Source of the DNA: a virus
IMG/VR virus record: IMGVR_UViG_3300046006_002975
Span: 1 to 64,000 of that record
Strand: one strand, 5' to 3'
DNA length: 64,000 bases
The first letter of the stretch is position 1. Every line of letters starts with the position of its first letter. Positions 1-64,000 of this stretch are shown here, piece after piece. The translations under genes were made by a program, and so were the position numbers. The notes beneath the pieces are model-generated. The model saw nothing but the letters and a program-made list of their open reading frames with translations. It was not told the DNA's origin and searched no databases.

Positions 1-579
1 AGAGGAATTCATAAATGTTATCCATCTATTACCAATGTCTTGGGTTCCACTGCTGATAAAACTCATCTTAATGAATGGCGGAAACGCATTGGAGATAACG
101 AAGCTGATCGTATTTCCGCCAATTCATCTAAAAGAGGAACTAATCTTCACCTAATGTGCGAAGATTATCTTAACAATAGACCTCTTTCTTGTAAAATGCC
201 TGATGCATTGGAAATGTTTTATTCGCTTAAACCTGTTTTAAATAGAATTAATAACATTCATTGCCAAGAAGCAACTCTATACAGTGATAAATTGCAAATT
301 GCTGGAACTGTTGATTGTATTGCTGAGTTTGATGGATTATTATCTGTAATTGATTTTAAGAATTCGCGTAGGGATAAAAAAGAAGAGTGGATTCAAGATT
401 ATCTGCTACAGGAAACTTTTTATGCCCTAGCATATCAAGAAATGACTGGTAGTAAAATTAAACAGATCGTAACAATAATTGCGGTTGAAGATCGAAAACC
501 TCAAGTTTTTGTTAAAGAGATTAGACCTTATATTAAGCCATTAGTTGAAAGAAAACGTTTATATTTAAATAAATATTAG
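1..579 (+). CDS. RecB/Cas4-like PD-(D/E)XK exonuclease, 5' end missing
   Basis: The reading frame is open from base 1, so the start lies upstream of the window; 192 residues remain. The nuclease core is visible: AGTVDCIAEFDG followed by VIDFKNSRR gives the Asp and the D-x-K of the PD-(D/E)XK fold, and a downstream QETFYALAY supplies the conserved Gln/Tyr helix of RecB-like nucleases. An N-terminal YPSITNVL and a KRGTNLH segment resemble the exonuclease family common in marine T4-like phages. It probably processes DNA ends in replication or recombination. A TTG at 40 could be mistaken for a start, but the residues before it belong to the family pattern. Confidence 0.75.
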   Translation, partial: RGIHKCYPSITNVLGSTADKTHLNEWRKRIGDNEADRISANSSKRGTNLHLMCEDYLNNRPLSCKMPDALEMFYSLKPVLNRINNIHCQEATLYSDKLQIAGTVDCIAEFDGLLSVIDFKNSRRDKKEEWIQDYLLQETFYALAYQEMTGSKIKQIVTIIAVEDRKPQVFVKEIRPYIKPLVERKRLYLNKY

Positions 580-603
580 ATACACAGTTATTTGAGGTCT
601 ATA

Positions 604-1461
604 ATGAAAACGTTTAAACAATTTATTTTTGAATCGGCAAAGCCAAAAGAATATGAAGTAATCTCTAACAGTCATGGAGCGCATGCTGCTATTGAAAACC
701 CCTATCATAAAAAAACAAAAGAATATGAAGTAATTTCTAATTCGCATGGATCTCATGCGAGTAAACCAACAAAACTAAAGGAAAATACTGAACATCCTAG
801 TTTTGAAGAGCATTTTATGCCTAAAATTAAATCTACTGATGATCGTAATGAATTTAATAAAGGTATGGATGATCATATGGATAATTTACATGAAGCTCAT
901 CCTCATTCAGCTAGAGGAGAATTTCATCAAAATTTTTTCACGCAAGGTTCTTCGGGTATAACTGCAGATTTAATTGGTCATCATACAGAAGGTACACCAT
1001 TAAAACATGGTAAATTTGTAAACGATTTGGATAAACATGGGTTCGTACCAGCTAAACATAAATTCGATACCTATTCTGGTGTTGGTTTTAATATTAAAAA
1101 CGCTAAACCTGCTGGTAAAAGTAAACAAGGTAATCTAGTTTATCATCAACCAACTTATCTATCTTCTTCAATCGATAAACACGTTGCCAATTCTTTTGCA
1201 TTAACTGCCGCAAGAAAAAATGATACTAAAGATGCTCATATATTGCATTGGCATCACGATGAACACGATCCTGTTGGCGTTGTTGGTAATAACAGCGAAT
1301 ATCCTCAAGAACTTGAAGTATTAATCCCAAGAACTGAGTCAACAGAAGCAAAACATCATATCGAACATTTAGGAACTGACAAATATAATGATCAATTTGG
1401 TAATACAGTTCATGTACATCATGTTAAACGTATTCCAGAATCAGAAATAACAAAGGATTAA
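604..1461 (+). CDS. ADP-ribosyltransferase-like protein with capsid-targeting N-terminus
   Basis: Codes for 285 residues. ATG 604 is chosen because GAGG sits six bases upstream; an in-frame TTG at 592 is less likely. The N-terminus MKTFKQFIFE-S closely resembles the capsid-targeting peptide of T4 internal proteins (IPIII starts MKTYQEFIAE), and I-F-E/S fits the gp21 protease cleavage rule. Two copies of KEYEVISNSHG follow (residues 15-28 and 39-52). The C-terminal half has TYSGVGF, YLSSSIDKHVANSFA and ELEVLIPR, matching the strand, S-T-S-like and E-x-E elements of the ADP-ribosyltransferase fold; the usual first Arg is not obvious. I infer a protein packaged in the head and injected to modify host targets, as T4 Alt is. 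A close paralogue follows one base later. Confidence 0.68.
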   Translation: MKTFKQFIFESAKPKEYEVISNSHGAHAAIENPYHKKTKEYEVISNSHGSHASKPTKLKENTEHPSFEEHFMPKIKSTDDRNEFNKGMDDHMDNLHEAHPHSARGEFHQNFFTQGSSGITADLIGHHTEGTPLKHGKFVNDLDKHGFVPAKHKFDTYSGVGFNIKNAKPAGKSKQGNLVYHQPTYLSSSIDKHVANSFALTAARKNDTKDAHILHWHHDEHDPVGVVGNNSEYPQELEVLIPRTESTEAKHHIEHLGTDKYNDQFGNTVHVHHVKRIPESEITKD

Positions 1462-1615
1462 TATGAAATCATTTAAACAATTTATTTTTGAATCGGAAAA
1501 ACCAAAAGAATATGAAGTAATCTCTAACAGTCATGGATCTCATGCATTTATTGATAAAAATAAAAAAAAACCAAAGGAATATGAAGTAATTTCTAATAGT
1601 CATGGCGCTCATGCA
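646..1615 (+). repeat. Four copies of a 14-residue motif, and a 68-bp identical block nearby
   Basis: The motif KEYEVISNSHG(A/S)HA occurs twice in each of the two ADP-ribosyltransferase-like proteins, encoded at 646-687, 718-759, 1505-1546 and 1574-1615. The copies sit directly after the presumed capsid-targeting peptide and before the catalytic-looking domain. Farther on, 1102-1169 and 1970-2037 are identical over 68 bases although the flanks have diverged. The motif is not one I recognise. Confidence 0.85.
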
Positions 1616-2344
1616 AGTAAATCAACAAAACTAAAAGAAGAACGCCTACGTTTACACCCCCATCCAAGTTTTGAAGAACATTTTTTACCTAAAATTTCAT
1701 CAAAAAAAGAAAGTGATGCATATGACAAAGGTATTGGTAAAAGTATGGATACCTTACATAAAAATTATATGCATTCAGACGAAGGTAGAAAACAGTTAAA
1801 ACAGTTTACAGAAGGTTCTGCTGGTATAACTTCTGACTTAGTTAAACATCATACAAATAATAGACCTTTAATTCATAAAAAACAAATTGATAACTTAGAT
1901 AAACACGGGTTTATTTCGGCTAGGCATAAATTTGATACTTATTCCGGAGTAGGATTTAACATAAAAAATGCTAAACCTGCTGGTAAAAGTAAACAAGGTA
2001 ATCTAGTTTATCATCAACCAACTTATCTATCTTCTTCTATTGATAAACATGTTGCAGGCGAATTTGGTTTACAAGCTGCTAAAAGAAATAAATCTAAAGA
2101 CGTTCATATCTTGCATTGGCATCATAATGAAGGAAATCCGATTGGCGTTATAGGAAAACATAGCGAGTACCCTCATGAGCATGAAGTATTAATTCCTAGA
2201 ACCGAAACTACTGGAAATAGACATCATATTGAACATATAGGCACTGACAAATATAGAGACGATAACGGAAATACAGTTCACGTGCATCATGTTAAACGCA
2301 TTCCGGAATCGCAAATAACAAAGGATCCTAATGAAAAAGTTTAA
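1463..2344 (+). CDS. Second ADP-ribosyltransferase-like protein with capsid-targeting N-terminus
   Basis: Codes for 293 residues, a paralogue of the preceding gene. It starts MKSFKQFIFE-S (targeting peptide with a gp21-type I-F-E/S site), carries two KEYEVISNSHG copies at residues 15-28 and 38-51, and has the same domain: TYSGVGFN, YLSSSIDKHVAGEFGL and HEHEVLIPR (E-x-E). The N-terminal tract and a central 68-bp block are nearly or fully identical to the neighbour, while the region between (about residues 60-130) has diverged. That suggests duplication with later gene conversion or selection on selected parts. The product is probably co-packaged with its paralogue. The reaction is inferred from motifs only. 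Confidence 0.66.
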   Translation: MKSFKQFIFESEKPKEYEVISNSHGSHAFIDKNKKKPKEYEVISNSHGAHASKSTKLKEERLRLHPHPSFEEHFLPKISSKKESDAYDKGIGKSMDTLHKNYMHSDEGRKQLKQFTEGSAGITSDLVKHHTNNRPLIHKKQIDNLDKHGFISARHKFDTYSGVGFNIKNAKPAGKSKQGNLVYHQPTYLSSSIDKHVAGEFGLQAAKRNKSKDVHILHWHHNEGNPIGVIGKHSEYPHEHEVLIPRTETTGNRHHIEHIGTDKYRDDNGNTVHVHHVKRIPESQITKDPNEKV

Positions 2345-3056
2345 ACAATTAAGAGAAGAGTTAGTTAAAATATCTGGACAAAAAGGTTCGAATCCAGGTG
2401 GTACATATAAAGATACTGAAAAACATACTGAACATTATATTAAACACCCAGAAAATCCAGATCAAGCAAAAACAGAAGTTTTATCTTCTAAACTTCATGA
2501 ATTAATGGGAATTCACACACTTAAACCTAAATTAGTTAATGTTGAACGAAATAAAACTTCAGTATCAACAGAATTTAATCATAATCTTGAACCAGTTACT
2601 TCTAAACATATTCCGCATTTAACTAGTGAACATCATAAACAATTAGGTAAAATCTATGCTGCTGGTGTTCTTACTAAAAATTGGGATGCGATGGGAACTG
2701 GTATAGAACACGGGCAAGGAAACGTTTCCCTAGATAAAAAGAAAGGTCATCTTGTTTCAACAGACCAAGGCGGATCTTTTAATTTTAGAGCACAGGGCGG
2801 ACATAAAGATTATGGACATGATATAGCAGAAAAAGATTCTTTGAAAAACCCTAGTATGTCAGAGGGAGCTAAGTTCTTTAATAAAGCAATGGAACATCCT
2901 GGAGTTCGAGAACATGTTGTTAACTCGTTAAAAAGTATGCATCCAGATAAAGTTCATGAGGCATTTAAATCCTCTGGATTAAGTAACTGGGAAGAATTGC
3001 ATAATAATTTTACACAAAGACATAAAAAACTGCTTGACAATCTAGAATCTTCGTAG
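2331..3056 (+). CDS. HipA/PI-kinase-like fold protein, probable packaged effector
   Basis: Codes for 241 residues and overlaps the end of the previous gene by 14 bases, so it is translated in the same operon. The start MKKFKQLREE resembles the targeting peptides of the two genes before it, with a less perfect cleavage site. The centre reads NWDAMG, GNVSLDKKKGHLVSTDQGG and FNFRAQGG, which recalls the catalytic-loop and metal-binding motifs (NWD, GN, then DxGG-FRAQG) of kinase-like proteins found in phage and effector families. I infer a phosphotransferase-like injected protein; the substrate is unknown. The last codons contain a consensus sigma-70-type promoter for the genes downstream. Confidence 0.5.
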   Translation: MKKFKQLREELVKISGQKGSNPGGTYKDTEKHTEHYIKHPENPDQAKTEVLSSKLHELMGIHTLKPKLVNVERNKTSVSTEFNHNLEPVTSKHIPHLTSEHHKQLGKIYAAGVLTKNWDAMGTGIEHGQGNVSLDKKKGHLVSTDQGGSFNFRAQGGHKDYGHDIAEKDSLKNPSMSEGAKFFNKAMEHPGVREHVVNSLKSMHPDKVHEAFKSSGLSNWEELHNNFTQRHKKLLDNLESS

Positions 3057-3062
3057 TATAAT
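3034..3062 (+). promoter_or_regulatory. Perfect sigma-70-type promoter (early/middle class)
   Basis: TTGACA at 3034-3039, a 17-base spacer, then TATAAT at 3057-3062 inside the nonamer TAGTATAAT. It lies across the end of the kinase-like gene and points to the gene at 3096. The same TAGTATAAT occurs at three other promoters in the window. Confidence 0.85.
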
Positions 3063-3095
3063 AAATTTATGTTAACTTTGAGTGGGAATTAAATT

Positions 3096-3452
3096 ATGTG
3101 GATATGTACAAATTATGGGTTTTTTAGTATTGTTAAAGTAAATCCATTATATATAAATGATGGTGATAATGCTGTAAATGAAGTTTTTGCTATTAGAGCT
3201 AGAGATATAAAACATTTACAGCACGGGTTTCCAAATAAAAAAGTTTTTCAATACCCTAACTCAGATTATGGATACAGGGTATATTTGACTGTAGAAGAAT
3301 TAAATGAATTTTTGTTAAATGAAGTTCAACAAATAAATTATGCCAACTTTAAAAATTCAGTTAAGGATTCCAAATTACATAAATTCTTTAGTGAGATTTG
3401 GTATTTGGGAGTTTCTATTTTATGCGATAAACCTAATAATCGGAGGGTATAA
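3096..3452 (+). CDS. Small conserved phage/bacterial protein of unknown function
   Basis: Codes for 118 residues. The pattern MWICTNYGFFSIV, IRARDIKHL, YGYRVYLTVEE, NYANFKNSV and a C-terminal His/Trp-containing helix matches a small family I know from bacteria and phages (typically starting MWxxTxxGFFS, with RAR and YxNFKxxV motifs) that has no assigned role. It is the first gene behind a consensus TTGACA/TATAAT promoter, so it is probably made early. A late promoter box overlaps its last codons. Confidence 0.6.
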   Translation: MWICTNYGFFSIVKVNPLYINDGDNAVNEVFAIRARDIKHLQHGFPNKKVFQYPNSDYGYRVYLTVEELNEFLLNEVQQINYANFKNSVKDSKLHKFFSEIWYLGVSILCDKPNNRRV

Positions 3453-3455
3453 ATA
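3448..3455 (+). promoter_or_regulatory. T4-type late promoter TATAAATA
   Basis: Exact TATAAATA -10 box at 3448-3455, about 130 bases before the cell-wall hydrolase gene. It would give late, gp55-directed expression of the lysis gene. GGAG and CTCC flank the box as a small inverted repeat. Confidence 0.7.
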
Positions 3456-3585
3456 CTCCTATATCATTAAGTTTTGAAATTTTTTAACAAAATTAGTAGC
3501 TTTTCAGGAAAAGATAAGTCCTAATTTCATAATTAAAAGTATTTGCTGGGATTGTATTGGATGCTTTTTAAGGAGAAAAACAAAG

Positions 3586-4077
3586 ATGTATTCAATTGCG
3601 AAAAAGGCGATAATTCTTGCTATTCTAATAATAATATCTAAAGCGAGTTTCGCAGAATCGTTATATGACGAATCAGAAAAAACGTGCTTGGCTAAAGTAA
3701 TTTATCATGAAACCAGAGGAGAACCTTTATCTGGTAAAAAAGGTGTAGCTAAAGTTGTCTTAAATCGAAAATCCGATAAACATTTTCCCAAAACAATATG
3801 TTCAGTAGTTAATGAAATTACTACTCATAAAGGGAGAAAAGTCTGTCAATTTTCATGGGTATGTACCCGACCCAAAATTAAATGGGGTAGTGCTGAGTGG
3901 AAAAATAGTTTAGAATTATCTAATGATATTCTAAGCAACAAGGTTTCTCTTCCAGACTTTGGTTTAAATGTATTGTTCTTCAGAAGTATTAACTGCAGAC
4001 GAGGGTTTGGAAAGGGTAATTACAAGCTAGTGTCAAAACTAGGTAAAACTAACTTTTATACAAAGAAGATTGCTTAA
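3586..4077 (+). CDS. SleB/CwlJ-type cell wall hydrolase with signal peptide (endolysin)
   Basis: Codes for 163 residues. Residues 1-23 form a signal peptide: KK, a hydrophobic stretch LAILIII, and SFA before ES as a likely cleavage site. The mature part has LAKVIYHETRGEP with the family's catalytic Glu at about residue 42, then GVAKVVLNR, FPKTICSVV and CQFSWVC, all typical of the Hydrolase_2 (SleB) family that cuts peptidoglycan. AAGGAG lies ahead of ATG 3586. Because it carries its own Sec signal, it may reach the periplasm without a holin. It sits behind a late promoter, as expected for a lysis gene. The stop codon TAA overlaps the start of gp33 by one base. Confidence 0.82.
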   Translation: MYSIAKKAIILAILIIISKASFAESLYDESEKTCLAKVIYHETRGEPLSGKKGVAKVVLNRKSDKHFPKTICSVVNEITTHKGRKVCQFSWVCTRPKIKWGSAEWKNSLELSNDILSNKVSLPDFGLNVLFFRSINCRRGFGKGNYKLVSKLGKTNFYTKKIA

Positions 4078-4301
4078 TGGAAAACTTTGAAGAAATGCAT
4101 AAATTCTCGAATATTATTTTTGATAAAGTAAAATCGAGTAAACTAGAGTATCTAGATGCAATTGTATCGTACTGCTCGGAAAAGGAATTGGAAGTTGATT
4201 CGATTATATCGCTGATATCTCCAGCTCTTAAATCTAAAATGGAAGAAGAAGCTATTGGGCTGAGGTTGATAAAAAATTCATCTCCGCGCTTGACTTTTTA
4301 A
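4077..4301 (+). CDS. 33: gp33-like late transcription co-activator
   Basis: Codes for 74 residues, shorter than T4 gp33 (112). LEYLDAIVSYCSEKELEVD followed by SLISPALKSKMEEEA resembles the helical RNA-polymerase-flap-binding core of gp33 in marine T4-like phages, and the short hydrophobic tail LTF at the C-terminus suits a sliding-clamp contact. gp33 links RNA polymerase to the DNA clamp so that gp55-dependent late promoters fire; gp55 is encoded at 61640. Position directly before gp59 and gp32 agrees with T4 order. The identification rests on size, motif and synteny. Confidence 0.72.
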   Translation: MENFEEMHKFSNIIFDKVKSSKLEYLDAIVSYCSEKELEVDSIISLISPALKSKMEEEAIGLRLIKNSSPRLTF

Positions 4302-4318
4302 AAGTAGTATAGTATAAT
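4290..4318 (+). promoter_or_regulatory. Sigma-70-type promoter for gp59/gp32
   Basis: TTGACT at 4290-4295, 17-base spacer, TATAAT at 4313-4318 within TAGTATAAT. It overlaps the end of gp33 and lies 20 bases before gp59. Confidence 0.82.
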
Positions 4319-4338
4319 TATTGAGTAGGTGAAACAAA

Positions 4339-4935
4339 ATGTCAGGATATACAGCTTGTTGCTTATATCGAGCCTTAAAACTACATTTTACAACAGATTA
4401 TGATTTCAATAAGTATAAAGGAAAAGTAAAATATACTCCTGCGCAGTTTGATAAAAATTCACATAAATATGTGTATGAAAAACTTGCAAAGAAATTTAGC
4501 GATGAGGATCTTAAAAAATTCTTTATCGCTAATTTTTTGCAAAACGAAAACGTATGGGTTCAAGACTTGTTATCGCAGGAAGCATATGAAAATTTCGTAA
4601 AGTTTAATACGAAATGTCAATCATTATCTTATGTATTTGAAGGCGAGTTAATATCAATTTTTGGTGAAGAAAATCATAAATTGTTATTCAAATCAAATAG
4701 TGATGACCTTCCGTTATTGTTAACGAAGTTATTACGAAATGAAGTTTCTCCGGAAACTATATTAATTATGAATGAGTTTTTACATTTTCTACCTAAATGG
4801 GAAGTAAATATTAAAGATGAATTCGTTTGGCCAAAAGTTAAACTTAAATTGTTTAAATATAGGTCGTTTTTAGAGTATGATAAAAGTAAATTCAAAAAGA
4901 CGTTTATTAATACAGTTAAAGAATTTACCGAGTGA
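4339..4935 (+). CDS. 59: gp59 helicase loader
   Basis: Codes for 198 residues (T4 gp59 has 217). The all-helical protein shows the family features: an N-terminal YRALKLHFTTDYDFNKYKGKV, then KYVYEKLAKKFSDEDLKKFF, FIANFLQNENVWVQDL and a basic C-terminus. gp59 binds forked DNA and gp32-coated single strands and loads the gp41 replicative helicase. The gene is first behind a TTGACT/TATAAT promoter and directly before gp32, its known partner; this fits expression before late genes. Confidence 0.88.
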   Translation: MSGYTACCLYRALKLHFTTDYDFNKYKGKVKYTPAQFDKNSHKYVYEKLAKKFSDEDLKKFFIANFLQNENVWVQDLLSQEAYENFVKFNTKCQSLSYVFEGELISIFGEENHKLLFKSNSDDLPLLLTKLLRNEVSPETILIMNEFLHFLPKWEVNIKDEFVWPKVKLKLFKYRSFLEYDKSKFKKTFINTVKEFTE

Positions 4936-4996
4936 AATAAGTTGTGTTAAGTTGTTAATACATTGTTTAAATTAATTGTTAATAAGGTGTTTATAT

Positions 4997-5929
4997 ATGG
5001 ACTTTTCTAAATTAAAAAAATCATCAGGCTCAAACTTAGAAAAAATGGCTAAAGCTGTTGAGCAAATGGCTGGCGGTAATCAAAATAGCGATGCAGATGA
5101 ATACTGGAAATGTGAGTTAGACAAATCCGGTAATGGTTATGCGGTCATTCGCTTTCTTCCAACATCTCCAAAAGATGCGGAATCAGATGGTCTTCCATGG
5201 GCAAAATACTATGATCATGGCTTTCAAGGTCCAGGTGGTTGGTATATCGAGAAATCTTTAACGTCAATCGGTCTTGACGATCCGTTAGGAAAATATAATA
5301 GCGAACTATGGGAATCAGGAATTGAGGCTAACAAAGAGCAAGCACGTAAGCAAAAACGTCGATTGCATTATGTCTCTAACATTTATATTGTTAAAGATAC
5401 AAAACATCCTGAACATGAAGGAAAAGTATTTAAATATGTTTATGGTAAGAAAATTTTTGAAAAAATTACTCAAGCCATGAATCCTCAGTTCGAAGATGAT
5501 AAACCAATCGATCCATTTGATTTCTGGTCTGGTGCAAACTTCAAATTAAAAATTCGTAAAGTTGATGGTTATCAAAATTATGATTTAGCTGAATTTGATA
5601 GCGCAGGTCCGTTGTTTGACGACGATGATAAATTAGAAAAACTTTGGAAATCACAATATTCTTTACAAGAATTATTAGAACCTAAAAACTTTAAATCCTA
5701 TGCAGATTTAGATGCTAGATTAAAAAGAGTTTTAGGTCAAACTAATCAATCAAAATATAAAACTGCTGAAGATTATACAGCAAAATCTCTTGATGAGGTT
5801 GAAGATGAAGTATTTGTACAAAACGTAGTTGAAAAGAAAACTACTGCTTCATTTGCTAAAGCAGTAATTGATGATGAAGAAGATGATGATATGAGTTATT
5901 TCAGTAAATTAGTCGGTGATGATGACTAA
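4997..5929 (+). CDS. 32: gp32 single-stranded DNA-binding protein, zinc-less form
   Basis: Codes for 310 residues from ATG 4997, which has AAGG upstream and begins MDFSKLKKSS; an in-frame ATG at 4976 would add seven residues unlike the family. Features are the basic N-terminal B-domain, the OB-fold core (YAVIRFLPTSP, YISN-type segment LHYVSNIYIVKD, FDFWSGANFKLKIRKVDGY) and a very acidic C-terminal tail ending DDEEDDD-MSYFSKLVGDDD that recruits partner proteins. The three Cys that bind zinc in T4 gp32 are absent: the region reads YIEKSLTSIGLDDP, and the whole protein has a single Cys. This zinc-less version is known from cyanophages. A strong terminator follows. Confidence 0.95.
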   Translation: MDFSKLKKSSGSNLEKMAKAVEQMAGGNQNSDADEYWKCELDKSGNGYAVIRFLPTSPKDAESDGLPWAKYYDHGFQGPGGWYIEKSLTSIGLDDPLGKYNSELWESGIEANKEQARKQKRRLHYVSNIYIVKDTKHPEHEGKVFKYVYGKKIFEKITQAMNPQFEDDKPIDPFDFWSGANFKLKIRKVDGYQNYDLAEFDSAGPLFDDDDKLEKLWKSQYSLQELLEPKNFKSYADLDARLKRVLGQTNQSKYKTAEDYTAKSLDEVEDEVFVQNVVEKKTTASFAKAVIDDEEDDDMSYFSKLVGDDD

Positions 5930-5932
5930 ATG

Positions 5933-5960
5933 AAAAAGGGAGCTTCGGCTCCCTTTTTTT
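5933..5960. terminator. Bidirectional terminator between convergent operons
   Basis: Stem GGGAGC / GCTCCC closed by a TTCG tetraloop (5938-5953), flanked by five A on the left and seven T on the right, so it can work on both strands: after gp32 on plus and after the tape-measure gene on minus. The same hairpin recurs at 55235-55260. Confidence 0.93.
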
Positions 5961-8868
5961 ATGCTTCATGAGTATTGGTTCTCCACATATTGCCTTCTTC
6001 CATCATTTTTATAGTTGGGTCGTCATTTCTAACAGGAGGCACTGATTTTGCTACCCCAGGATTATTTCTTGGAGGAGCAGCAGCTTGTTGCTGCGCTTGT
6101 TGAGGAGCTGTTTGGGTATTTCCCCCTCCTTGTTTCATATTTTCAATACCTTCTAGGTATTCCTTGCTTCCTGTAATATTATTACGCCTTTCATTTAACG
6201 CTCCCATTTCCGTACTAATATCTTTTATGCGGTCTTCGTCTTTATTAAATTGTTCTCCGCTAACATTAACTGCCATACTTATGTTTTCGCGTTCGCTTTT
6301 TAAACTAGCCTTTTGCGCATCAATATCCCCAACTTCAGCTTGCATATCATCCATTTTAGAATTAGGAACTGGAGATGCTTTATTAGTCGACAACTTTTCT
6401 TCATTAGTTTTAGCGCGGTCAGCAGATAATTTATCTTGTCTTTCGTGTATGCTATCTGTATCTTCGTCAAAAAATTCATATTTTGTTGAATTCATTTTAT
6501 CAACTGCATCATTTAATAAATCAACTTGAGATTTATTATTATCTGGTCCAGTTGTATTTGTTACATTAAGTTTTTCTGAATCTGGAACATCGCTGTATGA
6601 GACAGGATTTTCTTGACTGTTTGTTTCTGTATTTAATGAAAAATTATTACTTTCATCTGGGTTATAAGATGCATTAATAAAACCTGTATTATTTGGTTTT
6701 TCTATTTTAGTTATTGGTGTTGATGTTTTAGATTTTGATGCAGTTTGTATTTCATCAGATGGAGCATCCCCTACTTTTTTCCCATATGTCGCATAGTGAT
6801 CAGCTAAAGCTTTTCCATATCTAGAACTAGTTGCATACCCAGAACTGCCCATCTCAGCAATAGCTTGCTCTGGGGTTTGAGCTTTTAATGCTTTATCGTA
6901 TCTTTTAATTTTATTTTTCTCTAGAAAGTCAAATCTATCTTTAACAGAATCTTCTTCGGATTTATATCCTCTAAATCTAGATTTTTCTTTTGACATTTTA
7001 CCGTTTCGTTCTTCTGGTGATGATAATTCACCAGTAGGGTCTGTAGTTCCTTGCCCTTTACCTGAATATTTTATACCGAATAAATTATTTTTAGGAACGT
7101 GATGCCCTCCTCCAGTCTCTTCTATGCTTTGTGATGCAGCTAAGTGAGCTTGCGCTTCCGGATTTTCTAAACCTCTTTGTTTTGCTTCTTTTAAAGCTAA
7201 GTTGTAAACTTTATCGTAATGTTCTTGATAATCTTTATGAGGGTTTTTAGATTTATTCCCCTTAATCGGCTCAGCAGTTTTTTCTGACCCACTAGCTGCT
7301 CCAGAATAAGCTAAACCTGCAGCTGCAGCTCCACCAACAGCCGCTCCTTTCAGAACTTTACCAACAGGAATTTTACTTAATACTTTACTCCAAATTCCTG
7401 AGCTTTTTTCGGATTCTTCTTTATTTAAATCTACGCTCTCTCTTTCACCGCCACCGAAAATTGGAGATGCGGAACCTCCACCACCGCCACCTTCGTTTTG
7501 TCTTGCGCGTAAATTTTCAGAAGATAAATCTCTAGCAATATCTTGTTGAGATTGACCCTTAACCATAGCTGATACGTCTTTGGAAATTCCAACTACAGTG
7601 TCATATGTTTTGGATAATATACTATAGATACTGTTTAAAACTTCAACGGCAGTTTTACCCGACATATCACCGCTACCAAAATGACTTTCTCCAGTTGTTC
7701 CAGAATCTCCTCCAGAGGGCATTGAACTTAATGTAGCTTCAGCTGAATTACCTGCTGGCATTAGAGCTCCCATACCTCCCGCGACACCTCTAAATGGAGA
7801 ACTACTGCTACTTCCAACATATGCTCCTAGTGCTGCTCCAGGAATTTTTTCTCCATACTCGCCAAGTAATTCTTTGCCTTTATTTTTTATTTTATCCCAT
7901 ACGCTTTCATCTGTGGTGCCTTCTATAGCACCTTTTAGTATATTTCCAGCTTCATCTACTAATCCAGGAAACTTTTCTGTTCCTGCGTCAACCAATTCTT
8001 GAGCTTTATTTTTTGCAGCAAGTTGATCTTCTTCTGATAATGTATTGTAAATTCCAGCTCCGATTCCAGTAGCAGCAGCTCCATACATGCCACCTTTAAG
8101 TACACTTTTTCCTAATGTTTTTCCTTCTGATAAAACTTGACGCCCAACAAATTTTCCGGCACCTGCTGCAGCGCCTCCTGCTTTATCTCCCATCCATTCT
8201 AAAGTTCTTCTGATATATCCTTTTTTATTTGGAGTAGTTTCGTCTTTAACTTCTTCTTTGGCTTTTTCAACTAATTTTTCTGTATTACTTTTAAATGGCG
8301 TAGATTGTTTTCCTGCTTGCTGTCTTTGTTGCTGTACATATTCCTGAGCTTTTTTCTGTGCTTCTGCTTCTTTTTGAGCAGTTGCTGCAGCTTTAGCTTC
8401 ATCTGCCAATTCAGTTTCGCTTTTAAATACATTACTATATTTTTTTAAAGAAGGAAGTTTTGATCCAATTGCTTCTGCTCCTCCTTTAAATATAGATCCA
8501 CCAAGTTTTAACCCCCCTTTAACAGCAGCTCCACCAACAGCAAGTCCTGCGACATCAGTACCAAAAGAAATTAATGCTTTTCTTTGATTATCAATAATTT
8601 GTTGGTATTCTTTTTGACCTCCAGAAGCTCCGCCTAATTGAGCTGCTTCAACAAATCTTTGAGCATCATCTGCATTTGAAATCTTTTTTAATTGCTCTTG
8701 TTGTCTTGAGGTAAGCAAATTTGCTTTTGTTTCCCTATCAACAATATGTTGTCGTTCTACGCTATTCTTTTGAACCCTAGATAATTCTTCTTTTGTTTTA
8801 TCGTATGCGCCAACAGCAAAATCTTTTGCGCTATCTAAAAATGATGAACCTGAATTATTATTTTCCAT
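5959..8868 (-). CDS. Tape-measure/baseplate hub protein with glucosaminidase domain
   Basis: Codes for 969 residues. The N-terminal half has long Ala/Gly-rich, hydrophobic segments (AVGGAAVKGGLKLGG, GAAVGGAAAAGLAYSG) and coiled-coil tracts rich in Lys, Glu and Gln, as in tail tape-measure proteins. Residues about 541-700 form an FlgJ/GH73-type glucosaminidase-like domain: LAASQSIEETGGG with the likely catalytic Glu near 583, NNLFGIKYSG and SSGYATSSRYGKAL. The gene follows gp26 and the gp51-like ORF, the usual place for tail chaperones before a tape measure. I infer a gp29-like tail-length protein that also carries the tail peptidoglycan-cutting activity, since gp5 here lacks its lysozyme domain. 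An alternative reading is a hub lysozyme only. Confidence 0.7.
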   Translation of the reverse strand: MENNNSGSSFLDSAKDFAVGAYDKTKEELSRVQKNSVERQHIVDRETKANLLTSRQQEQLKKISNADDAQRFVEAAQLGGASGGQKEYQQIIDNQRKALISFGTDVAGLAVGGAAVKGGLKLGGSIFKGGAEAIGSKLPSLKKYSNVFKSETELADEAKAAATAQKEAEAQKKAQEYVQQQRQQAGKQSTPFKSNTEKLVEKAKEEVKDETTPNKKGYIRRTLEWMGDKAGGAAAGAGKFVGRQVLSEGKTLGKSVLKGGMYGAAATGIGAGIYNTLSEEDQLAAKNKAQELVDAGTEKFPGLVDEAGNILKGAIEGTTDESVWDKIKNKGKELLGEYGEKIPGAALGAYVGSSSSSPFRGVAGGMGALMPAGNSAEATLSSMPSGGDSGTTGESHFGSGDMSGKTAVEVLNSIYSILSKTYDTVVGISKDVSAMVKGQSQQDIARDLSSENLRARQNEGGGGGGSASPIFGGGERESVDLNKEESEKSSGIWSKVLSKIPVGKVLKGAAVGGAAAAGLAYSGAASGSEKTAEPIKGNKSKNPHKDYQEHYDKVYNLALKEAKQRGLENPEAQAHLAASQSIEETGGGHHVPKNNLFGIKYSGKGQGTTDPTGELSSPEERNGKMSKEKSRFRGYKSEEDSVKDRFDFLEKNKIKRYDKALKAQTPEQAIAEMGSSGYATSSRYGKALADHYATYGKKVGDAPSDEIQTASKSKTSTPITKIEKPNNTGFINASYNPDESNNFSLNTETNSQENPVSYSDVPDSEKLNVTNTTGPDNNKSQVDLLNDAVDKMNSTKYEFFDEDTDSIHERQDKLSADRAKTNEEKLSTNKASPVPNSKMDDMQAEVGDIDAQKASLKSERENISMAVNVSGEQFNKDEDRIKDISTEMGALNERRNNITGSKEYLEGIENMKQGGGNTQTAPQQAQQQAAAPPRNNPGVAKSVPPVRNDDPTIKMMEEGNMWRTNTHEA

Positions 8869-8871
8869 TTA

Positions 8872-9012
8872 TTAAATATTCCTATTAGCTTCTTGCTGCT
8901 TACGTTTCTCTTCTTTTTCTTTTAAATACTGTATTAATAAACCTATATAAATTTCCCTTTCCCAAGGGATCATGTCTTCCAGCTCAGTTAAACTATACTT
9001 ATGGTGTTGCAT
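8872..9012 (-). CDS. gp51-like small hub assembly ORF (possible frameshift extension of gp26)
   Basis: Forty-six residues from ATG 9012 to TAA 8872, ending three bases before the tape-measure start. The product, beginning MQHHKYSLTELEDM and continuing IPWEREIYIGLL, is charged and helical; the ELEDMIPWER pattern is like the small protein annotated gp51 (hub assembly catalyst) in marine T4-like phages. No Shine-Dalgarno sequence precedes the ATG. The frame stays open upstream of it for 21 codons, with protein-like sequence (NLTTYYKTNFSL), back to a run of seven T in gp26, and has no ATG, GTG or TTG there. Synthesis by -1 frameshift from gp26 is therefore plausible. Confidence 0.6.
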   Translation of the reverse strand: MQHHKYSLTELEDMIPWEREIYIGLLIQYLKEKEEKRKQQEANRNI

Positions 9013-9062
9013 TAATGAAAAGTTAGTTTTATAATAAGTTGTAAGATTAACATTACCAAGAA

Positions 9063-9788
9063 TTAGATAAAAAAATCAAAAATATCTCTTACTTCAATAT
9101 GATGATCAAAACCGCATTTTACACATACAATATCTAATTTTTTAATTATTTTAGGCTCATTAGCAAAGAATTCTTCTATTTTTAAATATTGTTCAATTGG
9201 TAAATCGCCCAACCATGCTACAATATTTTGTACTGGTATATCTTTTGTATTATATACTGAATTTTCATCATAAATAAACTCAACATTTCTTGCAATAATT
9301 TCAAGCGTTTCTTCTGGAGTAGGAATCTTATCTCCAATTTTATTATGTTCTAATCTTTGATATTTTAACTTTAATCCAACTTTATCTGAAACTTCAATAG
9401 TAGAAGAAATATCAGATTTAGTAGTTTCCAATTCTGTTAATAGATTTAAATCGTAATCCATTACATTATTACATGTTCTTCCATCTTCTAATATATTTTC
9501 GCATCTATATTTTAATTCAACAATTTCCGACTCAGATCTTGCTCGTAATTGATAAAATAAAAATTCAGTATCGCTGATTGATAACTCTTCAGTATCAATT
9601 GAATCTAAAGTACAATTTGAGATTATTTGTTTTATTGCATCTACTAATGTATTTGGGTCGCCAGATTCTTTTCCCATTGCTAAAATTTTTTGTTCTCTGA
9701 CAGTATATGGTCTGTATTTTACTGTTAATTCTGAAACAGGTAATTTGACTGTATATACTGGCGATTCAATTTTTGGTAAGAAACTCAT
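9063..9788 (-). CDS. 26: gp26-like baseplate hub/tail assembly protein
   Basis: Codes for 241 residues (T4 gp26 has 208). LKYRCENILEDGRTCNN and IVCVKCGFDHH hold four Cys placed as a zinc site, and KYRPYTVREQKILAMGKES near the N-terminus is typical of the T4 baseplate gp26 family. It helps build the baseplate hub; by position before a tape-measure gene it also corresponds to a tail assembly chaperone. The gene ends GAT-TTT-TTT-ATC-TAA: the run of seven T just before the stop is a possible slippery site. Confidence 0.72.
   Translation of the reverse strand: MSFLPKIESPVYTVKLPVSELTVKYRPYTVREQKILAMGKESGDPNTLVDAIKQIISNCTLDSIDTEELSISDTEFLFYQLRARSESEIVELKYRCENILEDGRTCNNVMDYDLNLLTELETTKSDISSTIEVSDKVGLKLKYQRLEHNKIGDKIPTPEETLEIIARNVEFIYDENSVYNTKDIPVQNIVAWLGDLPIEQYLKIEEFFANEPKIIKKLDIVCVKCGFDHHIEVRDIFDFFI
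9069..9075 (-). promoter_or_regulatory. Candidate -1 ribosomal frameshift site T TTT TTT
   Basis: Read on the minus strand, gp26 ends in codons GAT TTT TTT ATC TAA. The heptamer T TTT TTT has the X-XXY-YYZ form with both TTT codons in the gp26 frame. Slipping back one base gives TAT CTA ATT CTT and enters exactly the open frame of the gp51-like ORF, making a product of about 305 residues. Whether it works is not known. Confidence 0.5.
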
Positions 9789-9796
9789 ATTAAATT

Positions 9797-10603
9797 TTAT
9801 CCTCTTTTATATGGTGCAGGTGATGAAACGTTAAAATTTGATAACACTGATGTTGCAGCTAAAGGATTTCCGCTTTTAAATGCTCCTTTTATGGTATTTA
9901 TTGTGGCTGCAGTTTGAATCGCTGTACCAACTAATTCCATTAATGGGCTTGCAGAATAGTTACCTGATTCTTGTACTTCAAAAAATTCATATTGATATTC
10001 AGTATATGCAAATGTTACATTTAATGATTGTGCTTGATTTTGAGCGCTCCAAGCAAGTGGAACTTGATTTATTCCTATAGGAAACGCATCAAATAACTTA
10101 ACTTGTACAAAAGGTTTTCCATCTATAGTATATTGAGTTATTACTATATCTCTAACATAATCTTTTTTATACTGTACATTGTAAGTTACATCGCTGCTTT
10201 GTTTTTCCCACGAAGCTTTCATTAAATTATTTCTGCCAGTTATAGTTGAAATCCAATTAAAAAAAACTCTTCTTGTAGCTTCAACTCCAGCTCCATGAGT
10301 ATAAAATGATAAGGTTACGTCATTATATCCAGTCATAACTGCGAACTTTTCATTTACTCCATATATTTTTTGATTTACTGTTGCAGTGGATTCTCCAGGT
10401 AATTCTGCTGTGTGACAATAAAATTTTATATGGTTATTTATCTCTGTGCCTTTACTTGGTATCGTAACATCGAAATATGCAGTTCTACCAACATCATATT
10501 TCAATAGATAATGTAATGCATCTTGATACTTTCCATCGCTGGTTTTTGGTCCAGAACCGCTGAATAAACTTGTTATTCCAGCAAAACTATCCATTAATGC
10601 CAT
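9797..10603 (-). CDS. 54: Tail-tube-fold baseplate protein, gp54-like
   Basis: Codes for 268 residues. TAYFDVTIPSK, IKFYCHTAELPG, FAVMTGYNDVTLSFYTHG and PLAWSAQNQAQSLNVTFAYTEYQYEF are typical of the beta-barrel fold shared by the tail tube (gp19) and its baseplate initiators gp48 and gp54. Since gp48 (11758) and gp19 (49401) are accounted for, this is most likely gp54, which with gp48 starts the tail tube on the hub. T4 gp54 has 320 residues. It lies in the minus-strand hub operon between gp26 and the 10617 gene. Confidence 0.62.
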   Translation of the reverse strand: MALMDSFAGITSLFSGSGPKTSDGKYQDALHYLLKYDVGRTAYFDVTIPSKGTEINNHIKFYCHTAELPGESTATVNQKIYGVNEKFAVMTGYNDVTLSFYTHGAGVEATRRVFFNWISTITGRNNLMKASWEKQSSDVTYNVQYKKDYVRDIVITQYTIDGKPFVQVKLFDAFPIGINQVPLAWSAQNQAQSLNVTFAYTEYQYEFFEVQESGNYSASPLMELVGTAIQTAATINTIKGAFKSGNPLAATSVLSNFNVSSPAPYKRG

Positions 10604-10616
10604 TTCGTATTCCTTT

Positions 10617-11249
10617 TTATAGTGTCATATCTTGTGTAGCCATAGATTCTTTCCACACTTGTTGTTTTGGTTTTTTAACAAATGCTTCTATAGGCAAAGA
10701 AGCAGCATACGCCCAATCTTCAGGTGGAATTAATTTTATTCCAGATCTAACATTTGATTTTAAATATTGCTTAAAACATGGTTCAAAAAATGCAAATTCT
10801 TGAACACCTTTTAAATTTTCATATTTTATGTTTAATCTATCCAATTTTCCATCTTTAAATACATATTTTTGTGCTAAATTACTTAACAAAATTAATCTTG
10901 GTTCGGGCGGTAAATAATGTAAATTTAATCCAGTAAATCCACCTTTGTGTATTCCAGTTAATAAAATTAATGGAAATGTATCATAATATGGTAAGGTTTT
11001 TCTTCCTTTTGGGTCATAATGAAAAAGATACATTTTACCGACTTCAAATGTATCAGTTTTATCTTCTGGTTTTAATAATTCTATTTGTTCCTGTTTAAAT
11101 TCTTCTTTTGTTTCTACCGAAGGACTAGTTAATAACTGGATTTTTTCTTTAAACCATTGAATTGCTTCAGTTGCATTGCGTATTGTAAATTTAAAATGAA
11201 ATTTTGAATCTAGTGGTTCAGCAGGTCCAGGTGGTTTGTTAATATTCAT
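10617..11249 (-). CDS. Conserved T4-like phage protein, possibly gp2 DNA-end protector
   Basis: Codes for 210 residues. MYLFHYDPKGRKTLPYYD, FPLILLTGIHKGGFTGLNL and HYLPPEPRLILLSNL form a pattern I know from a conserved protein of marine T4-like phages. It lies next to gp4 and one base after it; T4 gene 2, whose product protects packaged DNA ends, also lies close to gene 4, so gp2 is a reasonable guess. I do not see a motif that proves this. The C-terminal tail is hydrophilic. Confidence 0.42.
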   Translation of the reverse strand: MNINKPPGPAEPLDSKFHFKFTIRNATEAIQWFKEKIQLLTSPSVETKEEFKQEQIELLKPEDKTDTFEVGKMYLFHYDPKGRKTLPYYDTFPLILLTGIHKGGFTGLNLHYLPPEPRLILLSNLAQKYVFKDGKLDRLNIKYENLKGVQEFAFFEPCFKQYLKSNVRSGIKLIPPEDWAYAASLPIEAFVKKPKQQVWKESMATQDMTL

Positions 11250-11693
11250 TTATAATCCTAAATCCTTTTCTGTGAGAACTTTAAATTCCCATTTTCTATC
11301 CATACAATATTCTCTTGCTGCTTTCCATTTGGCTTGATTTATTGCGTAAGTACAAACTTCAGTTATATACTGTTTAGTAATTTTCTTTTTAACTTTTGGT
11401 TCGTTTGCCTGATATTCGGGCTTTATTTCAAGCAAATAAGTTTTAGTTCTTCCATCCACCCCTTTTACTTTAGCCCAAATATCAGGAAAATATCTATGTA
11501 ATCTATTATCAACTGGAGATTTATATGGAATAACGCATTCTTCGGATGCCCATTCTAATACCGATGGATTATCGTCCATCCATTTAAATACTCTTAATTC
11601 CCAACTTGATCGATATACAATATTACTTGCATTACCTTTATACTTGCTTGGATTTTTTGGAGTATATATCCCTTGCTTATAGTTTCTAGCCAT
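11250..11693 (-). CDS. 4: gp4 head completion nuclease-like protein
   Basis: Codes for 147 residues (T4 gp4 has 150) and aligns by eye along its length: KNPSKYKGNASNIVYRSSWEL, VLEWASEECVIPYKSPVDN, RLHRYFPDIWAKVKG, YLLEIKPEYQ and INQAKWKAAREYC. The fold is nuclease-like, with Asp in YFPDIW and E-x-K in LEIKPE as candidate active residues. gp4 completes filled heads before tail joining. It is the first gene of the minus-strand hub operon. Its ATG has no Shine-Dalgarno sequence, and a late promoter box lies only seven bases upstream. Confidence 0.9.
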   Translation of the reverse strand: MARNYKQGIYTPKNPSKYKGNASNIVYRSSWELRVFKWMDDNPSVLEWASEECVIPYKSPVDNRLHRYFPDIWAKVKGVDGRTKTYLLEIKPEYQANEPKVKKKITKQYITEVCTYAINQAKWKAAREYCMDRKWEFKVLTEKDLGL

Positions 11694-11699
11694 GATAAA

Positions 11700-11707
11700 T
11701 ATTTATA
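11700..11707 (-). promoter_or_regulatory. T4-type late promoter for the minus-strand hub operon
   Basis: TATAAATA read on the minus strand (11707 to 11700). It is divergent from the box at 11717. Its distance to the gp4 ATG (11693) leaves almost no 5' leader if transcription starts at the usual place for T4 late promoters. Confidence 0.6.
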
Positions 11708-11716
11708 AATTATTAA

Positions 11717-11724
11717 TATAAATA
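11717..11724 (+). promoter_or_regulatory. T4-type late promoter for the baseplate operon
   Basis: Exact TATAAATA at 11717-11724, 33 bases before gp48. It makes the 64-base gap between gp4 and gp48 a divergent late promoter region. Confidence 0.7.
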
Positions 11725-11757
11725 GTATTTAGTTAAACCAACAAAAAGAATAAAATT

Positions 11758-13137
11758 ATGGCAATAGATCCAAATTCTCCTTTACGAAAATTATATGCAG
11801 GTAAAAATGATATGCCTGTATTAATGTACCCGCATGATCTAGGTAGTTCTAGGAAAGGGCATTTTATAACATTTTCAGTATTAGTTCCGACTAAATCAAC
11901 ATATAAAGATTCAGGAGCAGCTAAATCTTCAGCAATCTCAGCATCTAGTCCTGCTGCTGCTCTTAAATCAGCACAAACTGCAATGAATAAAGTTGCTTCT
12001 ACAGCATCTGCAGTTACAACAGCTGTAGGAGATGCAACAAAAGCAATTCAAACTGCTGCTGCCGTAGCAAATCAAGCTTTATCTACAGCAAATCAAGTTG
12101 TTGGTTCAGTAGCATCTGTTGTTGGAGTTGTAGCTGGAGCTAAAAGTATTATATCTGGTTCTATTGCAACTGGATCGATCAGCGGATTTGCTAGTGGCGT
12201 GGCTGGATTATCAGTTTTATCAAATGCAGCCACTTCTATTCCTGGAGTTTCTAGTTTCTTAAATGATCCGAGTAAAGCTGCATCGGATGCATTTAATGGA
12301 ATAAAAGATTTTATAAACAATCCGCTAAAATCGGTTACTGGCGGAATAGCATCCAAAGCTGCTGCTTTTACAAATACAGGTCCAAAATTTACGCCATCAG
12401 CAATGAAGCCTTCTGGATATATTAATCTTTATATGCCAGATACTGTATCTATGTCGCAACATGCTGGCTATGGTGACATAAGTATGACTGAAGCATTAGG
12501 TATTGCAGGAGGAGTTGCAGAAGGATTAGCTGAATCTGGTAGTATTGCAGATAATACAGCATCATTATATGATAAACTAAAAGGATCTAAAGATTTAGGT
12601 AGCGCAATCAAAACAATTAAACAAGCTGATTATGACCCATTAGTATTAGAAGGTGCAGGAAAAATTGCTGGATCAACTGGAGTTGTAGCTAATGGCGGAT
12701 CTGTTTCGAAATACTTATTAAAGCAAAATGGATATGCAATAAATCCGCAATTTGAAGTTGTTTTTACGCAAATGGATTTTAGAAGATTTCAGTTTGACTT
12801 TACGTTTACGCCAAAAAGTAAAGAAGAAGCTGCGACAATAAGAAATATAATAAAATTGTTTAGATATCATTCTGCTCCAGGTATTCACGGAACAAACGAA
12901 ATGGGTAGATATTTTGATGTTCCTGCTGTATTTCAAATTGAATATATGCATAAAGAAAAGAAAAATTCAAATTTACATTCCTTTGCTCCTTGCGTTTTAG
13001 AAACAATTATGGTTGACTATGCTCCAGAAGTTGGTTGGGTTTCTTTTGAAGATGGTATGCCAGTTAAAACTAGGTTAACTCTTCAATTTAAAGAAACTGA
13101 AATTATGACTCGCGATAAAATACAACAAGGGTATTAA
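11758..13137 (+). CDS. 48: gp48 baseplate tail-tube cap protein
   Basis: Codes for 459 residues (T4 gp48 has 364). The C-terminal third carries the family signature: INPQFEVVFTQMDFRRFQF, FTFTPKSKEEAATIRNIIK, FRYHSAPG, FAPCVLETIMVDYAPE, WVSFEDGMPVKTRLTLQF. The N-terminal region has an inserted Ala/Ser-rich, low-complexity stretch (residues about 60-200) with possible membrane-like or helical character. gp48 sits on the hub and starts tail tube growth together with gp54. First gene of the plus-strand baseplate operon behind a late promoter. Confidence 0.92.
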   Translation: MAIDPNSPLRKLYAGKNDMPVLMYPHDLGSSRKGHFITFSVLVPTKSTYKDSGAAKSSAISASSPAAALKSAQTAMNKVASTASAVTTAVGDATKAIQTAAAVANQALSTANQVVGSVASVVGVVAGAKSIISGSIATGSISGFASGVAGLSVLSNAATSIPGVSSFLNDPSKAASDAFNGIKDFINNPLKSVTGGIASKAAAFTNTGPKFTPSAMKPSGYINLYMPDTVSMSQHAGYGDISMTEALGIAGGVAEGLAESGSIADNTASLYDKLKGSKDLGSAIKTIKQADYDPLVLEGAGKIAGSTGVVANGGSVSKYLLKQNGYAINPQFEVVFTQMDFRRFQFDFTFTPKSKEEAATIRNIIKLFRYHSAPGIHGTNEMGRYFDVPAVFQIEYMHKEKKNSNLHSFAPCVLETIMVDYAPEVGWVSFEDGMPVKTRLTLQFKETEIMTRDKIQQGY

Positions 13138-13140
13138 CAT

Positions 13141-14097
13141 ATGTCTACATTCTTTTCAACTTACCCTAAAACAATTATTAATAATAGATTAATTACGGAT
13201 TTGACGGCAAGAGCTGCAATTAGACAAAAATATTCAGATAGATTATCAATTTATTATCCATATGCATTACAAGAAGGCGATACTCCAGAAATAATTGCAG
13301 CAAAATATTATGGGGATCCAGAAAGGCATTGGATTGTTATGTTGGCTAACGATACAATTAACCCATTTTTTGATTTTGCTTTAGATTACCAAGTTTTTGA
13401 CCGATATTTAAATGACAAATATAAAAACGAAGCAAATAGCGTGAATCAATGGGCGAATTCTACTTGGAGAGGGCAATGGAATACAAATCAATATTTTGTC
13501 GCAAATACTGTAATTGTTAGTAATACTGCGTTTATTTGCAATAAAACTCATACTCCAACAGTATTTCTTGATGATTTAAAGAAAAATTATTGGACTAGAA
13601 TTCTTGATGGAGTTTATTGGAAAGATGAATGGCAAGAAAATATGGACTATAACAAAAATGATGTTGTTAGACATAATAATACGATTTATATCTGTACGCA
13701 AGATAACCTAGATAACGCAAATAATAATATCACATTTTCTGATGCAAATTACTGGAAAACGTATAGTAATGGAGCAGAATATGCAGCAGTAACAACTTAC
13801 GGGTATAGAGCCACCACATCTGTATTTGATAGTAATACTAATGCAACAACTGAAAATACAATATTTATTGATAAAAAATCATATAATGGAGAGTATGACG
13901 ATGACGTATTTAATTATGCTTCAGAAGTAAAAGAATCAGGTAATATTACTAAAACAACAAGTAAAGAACGAATTTCAATATACCAATATGAACAAGAATT
14001 AAATGAATCTAAACGAGAAATAAAATTAATTAGAGAAGAATATGTACCTCAATTAGAACAAGAATTAAAAATATTAATGGAAACATATTATGGCTGA
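13141..14097 (+). CDS. 53: gp53 baseplate wedge protein with two inserted carbohydrate-binding-like modules
   Basis: Codes for 318 residues; T4 gp53 has 196. Residues 1-100 match gp53 (FFSTYPKTIINNR, LQEGDTPEIIAAKYYGDPE, HWIVMLANDTINPF), and the C-terminal helix (YEQELNESKREIKLIREEY) closes the protein as in T4. Between them lie two copies of a module of about 46 residues (109-154 and 160-208), each with W-x-x-x-W/Y, a short turn, a V-x-x-x-x-x-x-Y-I-C strand and a final YW, resembling the small CBM5/12-type chitin-binding fold. gp53 joins wedges into the baseplate; the modules could touch host surface sugars. Confidence 0.88.
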   Translation: MSTFFSTYPKTIINNRLITDLTARAAIRQKYSDRLSIYYPYALQEGDTPEIIAAKYYGDPERHWIVMLANDTINPFFDFALDYQVFDRYLNDKYKNEANSVNQWANSTWRGQWNTNQYFVANTVIVSNTAFICNKTHTPTVFLDDLKKNYWTRILDGVYWKDEWQENMDYNKNDVVRHNNTIYICTQDNLDNANNNITFSDANYWKTYSNGAEYAAVTTYGYRATTSVFDSNTNATTENTIFIDKKSYNGEYDDDVFNYASEVKESGNITKTTSKERISIYQYEQELNESKREIKLIREEYVPQLEQELKILMETYYG

Positions 14098-15436
14098 TGG
14101 TTTATTTTATTCGCAAGATGTATCCATAAAAACTTGCAAAATTGTTGGTAATAATGGAGCACCTATTGATATAAAAAATTTAATTGTGGAATTTAATTAT
14201 TTTGAAGATATTTTTTCTAATTTCGTTAATGGCGCAATAGTAATTAATGATTCTATTGGTATTATACAAATGTTTCAATTTCAAGGTCAAGAGGTACTGA
14301 TTGTTTCGATAGATAAACCTGGATTAGAAAAACCTTTAAGTAAAACATTAAGAATCTATAAAGTTAGCGGAAGAACTCAAACAAAAACTTCTAATGAAAA
14401 TTTTGTTTTACATTTTTGTTCAGAAGAAGCTATGTTAAATGAACAATATAAAATATCAAAATCGTATTCAAATACAAAAATTCTTGATATTGTAAAAGAT
14501 ATAGTTAAAAATGATTTACAAATTGATGATAAACTTTTTACAAATCACGATGAAACTACTGGAATGAAAAGTTTAGTTGTTCCAAATTTAAAACCATTAC
14601 AGGCAATTAATTGGTTAACAACTTTTGCTCAAGCTGATCAAGATAAAAATGCTGGCGCTTTTTATCTATTTTATGAAGATAAAACTGGATTTAATTTTAA
14701 ATCCGTATTAAATTTATATAAACAGCCGATATTCAGAAAATATCAGTATGAAGAAAAGAATTTAAAAAAAGATTTAGTTACAGATTTAACGAAAGAATTT
14801 GTCAACGTTATTGCATTTGAGTCAGTTGGCTCATTTGATTCTGTATCTGCAGTAAAAAGTGGAGCTATGGCAAGTAAAACAATAACAATTGATCCATTAA
14901 GGTTAAAATTCGGCGAAAGTAATTATGATTATACCAAATATATTCAAAACGTGCAATCTTTAGATAAAGCGCCAATACCAAATTCAGCTACAAATAGAAA
15001 AGGAGATTTGTTAAGTCAAACAGCTGGTGCTGTTAAATTTGTAGTTTCAACCTCTGGCCAAAGCGAAAATAAATATATTAAAGATAAAGAAATTCAAGTT
15101 AATGAACATAGACCAGAAGAAACAACTTCTATTAGATCTGCCCAAATGGCTTTAATGTGGTCAAATAGAATAAAACTTGTTGTTGCCGGTGATGTAGAAA
15201 TGACTGTTGGTAAAATTGTTGAATTTAATAAACCAGAGATAAGTTATAATAATTCTAATAGCAAAGAGAAAAAATCTGATCCATTTTATTCGGGTAGATA
15301 TCTTGTTACTGCTGTTAGGCATATACTAAATCAAGAAAATAGATTTTTAACAGTATTGGAACTTTGTAAAGATTCATATCCAAATAAATTTAAAGATTTT
15401 GATAATTCTGATGCAGGTTGGAAGGGTGTAAGATAA
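14090..15436 (+). CDS. 27: gp27-like baseplate hub protein
   Basis: Codes for 448 residues (T4 gp27 has 391) and overlaps gp53 by eight bases. The sequence has the features of hub proteins of the gp27/gpD type: an N-terminal barrel (KNLIVEFNYFEDIFSNFVNGAIVIND), LRIYKVSGRTQT, SKSYSNTKILDIVKDIVK, LKPLQAINWLTTFA and a final strand FYSGRYLVTAVRHIL. The trimer forms the channel between the tail tube and the gp5 spike. Its stop overlaps the ATG of gp5, which is its direct partner. Confidence 0.8.
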   Translation: MADGLFYSQDVSIKTCKIVGNNGAPIDIKNLIVEFNYFEDIFSNFVNGAIVINDSIGIIQMFQFQGQEVLIVSIDKPGLEKPLSKTLRIYKVSGRTQTKTSNENFVLHFCSEEAMLNEQYKISKSYSNTKILDIVKDIVKNDLQIDDKLFTNHDETTGMKSLVVPNLKPLQAINWLTTFAQADQDKNAGAFYLFYEDKTGFNFKSVLNLYKQPIFRKYQYEEKNLKKDLVTDLTKEFVNVIAFESVGSFDSVSAVKSGAMASKTITIDPLRLKFGESNYDYTKYIQNVQSLDKAPIPNSATNRKGDLLSQTAGAVKFVVSTSGQSENKYIKDKEIQVNEHRPEETTSIRSAQMALMWSNRIKLVVAGDVEMTVGKIVEFNKPEISYNNSNSKEKKSDPFYSGRYLVTAVRHILNQENRFLTVLELCKDSYPNKFKDFDNSDAGWKGVR

Positions 15437-16419
15437 TGAGCGCAAAAAGAGGAAATTTCATTGGACATAATGGATTTGTTTGGTGGATTGGGGTAGTCGA
15501 GGATAGAATGGATCCCCTTAATCTTGGAAGATGTAGAGTTAGAATTCAAGGATTACATGAATCAACTAAAGGAAAAGTTCCAACCAATACATTACCATGG
15601 GCTCAACCCCTATTTTCCATTAATGGTTCTGCTTCGACTCCTACTACATTAAAAGAAGGCGATTTTGTGATGGGATTCTTTATGGATGGTAATGGAACAC
15701 AATTTCCAATTATTATGGGTATGTTTCATGGTATTCCAGAAGATTCTTCTGATGCTGAAAAAGGATATACCGATCCACGAACTGAAGAGCAATTAAAATC
15801 TGCTCCTAGAAAAGTTAAATCGGTTGATTATAGCAAAGCAGGCGGAGCAGTAATTACTGAAGCTCCTTCGGCTAATTCTTACCCAAATAGATTACATGAA
15901 CCGACAACCAGTCGATTATCTAGAAATGAAGGTATCGAAAATACTATTATTAAAACTAAAAATGATTCAGTAAAAGCAGCTAAAGGACCGAAAGGTGCAA
16001 CTGCTTGGACAGAACCTAATTCTCCATATAAAACAACTTATCCATACAATCAAGTTGTAAGCACTGAATCAGGACATTATTTTGAGCTTGACGATACGCC
16101 TGGAGCTGAACGTATACATATGTATCATAGAAGCGGAACGTTCTCTGAGACCCATCCAGATGGTTCACAGGTCGAGAAGATTGTTAAGGATAAATATACA
16201 GTTATATTAAATAATGATAAAGTTTCAATATCTGGAGATTGTTCAGTGACTATTGAGGGGAGTAATAAAGTTTATATTATTGGAAATTGTGATACTACTA
16301 TTGATGGAAATTATACTATGACGATTAATGGAAATATGACAACAACTGTTGCTGGAACTATAAACCAAACAAGTGGTGGAGCAACTAATATTAAAGGTTC
16401 ATCAATAAACTTAAACTAA
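15436..16419 (+). CDS. 5: gp5 central spike protein without lysozyme domain
   Basis: Codes for 327 residues from ATG 15436 (TAATG overlap with gp27); an in-frame TTG at 15418 is not used. N-terminal OB-fold: VWWIGVVEDRMDPLNLGRCRVRIQGLH and GDFVMGFFMDGN. The C-terminal third is the triple-stranded beta-helix with short repeats (YTVILNNDKVSISGDCSVTI, IDGNYTMTINGNMTTTVAG). T4 gp5 has 575 residues because a lysozyme domain sits between these parts; here the middle is only a linker. The spike pierces the outer membrane; the wall-cutting function seems moved to the 5959-8868 protein. Confidence 0.9.
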   Translation: MSAKRGNFIGHNGFVWWIGVVEDRMDPLNLGRCRVRIQGLHESTKGKVPTNTLPWAQPLFSINGSASTPTTLKEGDFVMGFFMDGNGTQFPIIMGMFHGIPEDSSDAEKGYTDPRTEEQLKSAPRKVKSVDYSKAGGAVITEAPSANSYPNRLHEPTTSRLSRNEGIENTIIKTKNDSVKAAKGPKGATAWTEPNSPYKTTYPYNQVVSTESGHYFELDDTPGAERIHMYHRSGTFSETHPDGSQVEKIVKDKYTVILNNDKVSISGDCSVTIEGSNKVYIIGNCDTTIDGNYTMTINGNMTTTVAGTINQTSGGATNIKGSSINLN

Positions 16420-16421
16420 AT

Positions 16422-16826
16422 ATGGCAACTAATACTATAAAAAATTTCAGTGGATATGTAGATTTGGATTTAACTTTCCAACCGCATCCAGCAAAAAAAG
16501 ATTTAATGTTATCTATAGGGGAAGTTGCTGTATCTAGAGCATTAAAAAATTTATTGCTAACAAATTATTATGAAAAACCATTTAAACCGGATTACGGGTC
16601 AAATTTAAGAAAATTATTATTTGAACCAATGTCTCCAATTACTACTTCGGCATTATCAAAAGAAGTAGAATATGTTATACGAAATTTCGACAAAAGAGTT
16701 ACTCTACAATCAGTTGATGTTGAAGCATTGTATGATTATAATGTTTATCAAGTAACAATCACATTTTATATAGAAAATTTAGTCGAACCATTTACAGCAG
16801 ATTTTATTTTATCTAGACTAAGATAA
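16422..16826 (+). CDS. 25: gp25 baseplate wedge protein
   Basis: Codes for 134 residues (T4 gp25 has 132). FQPHPAKKDLMLSIGEVAVSRALKN, NYYEKPFKPDYGSNLRKLLFEP and VEYVIRNFDKRVTLQSVDV are diagnostic of the gp25/GpW sheath-initiator family. It nucleates the tail sheath at the baseplate and joins gp6 and gp53 in the wedge core. The gene starts two bases after gp5. Confidence 0.95.
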   Translation: MATNTIKNFSGYVDLDLTFQPHPAKKDLMLSIGEVAVSRALKNLLLTNYYEKPFKPDYGSNLRKLLFEPMSPITTSALSKEVEYVIRNFDKRVTLQSVDVEALYDYNVYQVTITFYIENLVEPFTADFILSRLR

Positions 16827-16856
16827 ATAATATTAAAAGGATTTAGGGGATAAATA

Positions 16857-18893
16857 ATGGCTAGTGCCAATTCATCAGTTAATATTGCAGAATTAGATTT
16901 TGATGCAATTAAAAATAATTTTAAAGATTATTTACGAGGTCAGGATAAATTTTTTGATTATGACTTCGAAAGTTCAGTTATATCTACAGTATTAGATTTA
17001 TTAGCATATAATACACATTATAATGCATATTATCTAAACATGGTTGCCAACGAATCATTTTTAGATACAGCTGTAAAAAGAAGTTCTACAGTATCTCATG
17101 CAAAATTATTAAATTATACTCCTTCTTCTAGAAGAGCTGCAAAAGCATCGTTAAATATTAAATTTAATGGCGTACCTGCACCAGACGTAAATATCCCAAA
17201 ATATACAAAATTCTACTCTCAAGCAATAGATAATACTAATTACTCGTTCGTAACTTTAGATGCAATAACAACTACAACAAGTAATGGAGTTGCTCAATTT
17301 TATAGTATTCCAGTATATCAAGGACAACTAGTAAAATATACATTTAATGTTAATATGATACAAAATTCGACGTCAACATTTACTATACCAGATACAGATG
17401 TTGATACTACAACATTAACAGTTTTAGTTTATGATAATTCACAGTCAACTGTTTTTAATAAATTTGAATTAGCTTCTAATCATTTAACTTTAGATAATAC
17501 TTCGCAAGTTTATTTTTTACAAGAAGCATTAAATGGTAATTTTGAAATATATTTTGGAGATGGCGTTTTAGGTAAATCATTAACAACTGGAAACGTTATT
17601 ACTGTTGAATATTTGACTACTAAAGGCGAAGCTCCTAATGGTGCATATAAATTTATATTAATGGATAATGTTGCCGGCGAGTCAAATAAAATTGATGTTA
17701 CAGAAGTTGCTTCTGGCGGACAAGAAAGGGAATCGATTCAATCTATTAAATTCTCAGCTCCAAAAGCATATGCTTCCCAAAATCGAGCTGTTACTAAATC
17801 AGATTATCTTGAATTATTAAAAAGAGATAATCCAATTTTACCAATTCAATCAGTTAATGTTTGGGGAGGAGAAGATATGACTCCTAAACAATTCGGTAAA
17901 ATGTTTATTTGTATTAAACCCAATGGCGGATATAGTTTATCTGCTTCACAGAAATACAGATTAATTAATGAATATATTAAACCATTTAGCGTTATTACAA
18001 TAACTCCTGAAATTGTTGATGTCGATTATACGTTCCTAAAATTATCTTCTACCATTTATTTTGATAGAAATAGATCCATCTTTGACGCTGTTCAATTATC
18101 TAGCCTTTTAAAGTTGGCAATATTAGATTTTTGTAATACAACGTTAAATACATTCGATTCCGTATTTATCTTACCTAATCTAATAACTACAATAAAAAAT
18201 ATTGATGCATCTATTATAACTTGCGAATCAACTGTTTCTCTACAAAAAAGATTCTTGCCGATATTTAATACAATTAATACGCACGAATTTAAATTTGAAT
18301 CTTCTATAGTTAAAGGTTCTCTAGATAGCGATTATTTTGATTATCTTGATACCAATAGAAATATTGTACAAAATGTAAAAATAGAAGAATCTCCTGCAGT
18401 ATTTAATGTAATTGAATCCGCGCAAATAATTAGCGGTGGCTCAGGTTATACGTCAATTCCTTCTGTTACAATTTTTGGCGATGGAACGGGAGCTATTGCA
18501 ACAGCAGAAGTTACTAATGGAACTATAACTGCGGTAACTGTAACAACCCCTGGATTAAATTATACACAAGCAGTTGCTGTTGTTAGCGGAGGAGGAGGTT
18601 CCGGCGCGTCTATTATTCCTATTTTGAGCGGAAATATAATTAAATTAAGAGCGTATTATTATATTAATAACGTAAAAACTGTTTTATTAGATGATGTTGG
18701 AACTATAGTTTATTCTACTGGTGTAGTTTCTCTAACAAAATTTAATCCATATAATATAAATAATCTATTAGGACAATTCTCAATTACAGTTACACCGGAA
18801 TCTACGATAATATCTTCAACACAAGATAAGATAATAACGTTAGATATTATGGACAATACGTCAATAACTATTAATATAAAGCCTAAAGTTTAA
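16857..18893 (+). CDS. 6: gp6 baseplate wedge protein
   Basis: Codes for 678 residues (T4 gp6 has 660). The N-terminus (FDAIKNNFKDYLRGQDKFFDY, VISTVLDLLAYNTHYNAYY, LDTAVKRSSTVSHAKLLNYTP) and the centre (GVLGKSLTTGNVITVEYLTT) are typical of gp6/GpJ wedge proteins. It makes the ring around the hub that drives baseplate rearrangement. A beta-rich module near residues 520-595 (SGGSGYTSIPSVTIFGDGTG and a mirrored GLNYTQ half) looks inserted; similar modules occur in gp7, gp8 and the 22980 protein. Confidence 0.93.
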   Translation: MASANSSVNIAELDFDAIKNNFKDYLRGQDKFFDYDFESSVISTVLDLLAYNTHYNAYYLNMVANESFLDTAVKRSSTVSHAKLLNYTPSSRRAAKASLNIKFNGVPAPDVNIPKYTKFYSQAIDNTNYSFVTLDAITTTTSNGVAQFYSIPVYQGQLVKYTFNVNMIQNSTSTFTIPDTDVDTTTLTVLVYDNSQSTVFNKFELASNHLTLDNTSQVYFLQEALNGNFEIYFGDGVLGKSLTTGNVITVEYLTTKGEAPNGAYKFILMDNVAGESNKIDVTEVASGGQERESIQSIKFSAPKAYASQNRAVTKSDYLELLKRDNPILPIQSVNVWGGEDMTPKQFGKMFICIKPNGGYSLSASQKYRLINEYIKPFSVITITPEIVDVDYTFLKLSSTIYFDRNRSIFDAVQLSSLLKLAILDFCNTTLNTFDSVFILPNLITTIKNIDASIITCESTVSLQKRFLPIFNTINTHEFKFESSIVKGSLDSDYFDYLDTNRNIVQNVKIEESPAVFNVIESAQIISGGSGYTSIPSVTIFGDGTGAIATAEVTNGTITAVTVTTPGLNYTQAVAVVSGGGGSGASIIPILSGNIIKLRAYYYINNVKTVLLDDVGTIVYSTGVVSLTKFNPYNINNLLGQFSITVTPESTIISSTQDKIITLDIMDNTSITINIKPKV

Positions 18894-21592
18894 TGTCAAA
18901 TAGATATTCTACAATTTTCGATTCTAAATTCCCTGCGTTTATTAAGGACGATCCAGCATATTCAAGATTTATTGAATTTTTTGATGCTTATTATCAATGG
19001 TTTGATGACACTTATGATATATATGGGTTTGGAGATAAATTAGATATTGATTCCGGATTTCAAGAATTTTATGCATATTATGCAGCTGATTTTCTTCCAT
19101 ATTTTCCGGATATTGATACAATTGCAGCGGATAAAATAAAACTTTTAAAAATAGTAAAAGAATTATACAAAGCAAAAGGTATTCCGGATTCATTTAAATT
19201 TTTATTTAGAGCATTATATAATACTGCTGTTGAAGTGTATCCAACCAGCGAGTTTATACTAAAACCAAGCGATGGTAAATGGATTGTACCTAGATCTATT
19301 AAAATAAAATCTCTAGATCCTGCATTTTTAAATATAAACAATTTTAAAATATTTGGCGAAACTTCTAAATCGATTGGTGTTGTAGAAAAAAGTAAAATTA
19401 ATGGTAAATTTATTCAGATTTATTTAAGTAATATTGAGCGAGTATTCTCTTCTGCAGAAACAATTAAAGTATTAGATTACAATAATAAAGAAGTTTATTT
19501 TTTAAATGGTGAACGCATTGAATATTCTTCAACACCGCCTATTGGAGCTACATCGCTATCTTCTAAAATTATTGGTTCGCTTTCTAATGTAACAATAAAC
19601 CCAAATAGAAGAGGAAAATACTATAAAGTCGGCGATCCAGTTGTTATTTATGATGGGTTTAGTTTAATTACACCAAATCCTATTGGGGCAACTGCAACTG
19701 TTTCTGAAGTAACAACAGGACAAATACAAAACGTTGTAATTACAAATAGCGGCTATGGGTATAGAACATATCCAAATTCAGATATTCAAATTATTCGAAC
19801 AGATGGAACTATAGATACAAACGCTATTTGTATTGTATCATTAGTTGATGAATCTCGCCCAGCGAATGTTGCATATTTGACAAATGATGCAATTGAGGAC
19901 AATTTATTTGTTACGCTTGGTGCAAGCAATTATAATTTTCCGGTTTTTGCAAATGCTAATATAGCATTAATAAATTGTTTTTCGTTTTTGTCATACACAA
20001 CATATCCAATTACTGCTGTGACAGTTAGAAATGGTGGCGGAGGATACGAGCAACCACCAACATTACAATTTCATTCTTCTTTTAAAGCAAACACAATTGG
20101 AAGTTATAGACAAGATATTGACGATATTGGTATATTAGCTCCAATAGAAATAATACATGGCGGTCAACAATATTCAAATACAGATACCTTAACGATCTCA
20201 GGTGGCGGTGGAAGTTTTGCTTTTGCAAGAATTAAGTCAGTTAGTGCTAATGGTGCAATAACTTCAGTTGAATATTATTATAATACAAATAATCCATATA
20301 ATGTTGGAGGAATGGGATATAATAATAATAATTTACCAACTGTTAATGTCAATTCTTCTACTGGATCAAATGCAATATTAACAATTCCATCTATATTAGG
20401 CACGGGAGTCGAATATACTTTAGAAACAGATAGAATAGGTGCTATAACTAAGATTTCTTTAAATGATAACGGAGAAGATTATGTTTCTACTCCAAATGTT
20501 TCTCTAAGAATTCAAGATATAGTCATAACAGGTACTACTGTTGAAAGTATTGACCCAAAATCGTGTATTATATATCAAGGAAATTTAGAGACTCCATCAT
20601 TTTACGGTAAAATCGAATCAGTTTCGTCAATCTATTTTAATTCAGAAACAAGCGAACAAGTTTTTTCTGCTAGAGTTTACGATTATAAGGGAGCAATATC
20701 AGGAATATCTTCTTGTAATGTGTATAACACGTTAACAGAAACCGTTGTATCGAAAATAACACTACAAAGCGATTATAATACAACGACTTACAAAAATGGC
20801 GTTAGATTATTTGGAGATGGTTCAGCAAAAGCTACTGCAAAATTTTTAGATGGATTAATTTTTGACGAAGGGCGATATTTAAATGCAGATGGACAACCAT
20901 CTGCACACTCTGTATTACAAAGCGATGTATATAATCTTTCCACTTATATCTTAACAACAGAGAAAGATTACGATTCATATAAAGATGTTATTAAAAATTT
21001 ATTACATCCAATTGGAACTCAACTTATAACTAGAAATATTTTAAAATCTGAAGCAGCATTTTCAGTTTCAGCAAATTCTAATGTAATGACTGCGACAAAT
21101 TTAATAGATATCTCGAGTTTAGTTATTCAAAACCCAAATCCTGTAATAAATTTTTCCAATACGATATTAATTTATACTGATTCTGAATTAGATTCTATAT
21201 TTTCTATAGGGTCTAAGATTGCAATTATAGGATATAATAATTTTAATATTTATTCTACAGTTAATGACATTAACACAATAGATAGCGAATTAATATTAGA
21301 CGATTACGTTCAATATAAATTTCCAAACGTGTTTAATGGATATACTCAAGCTAATACTATAATTATTTCTAAATACAATTATACAGGTTCTAATGCAAAT
21401 GCTTCTATAGGAATTGGAGATGACATTTCTATGGGAAATAATATTGTTACTATAGAAAATATTGATTTTGCGAATAATATATTATATTTTCCAGTTAATT
21501 TAGAGTTAACTGGAACTGCATTAAATACAGCAAATGTTACTATTATTAAAAATTTAACATCAAATAACATTATAAAATATACAACGGTGTAA
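18893..21592 (+). CDS. 7: gp7-like baseplate wedge protein
   Basis: Codes for 899 residues (T4 gp7 has 1032), overlapping the gp6 stop by one base. The N-terminal region, KFPAFIKDDPAYSRFIEFFD, AYYQWFDDTYDIY and AKGIPDSFKFLFRALYNTAVE, is characteristic of the cyanophage-type gp7. The middle is a chain of beta modules with G-x-GY-x-x-x-P repeats (nt about 19590-20240) and a YQG module near 20560-20760. gp7 connects gp6 to gp10 and controls the wedge switch. Assigned by motifs and by position between gp6 and gp8. Confidence 0.8.
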   Translation: MSNRYSTIFDSKFPAFIKDDPAYSRFIEFFDAYYQWFDDTYDIYGFGDKLDIDSGFQEFYAYYAADFLPYFPDIDTIAADKIKLLKIVKELYKAKGIPDSFKFLFRALYNTAVEVYPTSEFILKPSDGKWIVPRSIKIKSLDPAFLNINNFKIFGETSKSIGVVEKSKINGKFIQIYLSNIERVFSSAETIKVLDYNNKEVYFLNGERIEYSSTPPIGATSLSSKIIGSLSNVTINPNRRGKYYKVGDPVVIYDGFSLITPNPIGATATVSEVTTGQIQNVVITNSGYGYRTYPNSDIQIIRTDGTIDTNAICIVSLVDESRPANVAYLTNDAIEDNLFVTLGASNYNFPVFANANIALINCFSFLSYTTYPITAVTVRNGGGGYEQPPTLQFHSSFKANTIGSYRQDIDDIGILAPIEIIHGGQQYSNTDTLTISGGGGSFAFARIKSVSANGAITSVEYYYNTNNPYNVGGMGYNNNNLPTVNVNSSTGSNAILTIPSILGTGVEYTLETDRIGAITKISLNDNGEDYVSTPNVSLRIQDIVITGTTVESIDPKSCIIYQGNLETPSFYGKIESVSSIYFNSETSEQVFSARVYDYKGAISGISSCNVYNTLTETVVSKITLQSDYNTTTYKNGVRLFGDGSAKATAKFLDGLIFDEGRYLNADGQPSAHSVLQSDVYNLSTYILTTEKDYDSYKDVIKNLLHPIGTQLITRNILKSEAAFSVSANSNVMTATNLIDISSLVIQNPNPVINFSNTILIYTDSELDSIFSIGSKIAIIGYNNFNIYSTVNDINTIDSELILDDYVQYKFPNVFNGYTQANTIIISKYNYTGSNANASIGIGDDISMGNNIVTIENIDFANNILYFPVNLELTGTALNTANVTIIKNLTSNNIIKYTTV

Positions 21593-21594
21593 AT

Positions 21595-22965
21595 ATGATC
21601 AAAGGTTTAATTCCTTATTCTGGGTTATCGGAAGAAGTAATAAAATATTACTTTTCTCCAAATTTAATATTTAAAAATAGTGAAGACGAATTTTTAAATT
21701 TATATTGCTTTATTGCAAAAGTCGATCCGTGGTTGGACGAAATAAATATTCCAGAACCAGAAAATTCTGATTTTTATTTAAAAAATGTCAATAAAAATTT
21801 AATTGCTTTAAAAAAGATTAATACTAATGATATTTGCCCTGTTATAAAAAGAATTGATTGGGTAACTGGAACAATATATGAACATTATTCTTCTGATCAA
21901 GTTTCTAATATACAATATTACGTCAGAAATTCATACGATCAAGTATTTAAATGTTTATCAAATGGAACAACTAAAAATTCACTATCTGGAGTTCCTTCTA
22001 TAACGCAACCATTAATTGATTTTACCACTAATTTTACTAATAATATTATTGATACTGGAGATGGGTATATTTGGAAATATTTGTATAGTATTGACGTCGG
22101 CGCTAAATTAAAATTTTTTGACGAAAATTGGATGCCTTTACCAATAACTACACATAGAAAATCAATAAAAAATAATACAATTGGTTGTGGGGAAGTATCT
22201 ATTATTAATGTATATGATACAGGTGAAGGATATTCGAACGATAATGGTTTTAATATAACAACATCTATAAAAATAGATGGAGATGGCACTGGAGCGCAAG
22301 CTAGAGCTATTATTGCTAATAATAAAGTAGAAAAAATATTAATGATGAGTTTCGGCTCAAATTATACATATGCTACTGCAAACGTGGTTCCAAATATTGG
22401 ATATACAGGCAATGGCGCAGTTTTACTTTCTGAAATTTCTCCCGTCGGCGGTCATGGACACGATTTAATATCAGAATTAGGTTGCAGAACTCTTATGATT
22501 ACCGCAGAATTTAATGGTACAGAAACTGGAACTTTACCTGCCGATATTGACTATAGGCAATTAGGATTATTAACCAATCCAGAAATACTTATTGGGTCAG
22601 AAATAAAATTTGCAAATTCTTCTATATATAAAACAACTCATGACGTTACTGTTTCGCAAGGGTCTGGTATATATCAACAAGACGAAATTGTATATCAAGG
22701 CGATGCTGCTACTCCAAGTTATTCGGGAAGAGTTTTAAATTTTGATGCAATAAATAACGTATTATACCTTATAAATACTCATGGAACGGTATCATTATAT
22801 CAAGGGTTATTCGGAACTATATCAAATACTTCTCGGTTAATATTACAAGAAACAATCGAACAAGTAATTCCATTCTCTGGAAATATTATATACTTAGAAA
22901 ATAGAACAAAAGTACAAAGAACTCCTTCTGGACTAGAACAATTTAGATTAACACTTAAATATTAA
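21595..22965 (+). CDS. 8: gp8-like baseplate wedge protein
   Basis: Codes for 456 residues (T4 gp8 has 334). LYCFIAKVDPWLDE, NICP-type segment DICPVIKRIDWVTGTIYEHY and IQYYVRNSYDQVFKCLSNG are typical of gp8, a dimer in the baseplate wedge. The extra length comes from two modules shared with other virion proteins here: a GxGY beta module (nt 22190-22420) and a YQG module (nt about 22664-22860). The gene ends 15 bases before the giant 22980 gene. Confidence 0.85.
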   Translation: MIKGLIPYSGLSEEVIKYYFSPNLIFKNSEDEFLNLYCFIAKVDPWLDEINIPEPENSDFYLKNVNKNLIALKKINTNDICPVIKRIDWVTGTIYEHYSSDQVSNIQYYVRNSYDQVFKCLSNGTTKNSLSGVPSITQPLIDFTTNFTNNIIDTGDGYIWKYLYSIDVGAKLKFFDENWMPLPITTHRKSIKNNTIGCGEVSIINVYDTGEGYSNDNGFNITTSIKIDGDGTGAQARAIIANNKVEKILMMSFGSNYTYATANVVPNIGYTGNGAVLLSEISPVGGHGHDLISELGCRTLMITAEFNGTETGTLPADIDYRQLGLLTNPEILIGSEIKFANSSIYKTTHDVTVSQGSGIYQQDEIVYQGDAATPSYSGRVLNFDAINNVLYLINTHGTVSLYQGLFGTISNTSRLILQETIEQVIPFSGNIIYLENRTKVQRTPSGLEQFRLTLKY

Positions 22966-22979
22966 GGTTTAAAAAAAAT

Positions 22980-25900
22980 ATGCTAAATTTTAATACACAA
23001 CCATACTATGATGATTTTAACGAAGATAAGAATTTTCATAGAATTTTATTTAAACCTGGAGCAGCAGTACAAGCAAGAGAATTAACTCAAGCGCAATCAA
23101 TACTGCAAGACCAAATTGGCAAATTCGGTAAATTTGTTTTATCTGATGGATCTAATGTAAGCGGTGGAAAATACACATTAAACACAAACGTAAAATCGTT
23201 AAATTTAAAAAATATTGATTCAATTGCAACTGATATTGAATTTTTTACGGAAATGTTTGTTGTTGGGTCTCAATCAAAATGCGTAGGTTTAATTACTTCA
23301 TGTGATATTTTAAATTATTATATGACAGTTAAATCTCTAATTAGAGGCGAAGTAAATTTTATTAGCGAAGAAACTTTATATATTTTTTCTTCTCGAGAAG
23401 TCGCATACGCATATCGTGCTGGTAATGAAACTATTATTACAAATAAACAATATGATTATACAGCGAAATTAAATATAGACCAAAATTACCCTATTTCTGG
23501 TTGTTTTGGACAAAAAGACTCGTACACGTTTACTATACCAACACAAACAATTAGTATTGGTAATATTATTACAGTAGCAAGCGAAAATTATAATACAAAT
23601 TATATTGTAACTGAAATTGGTTATGATGGAACATTTAAGGTACATAGACAATTAACGAGTGATTTTAATAACGTTTCTGTAAATGTCGCAGCATATGCAT
23701 CGAATTATGTATTAGAAGTAAGTTTTTCTGATGGCGTATATTTTACTAATAATACATTTGTAAAAGCATTACCGCAATCAATTATTCCAAATTTAACTAC
23801 ACAATATCCAAGTTGCTGTATCGGATTTGAAGTTGTTGAAACAGTTGTAGATTATATTGACGATACATCATTACTTGATCCAGCGCAAGGATCATACAAT
23901 TATACTGCTCCAGGAGCAGATAGATATAAAATTTATTTAAATTTAGTTTCAAAACCGCTAATTAATGGTGGCATCGACCAAACAACATTAACCAATTCTA
24001 AATTTATTGAATTGTTAAGAATTAAAAATGGTACTGTTGTTTATGATAACACTAGCCCAGTTCTTGGTGGATTAGAAGATGTACTCGCGGCTCAAATGTA
24101 TGATCATGCAGGAAATTTTATTGTAACTCCATTTAATATTTCATTTAGCGATTCAAATTTTACTGATGCAGCTACAACATTAAATGCAGTAGTTTCTTCT
24201 GGAAAAGCATACGTTTATGGGTATCCATATAATGCTACATTTCCTACCTATCTATCATTAGATAAGGCAAGAGAGACTGCAAACTCATTAAATAATATAA
24301 CTAGCACATATTATGGTAATAGCGTAAGAATTTCTGATGCATCAGGCAAATTACCCATTCCTTCTTTAGGATCAAGAGTTGAAATACATTCTGTTAGTAA
24401 AAATCAAAGCAAAACTAATGAAACGAGATTAGGTTATGCTTATGTTGGTAATATTGATTATACAACAACAAATGAATATTCATTATATTTGTACAATTTA
24501 ACTATTTCTGATCAAAAATTAGCTATGGCTAACTCTATAGTTGGCGCTAATTTTGCTGCGAATACAATACTAACGTCAGGCGTTAATGTTGTTACGGATT
24601 CAAAATATAATAAATTATTATTTAAATTACCATATTCGAATCCATCATCAATTTTTGATGCATCTTTAACATTAGATAAATTTACAACAATTTCTGTGTC
24701 ATCAAGTACAGCTATATTGGAAACTTATAGCGGAAATAAACAATTTTCTTGCGGCGTTAATACAAATATTGATGGATTACCTCTTAGCACGAAAAATGAA
24801 AATTTTATTCTTGTTGCAAAAACTACTAATGGCGCATATAGTTCTGGAGAATATATTGATTTAGCTGATGTTGTAATTAAAGTTCAAAATATTGGCGATA
24901 ATTATAGAGCAACATTTACGTTCTTAAATAGTTACACAGGATCAATTGACGTTAAATATAGCATCTACAATATTGCTCCAGCAAAAAAAGTAAAAAACCT
25001 TCAGAAAAATAAAATAGTACAAATTGATTGTAAAACCACGCCAACAAGTTTAGGGTATTCTGATATTGCAACATTCAAAGGAGTATTTAAAGCTCCTATT
25101 AATAGCGCAGTTTATATTCCAGGAAGTAATGATTCTTGGGAGGCAGCAATTGCATATGATCAATATAATGTTGTAAAATTTGGCGATAAATTGTATATAT
25201 CTACAATTTCTTCTAATAGTAATAATTCTCCTCCATCTAATCCATCTAACTGGAAACTATTAGAAAATACTAAAATTAATTATAAACTGGATAATGGCCA
25301 AAAAGAATTTTTCTATGACCATGGAACAATATCTTCTCTATCTGCAGCTAATGTTGGGAAACTATTTGTATTATTTGATTATTATACCCATTCTTCTGGT
25401 GAATATATTGCATTTAATTCGTATCCTAATGGATATAGAGATATCGCATCAGTAAAAATTAATAATACGATATACGATTTAAAAGATTATATTGATTTTA
25501 GACCGCGCAGAAAAGATTCTTCTGATGCTACTATGGTATTGTATGACGATTATACAATACCATCAACAATAACTGATTCTAGGTTCTATTATGACATGTC
25601 ATATTATCTAGGAAGAATAGATAAATTAATATTAACCGGAGAAAGAAAATTACAATGGTTTAAAGGTGTATCATCTTATAAAAATTATATTCCACCCAAA
25701 GATGATGTTAACGGAATGACTATTGCGACTATACAATTTGACCCATATACTCCAGACGCAAAATCTATAAAAATTAATTATTCTAAACATCGCAGATATA
25801 CTATGGACGATATTGGTACATTAGATACTCGTTTAACTAATGTCGAATATTATACTGCATTAACTATGGGCGAAAAAACAGCATTAGGTACAAATATAGT

Positions 25901-28900
25901 TGATGAGTATGGCACAAGATTAAAAAATGGATTTATAGTCGATTCATTTACTAATTTAACTATTGTTGATTTATCTACAAATGATAGAAATGTATCAATA
26001 GATTTAGTTAAAAATTTAGCTAGACCCGCTTTTGATAAAAGAGAGTATTCACAAATTACAGCATCAAAAGATGAGTTTGCTGATGAAGATTTAAACTTAA
26101 AAATTTACCCAAATGGATTAGTAAGTTTTAAATCTGCGCGCAAACCTATAATTGTACAAGATCAAGCAACTGGTTATGTAAAAATTAATCAATTTGATTC
26201 TATTTCATATAAAGGCGATTTATATTTAACTCCTCAATCTCAAGTATTCCCTGAACAATCCGGAGCAAATGTTCCAATTATTAATGAAGATACTGCTGCT
26301 ATAGTAGCAGCGAAAACAACTCCAGGATTGGTATTTAATGACTGGCAAACATTTTATTCAAACACAACTGACTATAAAATAGAGGAAGGGTCAACTAGCG
26401 AAGTTACTTATGGAAAATCAGTTTATTCTGTTTCTACTGCGATTGTAGGTAAAGCAACCGAAACGCATAAAGATTTAATATCAGCTATAGTTCCTAAAAC
26501 AAAAGAAACGACAATTAATTTTAGAGCAACTGGATTAGCTCCATTTACACGAATGTATGTTTATATTGCAAATAGGCTTGTTAGTGGATATGTTACCCCA
26601 GATCATAATCCAATGGGCATAATTACTGGAGTTGCAATTAATTCTGGCGGTATAGGATACTCAGCAGGAGCAACGGCAGTATTAACTTCAGCTGCAAATG
26701 TTACTGCTACATTTAAATTAAATGTTACTGGTGGTGTTATTGATTCAGCTACTATTACTAATATTGGAGCTGGATATACAACAAGGGGAACAACAAAACA
26801 TACTCTAACTATCACAGATTCAACGCATACTACTGCCGCTGGACTTGTAGCAGTTACCAATCCTAAACAAGGAACTTATTTATATACTGATGCTAGCGGA
26901 GAATGTTCTGGTAGTTTAATTATACCAAATAATGATATGCTTAGTTTTGATGCTGGGGAATTATTGATAACTGTTTGTAGTACTCCTCATTATGATATAG
27001 CAAATGCACTTTCTTGCGCTCAAGCAATCTATTATTCAAAATATGCATTTTTTGAAAACATTGTTACTTCAATAAGAAAACCATATATTAAAAAAATTAG
27101 AGATATTCCTGATCCTCCTGCAAAACCAAGAGTAGGGCAAATTATTGTACCATCTAAAATATCATATACGTTTAGCGATTATAAACTCCCTTATGCACAA
27201 ACAAAAGGTGGTATATTAACTATTCCAATATATTTAAGTGGAGATGCACCGACTTCTGATGTTATCGTTACATATAATCTTAATGCTTCGCATGATCAAC
27301 CTGGAGCAGTGGAAATTAATTCAGCAACACCAAGTCAATTTACATTCACGCCATCAAATTATACAACTAAACAAGATTTAGTTATAAACTACAATTTAAA
27401 TGGAACGGTACCAAGTAATAAATTGGCAAGTTATATCGAATTTTATGCAGCTTCTTCTGATCCTGTATATAATTATGCAGGAATAGTAAAACCAGCTGAA
27501 TCGTGGACTAAAAATTATATAATTGGAACTGCAACTACAAATTTATCTCCAATAGTAATTACAGATCCAAGTCCAATAACAAAACAAGAACAAATTAATA
27601 CAATAATTCAACAAGAACATCCAAAAATTACAGTAACTAATTGCACCATTCCAAATGAAAAAGGAACTGGATCTATTGTTGTCACATATAGTGGAACTGA
27701 TATTGGTTGGCATACTGCATCAACAACTACATATCCTCTACAATTTACAGCTGTACTTGTCGAAACTAACAGTGGAGTTACAATTACTTCTTCTGAATAT
27801 CAAGCCGAAACTACAAATAAAGATATCCAAACTGGTTCAACTAGACAAATAAAACAATTTCAAAATGAATATTTGTCATTTATGTTTAATCTTTATGGCG
27901 TGGCTCAAGGAACTTATCATGTAAAAGTAACTATTCACTCAAATAATCCAAACTGGGAAGGATTAAACGCGACTTCTACTGTCACAGTCGGAGCTGCAAT
28001 AGTACCTCCAGTTGATCCAAATATAATAGTTTGGTCTAATAATAATACAAGCCCAACAATTGGTGAACTTAATAATCCACTAAGAACTACGCATTCTAAA
28101 GGTGGAAGCAATATTATTGGTATAACATTAAATAAAGCTCCCACTGGTAGCGTATTAGTTAAAGCCAATTCATCATTAAAAACTGGTGGCGGTGATGTAG
28201 TTACGTTTTCTAATAATTTTACAGATTATGCGCTTGGTAATACAGTTACATTTACGGCAAGTAATTGGGATAAGTTACATTCTTTTGTTGCTCTTGGGTA
28301 TGATAACCTAAATAACGAATCTCTTATTACAACTCCATATTATATTGATTTAAAAGCATCTGCCAGTAATCCTGCTGATTCAGGTTTCGTTGGTTTGTCG
28401 AAACGAATTCCAATAACAAATACTGATTACGCAGAAGCTATTGGTGAGCCGATTTTGACAATTCTTGGAACAAAAACAACTGGCAATGGGTCTATAATTT
28501 CGGTATCCGTTGCATTAACTTCTCCTCCATTAGGAAACGATGTTGTTCGAGTTATGTTTGAATCTAATAATACAACAACTGGCGGTATTATTATTACTGG
28601 ATCTGCATATGGCGCAAATGGTATATTCCAGTTTACAAATTCAAATTACGGCGTTCCTCAAACTCTACAAATTCAAGGAGCGCCTTTATCAGCTCTTGAC
28701 TCTGGAGATGATGTAAAATATATATTAAAGTGTACATCCGAAAAATGGGATACAGTTAACAATAAGAAAATTGCATCTGAATGGACTAATGAGATACTTA
28801 CTGATTTAATTAACTCTCCATACATATATCGGTCAACTTCTGTAACCACAACTAGAAGAACTAAAAGATATGAGGCTTTGTGTTTAGGCAGAGATCCAAA

Positions 28901-29924
28901 ATCATGGACTCCAGATATGACTCAAATACAAGCTAATATTCAACCGGAAAATAATCGCGGGACTATAGTTAGTTATCAAGTAGTTGGCCCATGGATTGAT
29001 GTTGCACAAAATGCGCTTAAATATACTGCAAACTTTACAGGAAAAATATCTGCGCAAAGATCATCGTCCACTAAAGTTACACAAACTAATCACGCGGATT
29101 TAACAATAAGTTTAGATCCCAAATTTTATAATAATGTTTTAGATACTATGTTTGTTAATCCAAAAATTACATGTATTTCTGCATATAATATGACATTACA
29201 AAAAGATGTAACTGGTCATATTAAGATTGATACAGCAGCTTCTGCAGGTTCTAATAGCCCCACAGTACCAGCAAGAGGCGGGTTTTTTGCCGTAATACCA
29301 TATACAGGAAAAAATGGTACTGAAGTTCAACTAGTGACTACTTTTTATATTTCCGGAATATATTTTGATGCAATTGCAGCTGGATTTAAAGTTTCTGAAT
29401 ATGTTGATCAAGAGATAACAACTACATATTATAGAACAGACACATATGAACAAATTGGCGTACCTGACGTCAAAACTATTACTGGTACCGGAACTGACGT
29501 TGATTGGAAATCTTCTCCTGAATCAGTTTTAGCTGCATATAATGTTATCGCAAATAATAGAGCTTATGATGCAATTTTGCCTAAAACTGGATATAATCTT
29601 CGCGATAGGTTTTTATCTAAAGGCGTATTTACATCTGACATACGCGTGTTTGAAATAGAAACTCTTAAATCCAATTTAGAAAATAAAGGTATATTTATTG
29701 AAAAAATTAAAGAAAAAATTATTAATAGTGGTGGCTTTTCAGGCAATATTGACCCGAAATTAAAAACTGCATACACAAAAGAGTTAAATGACTATAATAA
29801 TATTATTTTGGAATTAAACACTCTAGGTCTTGACGTAGCTGCTGCAGGAGGATATACAGTAATACCTCTTGTTTGGAATCCATTTGAATATACCAGTTCA
29901 ATTAATTACGACTCTAATAGATAG
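22980..29924 (+). CDS. Giant baseplate/tail-fibre structural protein with DUF4815-type N-terminus
   Basis: Codes for 2314 residues, the longest gene here. It starts MLNFNTQPYYDDFNEDKNFH followed by ILFKPGAAVQARELTQAQSI, the signature of the DUF4815 virion protein of marine T4-like phages, found next to gp8 and taken as part of the baseplate periphery. Farther on are a CBM5/12-like module (residues about 716-762), a GxGY beta module (nt about 26620-26800) and several immunoglobulin- or Calx-beta-like segments (for example GGILTIPIYLSGDAPTSDVI and its relatives at 28100-28790). The end is helical. Probably an extended baseplate arm replacing gp9/gp10/gp12 of T4. Confidence 0.75.
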   Translation: MLNFNTQPYYDDFNEDKNFHRILFKPGAAVQARELTQAQSILQDQIGKFGKFVLSDGSNVSGGKYTLNTNVKSLNLKNIDSIATDIEFFTEMFVVGSQSKCVGLITSCDILNYYMTVKSLIRGEVNFISEETLYIFSSREVAYAYRAGNETIITNKQYDYTAKLNIDQNYPISGCFGQKDSYTFTIPTQTISIGNIITVASENYNTNYIVTEIGYDGTFKVHRQLTSDFNNVSVNVAAYASNYVLEVSFSDGVYFTNNTFVKALPQSIIPNLTTQYPSCCIGFEVVETVVDYIDDTSLLDPAQGSYNYTAPGADRYKIYLNLVSKPLINGGIDQTTLTNSKFIELLRIKNGTVVYDNTSPVLGGLEDVLAAQMYDHAGNFIVTPFNISFSDSNFTDAATTLNAVVSSGKAYVYGYPYNATFPTYLSLDKARETANSLNNITSTYYGNSVRISDASGKLPIPSLGSRVEIHSVSKNQSKTNETRLGYAYVGNIDYTTTNEYSLYLYNLTISDQKLAMANSIVGANFAANTILTSGVNVVTDSKYNKLLFKLPYSNPSSIFDASLTLDKFTTISVSSSTAILETYSGNKQFSCGVNTNIDGLPLSTKNENFILVAKTTNGAYSSGEYIDLADVVIKVQNIGDNYRATFTFLNSYTGSIDVKYSIYNIAPAKKVKNLQKNKIVQIDCKTTPTSLGYSDIATFKGVFKAPINSAVYIPGSNDSWEAAIAYDQYNVVKFGDKLYISTISSNSNNSPPSNPSNWKLLENTKINYKLDNGQKEFFYDHGTISSLSAANVGKLFVLFDYYTHSSGEYIAFNSYPNGYRDIASVKINNTIYDLKDYIDFRPRRKDSSDATMVLYDDYTIPSTITDSRFYYDMSYYLGRIDKLILTGERKLQWFKGVSSYKNYIPPKDDVNGMTIATIQFDPYTPDAKSIKINYSKHRRYTMDDIGTLDTRLTNVEYYTALTMGEKTALGTNIVDEYGTRLKNGFIVDSFTNLTIVDLSTNDRNVSIDLVKNLARPAFDKREYSQITASKDEFADEDLNLKIYPNGLVSFKSARKPIIVQDQATGYVKINQFDSISYKGDLYLTPQSQVFPEQSGANVPIINEDTAAIVAAKTTPGLVFNDWQTFYSNTTDYKIEEGSTSEVTYGKSVYSVSTAIVGKATETHKDLISAIVPKTKETTINFRATGLAPFTRMYVYIANRLVSGYVTPDHNPMGIITGVAINSGGIGYSAGATAVLTSAANVTATFKLNVTGGVIDSATITNIGAGYTTRGTTKHTLTITDSTHTTAAGLVAVTNPKQGTYLYTDASGECSGSLIIPNNDMLSFDAGELLITVCSTPHYDIANALSCAQAIYYSKYAFFENIVTSIRKPYIKKIRDIPDPPAKPRVGQIIVPSKISYTFSDYKLPYAQTKGGILTIPIYLSGDAPTSDVIVTYNLNASHDQPGAVEINSATPSQFTFTPSNYTTKQDLVINYNLNGTVPSNKLASYIEFYAASSDPVYNYAGIVKPAESWTKNYIIGTATTNLSPIVITDPSPITKQEQINTIIQQEHPKITVTNCTIPNEKGTGSIVVTYSGTDIGWHTASTTTYPLQFTAVLVETNSGVTITSSEYQAETTNKDIQTGSTRQIKQFQNEYLSFMFNLYGVAQGTYHVKVTIHSNNPNWEGLNATSTVTVGAAIVPPVDPNIIVWSNNNTSPTIGELNNPLRTTHSKGGSNIIGITLNKAPTGSVLVKANSSLKTGGGDVVTFSNNFTDYALGNTVTFTASNWDKLHSFVALGYDNLNNESLITTPYYIDLKASASNPADSGFVGLSKRIPITNTDYAEAIGEPILTILGTKTTGNGSIISVSVALTSPPLGNDVVRVMFESNNTTTGGIIITGSAYGANGIFQFTNSNYGVPQTLQIQGAPLSALDSGDDVKYILKCTSEKWDTVNNKKIASEWTNEILTDLINSPYIYRSTSVTTTRRTKRYEALCLGRDPKSWTPDMTQIQANIQPENNRGTIVSYQVVGPWIDVAQNALKYTANFTGKISAQRSSSTKVTQTNHADLTISLDPKFYNNVLDTMFVNPKITCISAYNMTLQKDVTGHIKIDTAASAGSNSPTVPARGGFFAVIPYTGKNGTEVQLVTTFYISGIYFDAIAAGFKVSEYVDQEITTTYYRTDTYEQIGVPDVKTITGTGTDVDWKSSPESVLAAYNVIANNRAYDAILPKTGYNLRDRFLSKGVFTSDIRVFEIETLKSNLENKGIFIEKIKEKIINSGGFSGNIDPKLKTAYTKELNDYNNIILELNTLGLDVAAAGGYTVIPLVWNPFEYTSSINYDSNR

Positions 29925-29968
29925 TCGTTTTGAAAATATATGTAAATAAAACTTAAAAAGGGCTTTTT

Positions 29969-31459
29969 ATGTCGCTAGATAGATCTTTAATAACATCTTA
30001 TGTCAAAAATAAATTTATGACATCTGATTATATAAAAAATAGAATAAAACCAACCGGAACTCAAAAATATTATGACGAAGAAATTCAATTTTGGGTTGAA
30101 CAAATTTACAATTCTGGTTGGGAGGAAACTTTATTTAATATAGAATTCAATAAAGTATATGAAACAAATCATGATAAATCATTAAGTTCTATATCTCCCA
30201 ATGATTATATCGGGCAAACTTTTTACATAGATAATAAATCGTACCCAAAAGGTATGTTTATACATGATATTTGTATATTTACTGCACTAGAAGATACTTC
30301 AATTCCATTAACTCTTGATCTTAGAAAATTAGTTAATGGTATTCCTGAAGTCGATACGCTGCCATTATCATCCGTTACAATAAGACCGGCATACGATAGA
30401 ACTGAAGCGCAAATTATTCCATGGGAACCTGATGCTATAGAAAAAAATAGTTTACGACAATTTAAATTTGACCATCCAGTCTTTGTTGAACCTGGATGGT
30501 ATTGTTTTACTTTAAAAACTTCATCGTCAAAATATTCAGTCTATATTGCAGAAAATGGGAAAGGAACACTAAATACAGGAAAAACTGTAGTTAACCCATA
30601 TCTAGGAGATTTTATATATTCGAGTCAAGGAGAATCATGGGTTATTGACCCAACAAAAGATTTATGCTTTGAGTTATCTAAATCCGAATTTCTTGTAGGA
30701 GAAAGAAATTTATATTTAAACATTAAACCAGAACAGTATTCTGATGAATTTGCATATGATTTATTACATTTTAAAACATCAATAACTGAAGTTCCTGGGC
30801 ATTCGTATTTAGAAGAAGCTAAAGCAACTGTAACTGAATTTGGTACAAATAATTCTAACGACGTTGTCATATTTAAAAATAGTAATGCTGTTCCGCCATC
30901 GCATTCCACTATTAATAACAATGATGGCGCATTAATGTTAACATTAAAATTAATAAATAAAGATCCAAATTTAACACCTATAGTAGATTTACATGAGACT
31001 GGAGTTGTGTTGGTTAGAAATATTGTTGATTCGTACAGTCAATATATTTCCGATTCAGAATTAGGTCCAAATGGAAGCGCGTTTGCAAAATATATAACAA
31101 AACCAATAATATTAAACGACGGGTTTGATGCTGATGGTATAACAGTATATCTTGACGTTAATAGACCAACTGGGTCTGATATAGAATTATTCTATAAAGT
31201 GTTAAATAAATATGACACCAGTGTTGCATTTGAAAATGCTAGGTGGCGTAGATTACCAAAAAAATCAACAGAAACAGCTTCACAATTATCTATTGATTTC
31301 GCTGAAGAAGAATATCAACAATTAAATATGTTTTATTTAGGCGAAAACGGCGAAACTTACACTACATTTAACCAATTAGCAATTAAAGTTGTATTTTATA
31401 CTGATGATCCAACAAAAGTACCGTCTATTAAGAATTTTAGAGCTATTGCTTCTGTATAA
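29969..31459 (+). CDS. Virion structural protein of the baseplate periphery
   Basis: Codes for 496 residues. GMFIHDICIFTALEDTSIPLT, FDHPVFVEPGWYCFTLKTSSS, YSVYIAENGKG and FCFELSKSEF-like strands give a beta-rich receptor-side protein of the kind that accompanies the DUF4815 protein in cyanophage genomes. It lacks catalytic motifs that I can see. Located between the giant baseplate protein and the fibre genes, its probable role is joining fibres to the baseplate. I do not know a T4 counterpart. Confidence 0.55.
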   Translation: MSLDRSLITSYVKNKFMTSDYIKNRIKPTGTQKYYDEEIQFWVEQIYNSGWEETLFNIEFNKVYETNHDKSLSSISPNDYIGQTFYIDNKSYPKGMFIHDICIFTALEDTSIPLTLDLRKLVNGIPEVDTLPLSSVTIRPAYDRTEAQIIPWEPDAIEKNSLRQFKFDHPVFVEPGWYCFTLKTSSSKYSVYIAENGKGTLNTGKTVVNPYLGDFIYSSQGESWVIDPTKDLCFELSKSEFLVGERNLYLNIKPEQYSDEFAYDLLHFKTSITEVPGHSYLEEAKATVTEFGTNNSNDVVIFKNSNAVPPSHSTINNNDGALMLTLKLINKDPNLTPIVDLHETGVVLVRNIVDSYSQYISDSELGPNGSAFAKYITKPIILNDGFDADGITVYLDVNRPTGSDIELFYKVLNKYDTSVAFENARWRRLPKKSTETASQLSIDFAEEEYQQLNMFYLGENGETYTTFNQLAIKVVFYTDDPTKVPSIKNFRAIASV

Positions 31460-31702
31460 ATGGAAAAACTAAAAGTTAAAGATGCTCCGGGATGGATTAA
31501 AGATCCATCCTCTAAAGCTGTATTAAATACCGATTTATCTGCATTAGAACAACGCAAACAAAATAAGAAGAAAATTAATCAAATAAATAGTTTAGAAGGA
31601 GATCTTAGTAATGTTAAATCTGAACTAACTGAACTAAAATCAGAAATTAAAGATATTAAAGATATTTTATTGCAATTTATAAATGCCAAGTCTAATTTAT
31701 AA
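31460..31702 (+). CDS. Small coiled-coil protein of the structural operon
   Basis: Codes for 80 residues, starting directly after the previous stop. Residues 1-30 (LKVKDAPGWIKDPSSKAVLN) are followed by a charged heptad region (INSLEGDLSNVKSELTELKS, IKDIKDILLQF) that predicts a coiled coil. Small proteins of this build are common in the structural region of marine T4-like phages; the function is unknown. A late promoter overlaps its last codons. Confidence 0.6.
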   Translation: MEKLKVKDAPGWIKDPSSKAVLNTDLSALEQRKQNKKKINQINSLEGDLSNVKSELTELKSEIKDIKDILLQFINAKSNL

Positions 31703-31705
31703 ATA
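31698..31705 (+). promoter_or_regulatory. T4-type late promoter for the fibre operon
   Basis: Exact TATAAATA at 31698-31705, 35 bases before the GTG start of the repetitive fibre gene. Confidence 0.72.
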
Positions 31706-31739
31706 TAGCTATAAAAATTTTATTTAAAGGGAAATACTA

Positions 31740-34700
31740 GTGGCTATATCTCAGATTACATATTCTAATACATTCTCGCATTGGATGGTGGTGACAAATC
31801 AATTGGCGAGCGTCGTTAATACCCTCACTTCAGGGGATTTTTATAAAAATCAAGGAACTTTATATTTAAATTCTCCGCAAACGGGTTTATATGTAGGTAA
31901 TTCTGCGATTTTAGGTGGAAACGTAACTATATCTGGTCCAACTGGAACTATATTAGAAATTCGTAATCCAACAAATATTTATAATACCCTTTCTGTTGCA
32001 AACCTTATTAATGGTAGCTTAATACGAAGCGATACAATAATTTCTTCAATTAATGTATTTACGTCAACTGCAACAGTTAACACCAAACTTACTGTTGCCA
32101 ATTCTTCTGTATTATCTGGAAATACTAGAATAACTGGAGATTTTGCAGTAGCGGGCAATACAGTAATTTCTGGTAATACATCTCTTTCTGGTACTACCAG
32201 AATTAATGACGGTATGACATTAATTGGCGTATTAAATGCAACTGGAAGTATTATTGCTAATGGAACAATTGATTTATCTGGTAATTTAAATTTAACCGGC
32301 GATTCAACTTTAACTGGTGATATAACATCAACTGGTAATACTGCATTTTATGGGAAAAGTGCGTTTTCTGGAAATACTGTAATATCTGGAGATATTACAT
32401 CAACAGGAAATACTGCGATTTTAGGTAAAACTGTTGTATCTGGAAATACAACGTTAGCTGGAAATACGGCTCTATCTGGAAATACATCGTTAGCTGGCAA
32501 TAATACTTTATCTGGAAGTACTCTATTAACTGGAAGCGTTAATTTAGTAGGAAATACTGCTTTATCTGGTAATAATAATCTATCTGGAAGTACAGCGTTA
32601 ACGGGCAATACTATATTATCCGGTAATACCAATTTATCTGGAGAAGTATTATCTTCCGGAAATACAACTATTTCAGGAAATGTAATAATCAATGGTATCA
32701 TATCTTTATCTGGAACTACAATTTCTTCTGGAAATACAACAATTTTAGGAAGAAATATTTTATCCGGTAATACATCATTAGCCGGAAATACTGCTTTATC
32801 TGGAAATACAACTATTTCAGGGAATATTACGGTTTATGATACAATAAGTATAATTAACAATAAAGGCGTTTCTGCTAATGGACCAATTAAAAGCGACACA
32901 ACTGTTTCCGGTTCAGTATTAGTATCAGATATATTACAAGTAAATTCAAATGTAGTTTTTGATACAACTAATGTAAAAATTAAAAGTTCCGACGGATTAT
33001 CATATAATGTAATCTCATCAAAAGATTTAATTGATGCTAATGCTACAATTTATAGAGATTTAGCCAATACAAATCTTAGTGTTGTTTCTACAAATACCTA
33101 TGTGCAAAATTGGGCAAATAGTACATTCCTTAAATTTTCTGGAAACCCGTTAACTACAGCTTTAATACCAACATTAGAAGTTACAAGTTTTACAACGAAA
33201 GATTTGGTAGTAACTGGGGTTTTTACTAACCAAGGTTCTACGATTACAGATACTAATGAATATATTTTCCAAGCAAACTCAGGTTTACCAACATCCGTTA
33301 GTTCCCAGATTACCGTAAATAGAGGCGAATCAGCTAATACCGCAAACGTTAATGCTATGATTAGATGGAATAATCCATCTAAACAATGGGAAATTAGAGA
33401 TGTTAATAGTAATACATCATATTATAAAATAACTACAAAAAATGAATTAGATGGAGCAAATACATTTTTAACAACATTGATTGGTAATAAATTTACTAAT
33501 GCAGCAACATTCGGTAGCGATTTAACTGTTGCAGGTAATTTGGTTGTTAACGGATTAACAACTACAATTAATACAAATACATTATCTATTGATGATAAAA
33601 ATATAACTCTTGGCGATGTTGCTTCATACACTTCAGTTACATTTACTTGCAGTAGTGGTTCTCCAATTATAGCTGTTACATCAACTGCTGGGTTAATTCC
33701 TGGAATGATTATTACTAAAACTGGCGGTCAAGCTACTCCTCCAGGTGGAGCGGCTACAATTGTTTCTGTTGATTCTACCACACAAATTACTGTTAATGTT
33801 AATATAAACACAACTAGCGGAACGCAATTTGTTGGTGATATTGCCGGCGTCTCAGACTTAACTGCTAATAGCGGAGGTATCACATTAAAAGGCACAATCG
33901 ACAAGACTTTTAATTGGGCAAATACAACTTTTTCTGCGTGGACTAGTTCCGAAAACATTGCATTAGCTAGTGGTAAATCTATTATACTTAATGGTTCTTC
34001 TTCTGGTATAACTACAGTACAACCAAGCGCGATTGCTGGGGGAGTTTTAACATTATCAGCTAATACTGGAACTGTAATATCTACTGGTGATACTGGAACT
34101 GTAACTAACGCAATGTTAAATGGTTCTATCACAAACAATAAATTCGCAAATAGTTCTATAACTATTGGAACTACAAATATTGCATTAGGTTCTTCTAATA
34201 CTACATTAAGAGGAATTACAAACTTAACTTTTGCAAATACTATCAATTCAGGAAATACAGTTTCTTTGATTGCTGATAATATTGGTGGGAATAATATAAT
34301 TATATTCCCGAATCAATCCGGAACAGTAATTCTTTCTGGAGCAACAGGAGCTCCAATTACTGCTGCTATGATTGCAAATAATTCTATTGCAAATAATCAT
34401 ATTCATGATAATGCTGCTATTGCAACATATAAATTAGCTGCAAATTCAGTAACACTTGGAACTACTAAATTAAATTTAGGCGAATCAAGTAATTCAATTC
34501 AAAATATTGTTAATATAAAATTTGCAAATACTATCAATTCAGGAAATACAGTTTCTTTGATTGCTGATAATATTGGTGGGAATAATATAATTATATTCCC
34601 GAATCAATCCGGAACAGTTGTACTTTCAGGCGGTGGTGGCGGCTCTAGTGGTGCATCAATTACTGCTGCTATGATTGCAAATAATTCTATTGCAAATAAT

Positions 34701-35978
34701 CATATTCATGATAATGCTGCTATTGCAACATATAAATTAGCTGCAAATTCTATATCTGGAATATATTTGGGTAACAATTTAAATGCGTTAGCTAATGGTA
34801 CTGGATTAACTTGGTCAACTGGAACAAATTATAATGGTTCAGCTGCTGCAACTTTAGCAATAGATTCTACCGTTGTTGCTTCTAAATCTGGCAAATTAAG
34901 TCAATTTGCATCAACAACTAGTTCTGAATTCCTTGGAATTATTAGTGACAAACAAGGAACTGGTCCATTAGTTGCAAATAATAGCCCAACATTAACTACT
35001 CCTAATATTGGTGTAGCTACTGGAACATCTTTATCATTATCAGGCGATTTATCAGCTAGAAATTTAACTATTAGCGGAACTACGACAACAATTAATTCAA
35101 GTACATTATCTATTGATGATAAAAATATTACTCTAGGTGATGCAGCTGGAATTCCAAATTTAACATTTATTTGTACTGCGGGTTCTGCAGTTTTAACTGT
35201 TGCATCAACTGCTGGAATGATTCCCGGAATGATTCTTACAAAAGATTCTGGCCAAGCTATACCGCCAGCTGGAGCAACAATTGTATCTATTAATTCTGAC
35301 ACACAAATTACTATTAGCGGAACGGTTAATGCATCTGGTGGAACTCAATTTGTAGGGCATTTTGATGGATATACTGATGCAACTGCTGATCAAGGTGGTA
35401 TTACATTAAAAGGTACAACCGAAAAAACTATAATATATTCCACTGCTGCAGTAGGCGGAGCTAGTGCATGGAGATTTTCAGAAAATATTGATTTAGTTAC
35501 TGGAAAATCGTTTAATATTAATAATACGTTAATTGCTAACTCAACACATTTAGGTGCTTTATCTGGCTCATCGATAACTAATGTAACTGCAAAAGGTTTA
35601 TCTGCTAATTCTGATATTTCAACATATAGAGAGAAAGTTACTGATATAACTATTAGTTCAGGCGGAGTTACTAATATAGATGTAAGTGCTGGTAATATTT
35701 TTAATATAACACTTAGCTCTGGAATTGCAAGTCCAGTTGCTTTAAATTTAAATAACTATAATGTTGGTAGTGGATATACACGACCAATAACATTAATAAT
35801 TAAACAACCAGCGACAAGCTCAGGAAAGCTTGTTACTGTAAATGGAGCTAAATATACTGATGGGATTGCTCCAATTTTATCAACCGCTGCCAATGCTATG
35901 GATGTATTAACCTATTGGTCTATAGATAATGGTACAAACTGGTTTGGTACTTTTGCCATGGCTGGCATTATAATTTAA
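31740..35978 (+). CDS. Repetitive tail-fibre-like protein (SGNT repeats)
   Basis: Codes for 1412 residues from GTG 31740, with AAAGGGA eight bases upstream; no ATG fits better. Residues about 120-370 are a tandem array of short units such as LSGNTALSGNTSLAGNTTLS, a pattern expected for a beta-helix or beta-solenoid shaft. Later parts contain duplicated segments: FANTINSGNTVSLIADNIGG twice, TAAMIANNSIANNHIHDN twice, and TTTINTNTLSIDDKNITLGD against TTTINSSTLSIDDKNITLGD. The C-terminal 60 residues (RPITLIIKQPATSSGKLVTV) look like a beta domain. Probably a trimeric adhesin or fibre; receptor unknown. Confidence 0.72.
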   Translation: MAISQITYSNTFSHWMVVTNQLASVVNTLTSGDFYKNQGTLYLNSPQTGLYVGNSAILGGNVTISGPTGTILEIRNPTNIYNTLSVANLINGSLIRSDTIISSINVFTSTATVNTKLTVANSSVLSGNTRITGDFAVAGNTVISGNTSLSGTTRINDGMTLIGVLNATGSIIANGTIDLSGNLNLTGDSTLTGDITSTGNTAFYGKSAFSGNTVISGDITSTGNTAILGKTVVSGNTTLAGNTALSGNTSLAGNNTLSGSTLLTGSVNLVGNTALSGNNNLSGSTALTGNTILSGNTNLSGEVLSSGNTTISGNVIINGIISLSGTTISSGNTTILGRNILSGNTSLAGNTALSGNTTISGNITVYDTISIINNKGVSANGPIKSDTTVSGSVLVSDILQVNSNVVFDTTNVKIKSSDGLSYNVISSKDLIDANATIYRDLANTNLSVVSTNTYVQNWANSTFLKFSGNPLTTALIPTLEVTSFTTKDLVVTGVFTNQGSTITDTNEYIFQANSGLPTSVSSQITVNRGESANTANVNAMIRWNNPSKQWEIRDVNSNTSYYKITTKNELDGANTFLTTLIGNKFTNAATFGSDLTVAGNLVVNGLTTTINTNTLSIDDKNITLGDVASYTSVTFTCSSGSPIIAVTSTAGLIPGMIITKTGGQATPPGGAATIVSVDSTTQITVNVNINTTSGTQFVGDIAGVSDLTANSGGITLKGTIDKTFNWANTTFSAWTSSENIALASGKSIILNGSSSGITTVQPSAIAGGVLTLSANTGTVISTGDTGTVTNAMLNGSITNNKFANSSITIGTTNIALGSSNTTLRGITNLTFANTINSGNTVSLIADNIGGNNIIIFPNQSGTVILSGATGAPITAAMIANNSIANNHIHDNAAIATYKLAANSVTLGTTKLNLGESSNSIQNIVNIKFANTINSGNTVSLIADNIGGNNIIIFPNQSGTVVLSGGGGGSSGASITAAMIANNSIANNHIHDNAAIATYKLAANSISGIYLGNNLNALANGTGLTWSTGTNYNGSAAATLAIDSTVVASKSGKLSQFASTTSSEFLGIISDKQGTGPLVANNSPTLTTPNIGVATGTSLSLSGDLSARNLTISGTTTTINSSTLSIDDKNITLGDAAGIPNLTFICTAGSAVLTVASTAGMIPGMILTKDSGQAIPPAGATIVSINSDTQITISGTVNASGGTQFVGHFDGYTDATADQGGITLKGTTEKTIIYSTAAVGGASAWRFSENIDLVTGKSFNINNTLIANSTHLGALSGSSITNVTAKGLSANSDISTYREKVTDITISSGGVTNIDVSAGNIFNITLSSGIASPVALNLNNYNVGSGYTRPITLIIKQPATSSGKLVTVNGAKYTDGIAPILSTAANAMDVLTYWSIDNGTNWFGTFAMAGIII
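32110..32835 (+). repeat. Tandem SGNT-coding repeat array
   Basis: About 720 bases of imperfect tandem repeats of 15-18 bases on the theme tctggaaatac-(n), coding for (L/I)SGNT(x). Units differ mainly at third positions and in the residue after Thr. The array lies wholly in frame inside the fibre gene. Confidence 0.85.
34230..34750 (+). repeat. Two long direct repeats inside the fibre gene
   Basis: A 98-base unit at 34230-34327 recurs at 34521-34618, and a 94-base unit at 34354-34447 recurs at 34657-34750. By eye the copies are identical or nearly so. Together they look like one duplication of about 300 bases with changed linkers. Confidence 0.85.
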
Positions 35979-36004
35979 CGTTTCTTTTAATAAGGAGAAA
36001 ATTT

Positions 36005-36352
36005 ATGACATTAAGATTAATTGACGAAGTTTATTTGTATACATCTTCTCAACCAGAAGATGCGTTAACAAACAGAGAATTAGTTTCTTGGTTTGACCAT
36101 TCTGGTATTCCATATATTCATTTATCATATGGAAATGATAATCACGAAGAGGTTTTAACTGCAGTAAATACTTGGTGGCGACACGATATTGACACTGGAA
36201 TTTTACAAGAACCTCTTACGGGATTTCCATTTGTGGTATATACGGAATCGCATTCAGATAAACCAATATCATATTTACCAAGAAAATATATTACAACTAA
36301 AGAAAATATAGTTGAACAATTACCTTCTCTTTATTCATTAGGTAGAGATTAA
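36005..36352 (+). CDS. Conserved structural-region protein, possible thioredoxin-like fold
   Basis: Codes for 115 residues behind a good AAGGAG site. SWFDHSGIPYIHLSYGNDNH, EVLTAVNTWWRHD and PFVVYTESHSDK give an alternating helix/strand order that recalls a glutaredoxin-like fold, but the CxxC pair is absent. It lies between two fibre genes, so a role in fibre folding or attachment is possible. I do not recognise the family. Confidence 0.45.
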   Translation: MTLRLIDEVYLYTSSQPEDALTNRELVSWFDHSGIPYIHLSYGNDNHEEVLTAVNTWWRHDIDTGILQEPLTGFPFVVYTESHSDKPISYLPRKYITTKENIVEQLPSLYSLGRD

Positions 36353-36363
36353 AAGGATAAAAA

Positions 36364-38874
36364 ATGCCAATTGGTATCGGAACACAAATTAGAAGAACCA
36401 TAGTTAATGCAGGAACAACAACTATAAGCATTGGCTCAGGGAATCAAGCATTTCCATTTGGGGTTAATTCAGTTAAAGTTAATATGAGTGGAAATCCAGG
36501 AACAGCTGGCATTGCAGGTAAAGGAGGATCAGCAGGATTAGCTGGTCCTGGAAGTTGCGGTGGAGCTGGAGGTCCTGGAGGAGCTGCAGGTAAAGGCGGT
36601 AAAGGAGCTTGCGGTGGTCCTGGAGGTTGCGGTGGAGCTGGAGGTACTGCTGGCATTGCAGGTAAAGGCGGTAAAGGAGCTTGCGGTGGTCCAGGAGGCG
36701 CAGGAAGTGCCGGAGGAACTGGGGGAGCTGGAGGTACTGCAGGAGCATATTTAGGGTTAGGGGTGTTAGGTGGTCCTGGAGGTTGCGGTGGAGCTGCAGG
36801 TAAAGGTGGAGCTGGCGGAACTGCAGGAACTGCAGGAAAAGCCAGTTGCGGTCCAGCTGGACTTGGTGGTCCAGGAGGCGGAGCAGGAGGAGGATCTTCA
36901 TCTATTTCCTGCGGCTCATATTCGCCCACTAAATTTATTTTTACTGGAACTGGTGGAGCAGGAGGAGCATCTTGCTGGCACGCAGGAGCAGCAGGTGGAA
37001 CTGGATCTATATATTCTCCTACTCCAGTAGCTATTTTAGGGGGATATGGAGGATTCGCATATGGTGCAACTGGAACTTTATATGGCAGTCCTGGAGAAGT
37101 TACTACAGGTAGAGGTGGAACATACGGTAAAGCTACTACTGCATGCTCGGTAACTTATTCAAGCGGAAATAGAGGAACTGCTGGGGGAACAACATTAAAT
37201 TCTAGTTTTTGCTGTTCTAATTCGTCTTATACGAATATTGCTGGAGCACAAGGCGGGGGCGGAGCTGGCGGAGCAGCATTTCGTTGGAAATCTAATTGTT
37301 GGTATTCAACTGGTGGAGGAGGCGGAGGTGGAGCTGGATCTCCAGGAGGAGCAGGAGTTGCAGGTTCAGTATGGGGCGCAGGAAAAGGCGGAGCTGGTAG
37401 CGCGGGAGCTGCTGGCTCCCCTGGAAAATGCGCTCCAAATACTTTTACTTACGTCTTATGTCCAGTAAATTCAACATATTTTTGCGGAAGTTGCAGGGGT
37501 TATGCCGGCGGATTTGGAGTAGCTGGAGCTAATGCTGCTTTAGATGGTTCTTGTGCGCCAAACACATGGGCATTAACTTGCCCATCAAATAGCGTTCAAT
37601 TTTATGGAAATTGTAGAGGTTATGCTGGAACAAAAGGTACAGAAGGAGGTTGCGGTACTAATGGTATATGCGCTCCAAATTCTTGGCTTGTAACTTGCCC
37701 AACAAACGGGCTTACTCATTATGGGTGGTATAAAGGTTTTGTTGGTACTGCAGGAGCTCCTGGTATCGATGGTTCTTGCGCTACCAGTTGTGCTCCAAAT
37801 ACGTGGACTTCTTGTTCTGGAAATTCTGGAAATGCCGGAACTCCAGGAACTGATGGAAATCAATCTTCTATTTTTTGTATAATTGCTAAAGGAGGAACTG
37901 CTGGTACTGCAACTGCTGGAACTCCAGGAACCGCAGGAACTAAAGGCACGAAAGGAGCTAAAGGAGCTAAAGGTTATACTGGTAATGCAGGAGCTTGTGG
38001 TAATGTAGGGTTTGCAAGTACATATAAAGGCGCAAAAGGGTCTAAAGGATCTAAAGGTACTGATGGCACCTATGGATTCGCCGGATATAAAGGATTAAAA
38101 GGAGTAAAAGGCGCCAAAGGTTACACGGGAAATAATGGATGTACCGGAGGTAAAGGATATAAAGGAACAAAAGGCTCTCCTGGTGGACAAGGTGTAACTG
38201 GATGTCCAGGTAATGATGGAACAGCTGCTATTGCTGGGGTAGGTACTGCAGGAAATTGGGGAGGAGGCGGAGCTGGAGGCTATGCAGGTTCTATATTCAA
38301 TTCCAAATTATATGTACCAACAGTTTTTGGTAGCGATGGAGCAACATATCCAGGAGGCGGAGCTGGAGGTATCGGAAAAGCGTGCGTAGGTCAATCAATG
38401 ACAGGTTCTCCAGGAACTGCAGGAACTGTTGGCGTTTCAACTCAAGGAAAAGCTGGAACTGTTGGCGCAACCGGAAAAGATGGTAATGCAGGAACTCCTG
38501 GATGTATAGGTTTAAGGGGTAACGTAGGACCTGCAGGAAATCAAGGAAAAGATGGAAGTGCTGGAACTCCAGGAACTGCTGGAAATGCCGGAACTCCCGG
38601 AAAAGATGGAACTCCTGGATCAGTTGGAAGCGTAGGTCTTAAAGGTGCATCAGGAACTCCAGGTAATACTGGGGCTGATGGAAATTCAGGAAAAAATGGA
38701 TGCATAGGTCTTAAAGGCGCATCCGGATCTGCAGGATCCCCAGGAAAAGATGGTAGCGCAAATTGCGGGGGGGCTGCAGATACGCTTAGTTGCGTTAGCG
38801 CAAAAATTTCTTCTAGAGTTTCATATCCATATGTTGCTGCGCAAAAAATTACCGTTTCATGGCCAAGACAATAA
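36364..38874 (+). CDS. Collagen-like, Gly-rich and Cys-containing tail fibre protein
   Basis: Codes for 836 residues. After a 35-residue N-terminal strand region (RRTIVNAGTTTISIGSG) the protein is Gly-rich. Residues about 45-210 are irregular GG/GA/GP repeats. Four Cys-rich units starting CAPNT or CAPNS lie at nt about 37428-37830. From about residue 520 there are true Gly-X-Y triplets, for example GTKGTKGAKGAKGYTG, GTPGKDGTPGSVGSVGLKG. Pro and Lys favour the Y position, the site hydroxylated in animal collagen. The C-terminus (SYPYVAAQKITVSWPRQ) may be a trimer foot. Three oxygenase genes follow. Probably a host-binding fibre. Confidence 0.78.
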   Translation: MPIGIGTQIRRTIVNAGTTTISIGSGNQAFPFGVNSVKVNMSGNPGTAGIAGKGGSAGLAGPGSCGGAGGPGGAAGKGGKGACGGPGGCGGAGGTAGIAGKGGKGACGGPGGAGSAGGTGGAGGTAGAYLGLGVLGGPGGCGGAAGKGGAGGTAGTAGKASCGPAGLGGPGGGAGGGSSSISCGSYSPTKFIFTGTGGAGGASCWHAGAAGGTGSIYSPTPVAILGGYGGFAYGATGTLYGSPGEVTTGRGGTYGKATTACSVTYSSGNRGTAGGTTLNSSFCCSNSSYTNIAGAQGGGGAGGAAFRWKSNCWYSTGGGGGGGAGSPGGAGVAGSVWGAGKGGAGSAGAAGSPGKCAPNTFTYVLCPVNSTYFCGSCRGYAGGFGVAGANAALDGSCAPNTWALTCPSNSVQFYGNCRGYAGTKGTEGGCGTNGICAPNSWLVTCPTNGLTHYGWYKGFVGTAGAPGIDGSCATSCAPNTWTSCSGNSGNAGTPGTDGNQSSIFCIIAKGGTAGTATAGTPGTAGTKGTKGAKGAKGYTGNAGACGNVGFASTYKGAKGSKGSKGTDGTYGFAGYKGLKGVKGAKGYTGNNGCTGGKGYKGTKGSPGGQGVTGCPGNDGTAAIAGVGTAGNWGGGGAGGYAGSIFNSKLYVPTVFGSDGATYPGGGAGGIGKACVGQSMTGSPGTAGTVGVSTQGKAGTVGATGKDGNAGTPGCIGLRGNVGPAGNQGKDGSAGTPGTAGNAGTPGKDGTPGSVGSVGLKGASGTPGNTGADGNSGKNGCIGLKGASGSAGSPGKDGSANCGGAADTLSCVSAKISSRVSYPYVAAQKITVSWPRQ
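37428..37830 (+). repeat. Four Cys-rich CAPN repeats in the collagen-like fibre
   Basis: Units beginning CAPNTFTYVLCPVN, CAPNTWALTCPSN, CAPNSWLVTCPTN and CAPNTWTSCSGN repeat about every 120 bases. The first two continue with a paired C-x-G(Y) motif (FCGSCRGYAGG, FYGNCRGYAGT); the third has lost those Cys (HYGWYKGFVGT). Confidence 0.8.
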
Positions 38875-38898
38875 TTAAATTACAAAGGAATTAAATAG

Positions 38899-39171
38899 AT
38901 GAAAAAATATGAATATACATATAAAATAAAAGATATTAATATAGCCGAAAATGCTCTTCTTGTTGAATATATGGCTACAGATGAATCTTTAACATCATAT
39001 ACTCTTCATATTCCTTCCTATATACTGAATGAAGATGAAACGAGAAAAACTATTGACGAAGTTATTAAATTTTGCGCTCCTCATGGTAGATGGGAATCTC
39101 AAGAAATTTTAGTTGAACAATATAATGATATTTTACATAAAACTGAACTGGTGCCTATACAAAATGCTTGA
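38899..39171 (+). CDS. Small protein of unknown function before the oxygenases
   Basis: Codes for 90 residues, with AAAGGAA upstream of ATG 38899. Mixed strand/helix sequence (YEYTYKIKDINIAENALLVE, LHIPSYILNEDETRKTIDEV) without motifs I recognise. It overlaps the next gene by eight bases, so it is translated together with the 2-oxoglutarate oxygenases and may serve the same fibre-related purpose. Confidence 0.5.
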   Translation: MKKYEYTYKIKDINIAENALLVEYMATDESLTSYTLHIPSYILNEDETRKTIDEVIKFCAPHGRWESQEILVEQYNDILHKTELVPIQNA

Positions 39172-39766
39172 AATACAAAATAATGGTATTGCTATATTTG
39201 ACAATGCCTTTAGTGACGAATATTGCGATCAAGTTATAAATTTTTTTGAATGGTCGCAAAAAAATAATAGAACATGGAATAGATTACAATCAGAAAATGC
39301 TCAAGAAATATATAAAAATGATATATCAGCTTCGCTGCATGCATCAATAAATGAAAGATATTTTTCATCAGATAACACCAATTTAGTTGCTGAATTTAAT
39401 GATACGTTTTTTGATGTTTGGTATGCAGAATATTTAAAATATTTTTCGACATTAAATACTGCAGAAAAGCATGGTATTTTTGCACACAAAATACAAAAAA
39501 CTTCTCCTGGAGGAGGATATCATTTATGGCATTTCGAAGCCGGAGGATTAATTACTTCCAGAAGATTAGGTGCATATATTTTATATTTAAACGACATTGA
39601 TGTTGGGGGAGAAACTGAATTTCTATATCTTCGTCAACGAATAGAACCGAAAAAAGGAAGATTGGTAATTTTTCCTTCTGGATACGTATTTACACATAGA
39701 GGAAACCCTCCGTTAACTAGCGATAAATATATAATGACGGGTTGGTTGGAGTATATGGGAGGATGA
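39164..39766 (+). CDS. 2-oxoglutarate/Fe(II) oxygenase, prolyl 4-hydroxylase-like
   Basis: Codes for 200 residues from ATG 39164; an in-frame ATG at 39113 lies inside the previous gene and adds sequence foreign to the family. The double-stranded beta-helix motifs are present: YHLWHFE with His123 and Glu125 as an H-x-E iron pair, the strand AYILYLNDIDVGGETEF, KKGRLVIFPSGYVFTHRG with distal His178, and Lys188 ten residues later, the 2-oxoglutarate anchor used by prolyl 4-hydroxylases. It would hydroxylate a protein or small substrate. The neighbouring collagen-like fibre is the obvious candidate, but this is inference. It overlaps the next oxygenase gene by four bases. Confidence 0.82.
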   Translation: MLEIQNNGIAIFDNAFSDEYCDQVINFFEWSQKNNRTWNRLQSENAQEIYKNDISASLHASINERYFSSDNTNLVAEFNDTFFDVWYAEYLKYFSTLNTAEKHGIFAHKIQKTSPGGGYHLWHFEAGGLITSRRLGAYILYLNDIDVGGETEFLYLRQRIEPKKGRLVIFPSGYVFTHRGNPPLTSDKYIMTGWLEYMGG

Positions 39767-40359
39767 GCAAATATTTATTTCACCCTATTGTAACAAAAAA
39801 TCAAGATATTGGAGATTATGTTTTCTGGCAACAAGGGTTTAGCGATAAGGATATTAATGCTATTATTGCATTAGGAGAAAATAGAAACCCAATACAAGCA
39901 ACTATAGATAGAAATAGAGTTGTTAGGGATATTAGAGTTTCAAATACTTCATGGATAGATTTACAAGAAGATTCAGTTTGGTTATATGATAGAATATGTG
40001 ATATTGTATGTAAATTAAATTATCAATACTATAAATTTGATTTAAGCGGGTTTTATGAACATATGCAATTTACTATATATGAAGGTAATGAATTAGGGCA
40101 TTATGATTGGCATTTAGACAATAATTTAAATTCAGATTCTCCGCCAAGAAAATTATCTTTTGTTTTACAATTATCAGATCCAAACGATTATGAAGGCGGC
40201 GATTTACAATTAATGCATTCAACAAATCCCGTAACTGTAAAAAAAGAAAAAGGGTTAGTAGTTGTTTTTCCAAGTTTTACTTTACATAGAGTGACTCCAG
40301 TAACAAAAGGAATTAGAAAAACCTTAGTTGTTTGGGTGACTGGACCATCATTTAGATAA
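39763..40359 (+). CDS. 2-oxoglutarate/Fe(II) oxygenase, PKHD type
   Basis: Codes for 198 residues from ATG 39763 (ATGA overlap with the preceding stop). Iron ligands are His117 and Asp119 in HYDWHLD and His175 in FTLHRV; Arg185, ten residues on, would hold 2-oxoglutarate. The strands RKLSFVLQLSDPNDYEGGDL and KGLVVVFPSF are typical of the PKHD/prolyl hydroxylase branch found in many marine T4-like phages. Such enzymes hydroxylate Pro or other residues. Together with its two neighbours it forms an oxygenase cluster right after a collagen-like fibre gene. Confidence 0.87.
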   Translation: MSKYLFHPIVTKNQDIGDYVFWQQGFSDKDINAIIALGENRNPIQATIDRNRVVRDIRVSNTSWIDLQEDSVWLYDRICDIVCKLNYQYYKFDLSGFYEHMQFTIYEGNELGHYDWHLDNNLNSDSPPRKLSFVLQLSDPNDYEGGDLQLMHSTNPVTVKKEKGLVVVFPSFTLHRVTPVTKGIRKTLVVWVTGPSFR

Positions 40360-40372
40360 AGAGATTTATATT

Positions 40373-41053
40373 ATGAAAAAACCAAAAATATCCAGAAGAA
40401 GAAATACACATCAATATAAAAAAACTAATCAAATAGAATTAGAAACTTTTTTATATTTCCCGACAGCGATTCATGCAACAAATCTTCCTGAGTTTTTGGA
40501 TGTAGCCAATAAAGTATCTAAAGAGTTTCTAGGAAAACAAAAAGAAGAAATTAATGATGTTTATCCTGTTCGTATGACTGGTCAGATATATAATGACGAA
40601 AGATTATCTGAATTATGCGATGCAATATTAGATCTTGGATGGAATGTTTTAGATCAACAAGGTTATGATATGCAACATTTTAGAGTTATATTAACCGAAA
40701 TGTGGGTTCAACAACACCACAAATACTCTTTAATGGAGCATCATGTACATGGAGGAGATCAACTTGTTGGATTTTATTTTCTTAAAGCGCCAAAAAATGG
40801 TTCAAAACCTATTTTTTATGACCCAAGACCAGCAAAAGTAATTACAGATTTACCATTAAAACCTTCAGCAGAAATTAATGCAGCAACAAATATTATAAAT
40901 TTTGATGCAACTCCAGGAAGAATGTTTATCACAAATTCATTTCTTCCGCATTCGTTTTCAAAAAACGCTTCTAATGAACCAACTGAATTTATACATTTTA
41001 ATTTAAAGGTAGTTCCATATTTTAAAGAAACTTCTAATGTAGAAATTGTATGA
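40373..41053 (+). CDS. Putative 2-oxoglutarate/Fe(II) oxygenase (PF13759-like)
   Basis: Codes for 226 residues. WVQQHHKYSLMEHHVHGGDQ followed by LVGFYFLKAPKNGSKPIFYD matches the 2OG-FeII_Oxy_5 family, in which an H-x-H/H-x-D motif (here His124 and His126) and a distal His (PHSF, His193) hold iron. The N-terminus is basic (KKPKISRRRNTHQYKK). Homologues are frequent in cyanophages near structural genes; substrates are unknown. It overlaps the following small gene by four bases. Confidence 0.75.
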   Translation: MKKPKISRRRNTHQYKKTNQIELETFLYFPTAIHATNLPEFLDVANKVSKEFLGKQKEEINDVYPVRMTGQIYNDERLSELCDAILDLGWNVLDQQGYDMQHFRVILTEMWVQQHHKYSLMEHHVHGGDQLVGFYFLKAPKNGSKPIFYDPRPAKVITDLPLKPSAEINAATNIINFDATPGRMFITNSFLPHSFSKNASNEPTEFIHFNLKVVPYFKETSNVEIV

Positions 41054-41274
41054 AATATCTTATAAGATTTAATAAAACTAGAGGTAAACCAAATAGAGGT
41101 ACAATGGAACACGTTTGGCGAGTGTTTGAGGAAGAAAAAGAATATCTTGTTAAACATGTTGAAATTAATGTCCCATCATTTAGCGAAAGAACAGGCGAAG
41201 AATGGAATATTGCATGCGAAGGAATATTGACTTTAGATAGAGAAACGTCAACTGCAATTATAAATACAGAATAA
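41050..41274 (+). CDS. Small conserved T4-like phage protein
   Basis: Codes for 74 residues. KYLIRFNKTRGKPNRGTMEH, VWRVFEEEKEYLVKHVEINV and ACEGILTLDRETSTAIIN match a small conserved family that I recall from cyanophage genomes upstream of neck genes; its function is unknown. The end of the gene contains one of two late promoter boxes for gp13. Confidence 0.6.
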   Translation: MKYLIRFNKTRGKPNRGTMEHVWRVFEEEKEYLVKHVEINVPSFSERTGEEWNIACEGILTLDRETSTAIINTE

Positions 41275-41307
41275 CCTTTTTACCGTCTCTGTTATAAATA
41301 ATATAAT
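41259..41307 (+). promoter_or_regulatory. Tandem late promoters plus a sigma-70-like box before gp13
   Basis: Two exact TATAAATA boxes at 41259-41266 and 41293-41300. In addition TTTACC at 41279-41284, 17 bases, and TATAAT at 41302-41307 could serve as an earlier promoter. The stretch drives the neck and packaging operon that starts with gp13. Confidence 0.68.
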
Positions 41308-41328
41308 ACTACATATAAGGAGTTTTAA

Positions 41329-42075
41329 ATGGCTCAAGTTACAACAAGAGACGAATTAAAAGATTATGCTCTAAGAAGATTAGGTGCTCCAGTTATCACT
41401 ATCAATGTTGATGACGAACAATTAGAAGATAGAATTGATGATGCGATTCAATTTTATCAAGATTATCATTATGATGCTACAGAATCGTTTTTCTGGAAGC
41501 ACGAAATCACCCAACAAGACGTTGATCAAAAATATTTTACTATTGATCCGGGAATTTTAGGTATTACTAGAATTTTTGCGTTAAATGAAACTATTACTAA
41601 AAATAATATGTTTGATTTAAGATATCAACTTCGTCTTCATGAATTATACGATTTTACATCAACATCATATACTAATTTCTCCATTACAATGCAACATCTC
41701 CAAAATTTAAGTGAAATGTTTACTGGGGAAGTTCCAATTAGATTTCAACGTCATACTGGAAGATTATATGTAGATTGGGGATGGGGTTCATCACAGATTC
41801 CAGTTGGGTCAATGGTTGTTGCTGAAGGATATAAAGCAATTGACCCAGAAACTTTTGAAAGCGTTTATAATGACCGTTGGCTAAAAGAATATGTTACCGC
41901 ATTGTTTAAACGTCAATGGGGCGATAATATGAAAAAGTTTGGCGGTATTCAGCTTCCAGGTGGATTAACTTTAAATGGTAAAGAAACTTTTGATGAAGCA
42001 ATATCAGATATACAAAGATTAGAAAATGAAATGCAAGATAGATATGAATTGCCAGTTCAATTTTTAGTTGGATAA
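41329..42075 (+). CDS. 13: gp13 neck protein
   Basis: Codes for 248 residues (T4 gp13 has 309). TTRDELKDYALRRLGAPVIT, VDDEQLEDRIDDAIQFYQDY and NDRWLKEYVTALFKRQWGDN are diagnostic. gp13 seals the portal after DNA packaging and, with gp14, forms the neck to which tails attach. AAGGAG lies nine bases before ATG 41329. First gene of the neck-terminase block. Confidence 0.95.
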   Translation: MAQVTTRDELKDYALRRLGAPVITINVDDEQLEDRIDDAIQFYQDYHYDATESFFWKHEITQQDVDQKYFTIDPGILGITRIFALNETITKNNMFDLRYQLRLHELYDFTSTSYTNFSITMQHLQNLSEMFTGEVPIRFQRHTGRLYVDWGWGSSQIPVGSMVVAEGYKAIDPETFESVYNDRWLKEYVTALFKRQWGDNMKKFGGIQLPGGLTLNGKETFDEAISDIQRLENEMQDRYELPVQFLVG

Positions 42076-42080
42076 TTATT

Positions 42081-42947
42081 ATGCCAAGTAAATATTTTCA
42101 AAATTATGGTAAAGCAGCAGTCGAGATAAATTTAATCGAGGATCTCTACAACGAGGCGATAAACATTCAAGGCTTCAGTGGGTACTATATTCCAAATTCG
42201 AACGTTGAAGGACGAGATTTAATCTATGGAGACGATCCTTTAAAGCAGTTTGACGACGCATATAAAATGGATATGTATTTGGTTAATACAATGGATTATG
42301 GAGACGAACAAGACTTTTTCTCGAAATTTGGATTAGAAGTAAGAAATCAAACTAAAATTCAAATATCGTTTCGTGAATTTATGAAACGAACAACTAAACA
42401 GTTTGAACGCCCAATAGAAGGTAATTTAATTTTTATACCGTTTTTTAAAGATTCTGGAGAATTATTTGAAATTAAATTTGTAAATACATCCAAAGATTTA
42501 TATACTTTAGGTAGAGTTAGACCTTTCTATTATGAATTATCTCTTGAACCATTTAAATATAATGACGAAAGTTTGGATACTGGTATTGATTCTATTGATA
42601 TGATTGAAATTATTGAATCATATAAAACTATTTTAGATGTTGAAGCGGGTACTGGTAATTATACTATTGGAGAAATAATTTATCAAGGTAATGCTAATAA
42701 TAAAGTTGCTTATGGTGAAGTTACTGCATGGGATAGCGCAAACTCTATTGTAACTATAATGAATAATAGTGGAGAATTTTCTAATACAGCAGGATATATT
42801 TATGGCGCCAATAGTAATGCACAATATTTATTAACAACTATTGATGCTAGAGTTCATGAATCTCAATTTGATAATATACCTATTTTCGATGAAGTCGTTG
42901 ATTTTATTGATACTTCTGAAGGTTTTGGTAGTTTAAAATACAAATAA
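42081..42947 (+). CDS. 14: gp14 neck protein
   Basis: Codes for 288 residues (T4 gp14 has 256). KYFQNYGKAAVEINLIEDLY and DDAYKMDMYLVNTMDYGDEQ, then FFSKFGLEVRNQ, identify gp14, the head-tail joining partner of gp13. An added segment at residues about 192-255 (GEIIYQGNANNKVAYGEV and following) is a beta module also present in gp7, gp8 and gp15 of this phage. It follows gp13 after five bases. Confidence 0.93.
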   Translation: MPSKYFQNYGKAAVEINLIEDLYNEAINIQGFSGYYIPNSNVEGRDLIYGDDPLKQFDDAYKMDMYLVNTMDYGDEQDFFSKFGLEVRNQTKIQISFREFMKRTTKQFERPIEGNLIFIPFFKDSGELFEIKFVNTSKDLYTLGRVRPFYYELSLEPFKYNDESLDTGIDSIDMIEIIESYKTILDVEAGTGNYTIGEIIYQGNANNKVAYGEVTAWDSANSIVTIMNNSGEFSNTAGYIYGANSNAQYLLTTIDARVHESQFDNIPIFDEVVDFIDTSEGFGSLKYK

Positions 42948-42959
42948 GGTAAAAAAGAT

Positions 42960-43919
42960 ATGAGTTCATATAGATTACAATCAATAAGAAAAACTACTAT
43001 AGCATTTGCTAGTTTATTTAAAGACATTCCATTAATAAAATATGACGATCAAGGGCGCGAATCAGAAAGAATAATTGTTCCAATTATTTATGGCGATAAA
43101 GAAAAATATGTAAAACGGTTAGACATTTCGCACGAAAAAGTGCAAATAACATTACCTAGAATTGAATATGGTTTAACATCAATGGTTTATGATGTAGATC
43201 GTAAATTAAATTCAGCAAATAAATTAATGGGTTGTGCTGCAGCTGGAGATATGTATATTAATTCTCCAATTCCATATAATTTTAATTTAGAGTTAGTGTT
43301 ATATACTAGAAATATTGAAGATGCCAATCAAATAATGGAGTATATTTTATCGCATTTTACTCCAGATTATAATATAAAAATTGTTATGGTTCCAGAAGCA
43401 GGTATTGTTAAAACTATACCAATAACATATAACGGCGAATCTGAAGAAGAAGATTCCACTGGATCGTACGATTCTCCAGTTAGGTCTGTGTTTAGAACAT
43501 TAACATTTACTGCCAGAAGTTTTATTTACCAACCTCCATTAGAATATAAACCAATTTTACAAGCAAATACATTTGTTTATATACCAAGCCCAATTATGAG
43601 TTATACGTTAACTGATGGAACTGGATACTTTACAAAAGGAGAAAGCGTATTCCAGGGTTATTCTTATGATAGAGCTTCAGCAAGAGGAAGTGTTGTAACT
43701 TGGAATGCTAATAACTTGATATTAACTCTTGATACTGTTGTTGGAACATTCGTTGCTAATTCAATTATAACTAATTTAACTGGATCAGCTCAGTATATTA
43801 TTGCTGAAACTCCAAATAAAGGATTAGCTTATGATACTGGCGTTACGCCAACTCCAAACACATTCCCAGTTGTTGGACCATATACAGTAAATCAATCTAA
43901 CTTGGATTATACAACGTAA
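42960..43919 (+). CDS. 15: gp15 tail terminator/sheath stabiliser
   Basis: Codes for 319 residues (T4 gp15 has 272). IVPIIYGDKEKYVKRLDISH, ITLPRIEYGLTSMVYDVDRK and PYNFNLELVLYTRNIEDANQ are typical. The hexamer caps the finished tail and binds the neck. Residues about 220-285 (YFTKGESVFQGYSYDRASAR) hold the shared YQG-type module. The gene ends two bases before gp16. Confidence 0.94.
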   Translation: MSSYRLQSIRKTTIAFASLFKDIPLIKYDDQGRESERIIVPIIYGDKEKYVKRLDISHEKVQITLPRIEYGLTSMVYDVDRKLNSANKLMGCAAAGDMYINSPIPYNFNLELVLYTRNIEDANQIMEYILSHFTPDYNIKIVMVPEAGIVKTIPITYNGESEEEDSTGSYDSPVRSVFRTLTFTARSFIYQPPLEYKPILQANTFVYIPSPIMSYTLTDGTGYFTKGESVFQGYSYDRASARGSVVTWNANNLILTLDTVVGTFVANSIITNLTGSAQYIIAETPNKGLAYDTGVTPTPNTFPVVGPYTVNQSNLDYTT

Positions 43920-43921
43920 TT

Positions 43922-44359
43922 ATGACATCTAAATTTAATAAAACAATGGAGGAAATATTTAATGTTCCTTCATTGGTGAACGAAGAAGAAACTGAATTTG
44001 CAGAATTTTTACCTGCAGAACAATCAACTCATGATTTATCTACTTTATTAGATCACGATTTAAAAACTGATTATGAAAAAACTAGAGAAAGTATTGATTC
44101 GTTAATTGCAAAAGGAACTGAAGCTATTGATGATATGTTGGCAATTGCTAGGCAATCAGAAAAAGCTCGCGATTTTGAAGTTGCTGGCAATATGATAAAA
44201 ACTGTTGTTGATGCGTCAAAAGAATTACTTGAAGTTCAAAAGAAAATGCGCGATATTACAGGTAAAAAAGAAAACGTTACTCAAAATATTAAAAATGCAG
44301 TTTTTGTTGGTTCTACTAAAGATTTAATACGATCTATTAAAAATGAGAATAATGAATGA
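43922..44359 (+). CDS. 16: gp16 terminase small subunit
   Basis: Codes for 145 residues (T4 gp16 has 164). The helical core DYEKTRESIDSLIAKGTEAI and DDMLAIARQSEKARDFEVAG-NMIKTVVDASKELLEVQKKMR is diagnostic of the T4 small terminase, which regulates the gp17 motor and helps to start packaging. It overlaps the gp17 start by four bases (ATGA). Confidence 0.95.
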   Translation: MTSKFNKTMEEIFNVPSLVNEEETEFAEFLPAEQSTHDLSTLLDHDLKTDYEKTRESIDSLIAKGTEAIDDMLAIARQSEKARDFEVAGNMIKTVVDASKELLEVQKKMRDITGKKENVTQNIKNAVFVGSTKDLIRSIKNENNE

Positions 44360-45264
44360 TTGATTTTGAGGGTAGCAATAAGTTATATTATAGAGATAAT
44401 CCTAATCTAAGAAGAGCGGGTATTGAAAATTGGGAATTCGATCAACATCAAACAGATGAACTTAGAAAATGTATTAATGACCCAATATACTTTATTCGTA
44501 ATTATGTAAAAATTATTAATCTTGATGAAGGTCTTGTCTATTTTGATATGCACGACTATCAAGAAGAAATGGTTCAAGCATTTCATGAAAATAGATTTTC
44601 TATTGTAAGGATTGGCCGGCAATCAGGTAAAACCACAACATCTGTTGGTTATCTTTTATGGTTATCATTATTTACCGAAAATTATAATATTGCTATTACA
44701 GCTAATAAAAAATCATTAGCTGTTGAGATTCTTTCTCGATATCAATTAGCCTATGAAAATTTACCTATGTGGTTACAACAAGGTATTGTTATATGGAATA
44801 AAGGTAGTATTGAATTAGAAAATGGATCAAAAATGTTAGCAGCTTCTACTGCTGCTAGTTCTGTTCGTGGTGGATCATTTAATCTTGTATTTATGGACGA
44901 ATTTGCTCACGTTCATAATAACTTAGCCGAAGAATTTTTTACTTCAACATATCCTGTAATTTCCTCAGGTAAAACAACAAAAATTATTATTGTATCTACT
45001 CCTCGTGGTATGAATTTATACTACAAAATGTGGATGGATGCAGTAAGTAAAAAGAGTGATTATAAAGCTGTTGATATTCATTGGTCTAGAGTTCCAGGGC
45101 GCGATGAAAACTGGAAAGAAACTACGATTAGAAATACTTCTGCTCGTCAGTTTAACCAAGAATTTGCATGCGTTACTGGGGATACAATAGTTGAAATACA
45201 GGATGAATTTGGTAATGAACAAAAAATTACAATGCGTAAATTACATTCGCTTATGAATTCTTAG
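44356..45264 (+). CDS. 17: gp17 terminase large subunit, N-terminal half fused to a split N-intein
   Basis: Codes for 302 residues. Residues 1-271 are the ATPase half of gp17: GRQSGKT (Walker A, 87-93), LVFMDE (Walker B, 177-182) and the coupling segment TKIIIVSTPRG. After QEFA the frame runs into Cys272, starting a 31-residue N-intein: CVTGDTIVEI (block A) and QKITMRKLHSLMNS, then a stop. The missing remainder begins at 45883. The fragment is too short to be a full N-intein of the usual split; the AceL-TerL intein, also in a phage terminase, has the same atypical early split. Trans-splicing would restore EFA-CEFLG, the T4 sequence context. The motor pumps DNA into proheads. Confidence 0.92.
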   Translation: MIDFEGSNKLYYRDNPNLRRAGIENWEFDQHQTDELRKCINDPIYFIRNYVKIINLDEGLVYFDMHDYQEEMVQAFHENRFSIVRIGRQSGKTTTSVGYLLWLSLFTENYNIAITANKKSLAVEILSRYQLAYENLPMWLQQGIVIWNKGSIELENGSKMLAASTAASSVRGGSFNLVFMDEFAHVHNNLAEEFFTSTYPVISSGKTTKIIIVSTPRGMNLYYKMWMDAVSKKSDYKAVDIHWSRVPGRDENWKETTIRNTSARQFNQEFACVTGDTIVEIQDEFGNEQKITMRKLHSLMNS

Positions 45265-45300
45265 GAATTCATAATATTATAAATAATTATATTTATAATA
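45251..45300 (+). promoter_or_regulatory. Two back-to-back hairpins holding the late promoter of the HNH gene
   Basis: Hairpin 1: TTATGAATTC (45251-45260) and GAATTCATAA (45265-45274) around a TTAG loop that contains the stop codon of the N-intein gene. Hairpin 2: TATTATAAATA (45275-45285) and TATTTATAATA (45290-45300). The late box TATAAATA (45278-45285) is in its left arm, and the ribosome site GGAG begins at 45301. Late transcripts would start after the left arm and so lack hairpin 2. Confidence 0.75.
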
Positions 45301-45311
45301 GGAGCATATTT

Positions 45312-45908
45312 ATGTCAAAACATAGAAAAATATGGGAAGAGCATTATGGTAGTATTCCAAAAGATTATGAAGGAAGAACATATGAAATACACCATATAGA
45401 CGGTAATAGGAATAATAATGATATTACCAATTTGAAATGCGTATCAATATGCGAGCATTTTAATATTCATCAAGCGCAAGAGGAATTCGGAGCTTGCGCT
45501 ATGATAATGAAACGTATGGATATGTCAACAGAACAAATTTCTAATATACAAAAAGGAATTAAAAGACCTGGAATTGGAGGAGTAAAAAAAGGAACTATTC
45601 CATGGAATAAAGGTAAAAAAATATTTGTTTCCGAAGATTTAAAAATAAAACGTTCTAAAAATAGCACTGGGGAATTAAATTCTAAAGCAAAATTAAAAGA
45701 AAACCAAGTTATAGAAATATTAGAATTATATTTTAGTAGACCAAAATTAGAGTCAGAAGGAATAACACAAAGAAACGGTAGAGTTGATTCATATGAATGG
45801 AGTTTTTCTAAGTTTTATGCAAATACTTATGAATTAACTCCAGCAGCTTTAATGCGATTATTAACCAAAAAAAGTTGGAAACATGTTTGGGAAAAATACA
45901 AAATATAA
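45312..45908 (+). CDS. Free-standing HNH homing endonuclease inside the split terminase gene
   Basis: Codes for 198 residues. YEIHHIDGNRNNNDITNLKC followed by EHFNIHQAQ is an HNH motif (His-His, Asn, His) typical of phage homing endonucleases. The lysine-rich centre (KRPGIGGVKKGTIPWNKGKK) resembles NUMOD-type DNA-binding segments, and the C-terminal part (YEWSFSKFYANTYELTPAAL) may bind DNA too. It stands between the two intein-bearing halves of gp17, has its own late promoter and GGAGC ribosome site, and overlaps the C-intein gene by 26 bases. It probably spreads the split-intein block into intein-free terminase genes. Confidence 0.85.
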   Translation: MSKHRKIWEEHYGSIPKDYEGRTYEIHHIDGNRNNNDITNLKCVSICEHFNIHQAQEEFGACAMIMKRMDMSTEQISNIQKGIKRPGIGGVKKGTIPWNKGKKIFVSEDLKIKRSKNSTGELNSKAKLKENQVIEILELYFSRPKLESEGITQRNGRVDSYEWSFSKFYANTYELTPAALMRLLTKKSWKHVWEKYKI

Positions 45909-47112
45909 AATAAAAACTATAAATGGATGGGAAAAGTTTAGAGGTGTAAATAAATTACATAAAAAACGAACCGTTCAGATTATAACACAAAATAACTGTT
46001 TTCTTGATTGTACTATAGATCATAAAATAAAAACTCTTGATGGTTATAAAGAAATTAGCGAATTATCTGATTTAGATTTTATAGAGACTATTCATGGATT
46101 TTCTAAAATTGATTTTATTTCTGAAAATTTTGAATTAGAAGAAGTTTTTGATGTCATAGATGCGGGAAACGATAAATGTTATTATACTAATGGAATTTTA
46201 TCGCATAATTGCGAATTTTTAGGTTCTACAAATACATTAATCGATGGATCAAAATTACAAACTCTTGTTGCAGTAGATCCATTAGATACTGATGATGAAA
46301 TATTTGCTGGAATAACAATTCCAAATGAAATGGATGTATTTATTCCTCCAGTTAAAGAATCATTTGATGATGAAACTAAAAAACAAATAGATAAAGACCA
46401 TATTTATGCAATGACTGTTGACGTTTCAGAGGGGAAAAACTTAGATTATGCTGCATTTTCCATTTTTGATGTATCAACAATTCCATATACACAAGTAGCT
46501 ACATATAGAAATAATCAATTACATCCAATGTTATTTCCAGATATTATTAAAATGGCTGGAGAATATTATAATAATGCATATGTATTAATTGAGGTTAATA
46601 ATAATCCAACAGTAGCAGATACTTTATTTCAAGATTTAGAATATGAAAATGTATTAAAAGTTTATGCAGGAAACAAAAAAGCTCAACAAATAAGCGAGAA
46701 CGGTAAAGCAACACAAAATGGCGTAAATATGAGCCCATTAGTCAAACGTGTTGGCTGTACCACATTAAAGACTTTAATTGAAACTGATAAATTACGAATT
46801 AATTCCAGCGAAACTATATATGAATTAACTCGATTTATTGCAACAAATAACTCATTTGCAGCTGAAGAAGGAGCTAATGATGATTTAGCGATGACTTTGG
46901 TTATTTTTGCTTGGTTATCAACTCAAAAATTATTTATAGAATTATCTTCTACAGATATCCGTAAAAGATTACAAATAGAAAATAATTATATTAAAGAAGA
47001 TGATATTGACGTTCCACCTATGCCGCAATTTAGTAATCCATTAATGGATAGATTTACATTAGAAGATGGCGATTTATGGGAAGTTGTTGAACCAGCAGGA
47101 TTTTATTATTAA
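45883..47112 (+). CDS. 17: Split C-intein fused to gp17 terminase large subunit, C-terminal half
   Basis: Codes for 409 residues. Residues 1-109 are a C-intein: CTIDHKIKTLDGYKEISELS resembles block B and after, VFDVIDAGNDKCYYTNGIL block F, and SHN-C the C-terminal junction (Asn109, then Cys110). It starts MFGKNTKYKIKTINGWEKF, like the C-part of the AceL-TerL intein. Residues 110-409 are the gp17 nuclease half: FLGSTNTLIDG, MTVDVSEGKNLDYAAF (Asp180), VLIEVNNNPTVADTLF and NDDLAMTLVIFAW supply the acidic metal-binding residues. Together the two exteins make 571 residues (T4 gp17 has 610). The ribosome site is weak (TTGGAA), so coupling to the HNH gene is likely. Confidence 0.9.
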   Translation: MFGKNTKYKIKTINGWEKFRGVNKLHKKRTVQIITQNNCFLDCTIDHKIKTLDGYKEISELSDLDFIETIHGFSKIDFISENFELEEVFDVIDAGNDKCYYTNGILSHNCEFLGSTNTLIDGSKLQTLVAVDPLDTDDEIFAGITIPNEMDVFIPPVKESFDDETKKQIDKDHIYAMTVDVSEGKNLDYAAFSIFDVSTIPYTQVATYRNNQLHPMLFPDIIKMAGEYYNNAYVLIEVNNNPTVADTLFQDLEYENVLKVYAGNKKAQQISENGKATQNGVNMSPLVKRVGCTTLKTLIETDKLRINSSETIYELTRFIATNNSFAAEEGANDDLAMTLVIFAWLSTQKLFIELSSTDIRKRLQIENNYIKEDDIDVPPMPQFSNPLMDRFTLEDGDLWEVVEPAGFYY

Positions 47113-47129
47113 ACATAAACGCTGAAAAT

Positions 47130-47137
47130 TATAAATA
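47130..47137 (+). promoter_or_regulatory. T4-type late promoter for gp18
   Basis: Exact TATAAATA at 47130-47137, 48 bases before the gp18 start, which has AAGGAG upstream. Confidence 0.75.
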
Positions 47138-47184
47138 CCTCTATGAAAACTGATTTTCTATTTTTATAACAAGGAGTACAATTT

Positions 47185-49305
47185 ATGGGGTTTCAATTAT
47201 CACCTGGAGTAAATGTATCAGAAATTGATTTAACTAACGTAGTTCCAGGAGTTAGTTCATCAATAGGAGCATTTGCCGGACAATTTAGCTGGGGACCAGC
47301 AGGTATCAGAACATTAGTAGATTCAGAAAATAGATTAGTTTCTACTTTCGGCAAACCTACAAATGAAAATTACGCATCATTCTTTACTGCTGCTAATTTC
47401 TTAGCGTATACAAACAATCTTAGAGTTGTTAGAGCTATAGACAATTCTAATACATTTAACTCAACATGTATTTCAGAATTTATTAATTTAAATTCTTTAA
47501 CTGCAAATACTCGTTCAGGGAATACAGAAGTAGTATTTAACCAAAGCATTGGATCTTATTTGAGTAGCGGAGATAAATTTACATTAACTACAGTTGACGG
47601 TCCATTTATTTTGACTGCAAATACAGTTAACGGAAATGTCGTAAATGTTGTTGCTAATATCGTTGGAGCAGCAAATGGAGCAATTGCAGTTTTACCTACG
47701 TCTCAAACAGATGTAAGTATTGCAAACGAAGAAGATTACGAATTAAATTTTGATGCAGGAACATATTCTAAATTTGGTGCATTTTTTGGCCGTTATCCAA
47801 GCGATTTAGGGAACTCATTAAGTATTTCTGTATGTTCTTCTAATACCTCATTTAGTCAAACAGGATTAACTGCAAATACAACATTAGGCTTGCCATCTGT
47901 AACATTAAACGTTGGATATGCTAATACATTCTTGACTATTGGCGATATAGTAAAAGTTGGAGGAACCGATTATCCTATTTCTGGATTTACTTCTACTTCT
48001 GCGACAAATACAGTTTTAGCAGTTTCTAAAAATGGAGCAGCAACTGCAACTAATATTACGGCATCAACAAGATGGGCGTATGCAGACCAATTTGACTCAA
48101 AACCTACTTCATCAGCATATGCTATTGATAGTAAAGGTGCGGAAAACGATGAATTACATATAATTGTAATTGATACTGATGGAAAAATTACAGGCGAAAA
48201 AGGAACTATATTAGAAAAATTTGCTCATGTATCAAAAGCGCAAGACGCTAAAACAGATGACGGCTCGCCAAGCTATTATGTAACTAAAATTTTAAATGAA
48301 TCAAAATATATCTATGTTGCTAACCATTTAACTGGTTCGACAAATTGGGGTGATATGCTTGATAATGGACTAGTTTACGATAAATTAACAAATTATTATC
48401 ATAAATTGGGAAGAGGAACTAATGTTGCTCCATCTGCAGGAGATTTACAATTAGCATACGATAAATTTAGTAATGCTGATGAAGTTGATATTTCTTTATT
48501 GTTATCTGGCGCTGCTGATGCCACTTTAGCTAATCATGTATTAGATATAGTAAACCAAAGAAAAGATTGCGTTGCATTTGTTTCTCCATTAAGAGCTGAT
48601 GCGGTTGATTCAGTTAATTTAGATAACATTATTGAATATAGAAATGCATTAACTCCATCAACTTCTTATTCAGTATTTGATTCTGGATGGAAATATCAAT
48701 TCGATAAATATAACAACAAATATCGTTATGTTCCATTAAATGGTGATACTGCGGGTTTATGTGCTAGAACTGATAATGTAAGAGATCCATGGTTTTCTCC
48801 TGCTGGATTTAATCGCGGTCAAATCTTAAATGCAATTAAATTGTCATGGAATCCAACTAAAGCTCAAAGAGATGAATTGTACAAAAATGGAATTAATCCA
48901 GTTGTTGCATTCCCAGGAGAAGGAATTATCCTTTATGGCGATAAAACAATGCAAATGAAACCATCTGCATTTGACAGAATTAATGTTCGTAGATTGTTTA
49001 TTGTTCTTGAAAAAGCTATTGCAATTGCAGCAAAATACTCTCTATTTGAATTCAACGATTCGTTTACAAGAGCGCAATTTATATCTATGGTTGAACCATT
49101 CTTAAGAGATGTAAAAGGACGTAGAGGTATCTATGATTTCTCGGTAATTTGCGATGAAACAAATAATACTGCTGAAGTTATTGATACAAATAGATTCGTT
49201 GGTGATATTTACATTAAACCAGCTAGATCTATCAACTTTATCCAGTTGAATTTCGTAGCAGTTCGTACTGGCGTTGACTTTACTGAAATTGCAGGTAAAT
49301 TCTAA
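47185..49305 (+). CDS. 18: gp18 tail sheath protein
   Basis: Codes for 706 residues (T4 gp18 has 659). The N-terminus GFQLSPGVNVSEIDLTNVVP, with GAFAGQFSWGPAG, and the C-terminal core DPWFSPAGFNRGQILNAIKL, LYKNGINPVVAFPGEGIILY-GDKT and FEFNDSFTRAQFISMVEPFL are the classic contractile sheath elements. Contraction drives the tube through the host envelope. The gene has its own late promoter and is followed by a perfect palindrome and the gp19 promoter. Confidence 0.97.
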   Translation: MGFQLSPGVNVSEIDLTNVVPGVSSSIGAFAGQFSWGPAGIRTLVDSENRLVSTFGKPTNENYASFFTAANFLAYTNNLRVVRAIDNSNTFNSTCISEFINLNSLTANTRSGNTEVVFNQSIGSYLSSGDKFTLTTVDGPFILTANTVNGNVVNVVANIVGAANGAIAVLPTSQTDVSIANEEDYELNFDAGTYSKFGAFFGRYPSDLGNSLSISVCSSNTSFSQTGLTANTTLGLPSVTLNVGYANTFLTIGDIVKVGGTDYPISGFTSTSATNTVLAVSKNGAATATNITASTRWAYADQFDSKPTSSAYAIDSKGAENDELHIIVIDTDGKITGEKGTILEKFAHVSKAQDAKTDDGSPSYYVTKILNESKYIYVANHLTGSTNWGDMLDNGLVYDKLTNYYHKLGRGTNVAPSAGDLQLAYDKFSNADEVDISLLLSGAADATLANHVLDIVNQRKDCVAFVSPLRADAVDSVNLDNIIEYRNALTPSTSYSVFDSGWKYQFDKYNNKYRYVPLNGDTAGLCARTDNVRDPWFSPAGFNRGQILNAIKLSWNPTKAQRDELYKNGINPVVAFPGEGIILYGDKTMQMKPSAFDRINVRRLFIVLEKAIAIAAKYSLFEFNDSFTRAQFISMVEPFLRDVKGRRGIYDFSVICDETNNTAEVIDTNRFVGDIYIKPARSINFIQLNFVAVRTGVDFTEIAGKF

Positions 49306-49317
49306 GTAACAGTTAGT

Positions 49318-49345
49318 TTGGTGACGAGTCTAGACTCGTCACCAA
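49318..49345. terminator. Perfect 28-bp palindrome between gp18 and gp19
   Basis: Both halves are exact complements: arm TTGGTGACGAGT, centre CTAG, arm ACTCGTCACCAA. As RNA it is a 12-bp stem with a four-base loop. There is no U run after it, so it may be a processing or mRNA-stabilising hairpin as well as a terminator. A late promoter box starts five bases later. Confidence 0.85.
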
Positions 49346-49349
49346 CCAT

Positions 49350-49357
49350 TATAAATA
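49350..49357 (+). promoter_or_regulatory. T4-type late promoter for gp19
   Basis: Exact TATAAATA at 49350-49357, five bases after the palindrome and 44 bases before the gp19 ATG, which has AAGGAG upstream. Confidence 0.75.
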
Positions 49358-49400
49358 ATTAAAAGAATATTTACGATTTTCAAATAAGGAGTATCCGAAC

Positions 49401-49940
49401 ATGGCGTTCAATATTGCAGAATTTAGATCAGCAATGATTGGTGATGGTGCTAGACCGAATTTATTTTCAGTTTCGCTTACATTTCCAACTGTTGCTAGTG
49501 CACCTGTTGCATCTAAACAATTAACATTTATGGCTCATGCTACAACATTACCTCCATCAATTATGGGCGTTGCATCACAATTTTACTTTGGTCGTCAAGT
49601 AAAATTTGCTGGCGATAGACAATTTCCAGATTGGAGTATTACAGTTATTAATGACGAAGATTTTAATATTAGAAATGCATTTGAATCTTGGTCAGATAAG
49701 TTAAATAGTCATTCACAAAACGTTCGTGCAGCTGGAGCAATCAATTCAACATTGTATTGCGCTGATGCTGTTGTTACGCAATACAGTAAAACTGGTGCAG
49801 CAATCAAAGAATATAAATTTGTTGGTATGTTCCCTAATACTGTTGATCCAATTGCTCTTGATTGGGGTTCAAATGATAGAATTGAAGAATTTGGTGTAAC
49901 ATTCTCGTATCAATACTGGGAATCTAAATCAGTAACCTAA
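49401..49940 (+). CDS. 19: gp19 tail tube protein
   Basis: Codes for 179 residues (T4 gp19 has 163). FNIAEFRSAMIGDGARPNLF, LTFMAHATTLPPSIMG, DWSITVINDEDFNIRNAFES and WGSNDRIEEFGVTFSYQYWE are diagnostic. The hexameric rings stack into the inner tube that carries DNA. It has a separate late promoter, which suits the large amount of protein required. Confidence 0.96.
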   Translation: MAFNIAEFRSAMIGDGARPNLFSVSLTFPTVASAPVASKQLTFMAHATTLPPSIMGVASQFYFGRQVKFAGDRQFPDWSITVINDEDFNIRNAFESWSDKLNSHSQNVRAAGAINSTLYCADAVVTQYSKTGAAIKEYKFVGMFPNTVDPIALDWGSNDRIEEFGVTFSYQYWESKSVT

Positions 49941-49982
49941 TATATAAGAATATACTATTAATATTTAAAAAGGTAATTTATT

Positions 49983-51659
49983 TTGGCTAAATTTTCATTA
50001 TTCGGTTTTAAAATAGGGAAAGATACACCAGCACAGGAAGTGCTACCTTCTTTTTCAGCTCCAGTACTAGATGATGGTGCAGTTACTATAACTGCAGCAG
50101 CGCATTATGGTACCACTATTGATTTAGATTCAAATTATAAAAATGATGTAGAGTTAATTACTCGATATCGCGAAATGGCTATGCAACCAGAAATTGAAAG
50201 TGCTGTTGATGATATTATTAATGAAGCAATTATCAATGAAGATGGAGTTATTATAAAATTAAAATTAGATAATTTGAAAGTTGCACCTAAAATAAAGAAA
50301 GCTATTGAAGATGAATTTGATAATATCTTGACTCTTTTGAATTTTAAACAATTGGGTCAAGATATCTTTAGAAGATATTATATTGATGGAAGAATGTATT
50401 ATAATATTATTCTCGATAAAGCAAATCCAAATGCAGGTATTCAAGAATTAAGATATACAGATCCAAGAAAAATTACAAAAATTCGCGAAATTAAAAAAGT
50501 AAAAGATCAAACTACTGGTTATGATATTGTTGCTGGTTATGTTGAATATTATATCTATTCTGATACTATATCAACAAAATCTAACTTAACAAATTCTGGA
50601 TTAAGAATTGCTCCAGATTCAATGATTTGCGTTACATCAGGTTTATTGGACGCAAAAAGATCAATTATATTAAGTAACTTACATAAATGCATTAAACCTC
50701 TAAATCAATTAAGAATGATCGAGGATGCTAGCGTAATTTACAAAGTATCAAGAGCTCCAGAAAGACGTATTTTTTATATTGATGTTGGTAATCTACCTAA
50801 AATGAAGGCAGAACAATATCTTAAAGATATTATGACAAAATATAAAAATAAAGTCGTTTATGATGCTACAACAGGTGAAATCAGAGATGATAGAAGATTC
50901 CTTTCTATGATGGATGATTTCTGGTTACCTAGACGCTCTGATAATAAATCAACAGAAATTACTACATTACCATCTTCTGCTGCATTTGATGATATGTCAA
51001 TGGTAGAATATTTCGAGAAAAAATTATATAAAGCACTTAATGTTCCATTTTCTAGATTAGTTCAACCCGATAGTGCATTTGATGTTGGTACAAATCAAGT
51101 AATTTCTCGTGATGAAATTAAATTTGACAAATTTATCCAAAGATTAAGAAATAAATTTACTGACGTGTTTGATCAAGCATTAAAAGTTCAATGCCAATTA
51201 AAAGGTATTTGCTCTGATGATGAGTTTGATGTATACAAACAAGATTTCGATTATGAATTTGTTAGAGATAATAATTATGCTGAAATGAAAGATTCAGAAT
51301 TATTACAGAATAGATTAAATTTATTGGCAGTTGTTGATCCATATAAAGGCGTTTATTATTCTCAAGAATGGATCCAAAAAAATATCCTTAAAATGGATGA
51401 CGATGAAATCGAACAAATGCAAAAACAAATTGCACAAGAAATTAAAGATCAAGTATATCCGGACCCAAAATTAATGAATGATCCAATGGCGGGATTAGGC
51501 GGAGATCCAGGAGTTCCCGGAGAAGATCCTAATGCTGATCCAGATGGAGATGGTGTACCTAACGATGAAGATGCAAATGATCAAGATCCATCTGTAGGTA
51601 GATCTCCTTCAGGAAATAAAAAATCAAATAAACAAGCGCAGAATCCGTACTATGACTAA
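49983..51659 (+). CDS. 20: gp20 portal protein
   Basis: Codes for 558 residues (T4 gp20 has 524) from TTG 49983; AAAGG lies upstream and no ATG precedes the conserved start AKFSLFGFKIGK. Typical portal segments: AAHYGTTIDLDSNYKNDVEL, YREMAMQPEIESAVDDIINE, FLSMMDDFWLPRRSDNKSTE and ITTLPSSAAFDDMSMVEYFE-KKLYKALNVPFSRL. The dodecamer is the gate for packaging and the initiator of prohead assembly. The tail DPNADPDGDGVPNDEDANDQ looks like a calcium-binding repeat and is an unusual addition. Confidence 0.96.
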   Translation: MAKFSLFGFKIGKDTPAQEVLPSFSAPVLDDGAVTITAAAHYGTTIDLDSNYKNDVELITRYREMAMQPEIESAVDDIINEAIINEDGVIIKLKLDNLKVAPKIKKAIEDEFDNILTLLNFKQLGQDIFRRYYIDGRMYYNIILDKANPNAGIQELRYTDPRKITKIREIKKVKDQTTGYDIVAGYVEYYIYSDTISTKSNLTNSGLRIAPDSMICVTSGLLDAKRSIILSNLHKCIKPLNQLRMIEDASVIYKVSRAPERRIFYIDVGNLPKMKAEQYLKDIMTKYKNKVVYDATTGEIRDDRRFLSMMDDFWLPRRSDNKSTEITTLPSSAAFDDMSMVEYFEKKLYKALNVPFSRLVQPDSAFDVGTNQVISRDEIKFDKFIQRLRNKFTDVFDQALKVQCQLKGICSDDEFDVYKQDFDYEFVRDNNYAEMKDSELLQNRLNLLAVVDPYKGVYYSQEWIQKNILKMDDDEIEQMQKQIAQEIKDQVYPDPKLMNDPMAGLGGDPGVPGEDPNADPDGDGVPNDEDANDQDPSVGRSPSGNKKSNKQAQNPYYD

Positions 51660-52053
51660 AACATTACATAAAGATTTACCTCAGGTTCTAATTCTAAAAA
51701 GAACTTATGTCCAAAGATTCCCTAACGGGCAACAAGTAGCTTTGTATCACTCGGAGCACTTAAATCAATTTATTACTGTTCCTTTGGACGGTTCTAGCTT
51801 TTCTAATACAACAGAATCAGTTTTAGAAAAGTTAACACAAATATCAGAGAATGATGATATAGGAGTTATTATATTTGACGACCAGTCGGAGTTAAATATA
51901 AATAAAGAATGCGCTGATGTAATTTTAAATTTCATCAACAATAATGAAGAATTAGCAGAAGAATTACACGTTTCAGATAAAAGTTTCTTAGAAATTTTGG
52001 AACAGGCTGCTCAATTACAATCAACAGATTTATCGGAAGAATCTGGTCAATAA
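51652..52053 (+). CDS. Unknown protein at the gp67/gp68 position
   Basis: Codes for 133 residues and overlaps gp20 by eight bases. TYVQRFPNGQQVALYHSEHL and NQFITVPLDGSSFS are followed by an acidic helical C-terminus (NNEELAEELHVSDKSFLEIL). In T4 the small prohead core genes 67 and 68 lie between 20 and 21; this gene holds the same place but does not look like either. A core or assembly role is likely from position alone. Confidence 0.45.
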   Translation: MTKTLHKDLPQVLILKRTYVQRFPNGQQVALYHSEHLNQFITVPLDGSSFSNTTESVLEKLTQISENDDIGVIIFDDQSELNINKECADVILNFINNNEELAEELHVSDKSFLEILEQAAQLQSTDLSEESGQ

Positions 52054-52069
52054 CAGGAGTTAACAAACG

Positions 52070-52711
52070 ATGAAATTGTTAAATGAGTTTACCGAAACAG
52101 AAGTTCTTGTAGAAGAAGCTAACGGTAAAAAGAATCATACTATTAAAGGTTATTTCATTCATTGTAATGAACAAAACAGAAATGGTAGAGTTTATGTAAA
52201 AGAGCATATGCTACCTGAAGTAACAAGATATAAAAGAGATTATATTGATACTCGTAGATCTTTAGGTGAATTGTCTCACCCAGAAGGACCGCAAATTAAT
52301 CCAGATAAAGTATCTCACCTTATTACCAAATTGGATTTTGATGATCACCGTTGTTATGGTGAAGCTAAAGTTTTAGATACTCCCAATGGAAATATCGTAA
52401 AATCATTTATTGATGCTGGCGTAAATTTTGGCGTATCAACAAGAGGATTGGGTTCTATCAAAGAATCTAATGGAATTAAATACGTCCAACCAGATTTTCG
52501 TTTAGTAACAGTTGATATTGTATTAGATCCATCAGGTAAAGATTGCTATGTTGAAGGTTTAATGGAAGGAAAGGAATGGATGTTTATTGAAGGTAAAGGT
52601 TGGGTTGAACAATATCTTGAAGAATCAAGAGATACTTTAAGAAAACTTACAGCTAAAGAAGTTGAACCGATGGCTCTTAAAATCTTCGAAAACTTTTTAA
52701 GAAAACTCTAA
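52070..52711 (+). CDS. 21: gp21 prohead protease
   Basis: Codes for 213 residues (T4 gp21 has 212). QNRNGRVYVKEHMLPEVTRY, SLGELSHPEGPQINPDKVSH with the catalytic His70, and NFGVSTRGLGSI with the catalytic Ser123 are the S78/U9 herpesvirus-like serine protease motifs. It cleaves capsid and core proteins after I/L-x-E during head maturation. The MKxFKQFIFE-S starts of the proteins at 604 and 1463 and LME-G in gp23 fit this rule. Confidence 0.94.
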   Translation: MKLLNEFTETEVLVEEANGKKNHTIKGYFIHCNEQNRNGRVYVKEHMLPEVTRYKRDYIDTRRSLGELSHPEGPQINPDKVSHLITKLDFDDHRCYGEAKVLDTPNGNIVKSFIDAGVNFGVSTRGLGSIKESNGIKYVQPDFRLVTVDIVLDPSGKDCYVEGLMEGKEWMFIEGKGWVEQYLEESRDTLRKLTAKEVEPMALKIFENFLRKL

Positions 52712-52737
52712 TACAAAATTTAATTTATATAAATAAT

Positions 52738-52745
52738 TATTATAA
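52738..52745 (+). promoter_or_regulatory. T4-type late promoter for gp22/gp23
   Basis: Exact TATAAATA at 52738-52745, 22 bases before the gp22 ATG. Confidence 0.73.
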
Positions 52746-52766
52746 AAATCTAATAGGAGATATTTG

Positions 52767-53846
52767 ATGTCACAAGATAAAAATTTAAATCTTTCTGAAG
52801 CTGCAATGGATATTCTAAACAGCAACAGAAAAGACAAAGGCGCTAAACAAGATAAATTTGGCGAAGGCGAAAAATTACATGATACAGTTAATAAAACAAC
52901 AGGTCATGATGTAGGAAATGCTGATTGGGAAAAATTGAGTGTTGAAGCTCCATCTGCAACTCCTCCAGGTCAAACACCACCTGTTGGCGCTGAACCAATG
53001 AAAAAATTAGCTCCACAACCAGCTGAAGCTTCTTCTAAAGTTGATACAAAAGTAAATCTTCATCCTAAAAAAGGTGTTAATGAAGAAGGCGAACCAGACG
53101 AAGATGAAGAAGAAGTAAACGAAGATATCGCAGCATTAATGGCTGGCGAAAACTTATCAGAAAGTTTTAAACGTAAAGCATCTGCTATTTTTGAAGCTGC
53201 TGTTAAATCTAAAGTTGGTGAATTAGCTGAAGAATTAGAAGCGCATTATGTTGCGCAATTCGAAGAAGCTTATGAAGATATGAAAGAAGATTTCACTGAT
53301 AAAGTTGACGAATATTTAGATTACGTTACTGAATCGTGGATGGAAGAAAATAAATTAGCAGTTGAATCAGGTTTAAGAACTGAAATTGCAGAAGGCTTTA
53401 TTGAGTCTTTGAAAACCGTATTCGAAGAACACTATATCGATATTCCTGAAGAAAAATTCGATGTAGTAGAAGAATTAGCTTCTAAAGTAGAGGCATTAGA
53501 AAAACAAGTTAATGAAGAAATGAATAAAAACATTAACTTGAAACAAAAATTGTCAGAACAAAAGAAAGTTGAAGCTCTTCACGCAGTATGTGAAGGATTA
53601 ACATTATCTCAAGCTGAAAAAATTAAAACTATCGCAGAGAGCGTAGAATTTGTAAGCGAAAATGATTTTGTTACACAAATGGAAGATATTAAAGAATCTT
53701 ATTTCTCAGCATCTACCGTTAAACCAGCTTCTATCGAATCTTTAAATGACGTTATTGACTTAAATGAAGAAGTAAAACCAGCAAAAAGAGTTGATCCAAC
53801 AATTGCTGCTTATGCTTCACGTATTTCACAAACAATTTTAAAATAA
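52767..53846 (+). CDS. 22: gp22 prohead core scaffold protein
   Basis: Codes for 359 residues (T4 gp22 has 269) from ATG 52767, with AGGAGA upstream; a TTG directly before it is not needed. The protein is strongly charged and helical: DIAALMAGENLSESFKRKAS, IFEAAVKSKVGELAEELE, VEALEKQVNEEMNKN. These are typical of the scaffold that shapes the prohead and is cut to small peptides by gp21. The N-terminal 120 residues are Pro/Glu-rich and disordered-looking, which accounts for the extra length. Confidence 0.92.
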   Translation: MSQDKNLNLSEAAMDILNSNRKDKGAKQDKFGEGEKLHDTVNKTTGHDVGNADWEKLSVEAPSATPPGQTPPVGAEPMKKLAPQPAEASSKVDTKVNLHPKKGVNEEGEPDEDEEEVNEDIAALMAGENLSESFKRKASAIFEAAVKSKVGELAEELEAHYVAQFEEAYEDMKEDFTDKVDEYLDYVTESWMEENKLAVESGLRTEIAEGFIESLKTVFEEHYIDIPEEKFDVVEELASKVEALEKQVNEEMNKNINLKQKLSEQKKVEALHAVCEGLTLSQAEKIKTIAESVEFVSENDFVTQMEDIKESYFSASTVKPASIESLNDVIDLNEEVKPAKRVDPTIAAYASRISQTILK

Positions 53847-53873
53847 AAATAAAAATTTAAGGAGTTTATCTAA

Positions 53874-55208
53874 ATGGCTTTATTAAACGAAGAATTGCAA
53901 AATAAATGGAGTCCAGTTCTGGATCATCCAGAATTAGCAAAAATTACTGATCCATACAAAAAAGCAGTTACTGCAATTGTATTGGAAAATCAACAAGCAG
54001 CGATGGATTCAGATCGCGAAACATTGATGGAAGGAACACCAACTAATACAACTGGTGGTATTTCTAACTTCGATCCAATTTTAATCAGTTTAGTACGTCG
54101 TGCTTTACCTAACTTGATTGCATATGACGTAGCTGGCGTTCAACCAATGACTGGTCCTACTGGATTAATCTTTGCTTTACGCTCACGTTATGGCGCTCAA
54201 GGTAACGGTACATTCCCTAACGGTGGCGGTAACGAAGCATTCTATAACGAAGCTAATACTATTTTCTCTGGTATTATCGGCACAGGTGGTTCAACTACTA
54301 CAGGTACAGCAAATTCAGCTGTAGGTTCTACAGGTCCATTAGCTAATTCAGCTTTTGATACTGGACAAGCAATGACAACTGCTATGGGTGAAGTATTAGG
54401 CGATGGTGCTGGTACTGTATTCGGCGAAATGTCAATTTCAATCGAAAAAGTTACTGTTTCTGCTAGAACTCGTGCATTGAAAGCTGAATACAGCTTAGAA
54501 ATGGCTCAAGATTTGAAAGCAATTCATGGTTTGGATGCTGAAACTGAATTATCAAACGTTTTATCTACAGAAATTCTTGCTGAGATGAACCGCGAAGTAA
54601 TTCGTACAATCTATACAGTAGCTAAAGCTGGTGCTCAATTCGGTACAGTTACTCCAGGCGTATTCGACTTAGATACAGACTCAAATGGTCGTTGGTCAGT
54701 TGAAAGATTTAAAGGTTTGATTTATCATATCGAAAGAGAAGCTAATCAAATCGCTAAAACAACTCGTAGAGGAAAAGGTAACATCTTAATCGTTTCTTCT
54801 GACGTTGCTTCTGCTCTAGCAATGGCTGGCGTATTACAATATACTCCTGCATTATCAGCTGACTTACAAGTTGATGATACTGGTAATACATATGCTGGTT
54901 TGTTACATGGTCGTATCAAAGTTTATATTGATCCTTACTTCGGTGGTTCATACCAAAACGTTGAATTATGTACAGTTGGTTATAAAGGTACAAGTCCTTA
55001 TGACTCTGGTTTATTCTACTGCCCATACGTTCCTTTACAAATGGTTCGTGCAGTTGATCCAGGTACTTTCCAACCAAAAATCGGCTTTAAAACTCGTTAC
55101 GGTTTAGTAGCAAATCCATTCGCTGAAGGTACAACCCAAGGTCAAGGTTTGATTACTCCACGTAGCAACAACTATTACAGAATCTTTGCTGTGAAAAACT
55201 TAATGTAA
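53874..55208 (+). CDS. 23: gp23 major capsid protein
   Basis: Codes for 444 residues (T4 gp23 has 521), preceded by AAGGAG. Hallmarks: KWSPVLDHPELAKITDPYKK, SLVRRALPNLIAYDVAGVQP, MTGPTGLIFALRSRYG, KAEYSLEMAQDLKAIHGLDA and the C-terminal GFKTRYGLVANPFAEG. TLMEGTP at residues 50-56 fits the gp21 rule, so the mature protein probably begins at Gly54. No gp24 vertex paralogue is seen in the window. Codons here are more C-rich at wobble positions than in neighbours, as expected for the most highly expressed gene. Confidence 0.98.
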   Translation: MALLNEELQNKWSPVLDHPELAKITDPYKKAVTAIVLENQQAAMDSDRETLMEGTPTNTTGGISNFDPILISLVRRALPNLIAYDVAGVQPMTGPTGLIFALRSRYGAQGNGTFPNGGGNEAFYNEANTIFSGIIGTGGSTTTGTANSAVGSTGPLANSAFDTGQAMTTAMGEVLGDGAGTVFGEMSISIEKVTVSARTRALKAEYSLEMAQDLKAIHGLDAETELSNVLSTEILAEMNREVIRTIYTVAKAGAQFGTVTPGVFDLDTDSNGRWSVERFKGLIYHIEREANQIAKTTRRGKGNILIVSSDVASALAMAGVLQYTPALSADLQVDDTGNTYAGLLHGRIKVYIDPYFGGSYQNVELCTVGYKGTSPYDSGLFYCPYVPLQMVRAVDPGTFQPKIGFKTRYGLVANPFAEGTTQGQGLITPRSNNYYRIFAVKNLM

Positions 55209-55213
55209 TTTAG

Positions 55214-55260
55214 TTTTGTTTCATGGATGAAACAAAAAAGGGAGCTTCGGCTCCCTTTTT
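55214..55260. terminator. Double terminator after gp23
   Basis: Hairpin 1: 11-bp stem TTTTGTTTCAT / ATGAAACAAAA with a GG loop (55214-55237). Hairpin 2: GGGAGC-TTCG-GCTCCC (55240-55255) flanked by A and T runs, the same as the terminator at 5933-5960. Hairpin 2 can act on both strands and ends the minus-strand glycosyltransferase gene as well. Confidence 0.93.
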
Positions 55261-55272
55261 CTATTTGGGAGT

Positions 55273-56082
55273 TTAGAAAAAACTATCTAAATCAAAAGAC
55301 GTGGATCTTTGATATTTACCTCCACTGGTATCTCGTAAACGTAATTCAGCATGACCTGTAGTTTCACGAACATATTTTGTACATAAATCAGGAAATCTAC
55401 GAACCAAATCATCAGCACTTTTATCAATACGCTCAAGAGTTCGTTCAACTTGCATTCCTCCATCTTCAGTATAATATTTTGATATAACAGTAATATTATC
55501 TAATCGCGAAACTGACCCATCAAGAACATAATGTTGAAGAGTTCTTTCAAAATCTTCTTTGTCACATAATTGAACCATACGATCTTGATGTTTATCGTTA
55601 ATGCAGCCCCACAGCGACCCAATGCAGTAATATAAACCAGTCTTAGGGGTATAACTCATAAAAAACGCATTCGACGCTGCATAGACACCACAGAGCTTAT
55701 TTTCGTTCTCCTGCATAATATTATACATTGGCTCAAATACTTCTTTATGGATATCTTCAATTGGCTCCATTTTCTTTTCATCAGCAGGAGCTTTGCGCAT
55801 AATACTCGATAAATCATCATCAAAATTTACAACAAATTCCCCCTCATCATAATAATTTCTAATAAAGTTTCTAATCGGTCCCATACCAACAACGCCTACA
55901 ACAATATTTTTGTTATAAATGTTATCTTTTAATGATGTTTCGTATGCAGTCTTTTCGACATCATTAGCAACAAAGATTGTTACTGTACTTGGATCTACAT
56001 TATATTTCTCCAATACACTTAAAGTTTTATCTCTAAGCGTATCAGATCGTTTATACGAAGGAATTGCAATATTCAATTTCAT
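55273..56082 (-). CDS. TAGT-like glycosyltransferase (DNA base glycosylation candidate)
   Basis: Codes for 269 residues. A GT-A fold is suggested by the start LNIAIPSYKRSDTLRDKTLS, the strand TVTIFVANDVEK and FVVNFDDDLSSIM, in which Asp88-90 would hold the metal and nucleotide sugar. The overall pattern resembles the TET/JBP-associated glycosyltransferases described computationally in phages. Twelve hundred bases away on the same strand is a TET/JBP-type dioxygenase, so a sugar on a hydroxylated base is the likely product. It has its own sigma-70-type promoter (56122-56150) and is not in the late class. A different sugar acceptor, such as protein, is possible. Confidence 0.7.
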   Translation of the reverse strand: MKLNIAIPSYKRSDTLRDKTLSVLEKYNVDPSTVTIFVANDVEKTAYETSLKDNIYNKNIVVGVVGMGPIRNFIRNYYDEGEFVVNFDDDLSSIMRKAPADEKKMEPIEDIHKEVFEPMYNIMQENENKLCGVYAASNAFFMSYTPKTGLYYCIGSLWGCINDKHQDRMVQLCDKEDFERTLQHYVLDGSVSRLDNITVISKYYTEDGGMQVERTLERIDKSADDLVRRFPDLCTKYVRETTGHAELRLRDTSGGKYQRSTSFDLDSFF

Positions 56083-56112
56083 AATCTACCCTTTAATTTT
56101 AACTAAAAATAA

Positions 56113-56120
56113 TATAAATA
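56113..56120 (+). promoter_or_regulatory. Possible late promoter for the GIY-YIG gene
   Basis: Exact TATAAATA at 56113-56120 on plus, 108 bases before the GIY-YIG gene, in a very AT-rich gap. It lies next to the minus-strand promoter of the glycosyltransferase. A hairpin (GCTTAT 56163-56168 with ATAAGC 56187-56192) is in the leader. Confidence 0.5.
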
Positions 56121-56121
56121 T

Positions 56122-56150
56122 ATTATACTATATTATTTTGATATTGTAAA
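56122..56150 (-). promoter_or_regulatory. Sigma-70-type promoter for the glycosyltransferase
   Basis: On the minus strand: TTTACA (56150-56145), 17-base spacer, TATAAT (56127-56122) within TAGTATAAT. About 40 bases before ATG 56082. Confidence 0.8.
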
Positions 56151-56228
56151 GCAAAAAAAAATGCTTATCACGATCCTGGCAGATCTATAAGCTCTAAACA
56201 TTCGTTTTAACATTCATAGAGAATATCA

Positions 56229-56951
56229 ATGCCCAGCAAAAATATTTATACAAATAAAAATAAATTTACCTTAAACTATTATGTTTATGCATACATAAGA
56301 ACAATCGATTCAATAACAGCAAAAAGCGGCACGCCATATTATATAGGAAAAGGTATAAAAAATAGAGCATTTAAAAAACACGGAAAAGTTCCTGTTCCTA
56401 AAGACAAAAATTATATAGTTTTTGTTGAAACTAATTTAACAGAAATCGGTGCATTAGCTATAGAACGAAAATTAATTAAATGGTATGGAAGAAAAGATTT
56501 AGGAACAGGAATTCTATTAAATAGAACTGATGGCGGAGACGGGATATCAAATCCATCAATATGTATTCGTAAAAAAATATCTATAGGGCAAAAAAATAGA
56601 ATAATATCTGACAGCGAAAAACAAAATACAGCAAAAAGAATGATCGGTAATACATATGGAACTGGGAAAAATTTAAAAAACACTAATGCAGCAGGAAAAA
56701 GGTCAAAACAAGCTATAGAAAATTCAGCTTTAGCGCATAGAAAAATTTATAATATAATTTCTCCTAATGGAAAGAATTATTTTATTTTAGGGTTAAAACA
56801 AATATGTAAGAAATTAAATTTAAATTATAGTGGTATGTTAAATGTATCAAGAGGAATAAAATTACACCAAAATGGATGGAAATGTATTAAGGTTGGGAAG
56901 ATACAAGATTTCCCCAACCTTAATTTAACTTCTCTAGAAGAAATCTTCTAA
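56229..56951 (+). CDS. GIY-YIG homing endonuclease
   Basis: Codes for 240 residues. The catalytic domain shows YYVYAYIR (GIY variant, 17-24), [13 protein letters not shown] (YIG 38-40, Arg46) and [16 protein letters not shown] with the metal-binding Glu79. The C-terminal part has repeated basic modules ([37 protein letters not shown]) typical of NUMOD/IENR DNA-binding units of Seg-like enzymes. It sits on plus between two minus-strand genes, and its last 18 bases overlap the end of the TET/JBP gene, so it is a mobile gene inserted in the modification locus. Confidence 0.9.
56886..56924. terminator. Hairpin at the convergent ends of the GIY-YIG and TET/JBP genes
   Basis: A 12-bp inverted repeat, ATTAAGGTTGGG (56886-56897) and CCCAACCTTAAT (56913-56924), with a 15-base loop. 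It lies ten bases beyond the TET/JBP stop on minus and inside the last codons of the GIY-YIG gene on plus. A terminator for the minus-strand gene is likely, though no clear U run follows. Confidence 0.55.
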
Positions 56952-58352
56952 TCCATTACATTCGTTTGCAGATTTTAACCAAGGGTGACGTTCAATTAAC
57001 CATTTTTCTCCAACGTCGCCTTTTGCTTTTAAGAAATCATACCATTCTTTTGCTGCAGAATAATTATAGTTTTTATCTGGAGTATCAGCCCACATTCCTG
57101 GAGTAATACCATTCCAACGATATCTTTGGTTTGGATGATTTGGGTTTAATCTGCGACTATCAATAAATTCTCTTCTTGCATCTTCATAATCATAAGACCC
57201 AAGTTCTAACATTTTTTCATGAAAAAAGGCTATAATAGAAATTCTTTCTGAATTTGGATTATTCTTTATCATTTCAGTATTGCCATGCAAACCTGCTTGA
57301 TTATTTACTAATAATAAATCAGTAGGTCTAATATCAACTGCATACCCAATTTCAGGAAATACCAAATAACACCCAGAATAGTCATCATTATTGCTAATTA
57401 CACAAAGATTAGCAAACCCGTTTTCCATATTAGCAGGATCGTAATGACCCGCTGTTCTAAAGTCTCTATTTACTGTAATTGTCGTAAATGGAGTATCCGG
57501 TACAACAAATCTTTGATCGATCGATTCTGCAGCACGTTTTTGATTACCATAACGCCATGGCAGCATATCTTTAAAACCTTTAGCTAAAGATTGTAAGAAT
57601 GGATAAGACTTAGAAAACTTTTCTAGATTATCTCTTGTATAGGTAGTTGGTCTACCAAAAGGAATTCTAGGATATCTATCATACCAACCAGCAATACCAG
57701 AATTTACGACATTAGCATAAGTCGTTTTACTAATCAATTTATCTAATACTCGTTGAGCTTCAGCTTTTGCTTCATCAATAGTTAATGCGCATAATTTATC
57801 GATAAAGTCATTAAATACAAATTTCTCAGCTCTAATTTGCTCAGTCAACCAGACGACACCACGACTATCATCAGATTTAAGATTTTTATACTTAGCTCGT
57901 ATTAAATCAACATCTGCCTTTGGCGTATATCCGCCAAATACTGAAGTCGAATTTTTATGTGCAAAGAATTCCAATAAATCAAATTGTTCATCAGTAACCC
58001 ATTCTCTTCCTGCGCATGTAGCAGTTCTTGGACCACCAGCCATACCACGATTTTGCGTTTCAACAGCTGCATCGCGCAAACCAGCATAAGCGGCATCAGC
58101 TTCTTCTTTAGTAAAAAAGTTTTTACGAAATTTAAATACGATATTTTTTTCAGATAAGCCTTTTGAACAACCAGAACAATTCATATCATTATCGCAATTT
58201 TCTTCGGCAGTAAAATCTGCGCAATCTGGAGGAAGATATACATCTAAATCTTCTTCAACTAATATCTTATAATGGCTTTCATCAAGCCATTTACCAACCA
58301 AATCGGGTCTTGGAGTTACCTCTTCTGGTCTTAAAACTACAACTTTTACCAT
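56934..58352 (-). CDS. TET/JBP-family 2-oxoglutarate/Fe(II) dioxygenase (DNA base oxidation)
   Basis: Codes for 472 residues, with AGGAGA before ATG. The segment [20 protein letters not shown] holds the iron pair His303 and Asp305; [20 protein letters not shown] is the following strand pair; GLHGNTE gives His356; and [12 protein letters not shown] gives the 2-oxoglutarate Arg370. [13 protein letters not shown] near residue 100 is like the N-terminal signature of TET/JBP proteins in phages. Family members oxidise 5-methylcytosine or thymine in DNA. An unexplained Cys cluster (44, 53, 59, 62) could bind zinc. It has its own sigma-70-type promoter, unlike the late genes. With the nearby glycosyltransferase it forms a probable base-modification pair. 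Confidence 0.85.
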
Positions 58353-58381
58353 CTATATCTCCTATTGTAAGATTCAAGTAT

Positions 58382-58410
58382 ATTGTACTACATAACTTAA
58401 AAAAAGTAAA
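58382..58410 (-). promoter_or_regulatory. Sigma-70-type promoter for the TET/JBP gene
   Basis: On the minus strand: TTTACT (58410-58405), 17-base spacer, TACAAT (58387-58382) within TAGTACAAT, a one-base variant of the nonamer seen at the other early promoters. Confidence 0.72.
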
Positions 58411-58432
58411 GCTTTTTTTGTATTTAGAATTT

Positions 58433-58440
58433 TATAAATA
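58433..58440 (+). promoter_or_regulatory. T4-type late promoter for gp3
   Basis: Exact TATAAATA at 58433-58440, 28 bases before the gp3 ATG. Confidence 0.75.
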
Positions 58441-58467
58441 CAAGTAAATAAATTATAAGGATTTTTT

Positions 58468-59007
58468 ATGGCTTTCGAAGATACAAACGTCTGTAATACC
58501 GATTTATTACAGTCATCGAAGTTTACTTTTATAATTCCAAGATTAACAGAGGTTCAGTTTTTCTGTCAAGCTGTTAATATTCCTGGAGTAAACACGCAAA
58601 GTACAGTTCAGTTATCTCCATTTAGGGATATGGGTGTTCCAGGCGATAAAATGGAATACGAAGATCTTAATGTAGAATTTCTTGTTGATGAAGAATTGCG
58701 CTCTTGGGCGTCAATTTATTATTGGATTAAAGGTTATACGCAAGCTGAAACTTGGGATGATTATAAAAATTTAGATAAATTATCAAAATATAGTCAATAC
58801 GAATATTTAAATACTCCACAATATGCAGATGCATTATTAACAACATTATCTGCAGCTGACGATAAACCAAAAGTACAAATACATTTTATTGATTTGTTTC
58901 CTGTATATGTTTCTGCTATACCTTTAGATGTTAGGATTAGTTCTGAAAAAATTATTACTGCTACAGCAACATTTAGATTTAAAAGGTATGAAATAGCATT
59001 AGTTTAA
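58468..59007 (+). CDS. 3: gp3 tail completion protein
   Basis: Codes for 179 residues (T4 gp3 has 176). SSKFTFIIPRLTEVQFFCQA, VNIPGVNTQSTVQLSPFRDM, GDKMEYEDLNVEFLVDEELR and IYYWIKGYTQ follow the pattern of gp3 in cyanophages, where it lies between gp23 and uvsY as here. gp3 ends the tail tube before gp15 joins. Late promoter upstream, ATTATAAGG ribosome region. Confidence 0.75.
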   Translation: MAFEDTNVCNTDLLQSSKFTFIIPRLTEVQFFCQAVNIPGVNTQSTVQLSPFRDMGVPGDKMEYEDLNVEFLVDEELRSWASIYYWIKGYTQAETWDDYKNLDKLSKYSQYEYLNTPQYADALLTTLSAADDKPKVQIHFIDLFPVYVSAIPLDVRISSEKIITATATFRFKRYEIALV

Positions 59008-59047
59008 TCGCCTATATATTTTTGTAATGTTTATTTGAGAATTTAAA

Positions 59048-59488
59048 ATGATAAAACTTGACGCAATTATAGAATATTGGAAAACAGATAGTCAAATCGA
59101 CGAATCTAAACCTCATCAAGAATTAGTAAATACTCCTCTTTTGCACGCGAAATATGTCGAGATTCTTTCTCAGCATAGACTCGCTGCACAGAAAGCAAAA
59201 TTCGACCATGCAAAGATGAAGAAAATTCGTAGGGAGTATTACCTAGGAAATCTTGCAAAGGAAACCTTGGACGAGTATGGATGGGATCAGTTCGACTTAA
59301 AGATTGGCACTAAAGGTAACATTGACACTTATCTTGAAGCTGACGATTTTTTAATAAAAATTCTTGAAAAAAAAGCATACTATGAAGAATGTATATACGT
59401 TTGTGAAGCTATCCTTAAAGAAATTAATAATAGAACTTGGCAACTCAGGGAATATATGACTTATGCCAGATTCCTAGCAGGAAATTAA
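59048..59488 (+). CDS. uvsY: UvsY recombination mediator
   Basis: Codes for 146 residues (T4 UvsY has 137). TPLLHAKYVEILSQHRLAAQ, KMKKIRREYYLGNLAKETLD-EYGWDQFDLK and ILEKKAYYEECIYVCEAILK-EINNRTWQLREYMTYARF are diagnostic. UvsY loads the UvsX recombinase on gp32-coated DNA and is needed for recombination-dependent replication. It stands one base before UvsW. Confidence 0.94.
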   Translation: MIKLDAIIEYWKTDSQIDESKPHQELVNTPLLHAKYVEILSQHRLAAQKAKFDHAKMKKIRREYYLGNLAKETLDEYGWDQFDLKIGTKGNIDTYLEADDFLIKILEKKAYYEECIYVCEAILKEINNRTWQLREYMTYARFLAGN

Positions 59489-59489
59489 A

Positions 59490-60995
59490 ATGATAATTGA
59501 AATCGAAAAACATAATGAAACTTATGCTATCCTTAAATGCGATAAGGGGATTGCGCAAGAATTAAGCGATTACTTTTCTTTCTTTGCTACTGGATATAAA
59601 TTTATGCCTAGTTTTAAATCGAGACTCTGGGATGGAAAAGTTCGTTTAGCAAAAATATTACCAAATGGAGATATGGAGTTTTTTATTGGTTTAATCCCTC
59701 AATTAGAAGCATTCGCTAAAGATAGAGGTTATACTATAGAACACAATTATAAAGATAACTACGACCCAGTTACGGACACTGAGCTGCACAAATTTATTAC
59801 TACATTAAATATTCATTCTAATGGAAAGAAAATTGAAGTTAGAGATTATCAATTTAAAGGCGTTCTCGATTTTCTTAATGAAAAACGTTTAATGTTATTA
59901 TCCCCGACAAGTTCAGGTAAAAGTTGTATCCTTTATATTATTGTTAGATATTTGTTAGCACATAAAAGAAAGAAAGGTTTACTGTTGGTTCCAAACACAT
60001 CATTATGCCATCAGCTTACATCAGATTTTGCTGATTATTCAAGCCATAATGGATGGGATGTAAATAAACATATTCATATGATATTTGCCGGTCAAGATAA
60101 AAATGCCGACAAACAACTATACATTAGCACGTGGCAATCATTATTTAATCATAAGAGCCGAACTTATTTTGACCAATTTGATTTTGTATTATGCGATGAA
60201 GCTCATTTAGCATCTGCAAATAGTTTAACAGGTATTGTACAAAAATGCATTAATGCTGATTATCGAGTTGGGGTTACTGGAACTCTAAATGGACAAAAAA
60301 TACATTCATTGCAATTAGAAAGTTTATTTGGTCAAGTTAGAAAAGTTATTACAACCAAACAATTAATGGATAACAAACAAGTTACGAAACTAAGCATTAA
60401 ATGTATCGTACTAAAATATCCCGAGGAAACGTGTAAATTATCTAAAGGTTTAAAGTATCAACAAGAACTAGAATATTTAATTGCTAATGCTGGTAGAAAT
60501 AAATTTATTAAGAATCTATCATTATCATTAAAAGGGAATACGTTATTATTATATCAATATGTTGAAAAACATGGAGATGTACTATATGACTTAATTTCAA
60601 ATTCAAAACATGCTGTTAATAAAAAGATATATTATATTCATGGTAATATTAAGGCTGAAGAAAGAGAAGAAATTAGAAAGGCAATGGAGACTGAACATAA
60701 TGTAATTTTAATAGGTTCTGTTGGAACAGTGTCTACTGGAACTAATATTAAAAACCTACATAATATTATATTTGCTAGCCCTTCTAAATCTAGAATAAGA
60801 AACCTCCAAGCTATTGGTCGCGTTTTACGTTTAAATGAAAATAAAGATGAAGCAGTATTATATGACCTTGCTGATGATTTACGGTATAAAAAACATCAAA
60901 ACTATACTCTAACACATTTCCAAGAAAGAATCAAGATTTACAATGAAGAAAAATTTGATTATAAAATTATTAAAGTAGATATGGAAACATTATGA
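59490..60995 (+). CDS. uvsW: UvsW recombination DNA-RNA helicase
   Basis: Codes for 501 residues (T4 UvsW has 503). N-terminal DNA-binding domain, then SPTSSGKS (Walker A, 138-145), LCDEAHLASA (motif II, 234-243), GVTGTL (motif III) and the second RecA half with IGSVGTVSTGTNIKNL and QAIGRVLRLNENK (motif VI). It unwinds R-loops and branched DNA and shifts replication from origins to recombination. It overlaps the next small gene by four bases. Confidence 0.96.
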   Translation: MIIEIEKHNETYAILKCDKGIAQELSDYFSFFATGYKFMPSFKSRLWDGKVRLAKILPNGDMEFFIGLIPQLEAFAKDRGYTIEHNYKDNYDPVTDTELHKFITTLNIHSNGKKIEVRDYQFKGVLDFLNEKRLMLLSPTSSGKSCILYIIVRYLLAHKRKKGLLLVPNTSLCHQLTSDFADYSSHNGWDVNKHIHMIFAGQDKNADKQLYISTWQSLFNHKSRTYFDQFDFVLCDEAHLASANSLTGIVQKCINADYRVGVTGTLNGQKIHSLQLESLFGQVRKVITTKQLMDNKQVTKLSIKCIVLKYPEETCKLSKGLKYQQELEYLIANAGRNKFIKNLSLSLKGNTLLLYQYVEKHGDVLYDLISNSKHAVNKKIYYIHGNIKAEEREEIRKAMETEHNVILIGSVGTVSTGTNIKNLHNIIFASPSKSRIRNLQAIGRVLRLNENKDEAVLYDLADDLRYKKHQNYTLTHFQERIKIYNEEKFDYKIIKVDMETL

Positions 60996-61369
60996 CCGAA
61001 AAATTTGAAATTAAAATTGTTAGATTAAAAACTGGTGAAGACTTAATTGGATTTTATTATCAAGATAAAGAATCCAATACTGTAATAATAAAATACCCAA
61101 AAACATTCTACCCTACTATTGATATCGAAAACGAAACTGAAGAAATTATTATGGTTGATTGGATGCCTTTAGAAGCATTTCCCCTTCAAGAAGCACCTAT
61201 TCCAATGGATCACATTTTATTTGTTTCTTATTCATCTATAGAGTTTGGATATCGATATCTTGATGCAATATTGGAATATCTAGATCCCGAATCAACATTA
61301 GCTAAACAAATTAAAGAAACAATAATAGCTGAAACAGATATTCCGCCAGAAGGATATAGTATTCACTAA
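60992..61369 (+). CDS. Conserved small phage protein, Lsm-like strand pattern
   Basis: Codes for 125 residues. IVRLKTGEDLIGFYYQDKES, VIIKYPKTFYPT and MVDWMPLEAFPL follow an Lsm-like strand order (LxTGxxIxG..., then hydrophobic strands) known from a conserved gene next to uvsW in marine T4-like phages. RNA binding is possible but not shown. It ends the UvsY-UvsW operon. Confidence 0.55.
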   Translation: MTEKFEIKIVRLKTGEDLIGFYYQDKESNTVIIKYPKTFYPTIDIENETEEIIMVDWMPLEAFPLQEAPIPMDHILFVSYSSIEFGYRYLDAILEYLDPESTLAKQIKETIIAETDIPPEGYSIH

Positions 61370-61373
61370 TTTA

Positions 61374-61452
61374 ATCCTCTTCGAGGATCTGCTACGCAGT
61401 AATTCTATTTTGAGACTTTAATGTTTATGGAACGAGCTTTAGCGAAGTTCCA
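61374..61452 (+). promoter_or_regulatory. Cluster of three small hairpins after the UvsW operon
   Basis: Hairpin a: ATCCTC-TTC-GAGGAT (61374-61388). Hairpin b: CTGC-TAC-GCAG (61389-61399), followed by a U-rich stretch. Hairpin c: TGGAAC (61428-61433) with GTTCCA (61447-61452), with GCTTTAGC inside its loop. They could terminate or process the upstream mRNA; the G+C of these stems stands out from the surroundings. Confidence 0.6.
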
Positions 61453-61489
61453 AACAACACTTAGAGTATAATGTAACCTACAAATTTAA

Positions 61490-61549
61490 TTTCGTCAAGC
61501 ACTTTTTTTCAACTTATTATATTTTAACGAGAAATAGTTCTTGACGAAA
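61490..61549. repeat. Inverted repeat TTTCGTCAAG / CTTGACGAAA before gp55
   Basis: Perfect 10-bp arms at 61490-61499 and 61540-61549, 40 bases apart. Each arm contains TTGACG, a -35-like hexamer pointing outward, but no good -10 box follows on either side. An operator or a long hairpin are alternatives. Confidence 0.6.
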
Positions 61550-61574
61550 ATTAACCCTCCATAAGAAATAATTC

Positions 61575-61603
61575 TTGCTATTTTAGCTTTTTTATAGTAT
61601 AAT
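61575..61603 (+). promoter_or_regulatory. Sigma-70-type promoter for gp55-gp47-gp46
   Basis: TTGCTA at 61575-61580, 17-base spacer, TATAAT at 61598-61603 within TAGTATAAT. Same class as the promoters at 3034 and 4290. Confidence 0.78.
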
Positions 61604-61639
61604 ACTGTTAAATAACTGATAATACATGGAGTAATTGCT

Positions 61640-62305
61640 ATGAAAGAATTAAAATTTGATTTCGCCGATGTCCCAGATTTTACTGAAGAAATACCTTCTT
61701 TATTAGAAGATCTTCCGGAAGAAAAACCCGTTGTTGCTAAAGTAAAAAGAAAAAAAGTTACTAGAGAATATATTAATAATGCTGATTTTTGCGCTGCTTT
61801 AGAGAAATATAAAGCTGATTGCGCTCTTGCTAAAGCTGAAGGGAAAATTAAACCTAGAATTCCAAATTATATTGGAGAATGTTTCGTTAAATTATCAGAG
61901 GGATTAGCTCGTAGACCTAATTTCTTTGGGTATTCATATAAAGATGAAATGATTGCTGATGGAATTGAAAACTGTTTAATGTATTTTGAAAATTTTGATT
62001 CAGCAAAAACTAAAAATCCCTTTGCTTATTTTACTCAGATTCTTTGGTGGTGTTTTGTTCGTAGGATCCAAAAAGAAAAAAAACAACAGTATATAAAATA
62101 TAAAGCAACAGAAAATTTCGGTATTCTTGATGAAGCTGAGTTATTGGAACTTGGTGAAGGTCAAATTAAACAAATTGAAGTTTATGATAATATGTATGAT
62201 TTTATTCAAAAATTTGAAGATACTGAATTCAAAAAAAGCACTAAAAGTCCTGTAGCGAAGAAAAAGAAAAAAGCTAAAGGGATTGAAACTTTCTTGGAGG
62301 ATTAA
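61640..62305 (+). CDS. 55: gp55 late sigma factor
   Basis: Codes for 221 residues (T4 gp55 has 185). PNYIGECFVKLSEGLARRPN, GYSYKDEMIADGIENCLMYF and NPFAYFTQILWWCFVRRIQK-EKKQQYIKYK form the sigma region-2 core that reads the TATAAATA box. The N-terminal 45 residues are acidic (PDFTEEIPSLLEDLPEE) and the C-terminus is lysine-rich. With gp33 (4077) it redirects host RNA polymerase to late promoters, of which this window has about a dozen. Overlaps gp47 by one base. Confidence 0.95.
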   Translation: MKELKFDFADVPDFTEEIPSLLEDLPEEKPVVAKVKRKKVTREYINNADFCAALEKYKADCALAKAEGKIKPRIPNYIGECFVKLSEGLARRPNFFGYSYKDEMIADGIENCLMYFENFDSAKTKNPFAYFTQILWWCFVRRIQKEKKQQYIKYKATENFGILDEAELLELGEGQIKQIEVYDNMYDFIQKFEDTEFKKSTKSPVAKKKKKAKGIETFLED

Positions 62306-63369
62306 TGAGTAAAATTGTATTTTTAGGTGATACGCATTTTGGTTGTCGCGGGGATAGTCAACATTTTCATGAATTTTTTGATAAATTCTATACTGATGTA
62401 TTTTTTCCTTATTTAATTGCTAATAATGTTAAACACGTTATTCAATTAGGTGACATTTTTGATAGACGTAAATATTCTAACCATTATACTCTTGATGAAG
62501 CAAAAAGATATTTCTTTTCTAGATTTGATAAATTGGATATACAATTAACTACGCTATTAGGAAATCACGACCTCTTTTATAAAGAATCATTGAGTATTAG
62601 TAGTTCTGGGTTATTCTTAACACAATTTAAAAATGTAACTGTTGTAAAAGAACCAACTAAACTTCTTAATGGAATTTCTATTATTCCATGGATTTGTAAA
62701 GAAAATTATCAAGAATGTTTGGATTTTATTAAACAAGATACTTCTACTGTTTGTGTTGGGCATTTTGAAATAGAAGGTTTTAAGATGTACCAAAGTAGTA
62801 TCCTATCGGAGCATGGATTGTCCGCTAAGGCGTTTTCTAATTATGAAAGGGTATTATCCGGTCATTATCATCACGCGTCTAAGAGAGGGAATATCGAGTA
62901 CATAGGGACTCCTTATGAGATGACTTGGCAAGATTATGCCGATCCAAAAGGTTTTAGAGTTTTTGACTTAGAAACTAGGGAATTGGAAACTGTACTTAAT
63001 CCAAATTCAATTTTCTATAAGATGGATTATGATGATTCTGGATCTAGTGATGTCACTAATTCCAGTTATCTTGATAAAGAATTTTTATCTAACGTAATTG
63101 GTAAATATGTTAAGATTCAAGTTAAGGCCAAAACTAATCCATATTTGTTTGATTTATTTGTCGATCAAGTTTATGCGAATAACCCTATAGATGTATCAAT
63201 TACTGAAGATGTAGTTGATTTAGAAATTGATGAGGATGTTGATGAAACTGATGATACATTAACAATTACTTACAAATATATTGATAGTATTAATCAACAA
63301 GAATTAGATAAAAACAAATTGAAGACTATGATGTCTAATTTATATACTGAAGCAATGGCGGTTGAATAA
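62305..63369 (+). CDS. 47: gp47 recombination nuclease subunit (Mre11-like)
   Basis: Codes for 354 residues (T4 gp47 has 339). Calcineurin-type motifs in order: GDTHFG, LGDIFDRR, LLGNHDLFY, VGHFE and SGHYHHAS. With gp46 it resects DNA ends for recombination-dependent replication. The acidic C-terminal section (EDVVDLEIDEDVDETDD) probably contacts gp46. Overlaps gp46 by one base. Confidence 0.96.
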   Translation: MSKIVFLGDTHFGCRGDSQHFHEFFDKFYTDVFFPYLIANNVKHVIQLGDIFDRRKYSNHYTLDEAKRYFFSRFDKLDIQLTTLLGNHDLFYKESLSISSSGLFLTQFKNVTVVKEPTKLLNGISIIPWICKENYQECLDFIKQDTSTVCVGHFEIEGFKMYQSSILSEHGLSAKAFSNYERVLSGHYHHASKRGNIEYIGTPYEMTWQDYADPKGFRVFDLETRELETVLNPNSIFYKMDYDDSGSSDVTNSSYLDKEFLSNVIGKYVKIQVKAKTNPYLFDLFVDQVYANNPIDVSITEDVVDLEIDEDVDETDDTLTITYKYIDSINQQELDKNKLKTMMSNLYTEAMAVE

Positions 63370-64000
63370 TGGTAATTTTTGAAACAATCCGGTTTAAAAA
63401 CTTTCTTTCCTATGGAAATAACTTTACTGAAATTGAATTAAATAAAGATAGAACTACTTTATCCACTGGAATTAACGGGCAAGGCAAATCAACATTTATT
63501 GATGCAATTACCTTTGCCCTTTATGGAAAACCTTTTAGAAAAATTAACAAAAGCGGTTTAATAAATTCAATTAATAAATCTGAATTGGTTACTGAAGTTG
63601 AGTTTTCTATTGGTCCAAACAAATATAAAATTATTCGTGGTATTAAACCAAATATTTTTGAAGTTTATTGTAATGGCGATTTAGTTCGCCAAGACGCAAA
63701 AGTAAAAGATTATCAAGAACAATTAGAAAGATATATACTTAAAATGAGTTATAAATCTTTTACTCAAGTTGTTATTCTTGGCTCAGCTAGATATACTCCT
63801 TTTATGCAGTTATCAGCTGGAGATAGACGCTCTGTTATTGAAGATTTGCTTGATATTCAGATTTTCTCTAACATGAACTCTATTGTTAAAGATAAAGTAT
63901 CTGGAATTAAAGAAACTGTTCAAGATTGTAAATTTAATATTGAATTATTTAAAGACAAAATAGAACTTCAAAAACAAAATATTAAACGTACCAATCAAGT
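63369..64000 (+). CDS. 46: gp46 recombination nuclease subunit (Rad50-like), 3' end beyond the window
   Basis: The frame runs open from ATG 63369 to the end of the window, 210 residues so far (T4 gp46 has 560). FETIRFKNFLSYGNNFTEIE and GINGQGKST (Walker A, residues 34-42) followed by FIDAITFALYGKP are the SMC/Rad50 N-terminal signature; FTQVVILGSARYTPFMQLSA with GDRRSVIEDLLDI precedes the coiled coil that begins near residue 180. ATPase partner of gp47. Confidence 0.96.
   Translation, partial: MVIFETIRFKNFLSYGNNFTEIELNKDRTTLSTGINGQGKSTFIDAITFALYGKPFRKINKSGLINSINKSELVTEVEFSIGPNKYKIIRGIKPNIFEVYCNGDLVRQDAKVKDYQEQLERYILKMSYKSFTQVVILGSARYTPFMQLSAGDRRSVIEDLLDIQIFSNMNSIVKDKVSGIKETVQDCKFNIELFKDKIELQKQNIKRTNQ

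Follow-up and report, generated by a model that had tools for sequence, protein, structure and literature searches.

A predicted -1 ribosomal frameshift joining gp26 to a 51-like reading frame ahead of a probable tape measure gene in an uncultured phage lineage

The DNA analyzed here, referred to as the window, comprises 64,000 nucleotides with a GC content of 32% and corresponds to positions 1 to 64,000 of the IMG/VR virus record IMGVR_UViG_3300046006_002975. On its complement strand a gp26-like gene is followed by a small gp51-like open reading frame (ORF), and the question raised by this locus is whether the small ORF encodes a separate protein or the C-terminal end of a longer form of gp26. 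A sequence-only reading had proposed that a -1 frameshift joins the two ORFs, and this proposal is supported by a conserved slip site, its phase, the open -1 frame and colinearity with T4 gp51. As judged from sequence comparison, the two ORFs very probably constitute one tail assembly chaperone gene that is expressed in two lengths via -1 ribosomal frameshifting, with the 51-like domain occurring only in the fusion.

The gene pair and its slip site

The features of the locus, all on the complement strand, are:

9063..9788, gp26-like short tail assembly chaperone form (TAC-N), 241 aa; PF12322 and phrog_150.
9069..9075, in-phase -1 slippery heptamer T TTT TTT (T TTT TTC in most relatives); its six T columns do not vary among 20 aligned junctions.
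9063..9065, 0-frame stop TAA, one codon past the slip site; the one-codon spacing is also found in most relatives.
8872..9069, -1 frame extension (TAC-C, 51-like domain), 65 residues plus stop, predicted to be translated solely via the frameshift; phrog_634, alignment of relatives and codon-position bias.
8872..9788, predicted fusion (TAC-NC), 305 aa (240 + 65); T4 gp51 aligns across the junction.
5959..8868, 969-aa gene for a probable tape measure protein with a glucosaminidase domain; position after the chaperone pair and PF01832.

The gp26 protein belongs to the T4 gp26 family, as profile searches match it to PF12322 (E 1.2e-46, 159.6 bits, cutoff 24.5) and phrog_150 (E 5.8e-50), and homologues are present in 872 phage records (E 1e-5). 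A PDB fold search with the predicted gp26 model (pLDDT 90.6) returned no significant match; the highest match probability was obtained for the HK97 tail chaperone 2ob9 (prob 0.54), but with an E-value of 1.7 this is not significant. The -1 ORF matches phrog_634 (baseplate hub assembly catalyst) with an E-value of 6e-29, and the 51-like extension can be aligned across 27 relatives. The 5' neighbours of gp26 are, by profile matches, a tail-tube-like gene and a gp2-like end protector gene.

The gene downstream of the pair is a probable tape measure gene by position rather than by profile match. The only clear profile matches of the 969-aa protein are to a glucosaminidase (lysozyme-like) domain near residues 572–695 (PF01832, E 3.1e-16), with no tape-measure profile match, and when the two were compared as single sequences, it showed no homology to the protein annotated as tape measure in Cr30. 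The equivalent genes after the pair in Cr30 and ValKK3 do have tape-measure profile matches. The sequence just 3' of the 51-like ORF differs between contigs L005–L007 and contig L008, yet their gp26 proteins are identical (100%), which hints that the next gene has been swapped among close relatives.

As described by the earlier reading, gp26 (complement 9063–9788) ends in GAT TTT TTT ATC TAA, and the T TTT TTT heptamer at complement 9075–9069 is in phase for tandem -1 slippage. This places a slip site of the X XXY YYZ type before the 0-frame stop, as in gene pairs of the lambda G/GT type. From 9075 the -1 frame is open and reads FF YLILGNVNLTTYYKTNFSLMQHHKYSLTELEDMIPWEREIYIGLLIQYLKEKEEKRKQQEANRNI up to a stop at 8874–8872, so that the junction peptide of the predicted fusion would be ...DIFDFFYLILG.... 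In-phase T TTT TTN heptamers occur 11 times in the approximately 21,000 ORF codons of the window, and two of these lie at most five codons from a stop. In a window of 32% GC the heptamer by itself proves little, whereas the comparative evidence exceeds chance. A second gene of the window, at complement 55273–56082, also carries an in-phase T TTT TTC directly 5' of its stop; no frameshift is suggested there, because an ordinary terminator hairpin follows the stop.

Conservation and coding selection at the junction

Relatives of the locus were collected from viral contigs and annotated phages, yielding 123 loci, whose 89 distinct junctions fall into 23 gp26 clusters (60% identity); the clade next to the window's uncultured lineage is 72% identical in gp26. 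The comparison of related genomes proposed by the sequence-only reading shows that, Ackermannviridae aside, almost all relatives have kept the T-run, its phase and the upstream residues. An in-phase T TTT TT(T/C/G) lies 0–9 nt 5' of the gp26 stop in 20 of the 23 clusters, mostly exactly one codon before it, and in all 20 the -1 frame is open into the same 51-like domain. The six Ts form the longest invariant block in the alignment of 20 junction sequences, and residues F239–F240 are invariant in 29 of 29 gp26 proteins. Furthermore, every member of these 20 clusters has a T before the two phenylalanine codons and TTT as the first of them, even at 75% GC3. Calculated from each gene's own codon usage and multiplied over clusters, the chance of this is approximately 10^-3.3 for the T and 10^-5.4 for the TTT codon. 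DLP_6 keeps TTT as the first codon although TTT makes up 8% of its phenylalanine codons.

The frame break falls within a T run, an error-prone place in sequencing, and could in principle be an assembly or sequencing error in one continuous ORF, or the small ORF could be a decayed remnant. Both readings are extremely improbable, since the same frame relation recurs in five IMG/VR contigs with 100% identical gp26 and in all distant isolates, and since the -1 ORF is under coding selection.

This selection extends upstream of the first ATG. The first in-frame ATG of the small ORF (complement 9012–9010) lies inside the conserved domain and no Shine-Dalgarno match was found before it, in agreement with the initial claim that the ORF lacks a usable start. 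The protein-like sequence that had been noticed upstream of this ATG consists of 16 codons whose evolution is that of a coding sequence read in the -1 frame. From the gp26 stop up to the first ATG, mismatches in the -1 frame concentrate at third positions in the S-PM2 cluster (1727 versus 726 and 444), the P-HM1 cluster (104 versus 42 and 14) and the window clade (90 versus 69 and 35), these pair counts being descriptive only as the pairs are not phylogenetically independent. Mean amino-acid identity over the stretch before the first ATG is likewise higher in the -1 frame than in the other two. A conserved -1 ORF of this kind, without a usable start and coding 5' of its first ATG, is a further property of the lambda G/GT type.

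The main rival to frameshifting is that the 51-like ORF is translated as a separate protein by termination-reinitiation at or just past the gp26 stop. An ATG, GTG or TTG near the stop, which could permit reinitiation, is present in about half of the clusters, with stop-start overlaps or near-overlaps such as TGATG (Cr30, RHph_I46), TAATG (ValKK3, PP35) and TAAGCATG (S-PM2), and the S-PM2 record annotates gp51 from its near-stop ATG; the junction peptide of the predicted fusion in this phage is ...SFFRISMFYNNLENYY.... However, neither the window clade (all 8 distinct sequences) nor six other clusters have an ATG, GTG or TTG before the conserved core, the -1-frame residues are conserved 5' of the first ATG, the slip run is retained even in phages that have an ATG, and T4 gp51 holds both domains in one chain. 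Reinitiation as the origin of the 51-like product is therefore unlikely; it is plausible as an addition in those relatives with an ATG near the stop, and in the window clade it would not proceed via a canonical start codon. As far as the sequence goes, a restart at ATT (TAATT) is conceivable.

The canonical slip run is lacking in Ackermannviridae (ATT TTC), in Vibrio phage D492 (CTT TTC) and in Acinetobacter phage AB1I1T, where gp25 comes after gp26. The sequence-only reading had named relatives with their own ATG and no in-phase slip run as what would speak against a frameshift; among the relatives with a 51-like ORF, such a combination is found only in Vibrio phage D492, with an ATG and A CTT TTC at the slip position, and in Dickeya phage PP35.

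In Ackermannviridae (L031, L032 and L033) the 51-like -1 frame lies directly after gp26 and is often unannotated, the only trace of a slip site being ATT TTC; this junction is matched by 279 phage records. The Klebsiella and Salmonella members have no start codon at the gp26 stop (TAATT), whereas Dickeya PP35 has TAATG.

Signals around the slip site and the predicted mechanism

Compared with synonymous shuffles, the 60 bases 3' of the slip site form stronger structure in 16 of 20 clusters (mean z -1.16, p 0.0003), and two control stretches showed no excess structure in the same test. S-PM2 has a long hairpin downstream of the slip site and P-HM1 a CCCTC/GAGGG stem. In the window clade, however, a downstream hairpin was not found (-1.6 kcal/mol, z +1.28), so that in comparison with a stimulated -1 site of the dnaX type this clade lacks an element that is present on average in its relatives. 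The upstream Shine-Dalgarno-like stimulator of dnaX-type sites seemed to have a convincing counterpart in cyanophages, in the form of GGAGGG approximately 10 nt upstream, but it does not exceed the level expected from the encoded residues and codon usage: such elements show no excess over synonymous randomisation (mean fraction 0.45).

The same fusion could also arise if RNA polymerase added a base to some mRNAs on the T run. The window clade, with seven consecutive Ts in AT-rich DNA, would favor such transcriptional slippage, but most relatives have only six Ts followed by a C, and the runs usually needed for polymerase slippage are longer than six Ts. As the downstream hairpin and the strict codon phase also fit ribosomal slippage better, we regard a transcriptional origin as very unlikely.

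From this arrangement we infer ribosomal slippage, its rate and a chaperone role for the products. Most ribosomes would terminate at the gp26 stop, yielding the 241-aa TAC-N, and a minority would shift to the -1 frame on U_UUU_UUU, read past the stop and yield the 305-aa TAC-NC at a low level. By analogy with lambda gpG/gpGT, the short form would coat the tape measure protein, and recruiting tail tube subunits would fall to the few long forms, the long form thus bridging tape measure and tail tube in the manner of lambda gpGT (PMC5009743).

T4 and other tail assembly chaperones

T4 carries genes 26 and 51 separately, on opposite strands. A profile of the predicted fusions aligns with T4 gp26 over positions 11–237 (E 1e-29) and with T4 gp51 over positions 75–282, across the frameshift junction (E 1e-14), reaching residue 246 of T4 gp51. 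The extension, which also matches phrog_634, is thus homologous to the C-terminal part of T4 gp51. Conversely, the first 201 residues of T4 gp51 match PF12322, and almost the whole protein matches phrog_150. Going by these alignments, T4 gp51 corresponds to the fusion, occurring naturally as one chain across the junction, and T4 gp26 to the short form. T4 therefore encodes the short and long forms as two separate genes and, because these lie apart on opposite strands, does not frameshift here, whereas the window, from an uncultured lineage, would use a frameshift for the same gene pair. In the abstract of their study, Vladimirov, Gautam and Davidson reportedly describe the frameshift as conserved among several T4-like groups and genes 26 and 51 as those used by T4.

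We tentatively consider, while holding it to be rather doubtful, that Kyanoviridae, Schizotequatrovirus, Angelvirus, Pootjesviridae and uncultured lineages all inherited a single frameshift site, that individual lineages acquired or dropped the hairpin, and that in Ackermannviridae the slip site degenerated to ATT TTC. The same fusion would then be produced via different recoding signals and, in T4, via gene duplication.

A 2016 review lists T4 as the exception to G-T frameshifting (PMC5009743). The sequence-only reading assumed that a frameshift is not the standard description for T4-type gp26/gp51, and in this respect it has to be corrected, as such a description has existed since 2022, when the tail assembly chaperones of T4-like phages were identified (Vladimirov, Gautam and Davidson 2022, Virology 566:9–15). 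Passages in later papers credit that study with poly-T -1 slip signals in the TAC-N genes of T4-like phages (PMC12846349) and with T4-like phages that have separate short and fused long genes (PMC10885494). The window shares with lambda gpG/gpGT the two overlapping ORFs and the -1 shift, here a predicted one, directly before the tape measure gene, here a probable one (Xu, Hendrix and Duda 2004; PMC5009743), but its slip site is a pure U run; the likeness is one of arrangement. In the TAC-N/TAC-NC pairs of Vandenendeviridae and Andersonviridae, TAC-N likewise carries a poly-T slip motif close to its 3' end, and the -1 frame is uninterrupted (PMC12846349); their motif is GTTTTT, they belong to other phage families, and they resemble the window locus by arrangement.

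The frameshift idea for T4-like chaperones was thus already published in 2022, and the window represents a further, well supported case. Added here are the synonymous constraint on the slip site, the structure downstream of it in relatives and the missing hairpin in the window clade, which may or may not be new compared to the 2022 paper. The analysis indicates that gp51 of many T4-like environmental phages, unannotated or annotated separately, is the C-terminal part of a frameshift fusion, and hundreds of records would have their annotation corrected accordingly. Furthermore, the contrast between a frameshift here and two genes in T4 offers a handle on how phages set the ratio of short to long chaperone.

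Follow-up and report, generated by a model that had tools for sequence, protein, structure and literature searches.

Described and predicted relatives of the system

Iyer et al. (2013), as described in PMC4111573, placed phage TET/JBP dioxygenases in operons with a TET-associated glycosyltransferase (TAGT) and proposed glycosylated 5-hydroxymethyluracil (5hmU) as the product. The locus described here is a well-supported new member of that published family-level prediction, with the same TET/JBP–TAGT operon and the same proposed product; relative to the systems in that text, ours comes from a T4-like lineage (overlap with its examples may exist), and we tested directly whether methyltransferases and hydroxymethylases are missing throughout the lineage and whether TAGT is exchanged for an amino acid:DNA transferase (ADDT) or a GT-B glycosyltransferase. 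In the literature accessible to us, oxidation and glycosylation of thymine by phages is a predicted route, for which we found no chemical demonstration.

The kinetoplastid base J system (JBP1/JBP2 with JGT) has a dioxygenase of the same Pfam family and the same proposed conversion of thymine to 5hmU and then glycosyl-5hmU; here the pair belongs to a phage, the sole domain match of its dioxygenase in the profile search was PF12851, with J-DNA-binding and SNF2 domains not detected, and the glycosyltransferase context is another one. Phage TETs of demonstrated activity act on 5-methylcytosine (5mC) together with a phage C5-methyltransferase (Burke et al. 2021, as cited in PMC12730594); these and the Melnitz-type cytosine systems likewise combine TET/JBP enzymes with glycosyltransferases for DNA hypermodification, whereas our source lineage has no detected C5-methyltransferase and its TETs form a clade separate from those of Melnitz-type loci. 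The DNA of phages M6, ViI and PhiW-14 contains hypermodified thymine (PMC6449724). They share with our system 5hmU as the expected intermediate, and with its sister phages the ADDT family; their 5hmU comes from a nucleotide hydroxymethylase, whereas in our system it would be formed by TET within the DNA polymer, and the last group added in the source-phage variant would be a sugar rather than an amine. The T6 TAGT, a beta-glucosyl-HMC-alpha-glucosyltransferase, is likewise a GT-A glycosyltransferase of PF20691 with phage DNA as its target, as is predicted for ours; T6 uses 5-hydroxymethylcytosine (5hmC) from the nucleotide pool with alpha-GT first, whereas our source record has no PF00303 hydroxymethylase.

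Organization of the locus

The window, that is, the whole 64,000-nt stretch of DNA analysed, comes from a 97,144-bp record that is itself a fragment. The cassette and its flanks are laid out as follows.

53874..55208 (+): left neighbour, major capsid-type gene, identified by position and by the homologous neighbourhood in relatives L009–L020
55273..56082 (–): TAGT, 269 aa, GT-A fold, DDD motif D88–D90
56122..56150 (–): putative sigma-70-type promoter of TAGT, TTTACA-17-TATAAT, 11/12 consensus matches
56229..56951 (+): homing-endonuclease-type ORF, 240 aa, between TET and TAGT
56934..58352 (–): TET/JBP-type 2-oxoglutarate/Fe(II) dioxygenase, 472 aa, catalytic H303, D305, H356 and R370
58382..58410 (–): putative sigma-70-type promoter of TET, TTTACT-17-TACAAT, then an AGGAG ribosome site
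58468..59007 (+): right neighbour, tail-tube-like gene, 179 aa, the same neighbour in L009–L020

T4-like head and tail genes surround the cassette, bearing out its phage origin. The insertion site is common to L009–L020, with the capsid-type gene convergent with the cassette and the tail-tube-like gene divergent from TET. Prolyl-hydroxylase-type oxygenases of the same phage are encoded by separate genes at 39113–41053.

The plus-strand ORF between the two genes, which the earlier note did not mention, has a GIY-YIG-like N-terminus by eye and a NUMOD-like C-terminus (PF22083 at 15 bits, below cut-off), and matches phrog_2081 (HNH endonuclease, 8e-8) and phrog_15526 (6e-18). It is missing in three close relatives (L011–L013), where TET and TAGT are adjacent. 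The putative TAGT promoter found by consensus scan sits between this inserted ORF and TAGT, so TAGT transcription would remain possible despite the insertion; the putative TET promoter has 9/12 consensus matches, at a level where the regional match count is not above that of shuffles.

Family membership and fold of the two proteins

The earlier note had proposed an oxidise-then-glycosylate pathway from motifs in the two proteins, and profile searches placed both in the expected families. The 472-aa protein matched TET_JBP (PF12851) at 86 bits (E = 2.1e-24; curated cut-off 34.9) and phrog_24024 at E = 1e-129; the 269-aa protein matched TAGT (PF20691) at 44.9 bits (E = 1.7e-11; curated cut-off 27.5) and phrog_842, a beta-glucosyl-HMC-alpha-glucosyltransferase family, at E = 6e-11. 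Neither protein had a match in NCBIfam or PADLOC. The predicted catalytic setting also held: when 17 diverse phage TETs were aligned, His303 and Asp305 of the HxD motif, His356 and Arg370 were among only nine invariant columns, and the DDD motif (Asp88–90) was invariant in 15 TAGTs.

Structure prediction gave AF2 models with pLDDT of 86 for TET and 90 for TAGT. Foldseek ranks 1–26 for the TET model, among solved structures, were all TET2, CcTet, NgTET1 or CMD1 (E 8e-10 to 2e-6, with modest TM-scores of 0.28–0.44 by query), that is, DNA-base dioxygenases, which supports the pathway reading. The TAGT model matched GT-A folds, as its N-terminal start had suggested, and its nearest matches, among them RmlT, TarS and TarP, were cell-wall GT2 enzymes; the TAGT profile found no meaningful match among solved structures. 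A DNA role for TAGT thus derives from family membership and TET linkage rather than from fold. Placement in protein-hydroxylase and cell-surface glycosyltransferase families, which the earlier note had named as the outcome that would speak against it, was absent for TET, and is echoed for TAGT in those cell-wall folds.

Linkage and exchange of TET partners

TET lay directly upstream of TAGT in all 25 informative TAGT loci, i.e., those with enough upstream DNA, and the two genes were also near each other in phages S-CBWM1, DLP6 and Cr30 (the Cr30 match being below cut-off). Such linkage shows that the pairing is not due to chance, and that TET and TAGT form a real unit. In close relatives of the source phage TAGT is the only gene adjoining TET. 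Across the clade more widely, a single genomic site behind TET is occupied in exchange by TAGT, by a GT-B, by a kinase alone or by a GATase-amidoligase-ADDT-kinase set, with 16 changes of partner by parsimony on the TET tree.

ADDT is often the partner of the same TET in sister phages: PF18724 was found downstream of it in eight long clade records and in Cr30, where both ADDT and TAGT adjoin TET. The family also occurs in M6, ViI and PhiW-14, and was not found in T4, SPO1 or Melnitz-type phages. Neither ADDT nor the PF18751 kinase was found in the 97-kb record. A PF18751-type P-loop kinase is weakly present in the cytosine-type phage Melnitz-3 too, so kinases are no marker of thymine.

Sugar-nucleotide genes adjoin TET and TAGT in individual relatives: an epimerase gene in L194 and L206 (the latter with a second, weaker TAGT-like gene next to TAGT), a UDP-galactopyranose mutase gene in C48C1, and HAD, nucleotidyltransferase and APH kinase genes in S-CBWM1. 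We dropped a heptose donor for S-CBWM1 because the annotated 'phosphoheptose isomerase' was a weak HAD-hydrolase match only. In a scan of bacterial genomes the sole matches were two small fragments from MAGs of actinomycetes, and these are probably stray phage contigs.

Methyltransferase and hydroxymethylase content

The absence of a cytosine methyltransferase from the window, remarked on in the earlier note, was confirmed and extended: no C5-methyltransferase (PF00145) was found in the 64,000 nt or in the whole 97,144-bp record, in the complete genomes with close TETs (Cr30, DLP6, C48C1 and S-CBWM1), in 33 further IMG/VR clade records or in 12 TAGT records (these 45 records amounting to ~3 Mb), giving 0/50 for the clade. 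The same search was positive in 10/10 Melnitz-type TET records, where the methyltransferase adjoins TET (Fisher p = 1e-11 for the contrast, between records that are not independent). As the source record is a fragment, the rest of the genome might encode a methyltransferase; the complete relatives argue against this. N6/N4 methyltransferases were sporadic, PF01555 giving one sub-cut-off match in the clade and PF02086 occurring in C48C1 only; P12024L has an N6/N4-type methyltransferase next to TET-TAGT. These searches leave thymine as the only methylated base expected from recognised phage genes in Cr30, DLP6 and S-CBWM1. Where the earlier note had left both a thymine route and a methylase elsewhere in the genome under consideration, the comparative data favour the former.

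PF00303, which as a positive control detected the nucleotide hydroxymethylases of T4, SPO1, M6, ViI and PhiW-14 (50–78 bits), had no match in the source record or the clade except in Cr30, where a score of 373 bits, far above that range, indicates a normal thymidylate synthase.

We rejected the active site as a guide to substrate: the residue five after the first Fe ligand, which by motif spacing we take to correspond to NgTET1 D234 and TET2 N1387, can be either N or D in methyltransferase-free and methyltransferase-linked clades alike. The stretch before HxD differs between the clades (TVNxxFRTAxHxD vs. SANRYSAYQSAKMAAHVD), which is not evidence on substrate.

Proposed pathway and alternatives

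From sequence, we favor, at a probability of roughly two in three, a two-enzyme thymine hypermodification cassette in a T4-like phage, converting thymine to 5hmU and then to glycosyl-5hmU; thymine is the proposed substrate because other methylated substrates are absent and TAGT exchanges with ADDT. TET, with Fe(II), O2 and 2-oxoglutarate, would hydroxylate the thymine 5-methyl group in replicated phage DNA, TAGT would then glycosylate the new hydroxyl, with a nucleotide sugar as donor, forming a base J analogue, and, judging by the pathway class, the bulky base may protect the phage genome against restriction and further defences aimed at DNA.

An unlikely alternative is a cytosine route, in which 5mC made by a host (or missed) C5-methyltransferase would be oxidised by TET to 5hmC, the acceptor for TAGT. 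It has precedents: demonstrated phage TETs use 5mC, their Melnitz-type counterparts adjoin the methyltransferase, and T6-type TAGT acts on glucosyl-5hmC (PMC13216743). A host enzyme could furnish the mark. Against this stand the 0/50 count, four complete genomes included, and the swapping of TAGT with ADDT, found elsewhere here only in thymine-hypermodified phages; moreover, reliance on a host enzyme would tie modification to the host, which is improbable across Caulobacter, Stenotrophomonas and Synechococcus. Less likely again is a scheme in which TET does make 5hmU but the finished base differs from plain glycosyl-5hmU, because TAGT attaches a further group or has some other product as its acceptor (giving a disaccharide, for example, or with TAGT following another transferase encoded elsewhere): T6 TAGT puts a second glucose on an already glucosylated base (PMC13216743), and both the ADDT-plus-TAGT arrangement of Cr30 and the extra TAGT-like gene of L206 fit such a scheme, which is opposed by TAGT being the sole TET neighbour in close relatives and by the lack of ADDT and PF18751 kinase in the 97-kb record.

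That the pair acts on N6-methyladenine, RNA or some other methylated target appears very improbable. One structural match, CcTet, was solved with 6mA DNA (7w5p), and P12024L offers a neighbouring methyltransferase, but the clade shows no conservation of N6/N4 methyltransferases, for which reason we rejected a 6mA reading, and ADDT/TAGT chemistry better fits attachment of sugars or amino acids to a C5 hydroxymethyl. We give still less credence to a protein hydroxylase paired with a cell-surface glycosyltransferase: the likeness of TAGT to RmlT, TarS and TarP is countered by the exchange of partners with ADDT, a DNA-acting family, and by the separate genes for prolyl-hydroxylase-type oxygenases, and as a reading of TET it was rejected on profile (TET/JBP the only Pfam family matched) and fold (DNA-base dioxygenases the best matches).

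Implications

Taken more broadly, we consider it slightly better than an even chance that virion DNA of the source phage carries glycosyl-5hmU made post-replicatively by direct oxidation of thymine, which would be the first J-type base demonstrated in a virus, and that its lineage combines a fixed TET entry step with cassette-swapped finishing modules that would add a sugar (TAGT or GT-B), an amino acid (ADDT) or a phosphate (kinase). Cultured relatives (Cr30 of Caulobacter crescentus, S-CBWM1 of Synechococcus, and DLP6) make the question directly testable; for DLP6, a restriction test of its DNA with 18 enzymes is described in PMC5349666. If the thymine pathway is true, it would provide a phage enzyme that needs no methyltransferase to hydroxylate thymine in DNA, together with a glycosyltransferase that can use 5hmU in duplex DNA, where T4 beta-GT acts on this base only at a mispair (PMC4111573). 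Solitary TAGTs without alpha- or beta-GT occur in phage genomes (PMC13216743), and for some of these it would offer a function. It would also give an idea of how phages quickly change the decoration of their DNA.

TET and TAGT: identity and setting

The two minus-strand genes to which the earlier note had assigned an oxidise-then-glycosylate pathway lie exactly where it placed them; the record that holds them (97,144 bp) is a fragment of a T4-like phage genome. The cassette and the late genes are encoded on different strands, and its neighbours are a gene of capsid type on one side and a tail-tube-like one on the other.

56934-58352, minus strand: TET/JBP dioxygenase (TET), 472 aa, matching Tet_JBP PF12851
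55273-56082, minus strand: TET-associated glycosyltransferase (TAGT), 269 aa, matching PF20691
Between TET and TAGT, plus strand: homing-endonuclease-type ORF, 240 aa, with a Pfam match under the cut-off, PHROGs matches and a GIY-YIG-like start judged by eye
821-2203 of L003 (part of the rest of the same record): HAD-nucleotidyltransferase fusion

Profile searches and structure prediction, which that note had proposed as checks, bore out both assignments. Scores exceeded curated cut-offs for TET (86 bits to PF12851) and TAGT (44.9 bits to PF20691), and PHROGs matches were consistent with Pfam (phrog_24024 for TET; phrog_25200 and phrog_842, beta-glucosyl-HMC-alpha-glucosyltransferase, for TAGT). 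The TET residues singled out before (His303, Asp305, His356, Arg370) all fall within the nine invariant columns of 17 diverse phage TETs, and the DDD motif of TAGT (Asp88-Asp90) is invariant among 15 homologues. When the AlphaFold2 model of TET (mean pLDDT 86) was compared with the PDB, places 1-26 were all taken by TET2, CcTet, NgTET1 and CMD1; the TAGT model (pLDDT 90) has a GT-A fold closest to GT2 cell-wall enzymes, as expected for TAGTs (PMC13216743). We consider it very probable that the pair modifies DNA.

Three relatives (L011-L013) lack the 240-aa ORF, and their TAGT starts a few bases past the TET stop codon; thus an insertion split a compact gene pair. A sigma-70-type promoter with a good match (TTTACA-17-TATAAT) is predicted immediately upstream of TAGT, in a region whose promoter matches do not exceed the shuffled-sequence count. 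Some relatives have a 480-aa ORF without Pfam match inserted directly 3' of TAGT (L189 8810-10252; L192).

Linkage was scored for TAGT homologues collected from IMG/VR by independent search, wherever upstream DNA sufficed. A same-family TET lay upstream in all 25 scorable loci, either directly or one to two genes apart, the separating gene being an NAD-dependent epimerase in several. Among complete phages, TAGT adjoins TET in S-CBWM1, and is separated from it by a few genes in DLP6 and by several in Cr30, where its profile match is under the cut-off. The linkage is beyond chance. In Nonlabens phage P12024L (L095 5734-7999), TET, TAGT and an N6/N4-type methyltransferase are consecutive, and no C5-methyltransferase was found in its complete 35.7-kb genome.

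Cytosine or thymine

Phage TETs with experimental proof act in cytosine hypermodification, alongside a C5-methyltransferase (Burke 2021, as cited in a passage of PMC12730594). The absence of a cytosine methyltransferase, noted earlier for the window, extends to the whole 97,144-bp record (a fragment): PF00145 was found neither there nor in the complete genomes carrying the closest annotated TETs (Cr30, DLP6, C48C1, S-CBWM1), in 33 further records of phages with window-type TET (the clade), or in 12 records with window-type TAGT, ∼3.0 Mb in all. Melnitz-type phages, whose TET is of the cytosine type, had a C5-methyltransferase next to TET in every one of the 10 records searched in the same way (clade vs. 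Melnitz-type, Fisher's test, P = 1e–11, with related records not independent and controls from one lineage). Adenine/N4 methyltransferases are not conserved across the clade, with a single match for PF01555, under the cut-off, and a single one for PF02086, in C48C1. Since all three families are missing from Cr30, DLP6 and S-CBWM1, thymine is the sole methylated base expected from these phages' own recognised genes.

No hydroxymethylase acting on the nucleotide pool was found in the clade. PF00303 recovered the hydroxymethylases of T4, SPO1, M6, ViI and PhiW-14 as positive controls, and its single clade match (Cr30, 373 bits) is, judged by score, an ordinary thymidylate synthase. DNA of M6, ViI and PhiW-14 contains hypermodified thymine derived from 5-hydroxymethyldeoxyuridine (PMC6449724). 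The amino acid:DNA transferase ADDT (PF18724) is present in these three phages, in eight long clade records and in Cr30; T4, SPO1 and all three Melnitz-type records searched gave no match. In the clade, TET therefore occupies the place that the hydroxymethylase has in M6, ViI and PhiW-14. The P-loop kinase (PF18751 type) found together with ADDT in clade phages is weakly matched in Melnitz-3 as well and so does not discriminate substrates. Together we put the probability that the substrate is thymine, not cytosine, at about 0.75.

Position +5 from the first Fe ligand in the active site did not discriminate substrates. The window's record encodes a dCMP deaminase (PF00383; L002 10300-10812), which would supply the thymidylate pool.

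Exchange of partner enzymes

In the TET clade, 80 IMG/VR loci showed a varying gene next to TET: TAGT, a GT-B glycosyltransferase (PF00534, cluster 17), an ADDT module (glutamine amidotransferase - amidoligase-like - GNAT - ADDT - P-loop kinase) or the P-loop kinase alone. All four occur at the window's own site, between the same two structural genes: TAGT in L011-L013, the ADDT module in L014, the GT-B enzyme in L015, L018 and L019, and the kinase in L016 and L017. When partners were mapped by parsimony onto a quickly built tree of 100 TETs, at least 16 changes were needed, an approximate count since labels were automatic (imperfect for C48C1 and L021) and some branches long. The pattern is one of a constant TET making a chemical handle that interchangeable enzymes elaborate.

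In Caulobacter phage Cr30 (KF301602.1, 11027-14474), ADDT, a TAGT-like gene and inositol-1-phosphate synthase stand side by side 3' of TET, which suggests a complex base; the synthase also accompanies TET and ADDT in L021 and L062.

Other features of the phage

The T4-like terminase large subunit is in two ORFs (Terminase_6N and Terminase_6C, 44356-47112) with an HNH endonuclease ORF (45312-45908) between them. The N half ends ...ACVTGDTIVEI... and the C half has ...NGILSHNC; judged by eye, with no intein Pfam match, the halves resemble a split intein broken by a free-standing homing endonuclease. A Gly-rich collagen-like protein (36364-38874) is followed closely by a run of three more 2OG-Fe(II) oxygenases (39113-41053), of the prolyl-hydroxylase type (PF13640, PF13759); the rest of the record holds a fourth (L002 5047-5706). 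The collagen-like tail protein is a possible target for hydroxylation by these enzymes.

Proposed pathway

TET would oxidise the methyl of thymine to hydroxymethyl in replicated phage DNA, and TAGT would join a sugar to that group, yielding a base J-like glycosyl-5-hydroxymethyluracil. We somewhat favour this simple glycosylated base as the final product. Sugar-nucleotide genes next to TET/TAGT in relatives are diverse (the epimerase is one kind; S-CBWM1 has a HAD/nucleotidyltransferase/APH-kinase set and C48C1 a UDP-galactopyranose mutase), and the window's record has the HAD-nucleotidyltransferase fusion listed above, suggesting that donors vary from phage to phage. Glycosyltransferase, nucleotidyltransferase, epimerase and small-molecule methyltransferase-like genes are clustered in the same phage at L003 1-7431 (record 82-89 kb), a possible donor source or a separate glycan pathway.

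The locus is a new member of a kind already predicted, Iyer, Aravind and colleagues having proposed in 2013, as related in PMC4111573, that phage TAGTs glycosylate 5-hydroxymethyluracil from JBP-like enzymes. Added here are a lineage-wide test of the thymine/cytosine question and the exchange of cassette enzymes. By analogy with the class, the modification would be expected to shield phage DNA from restriction.
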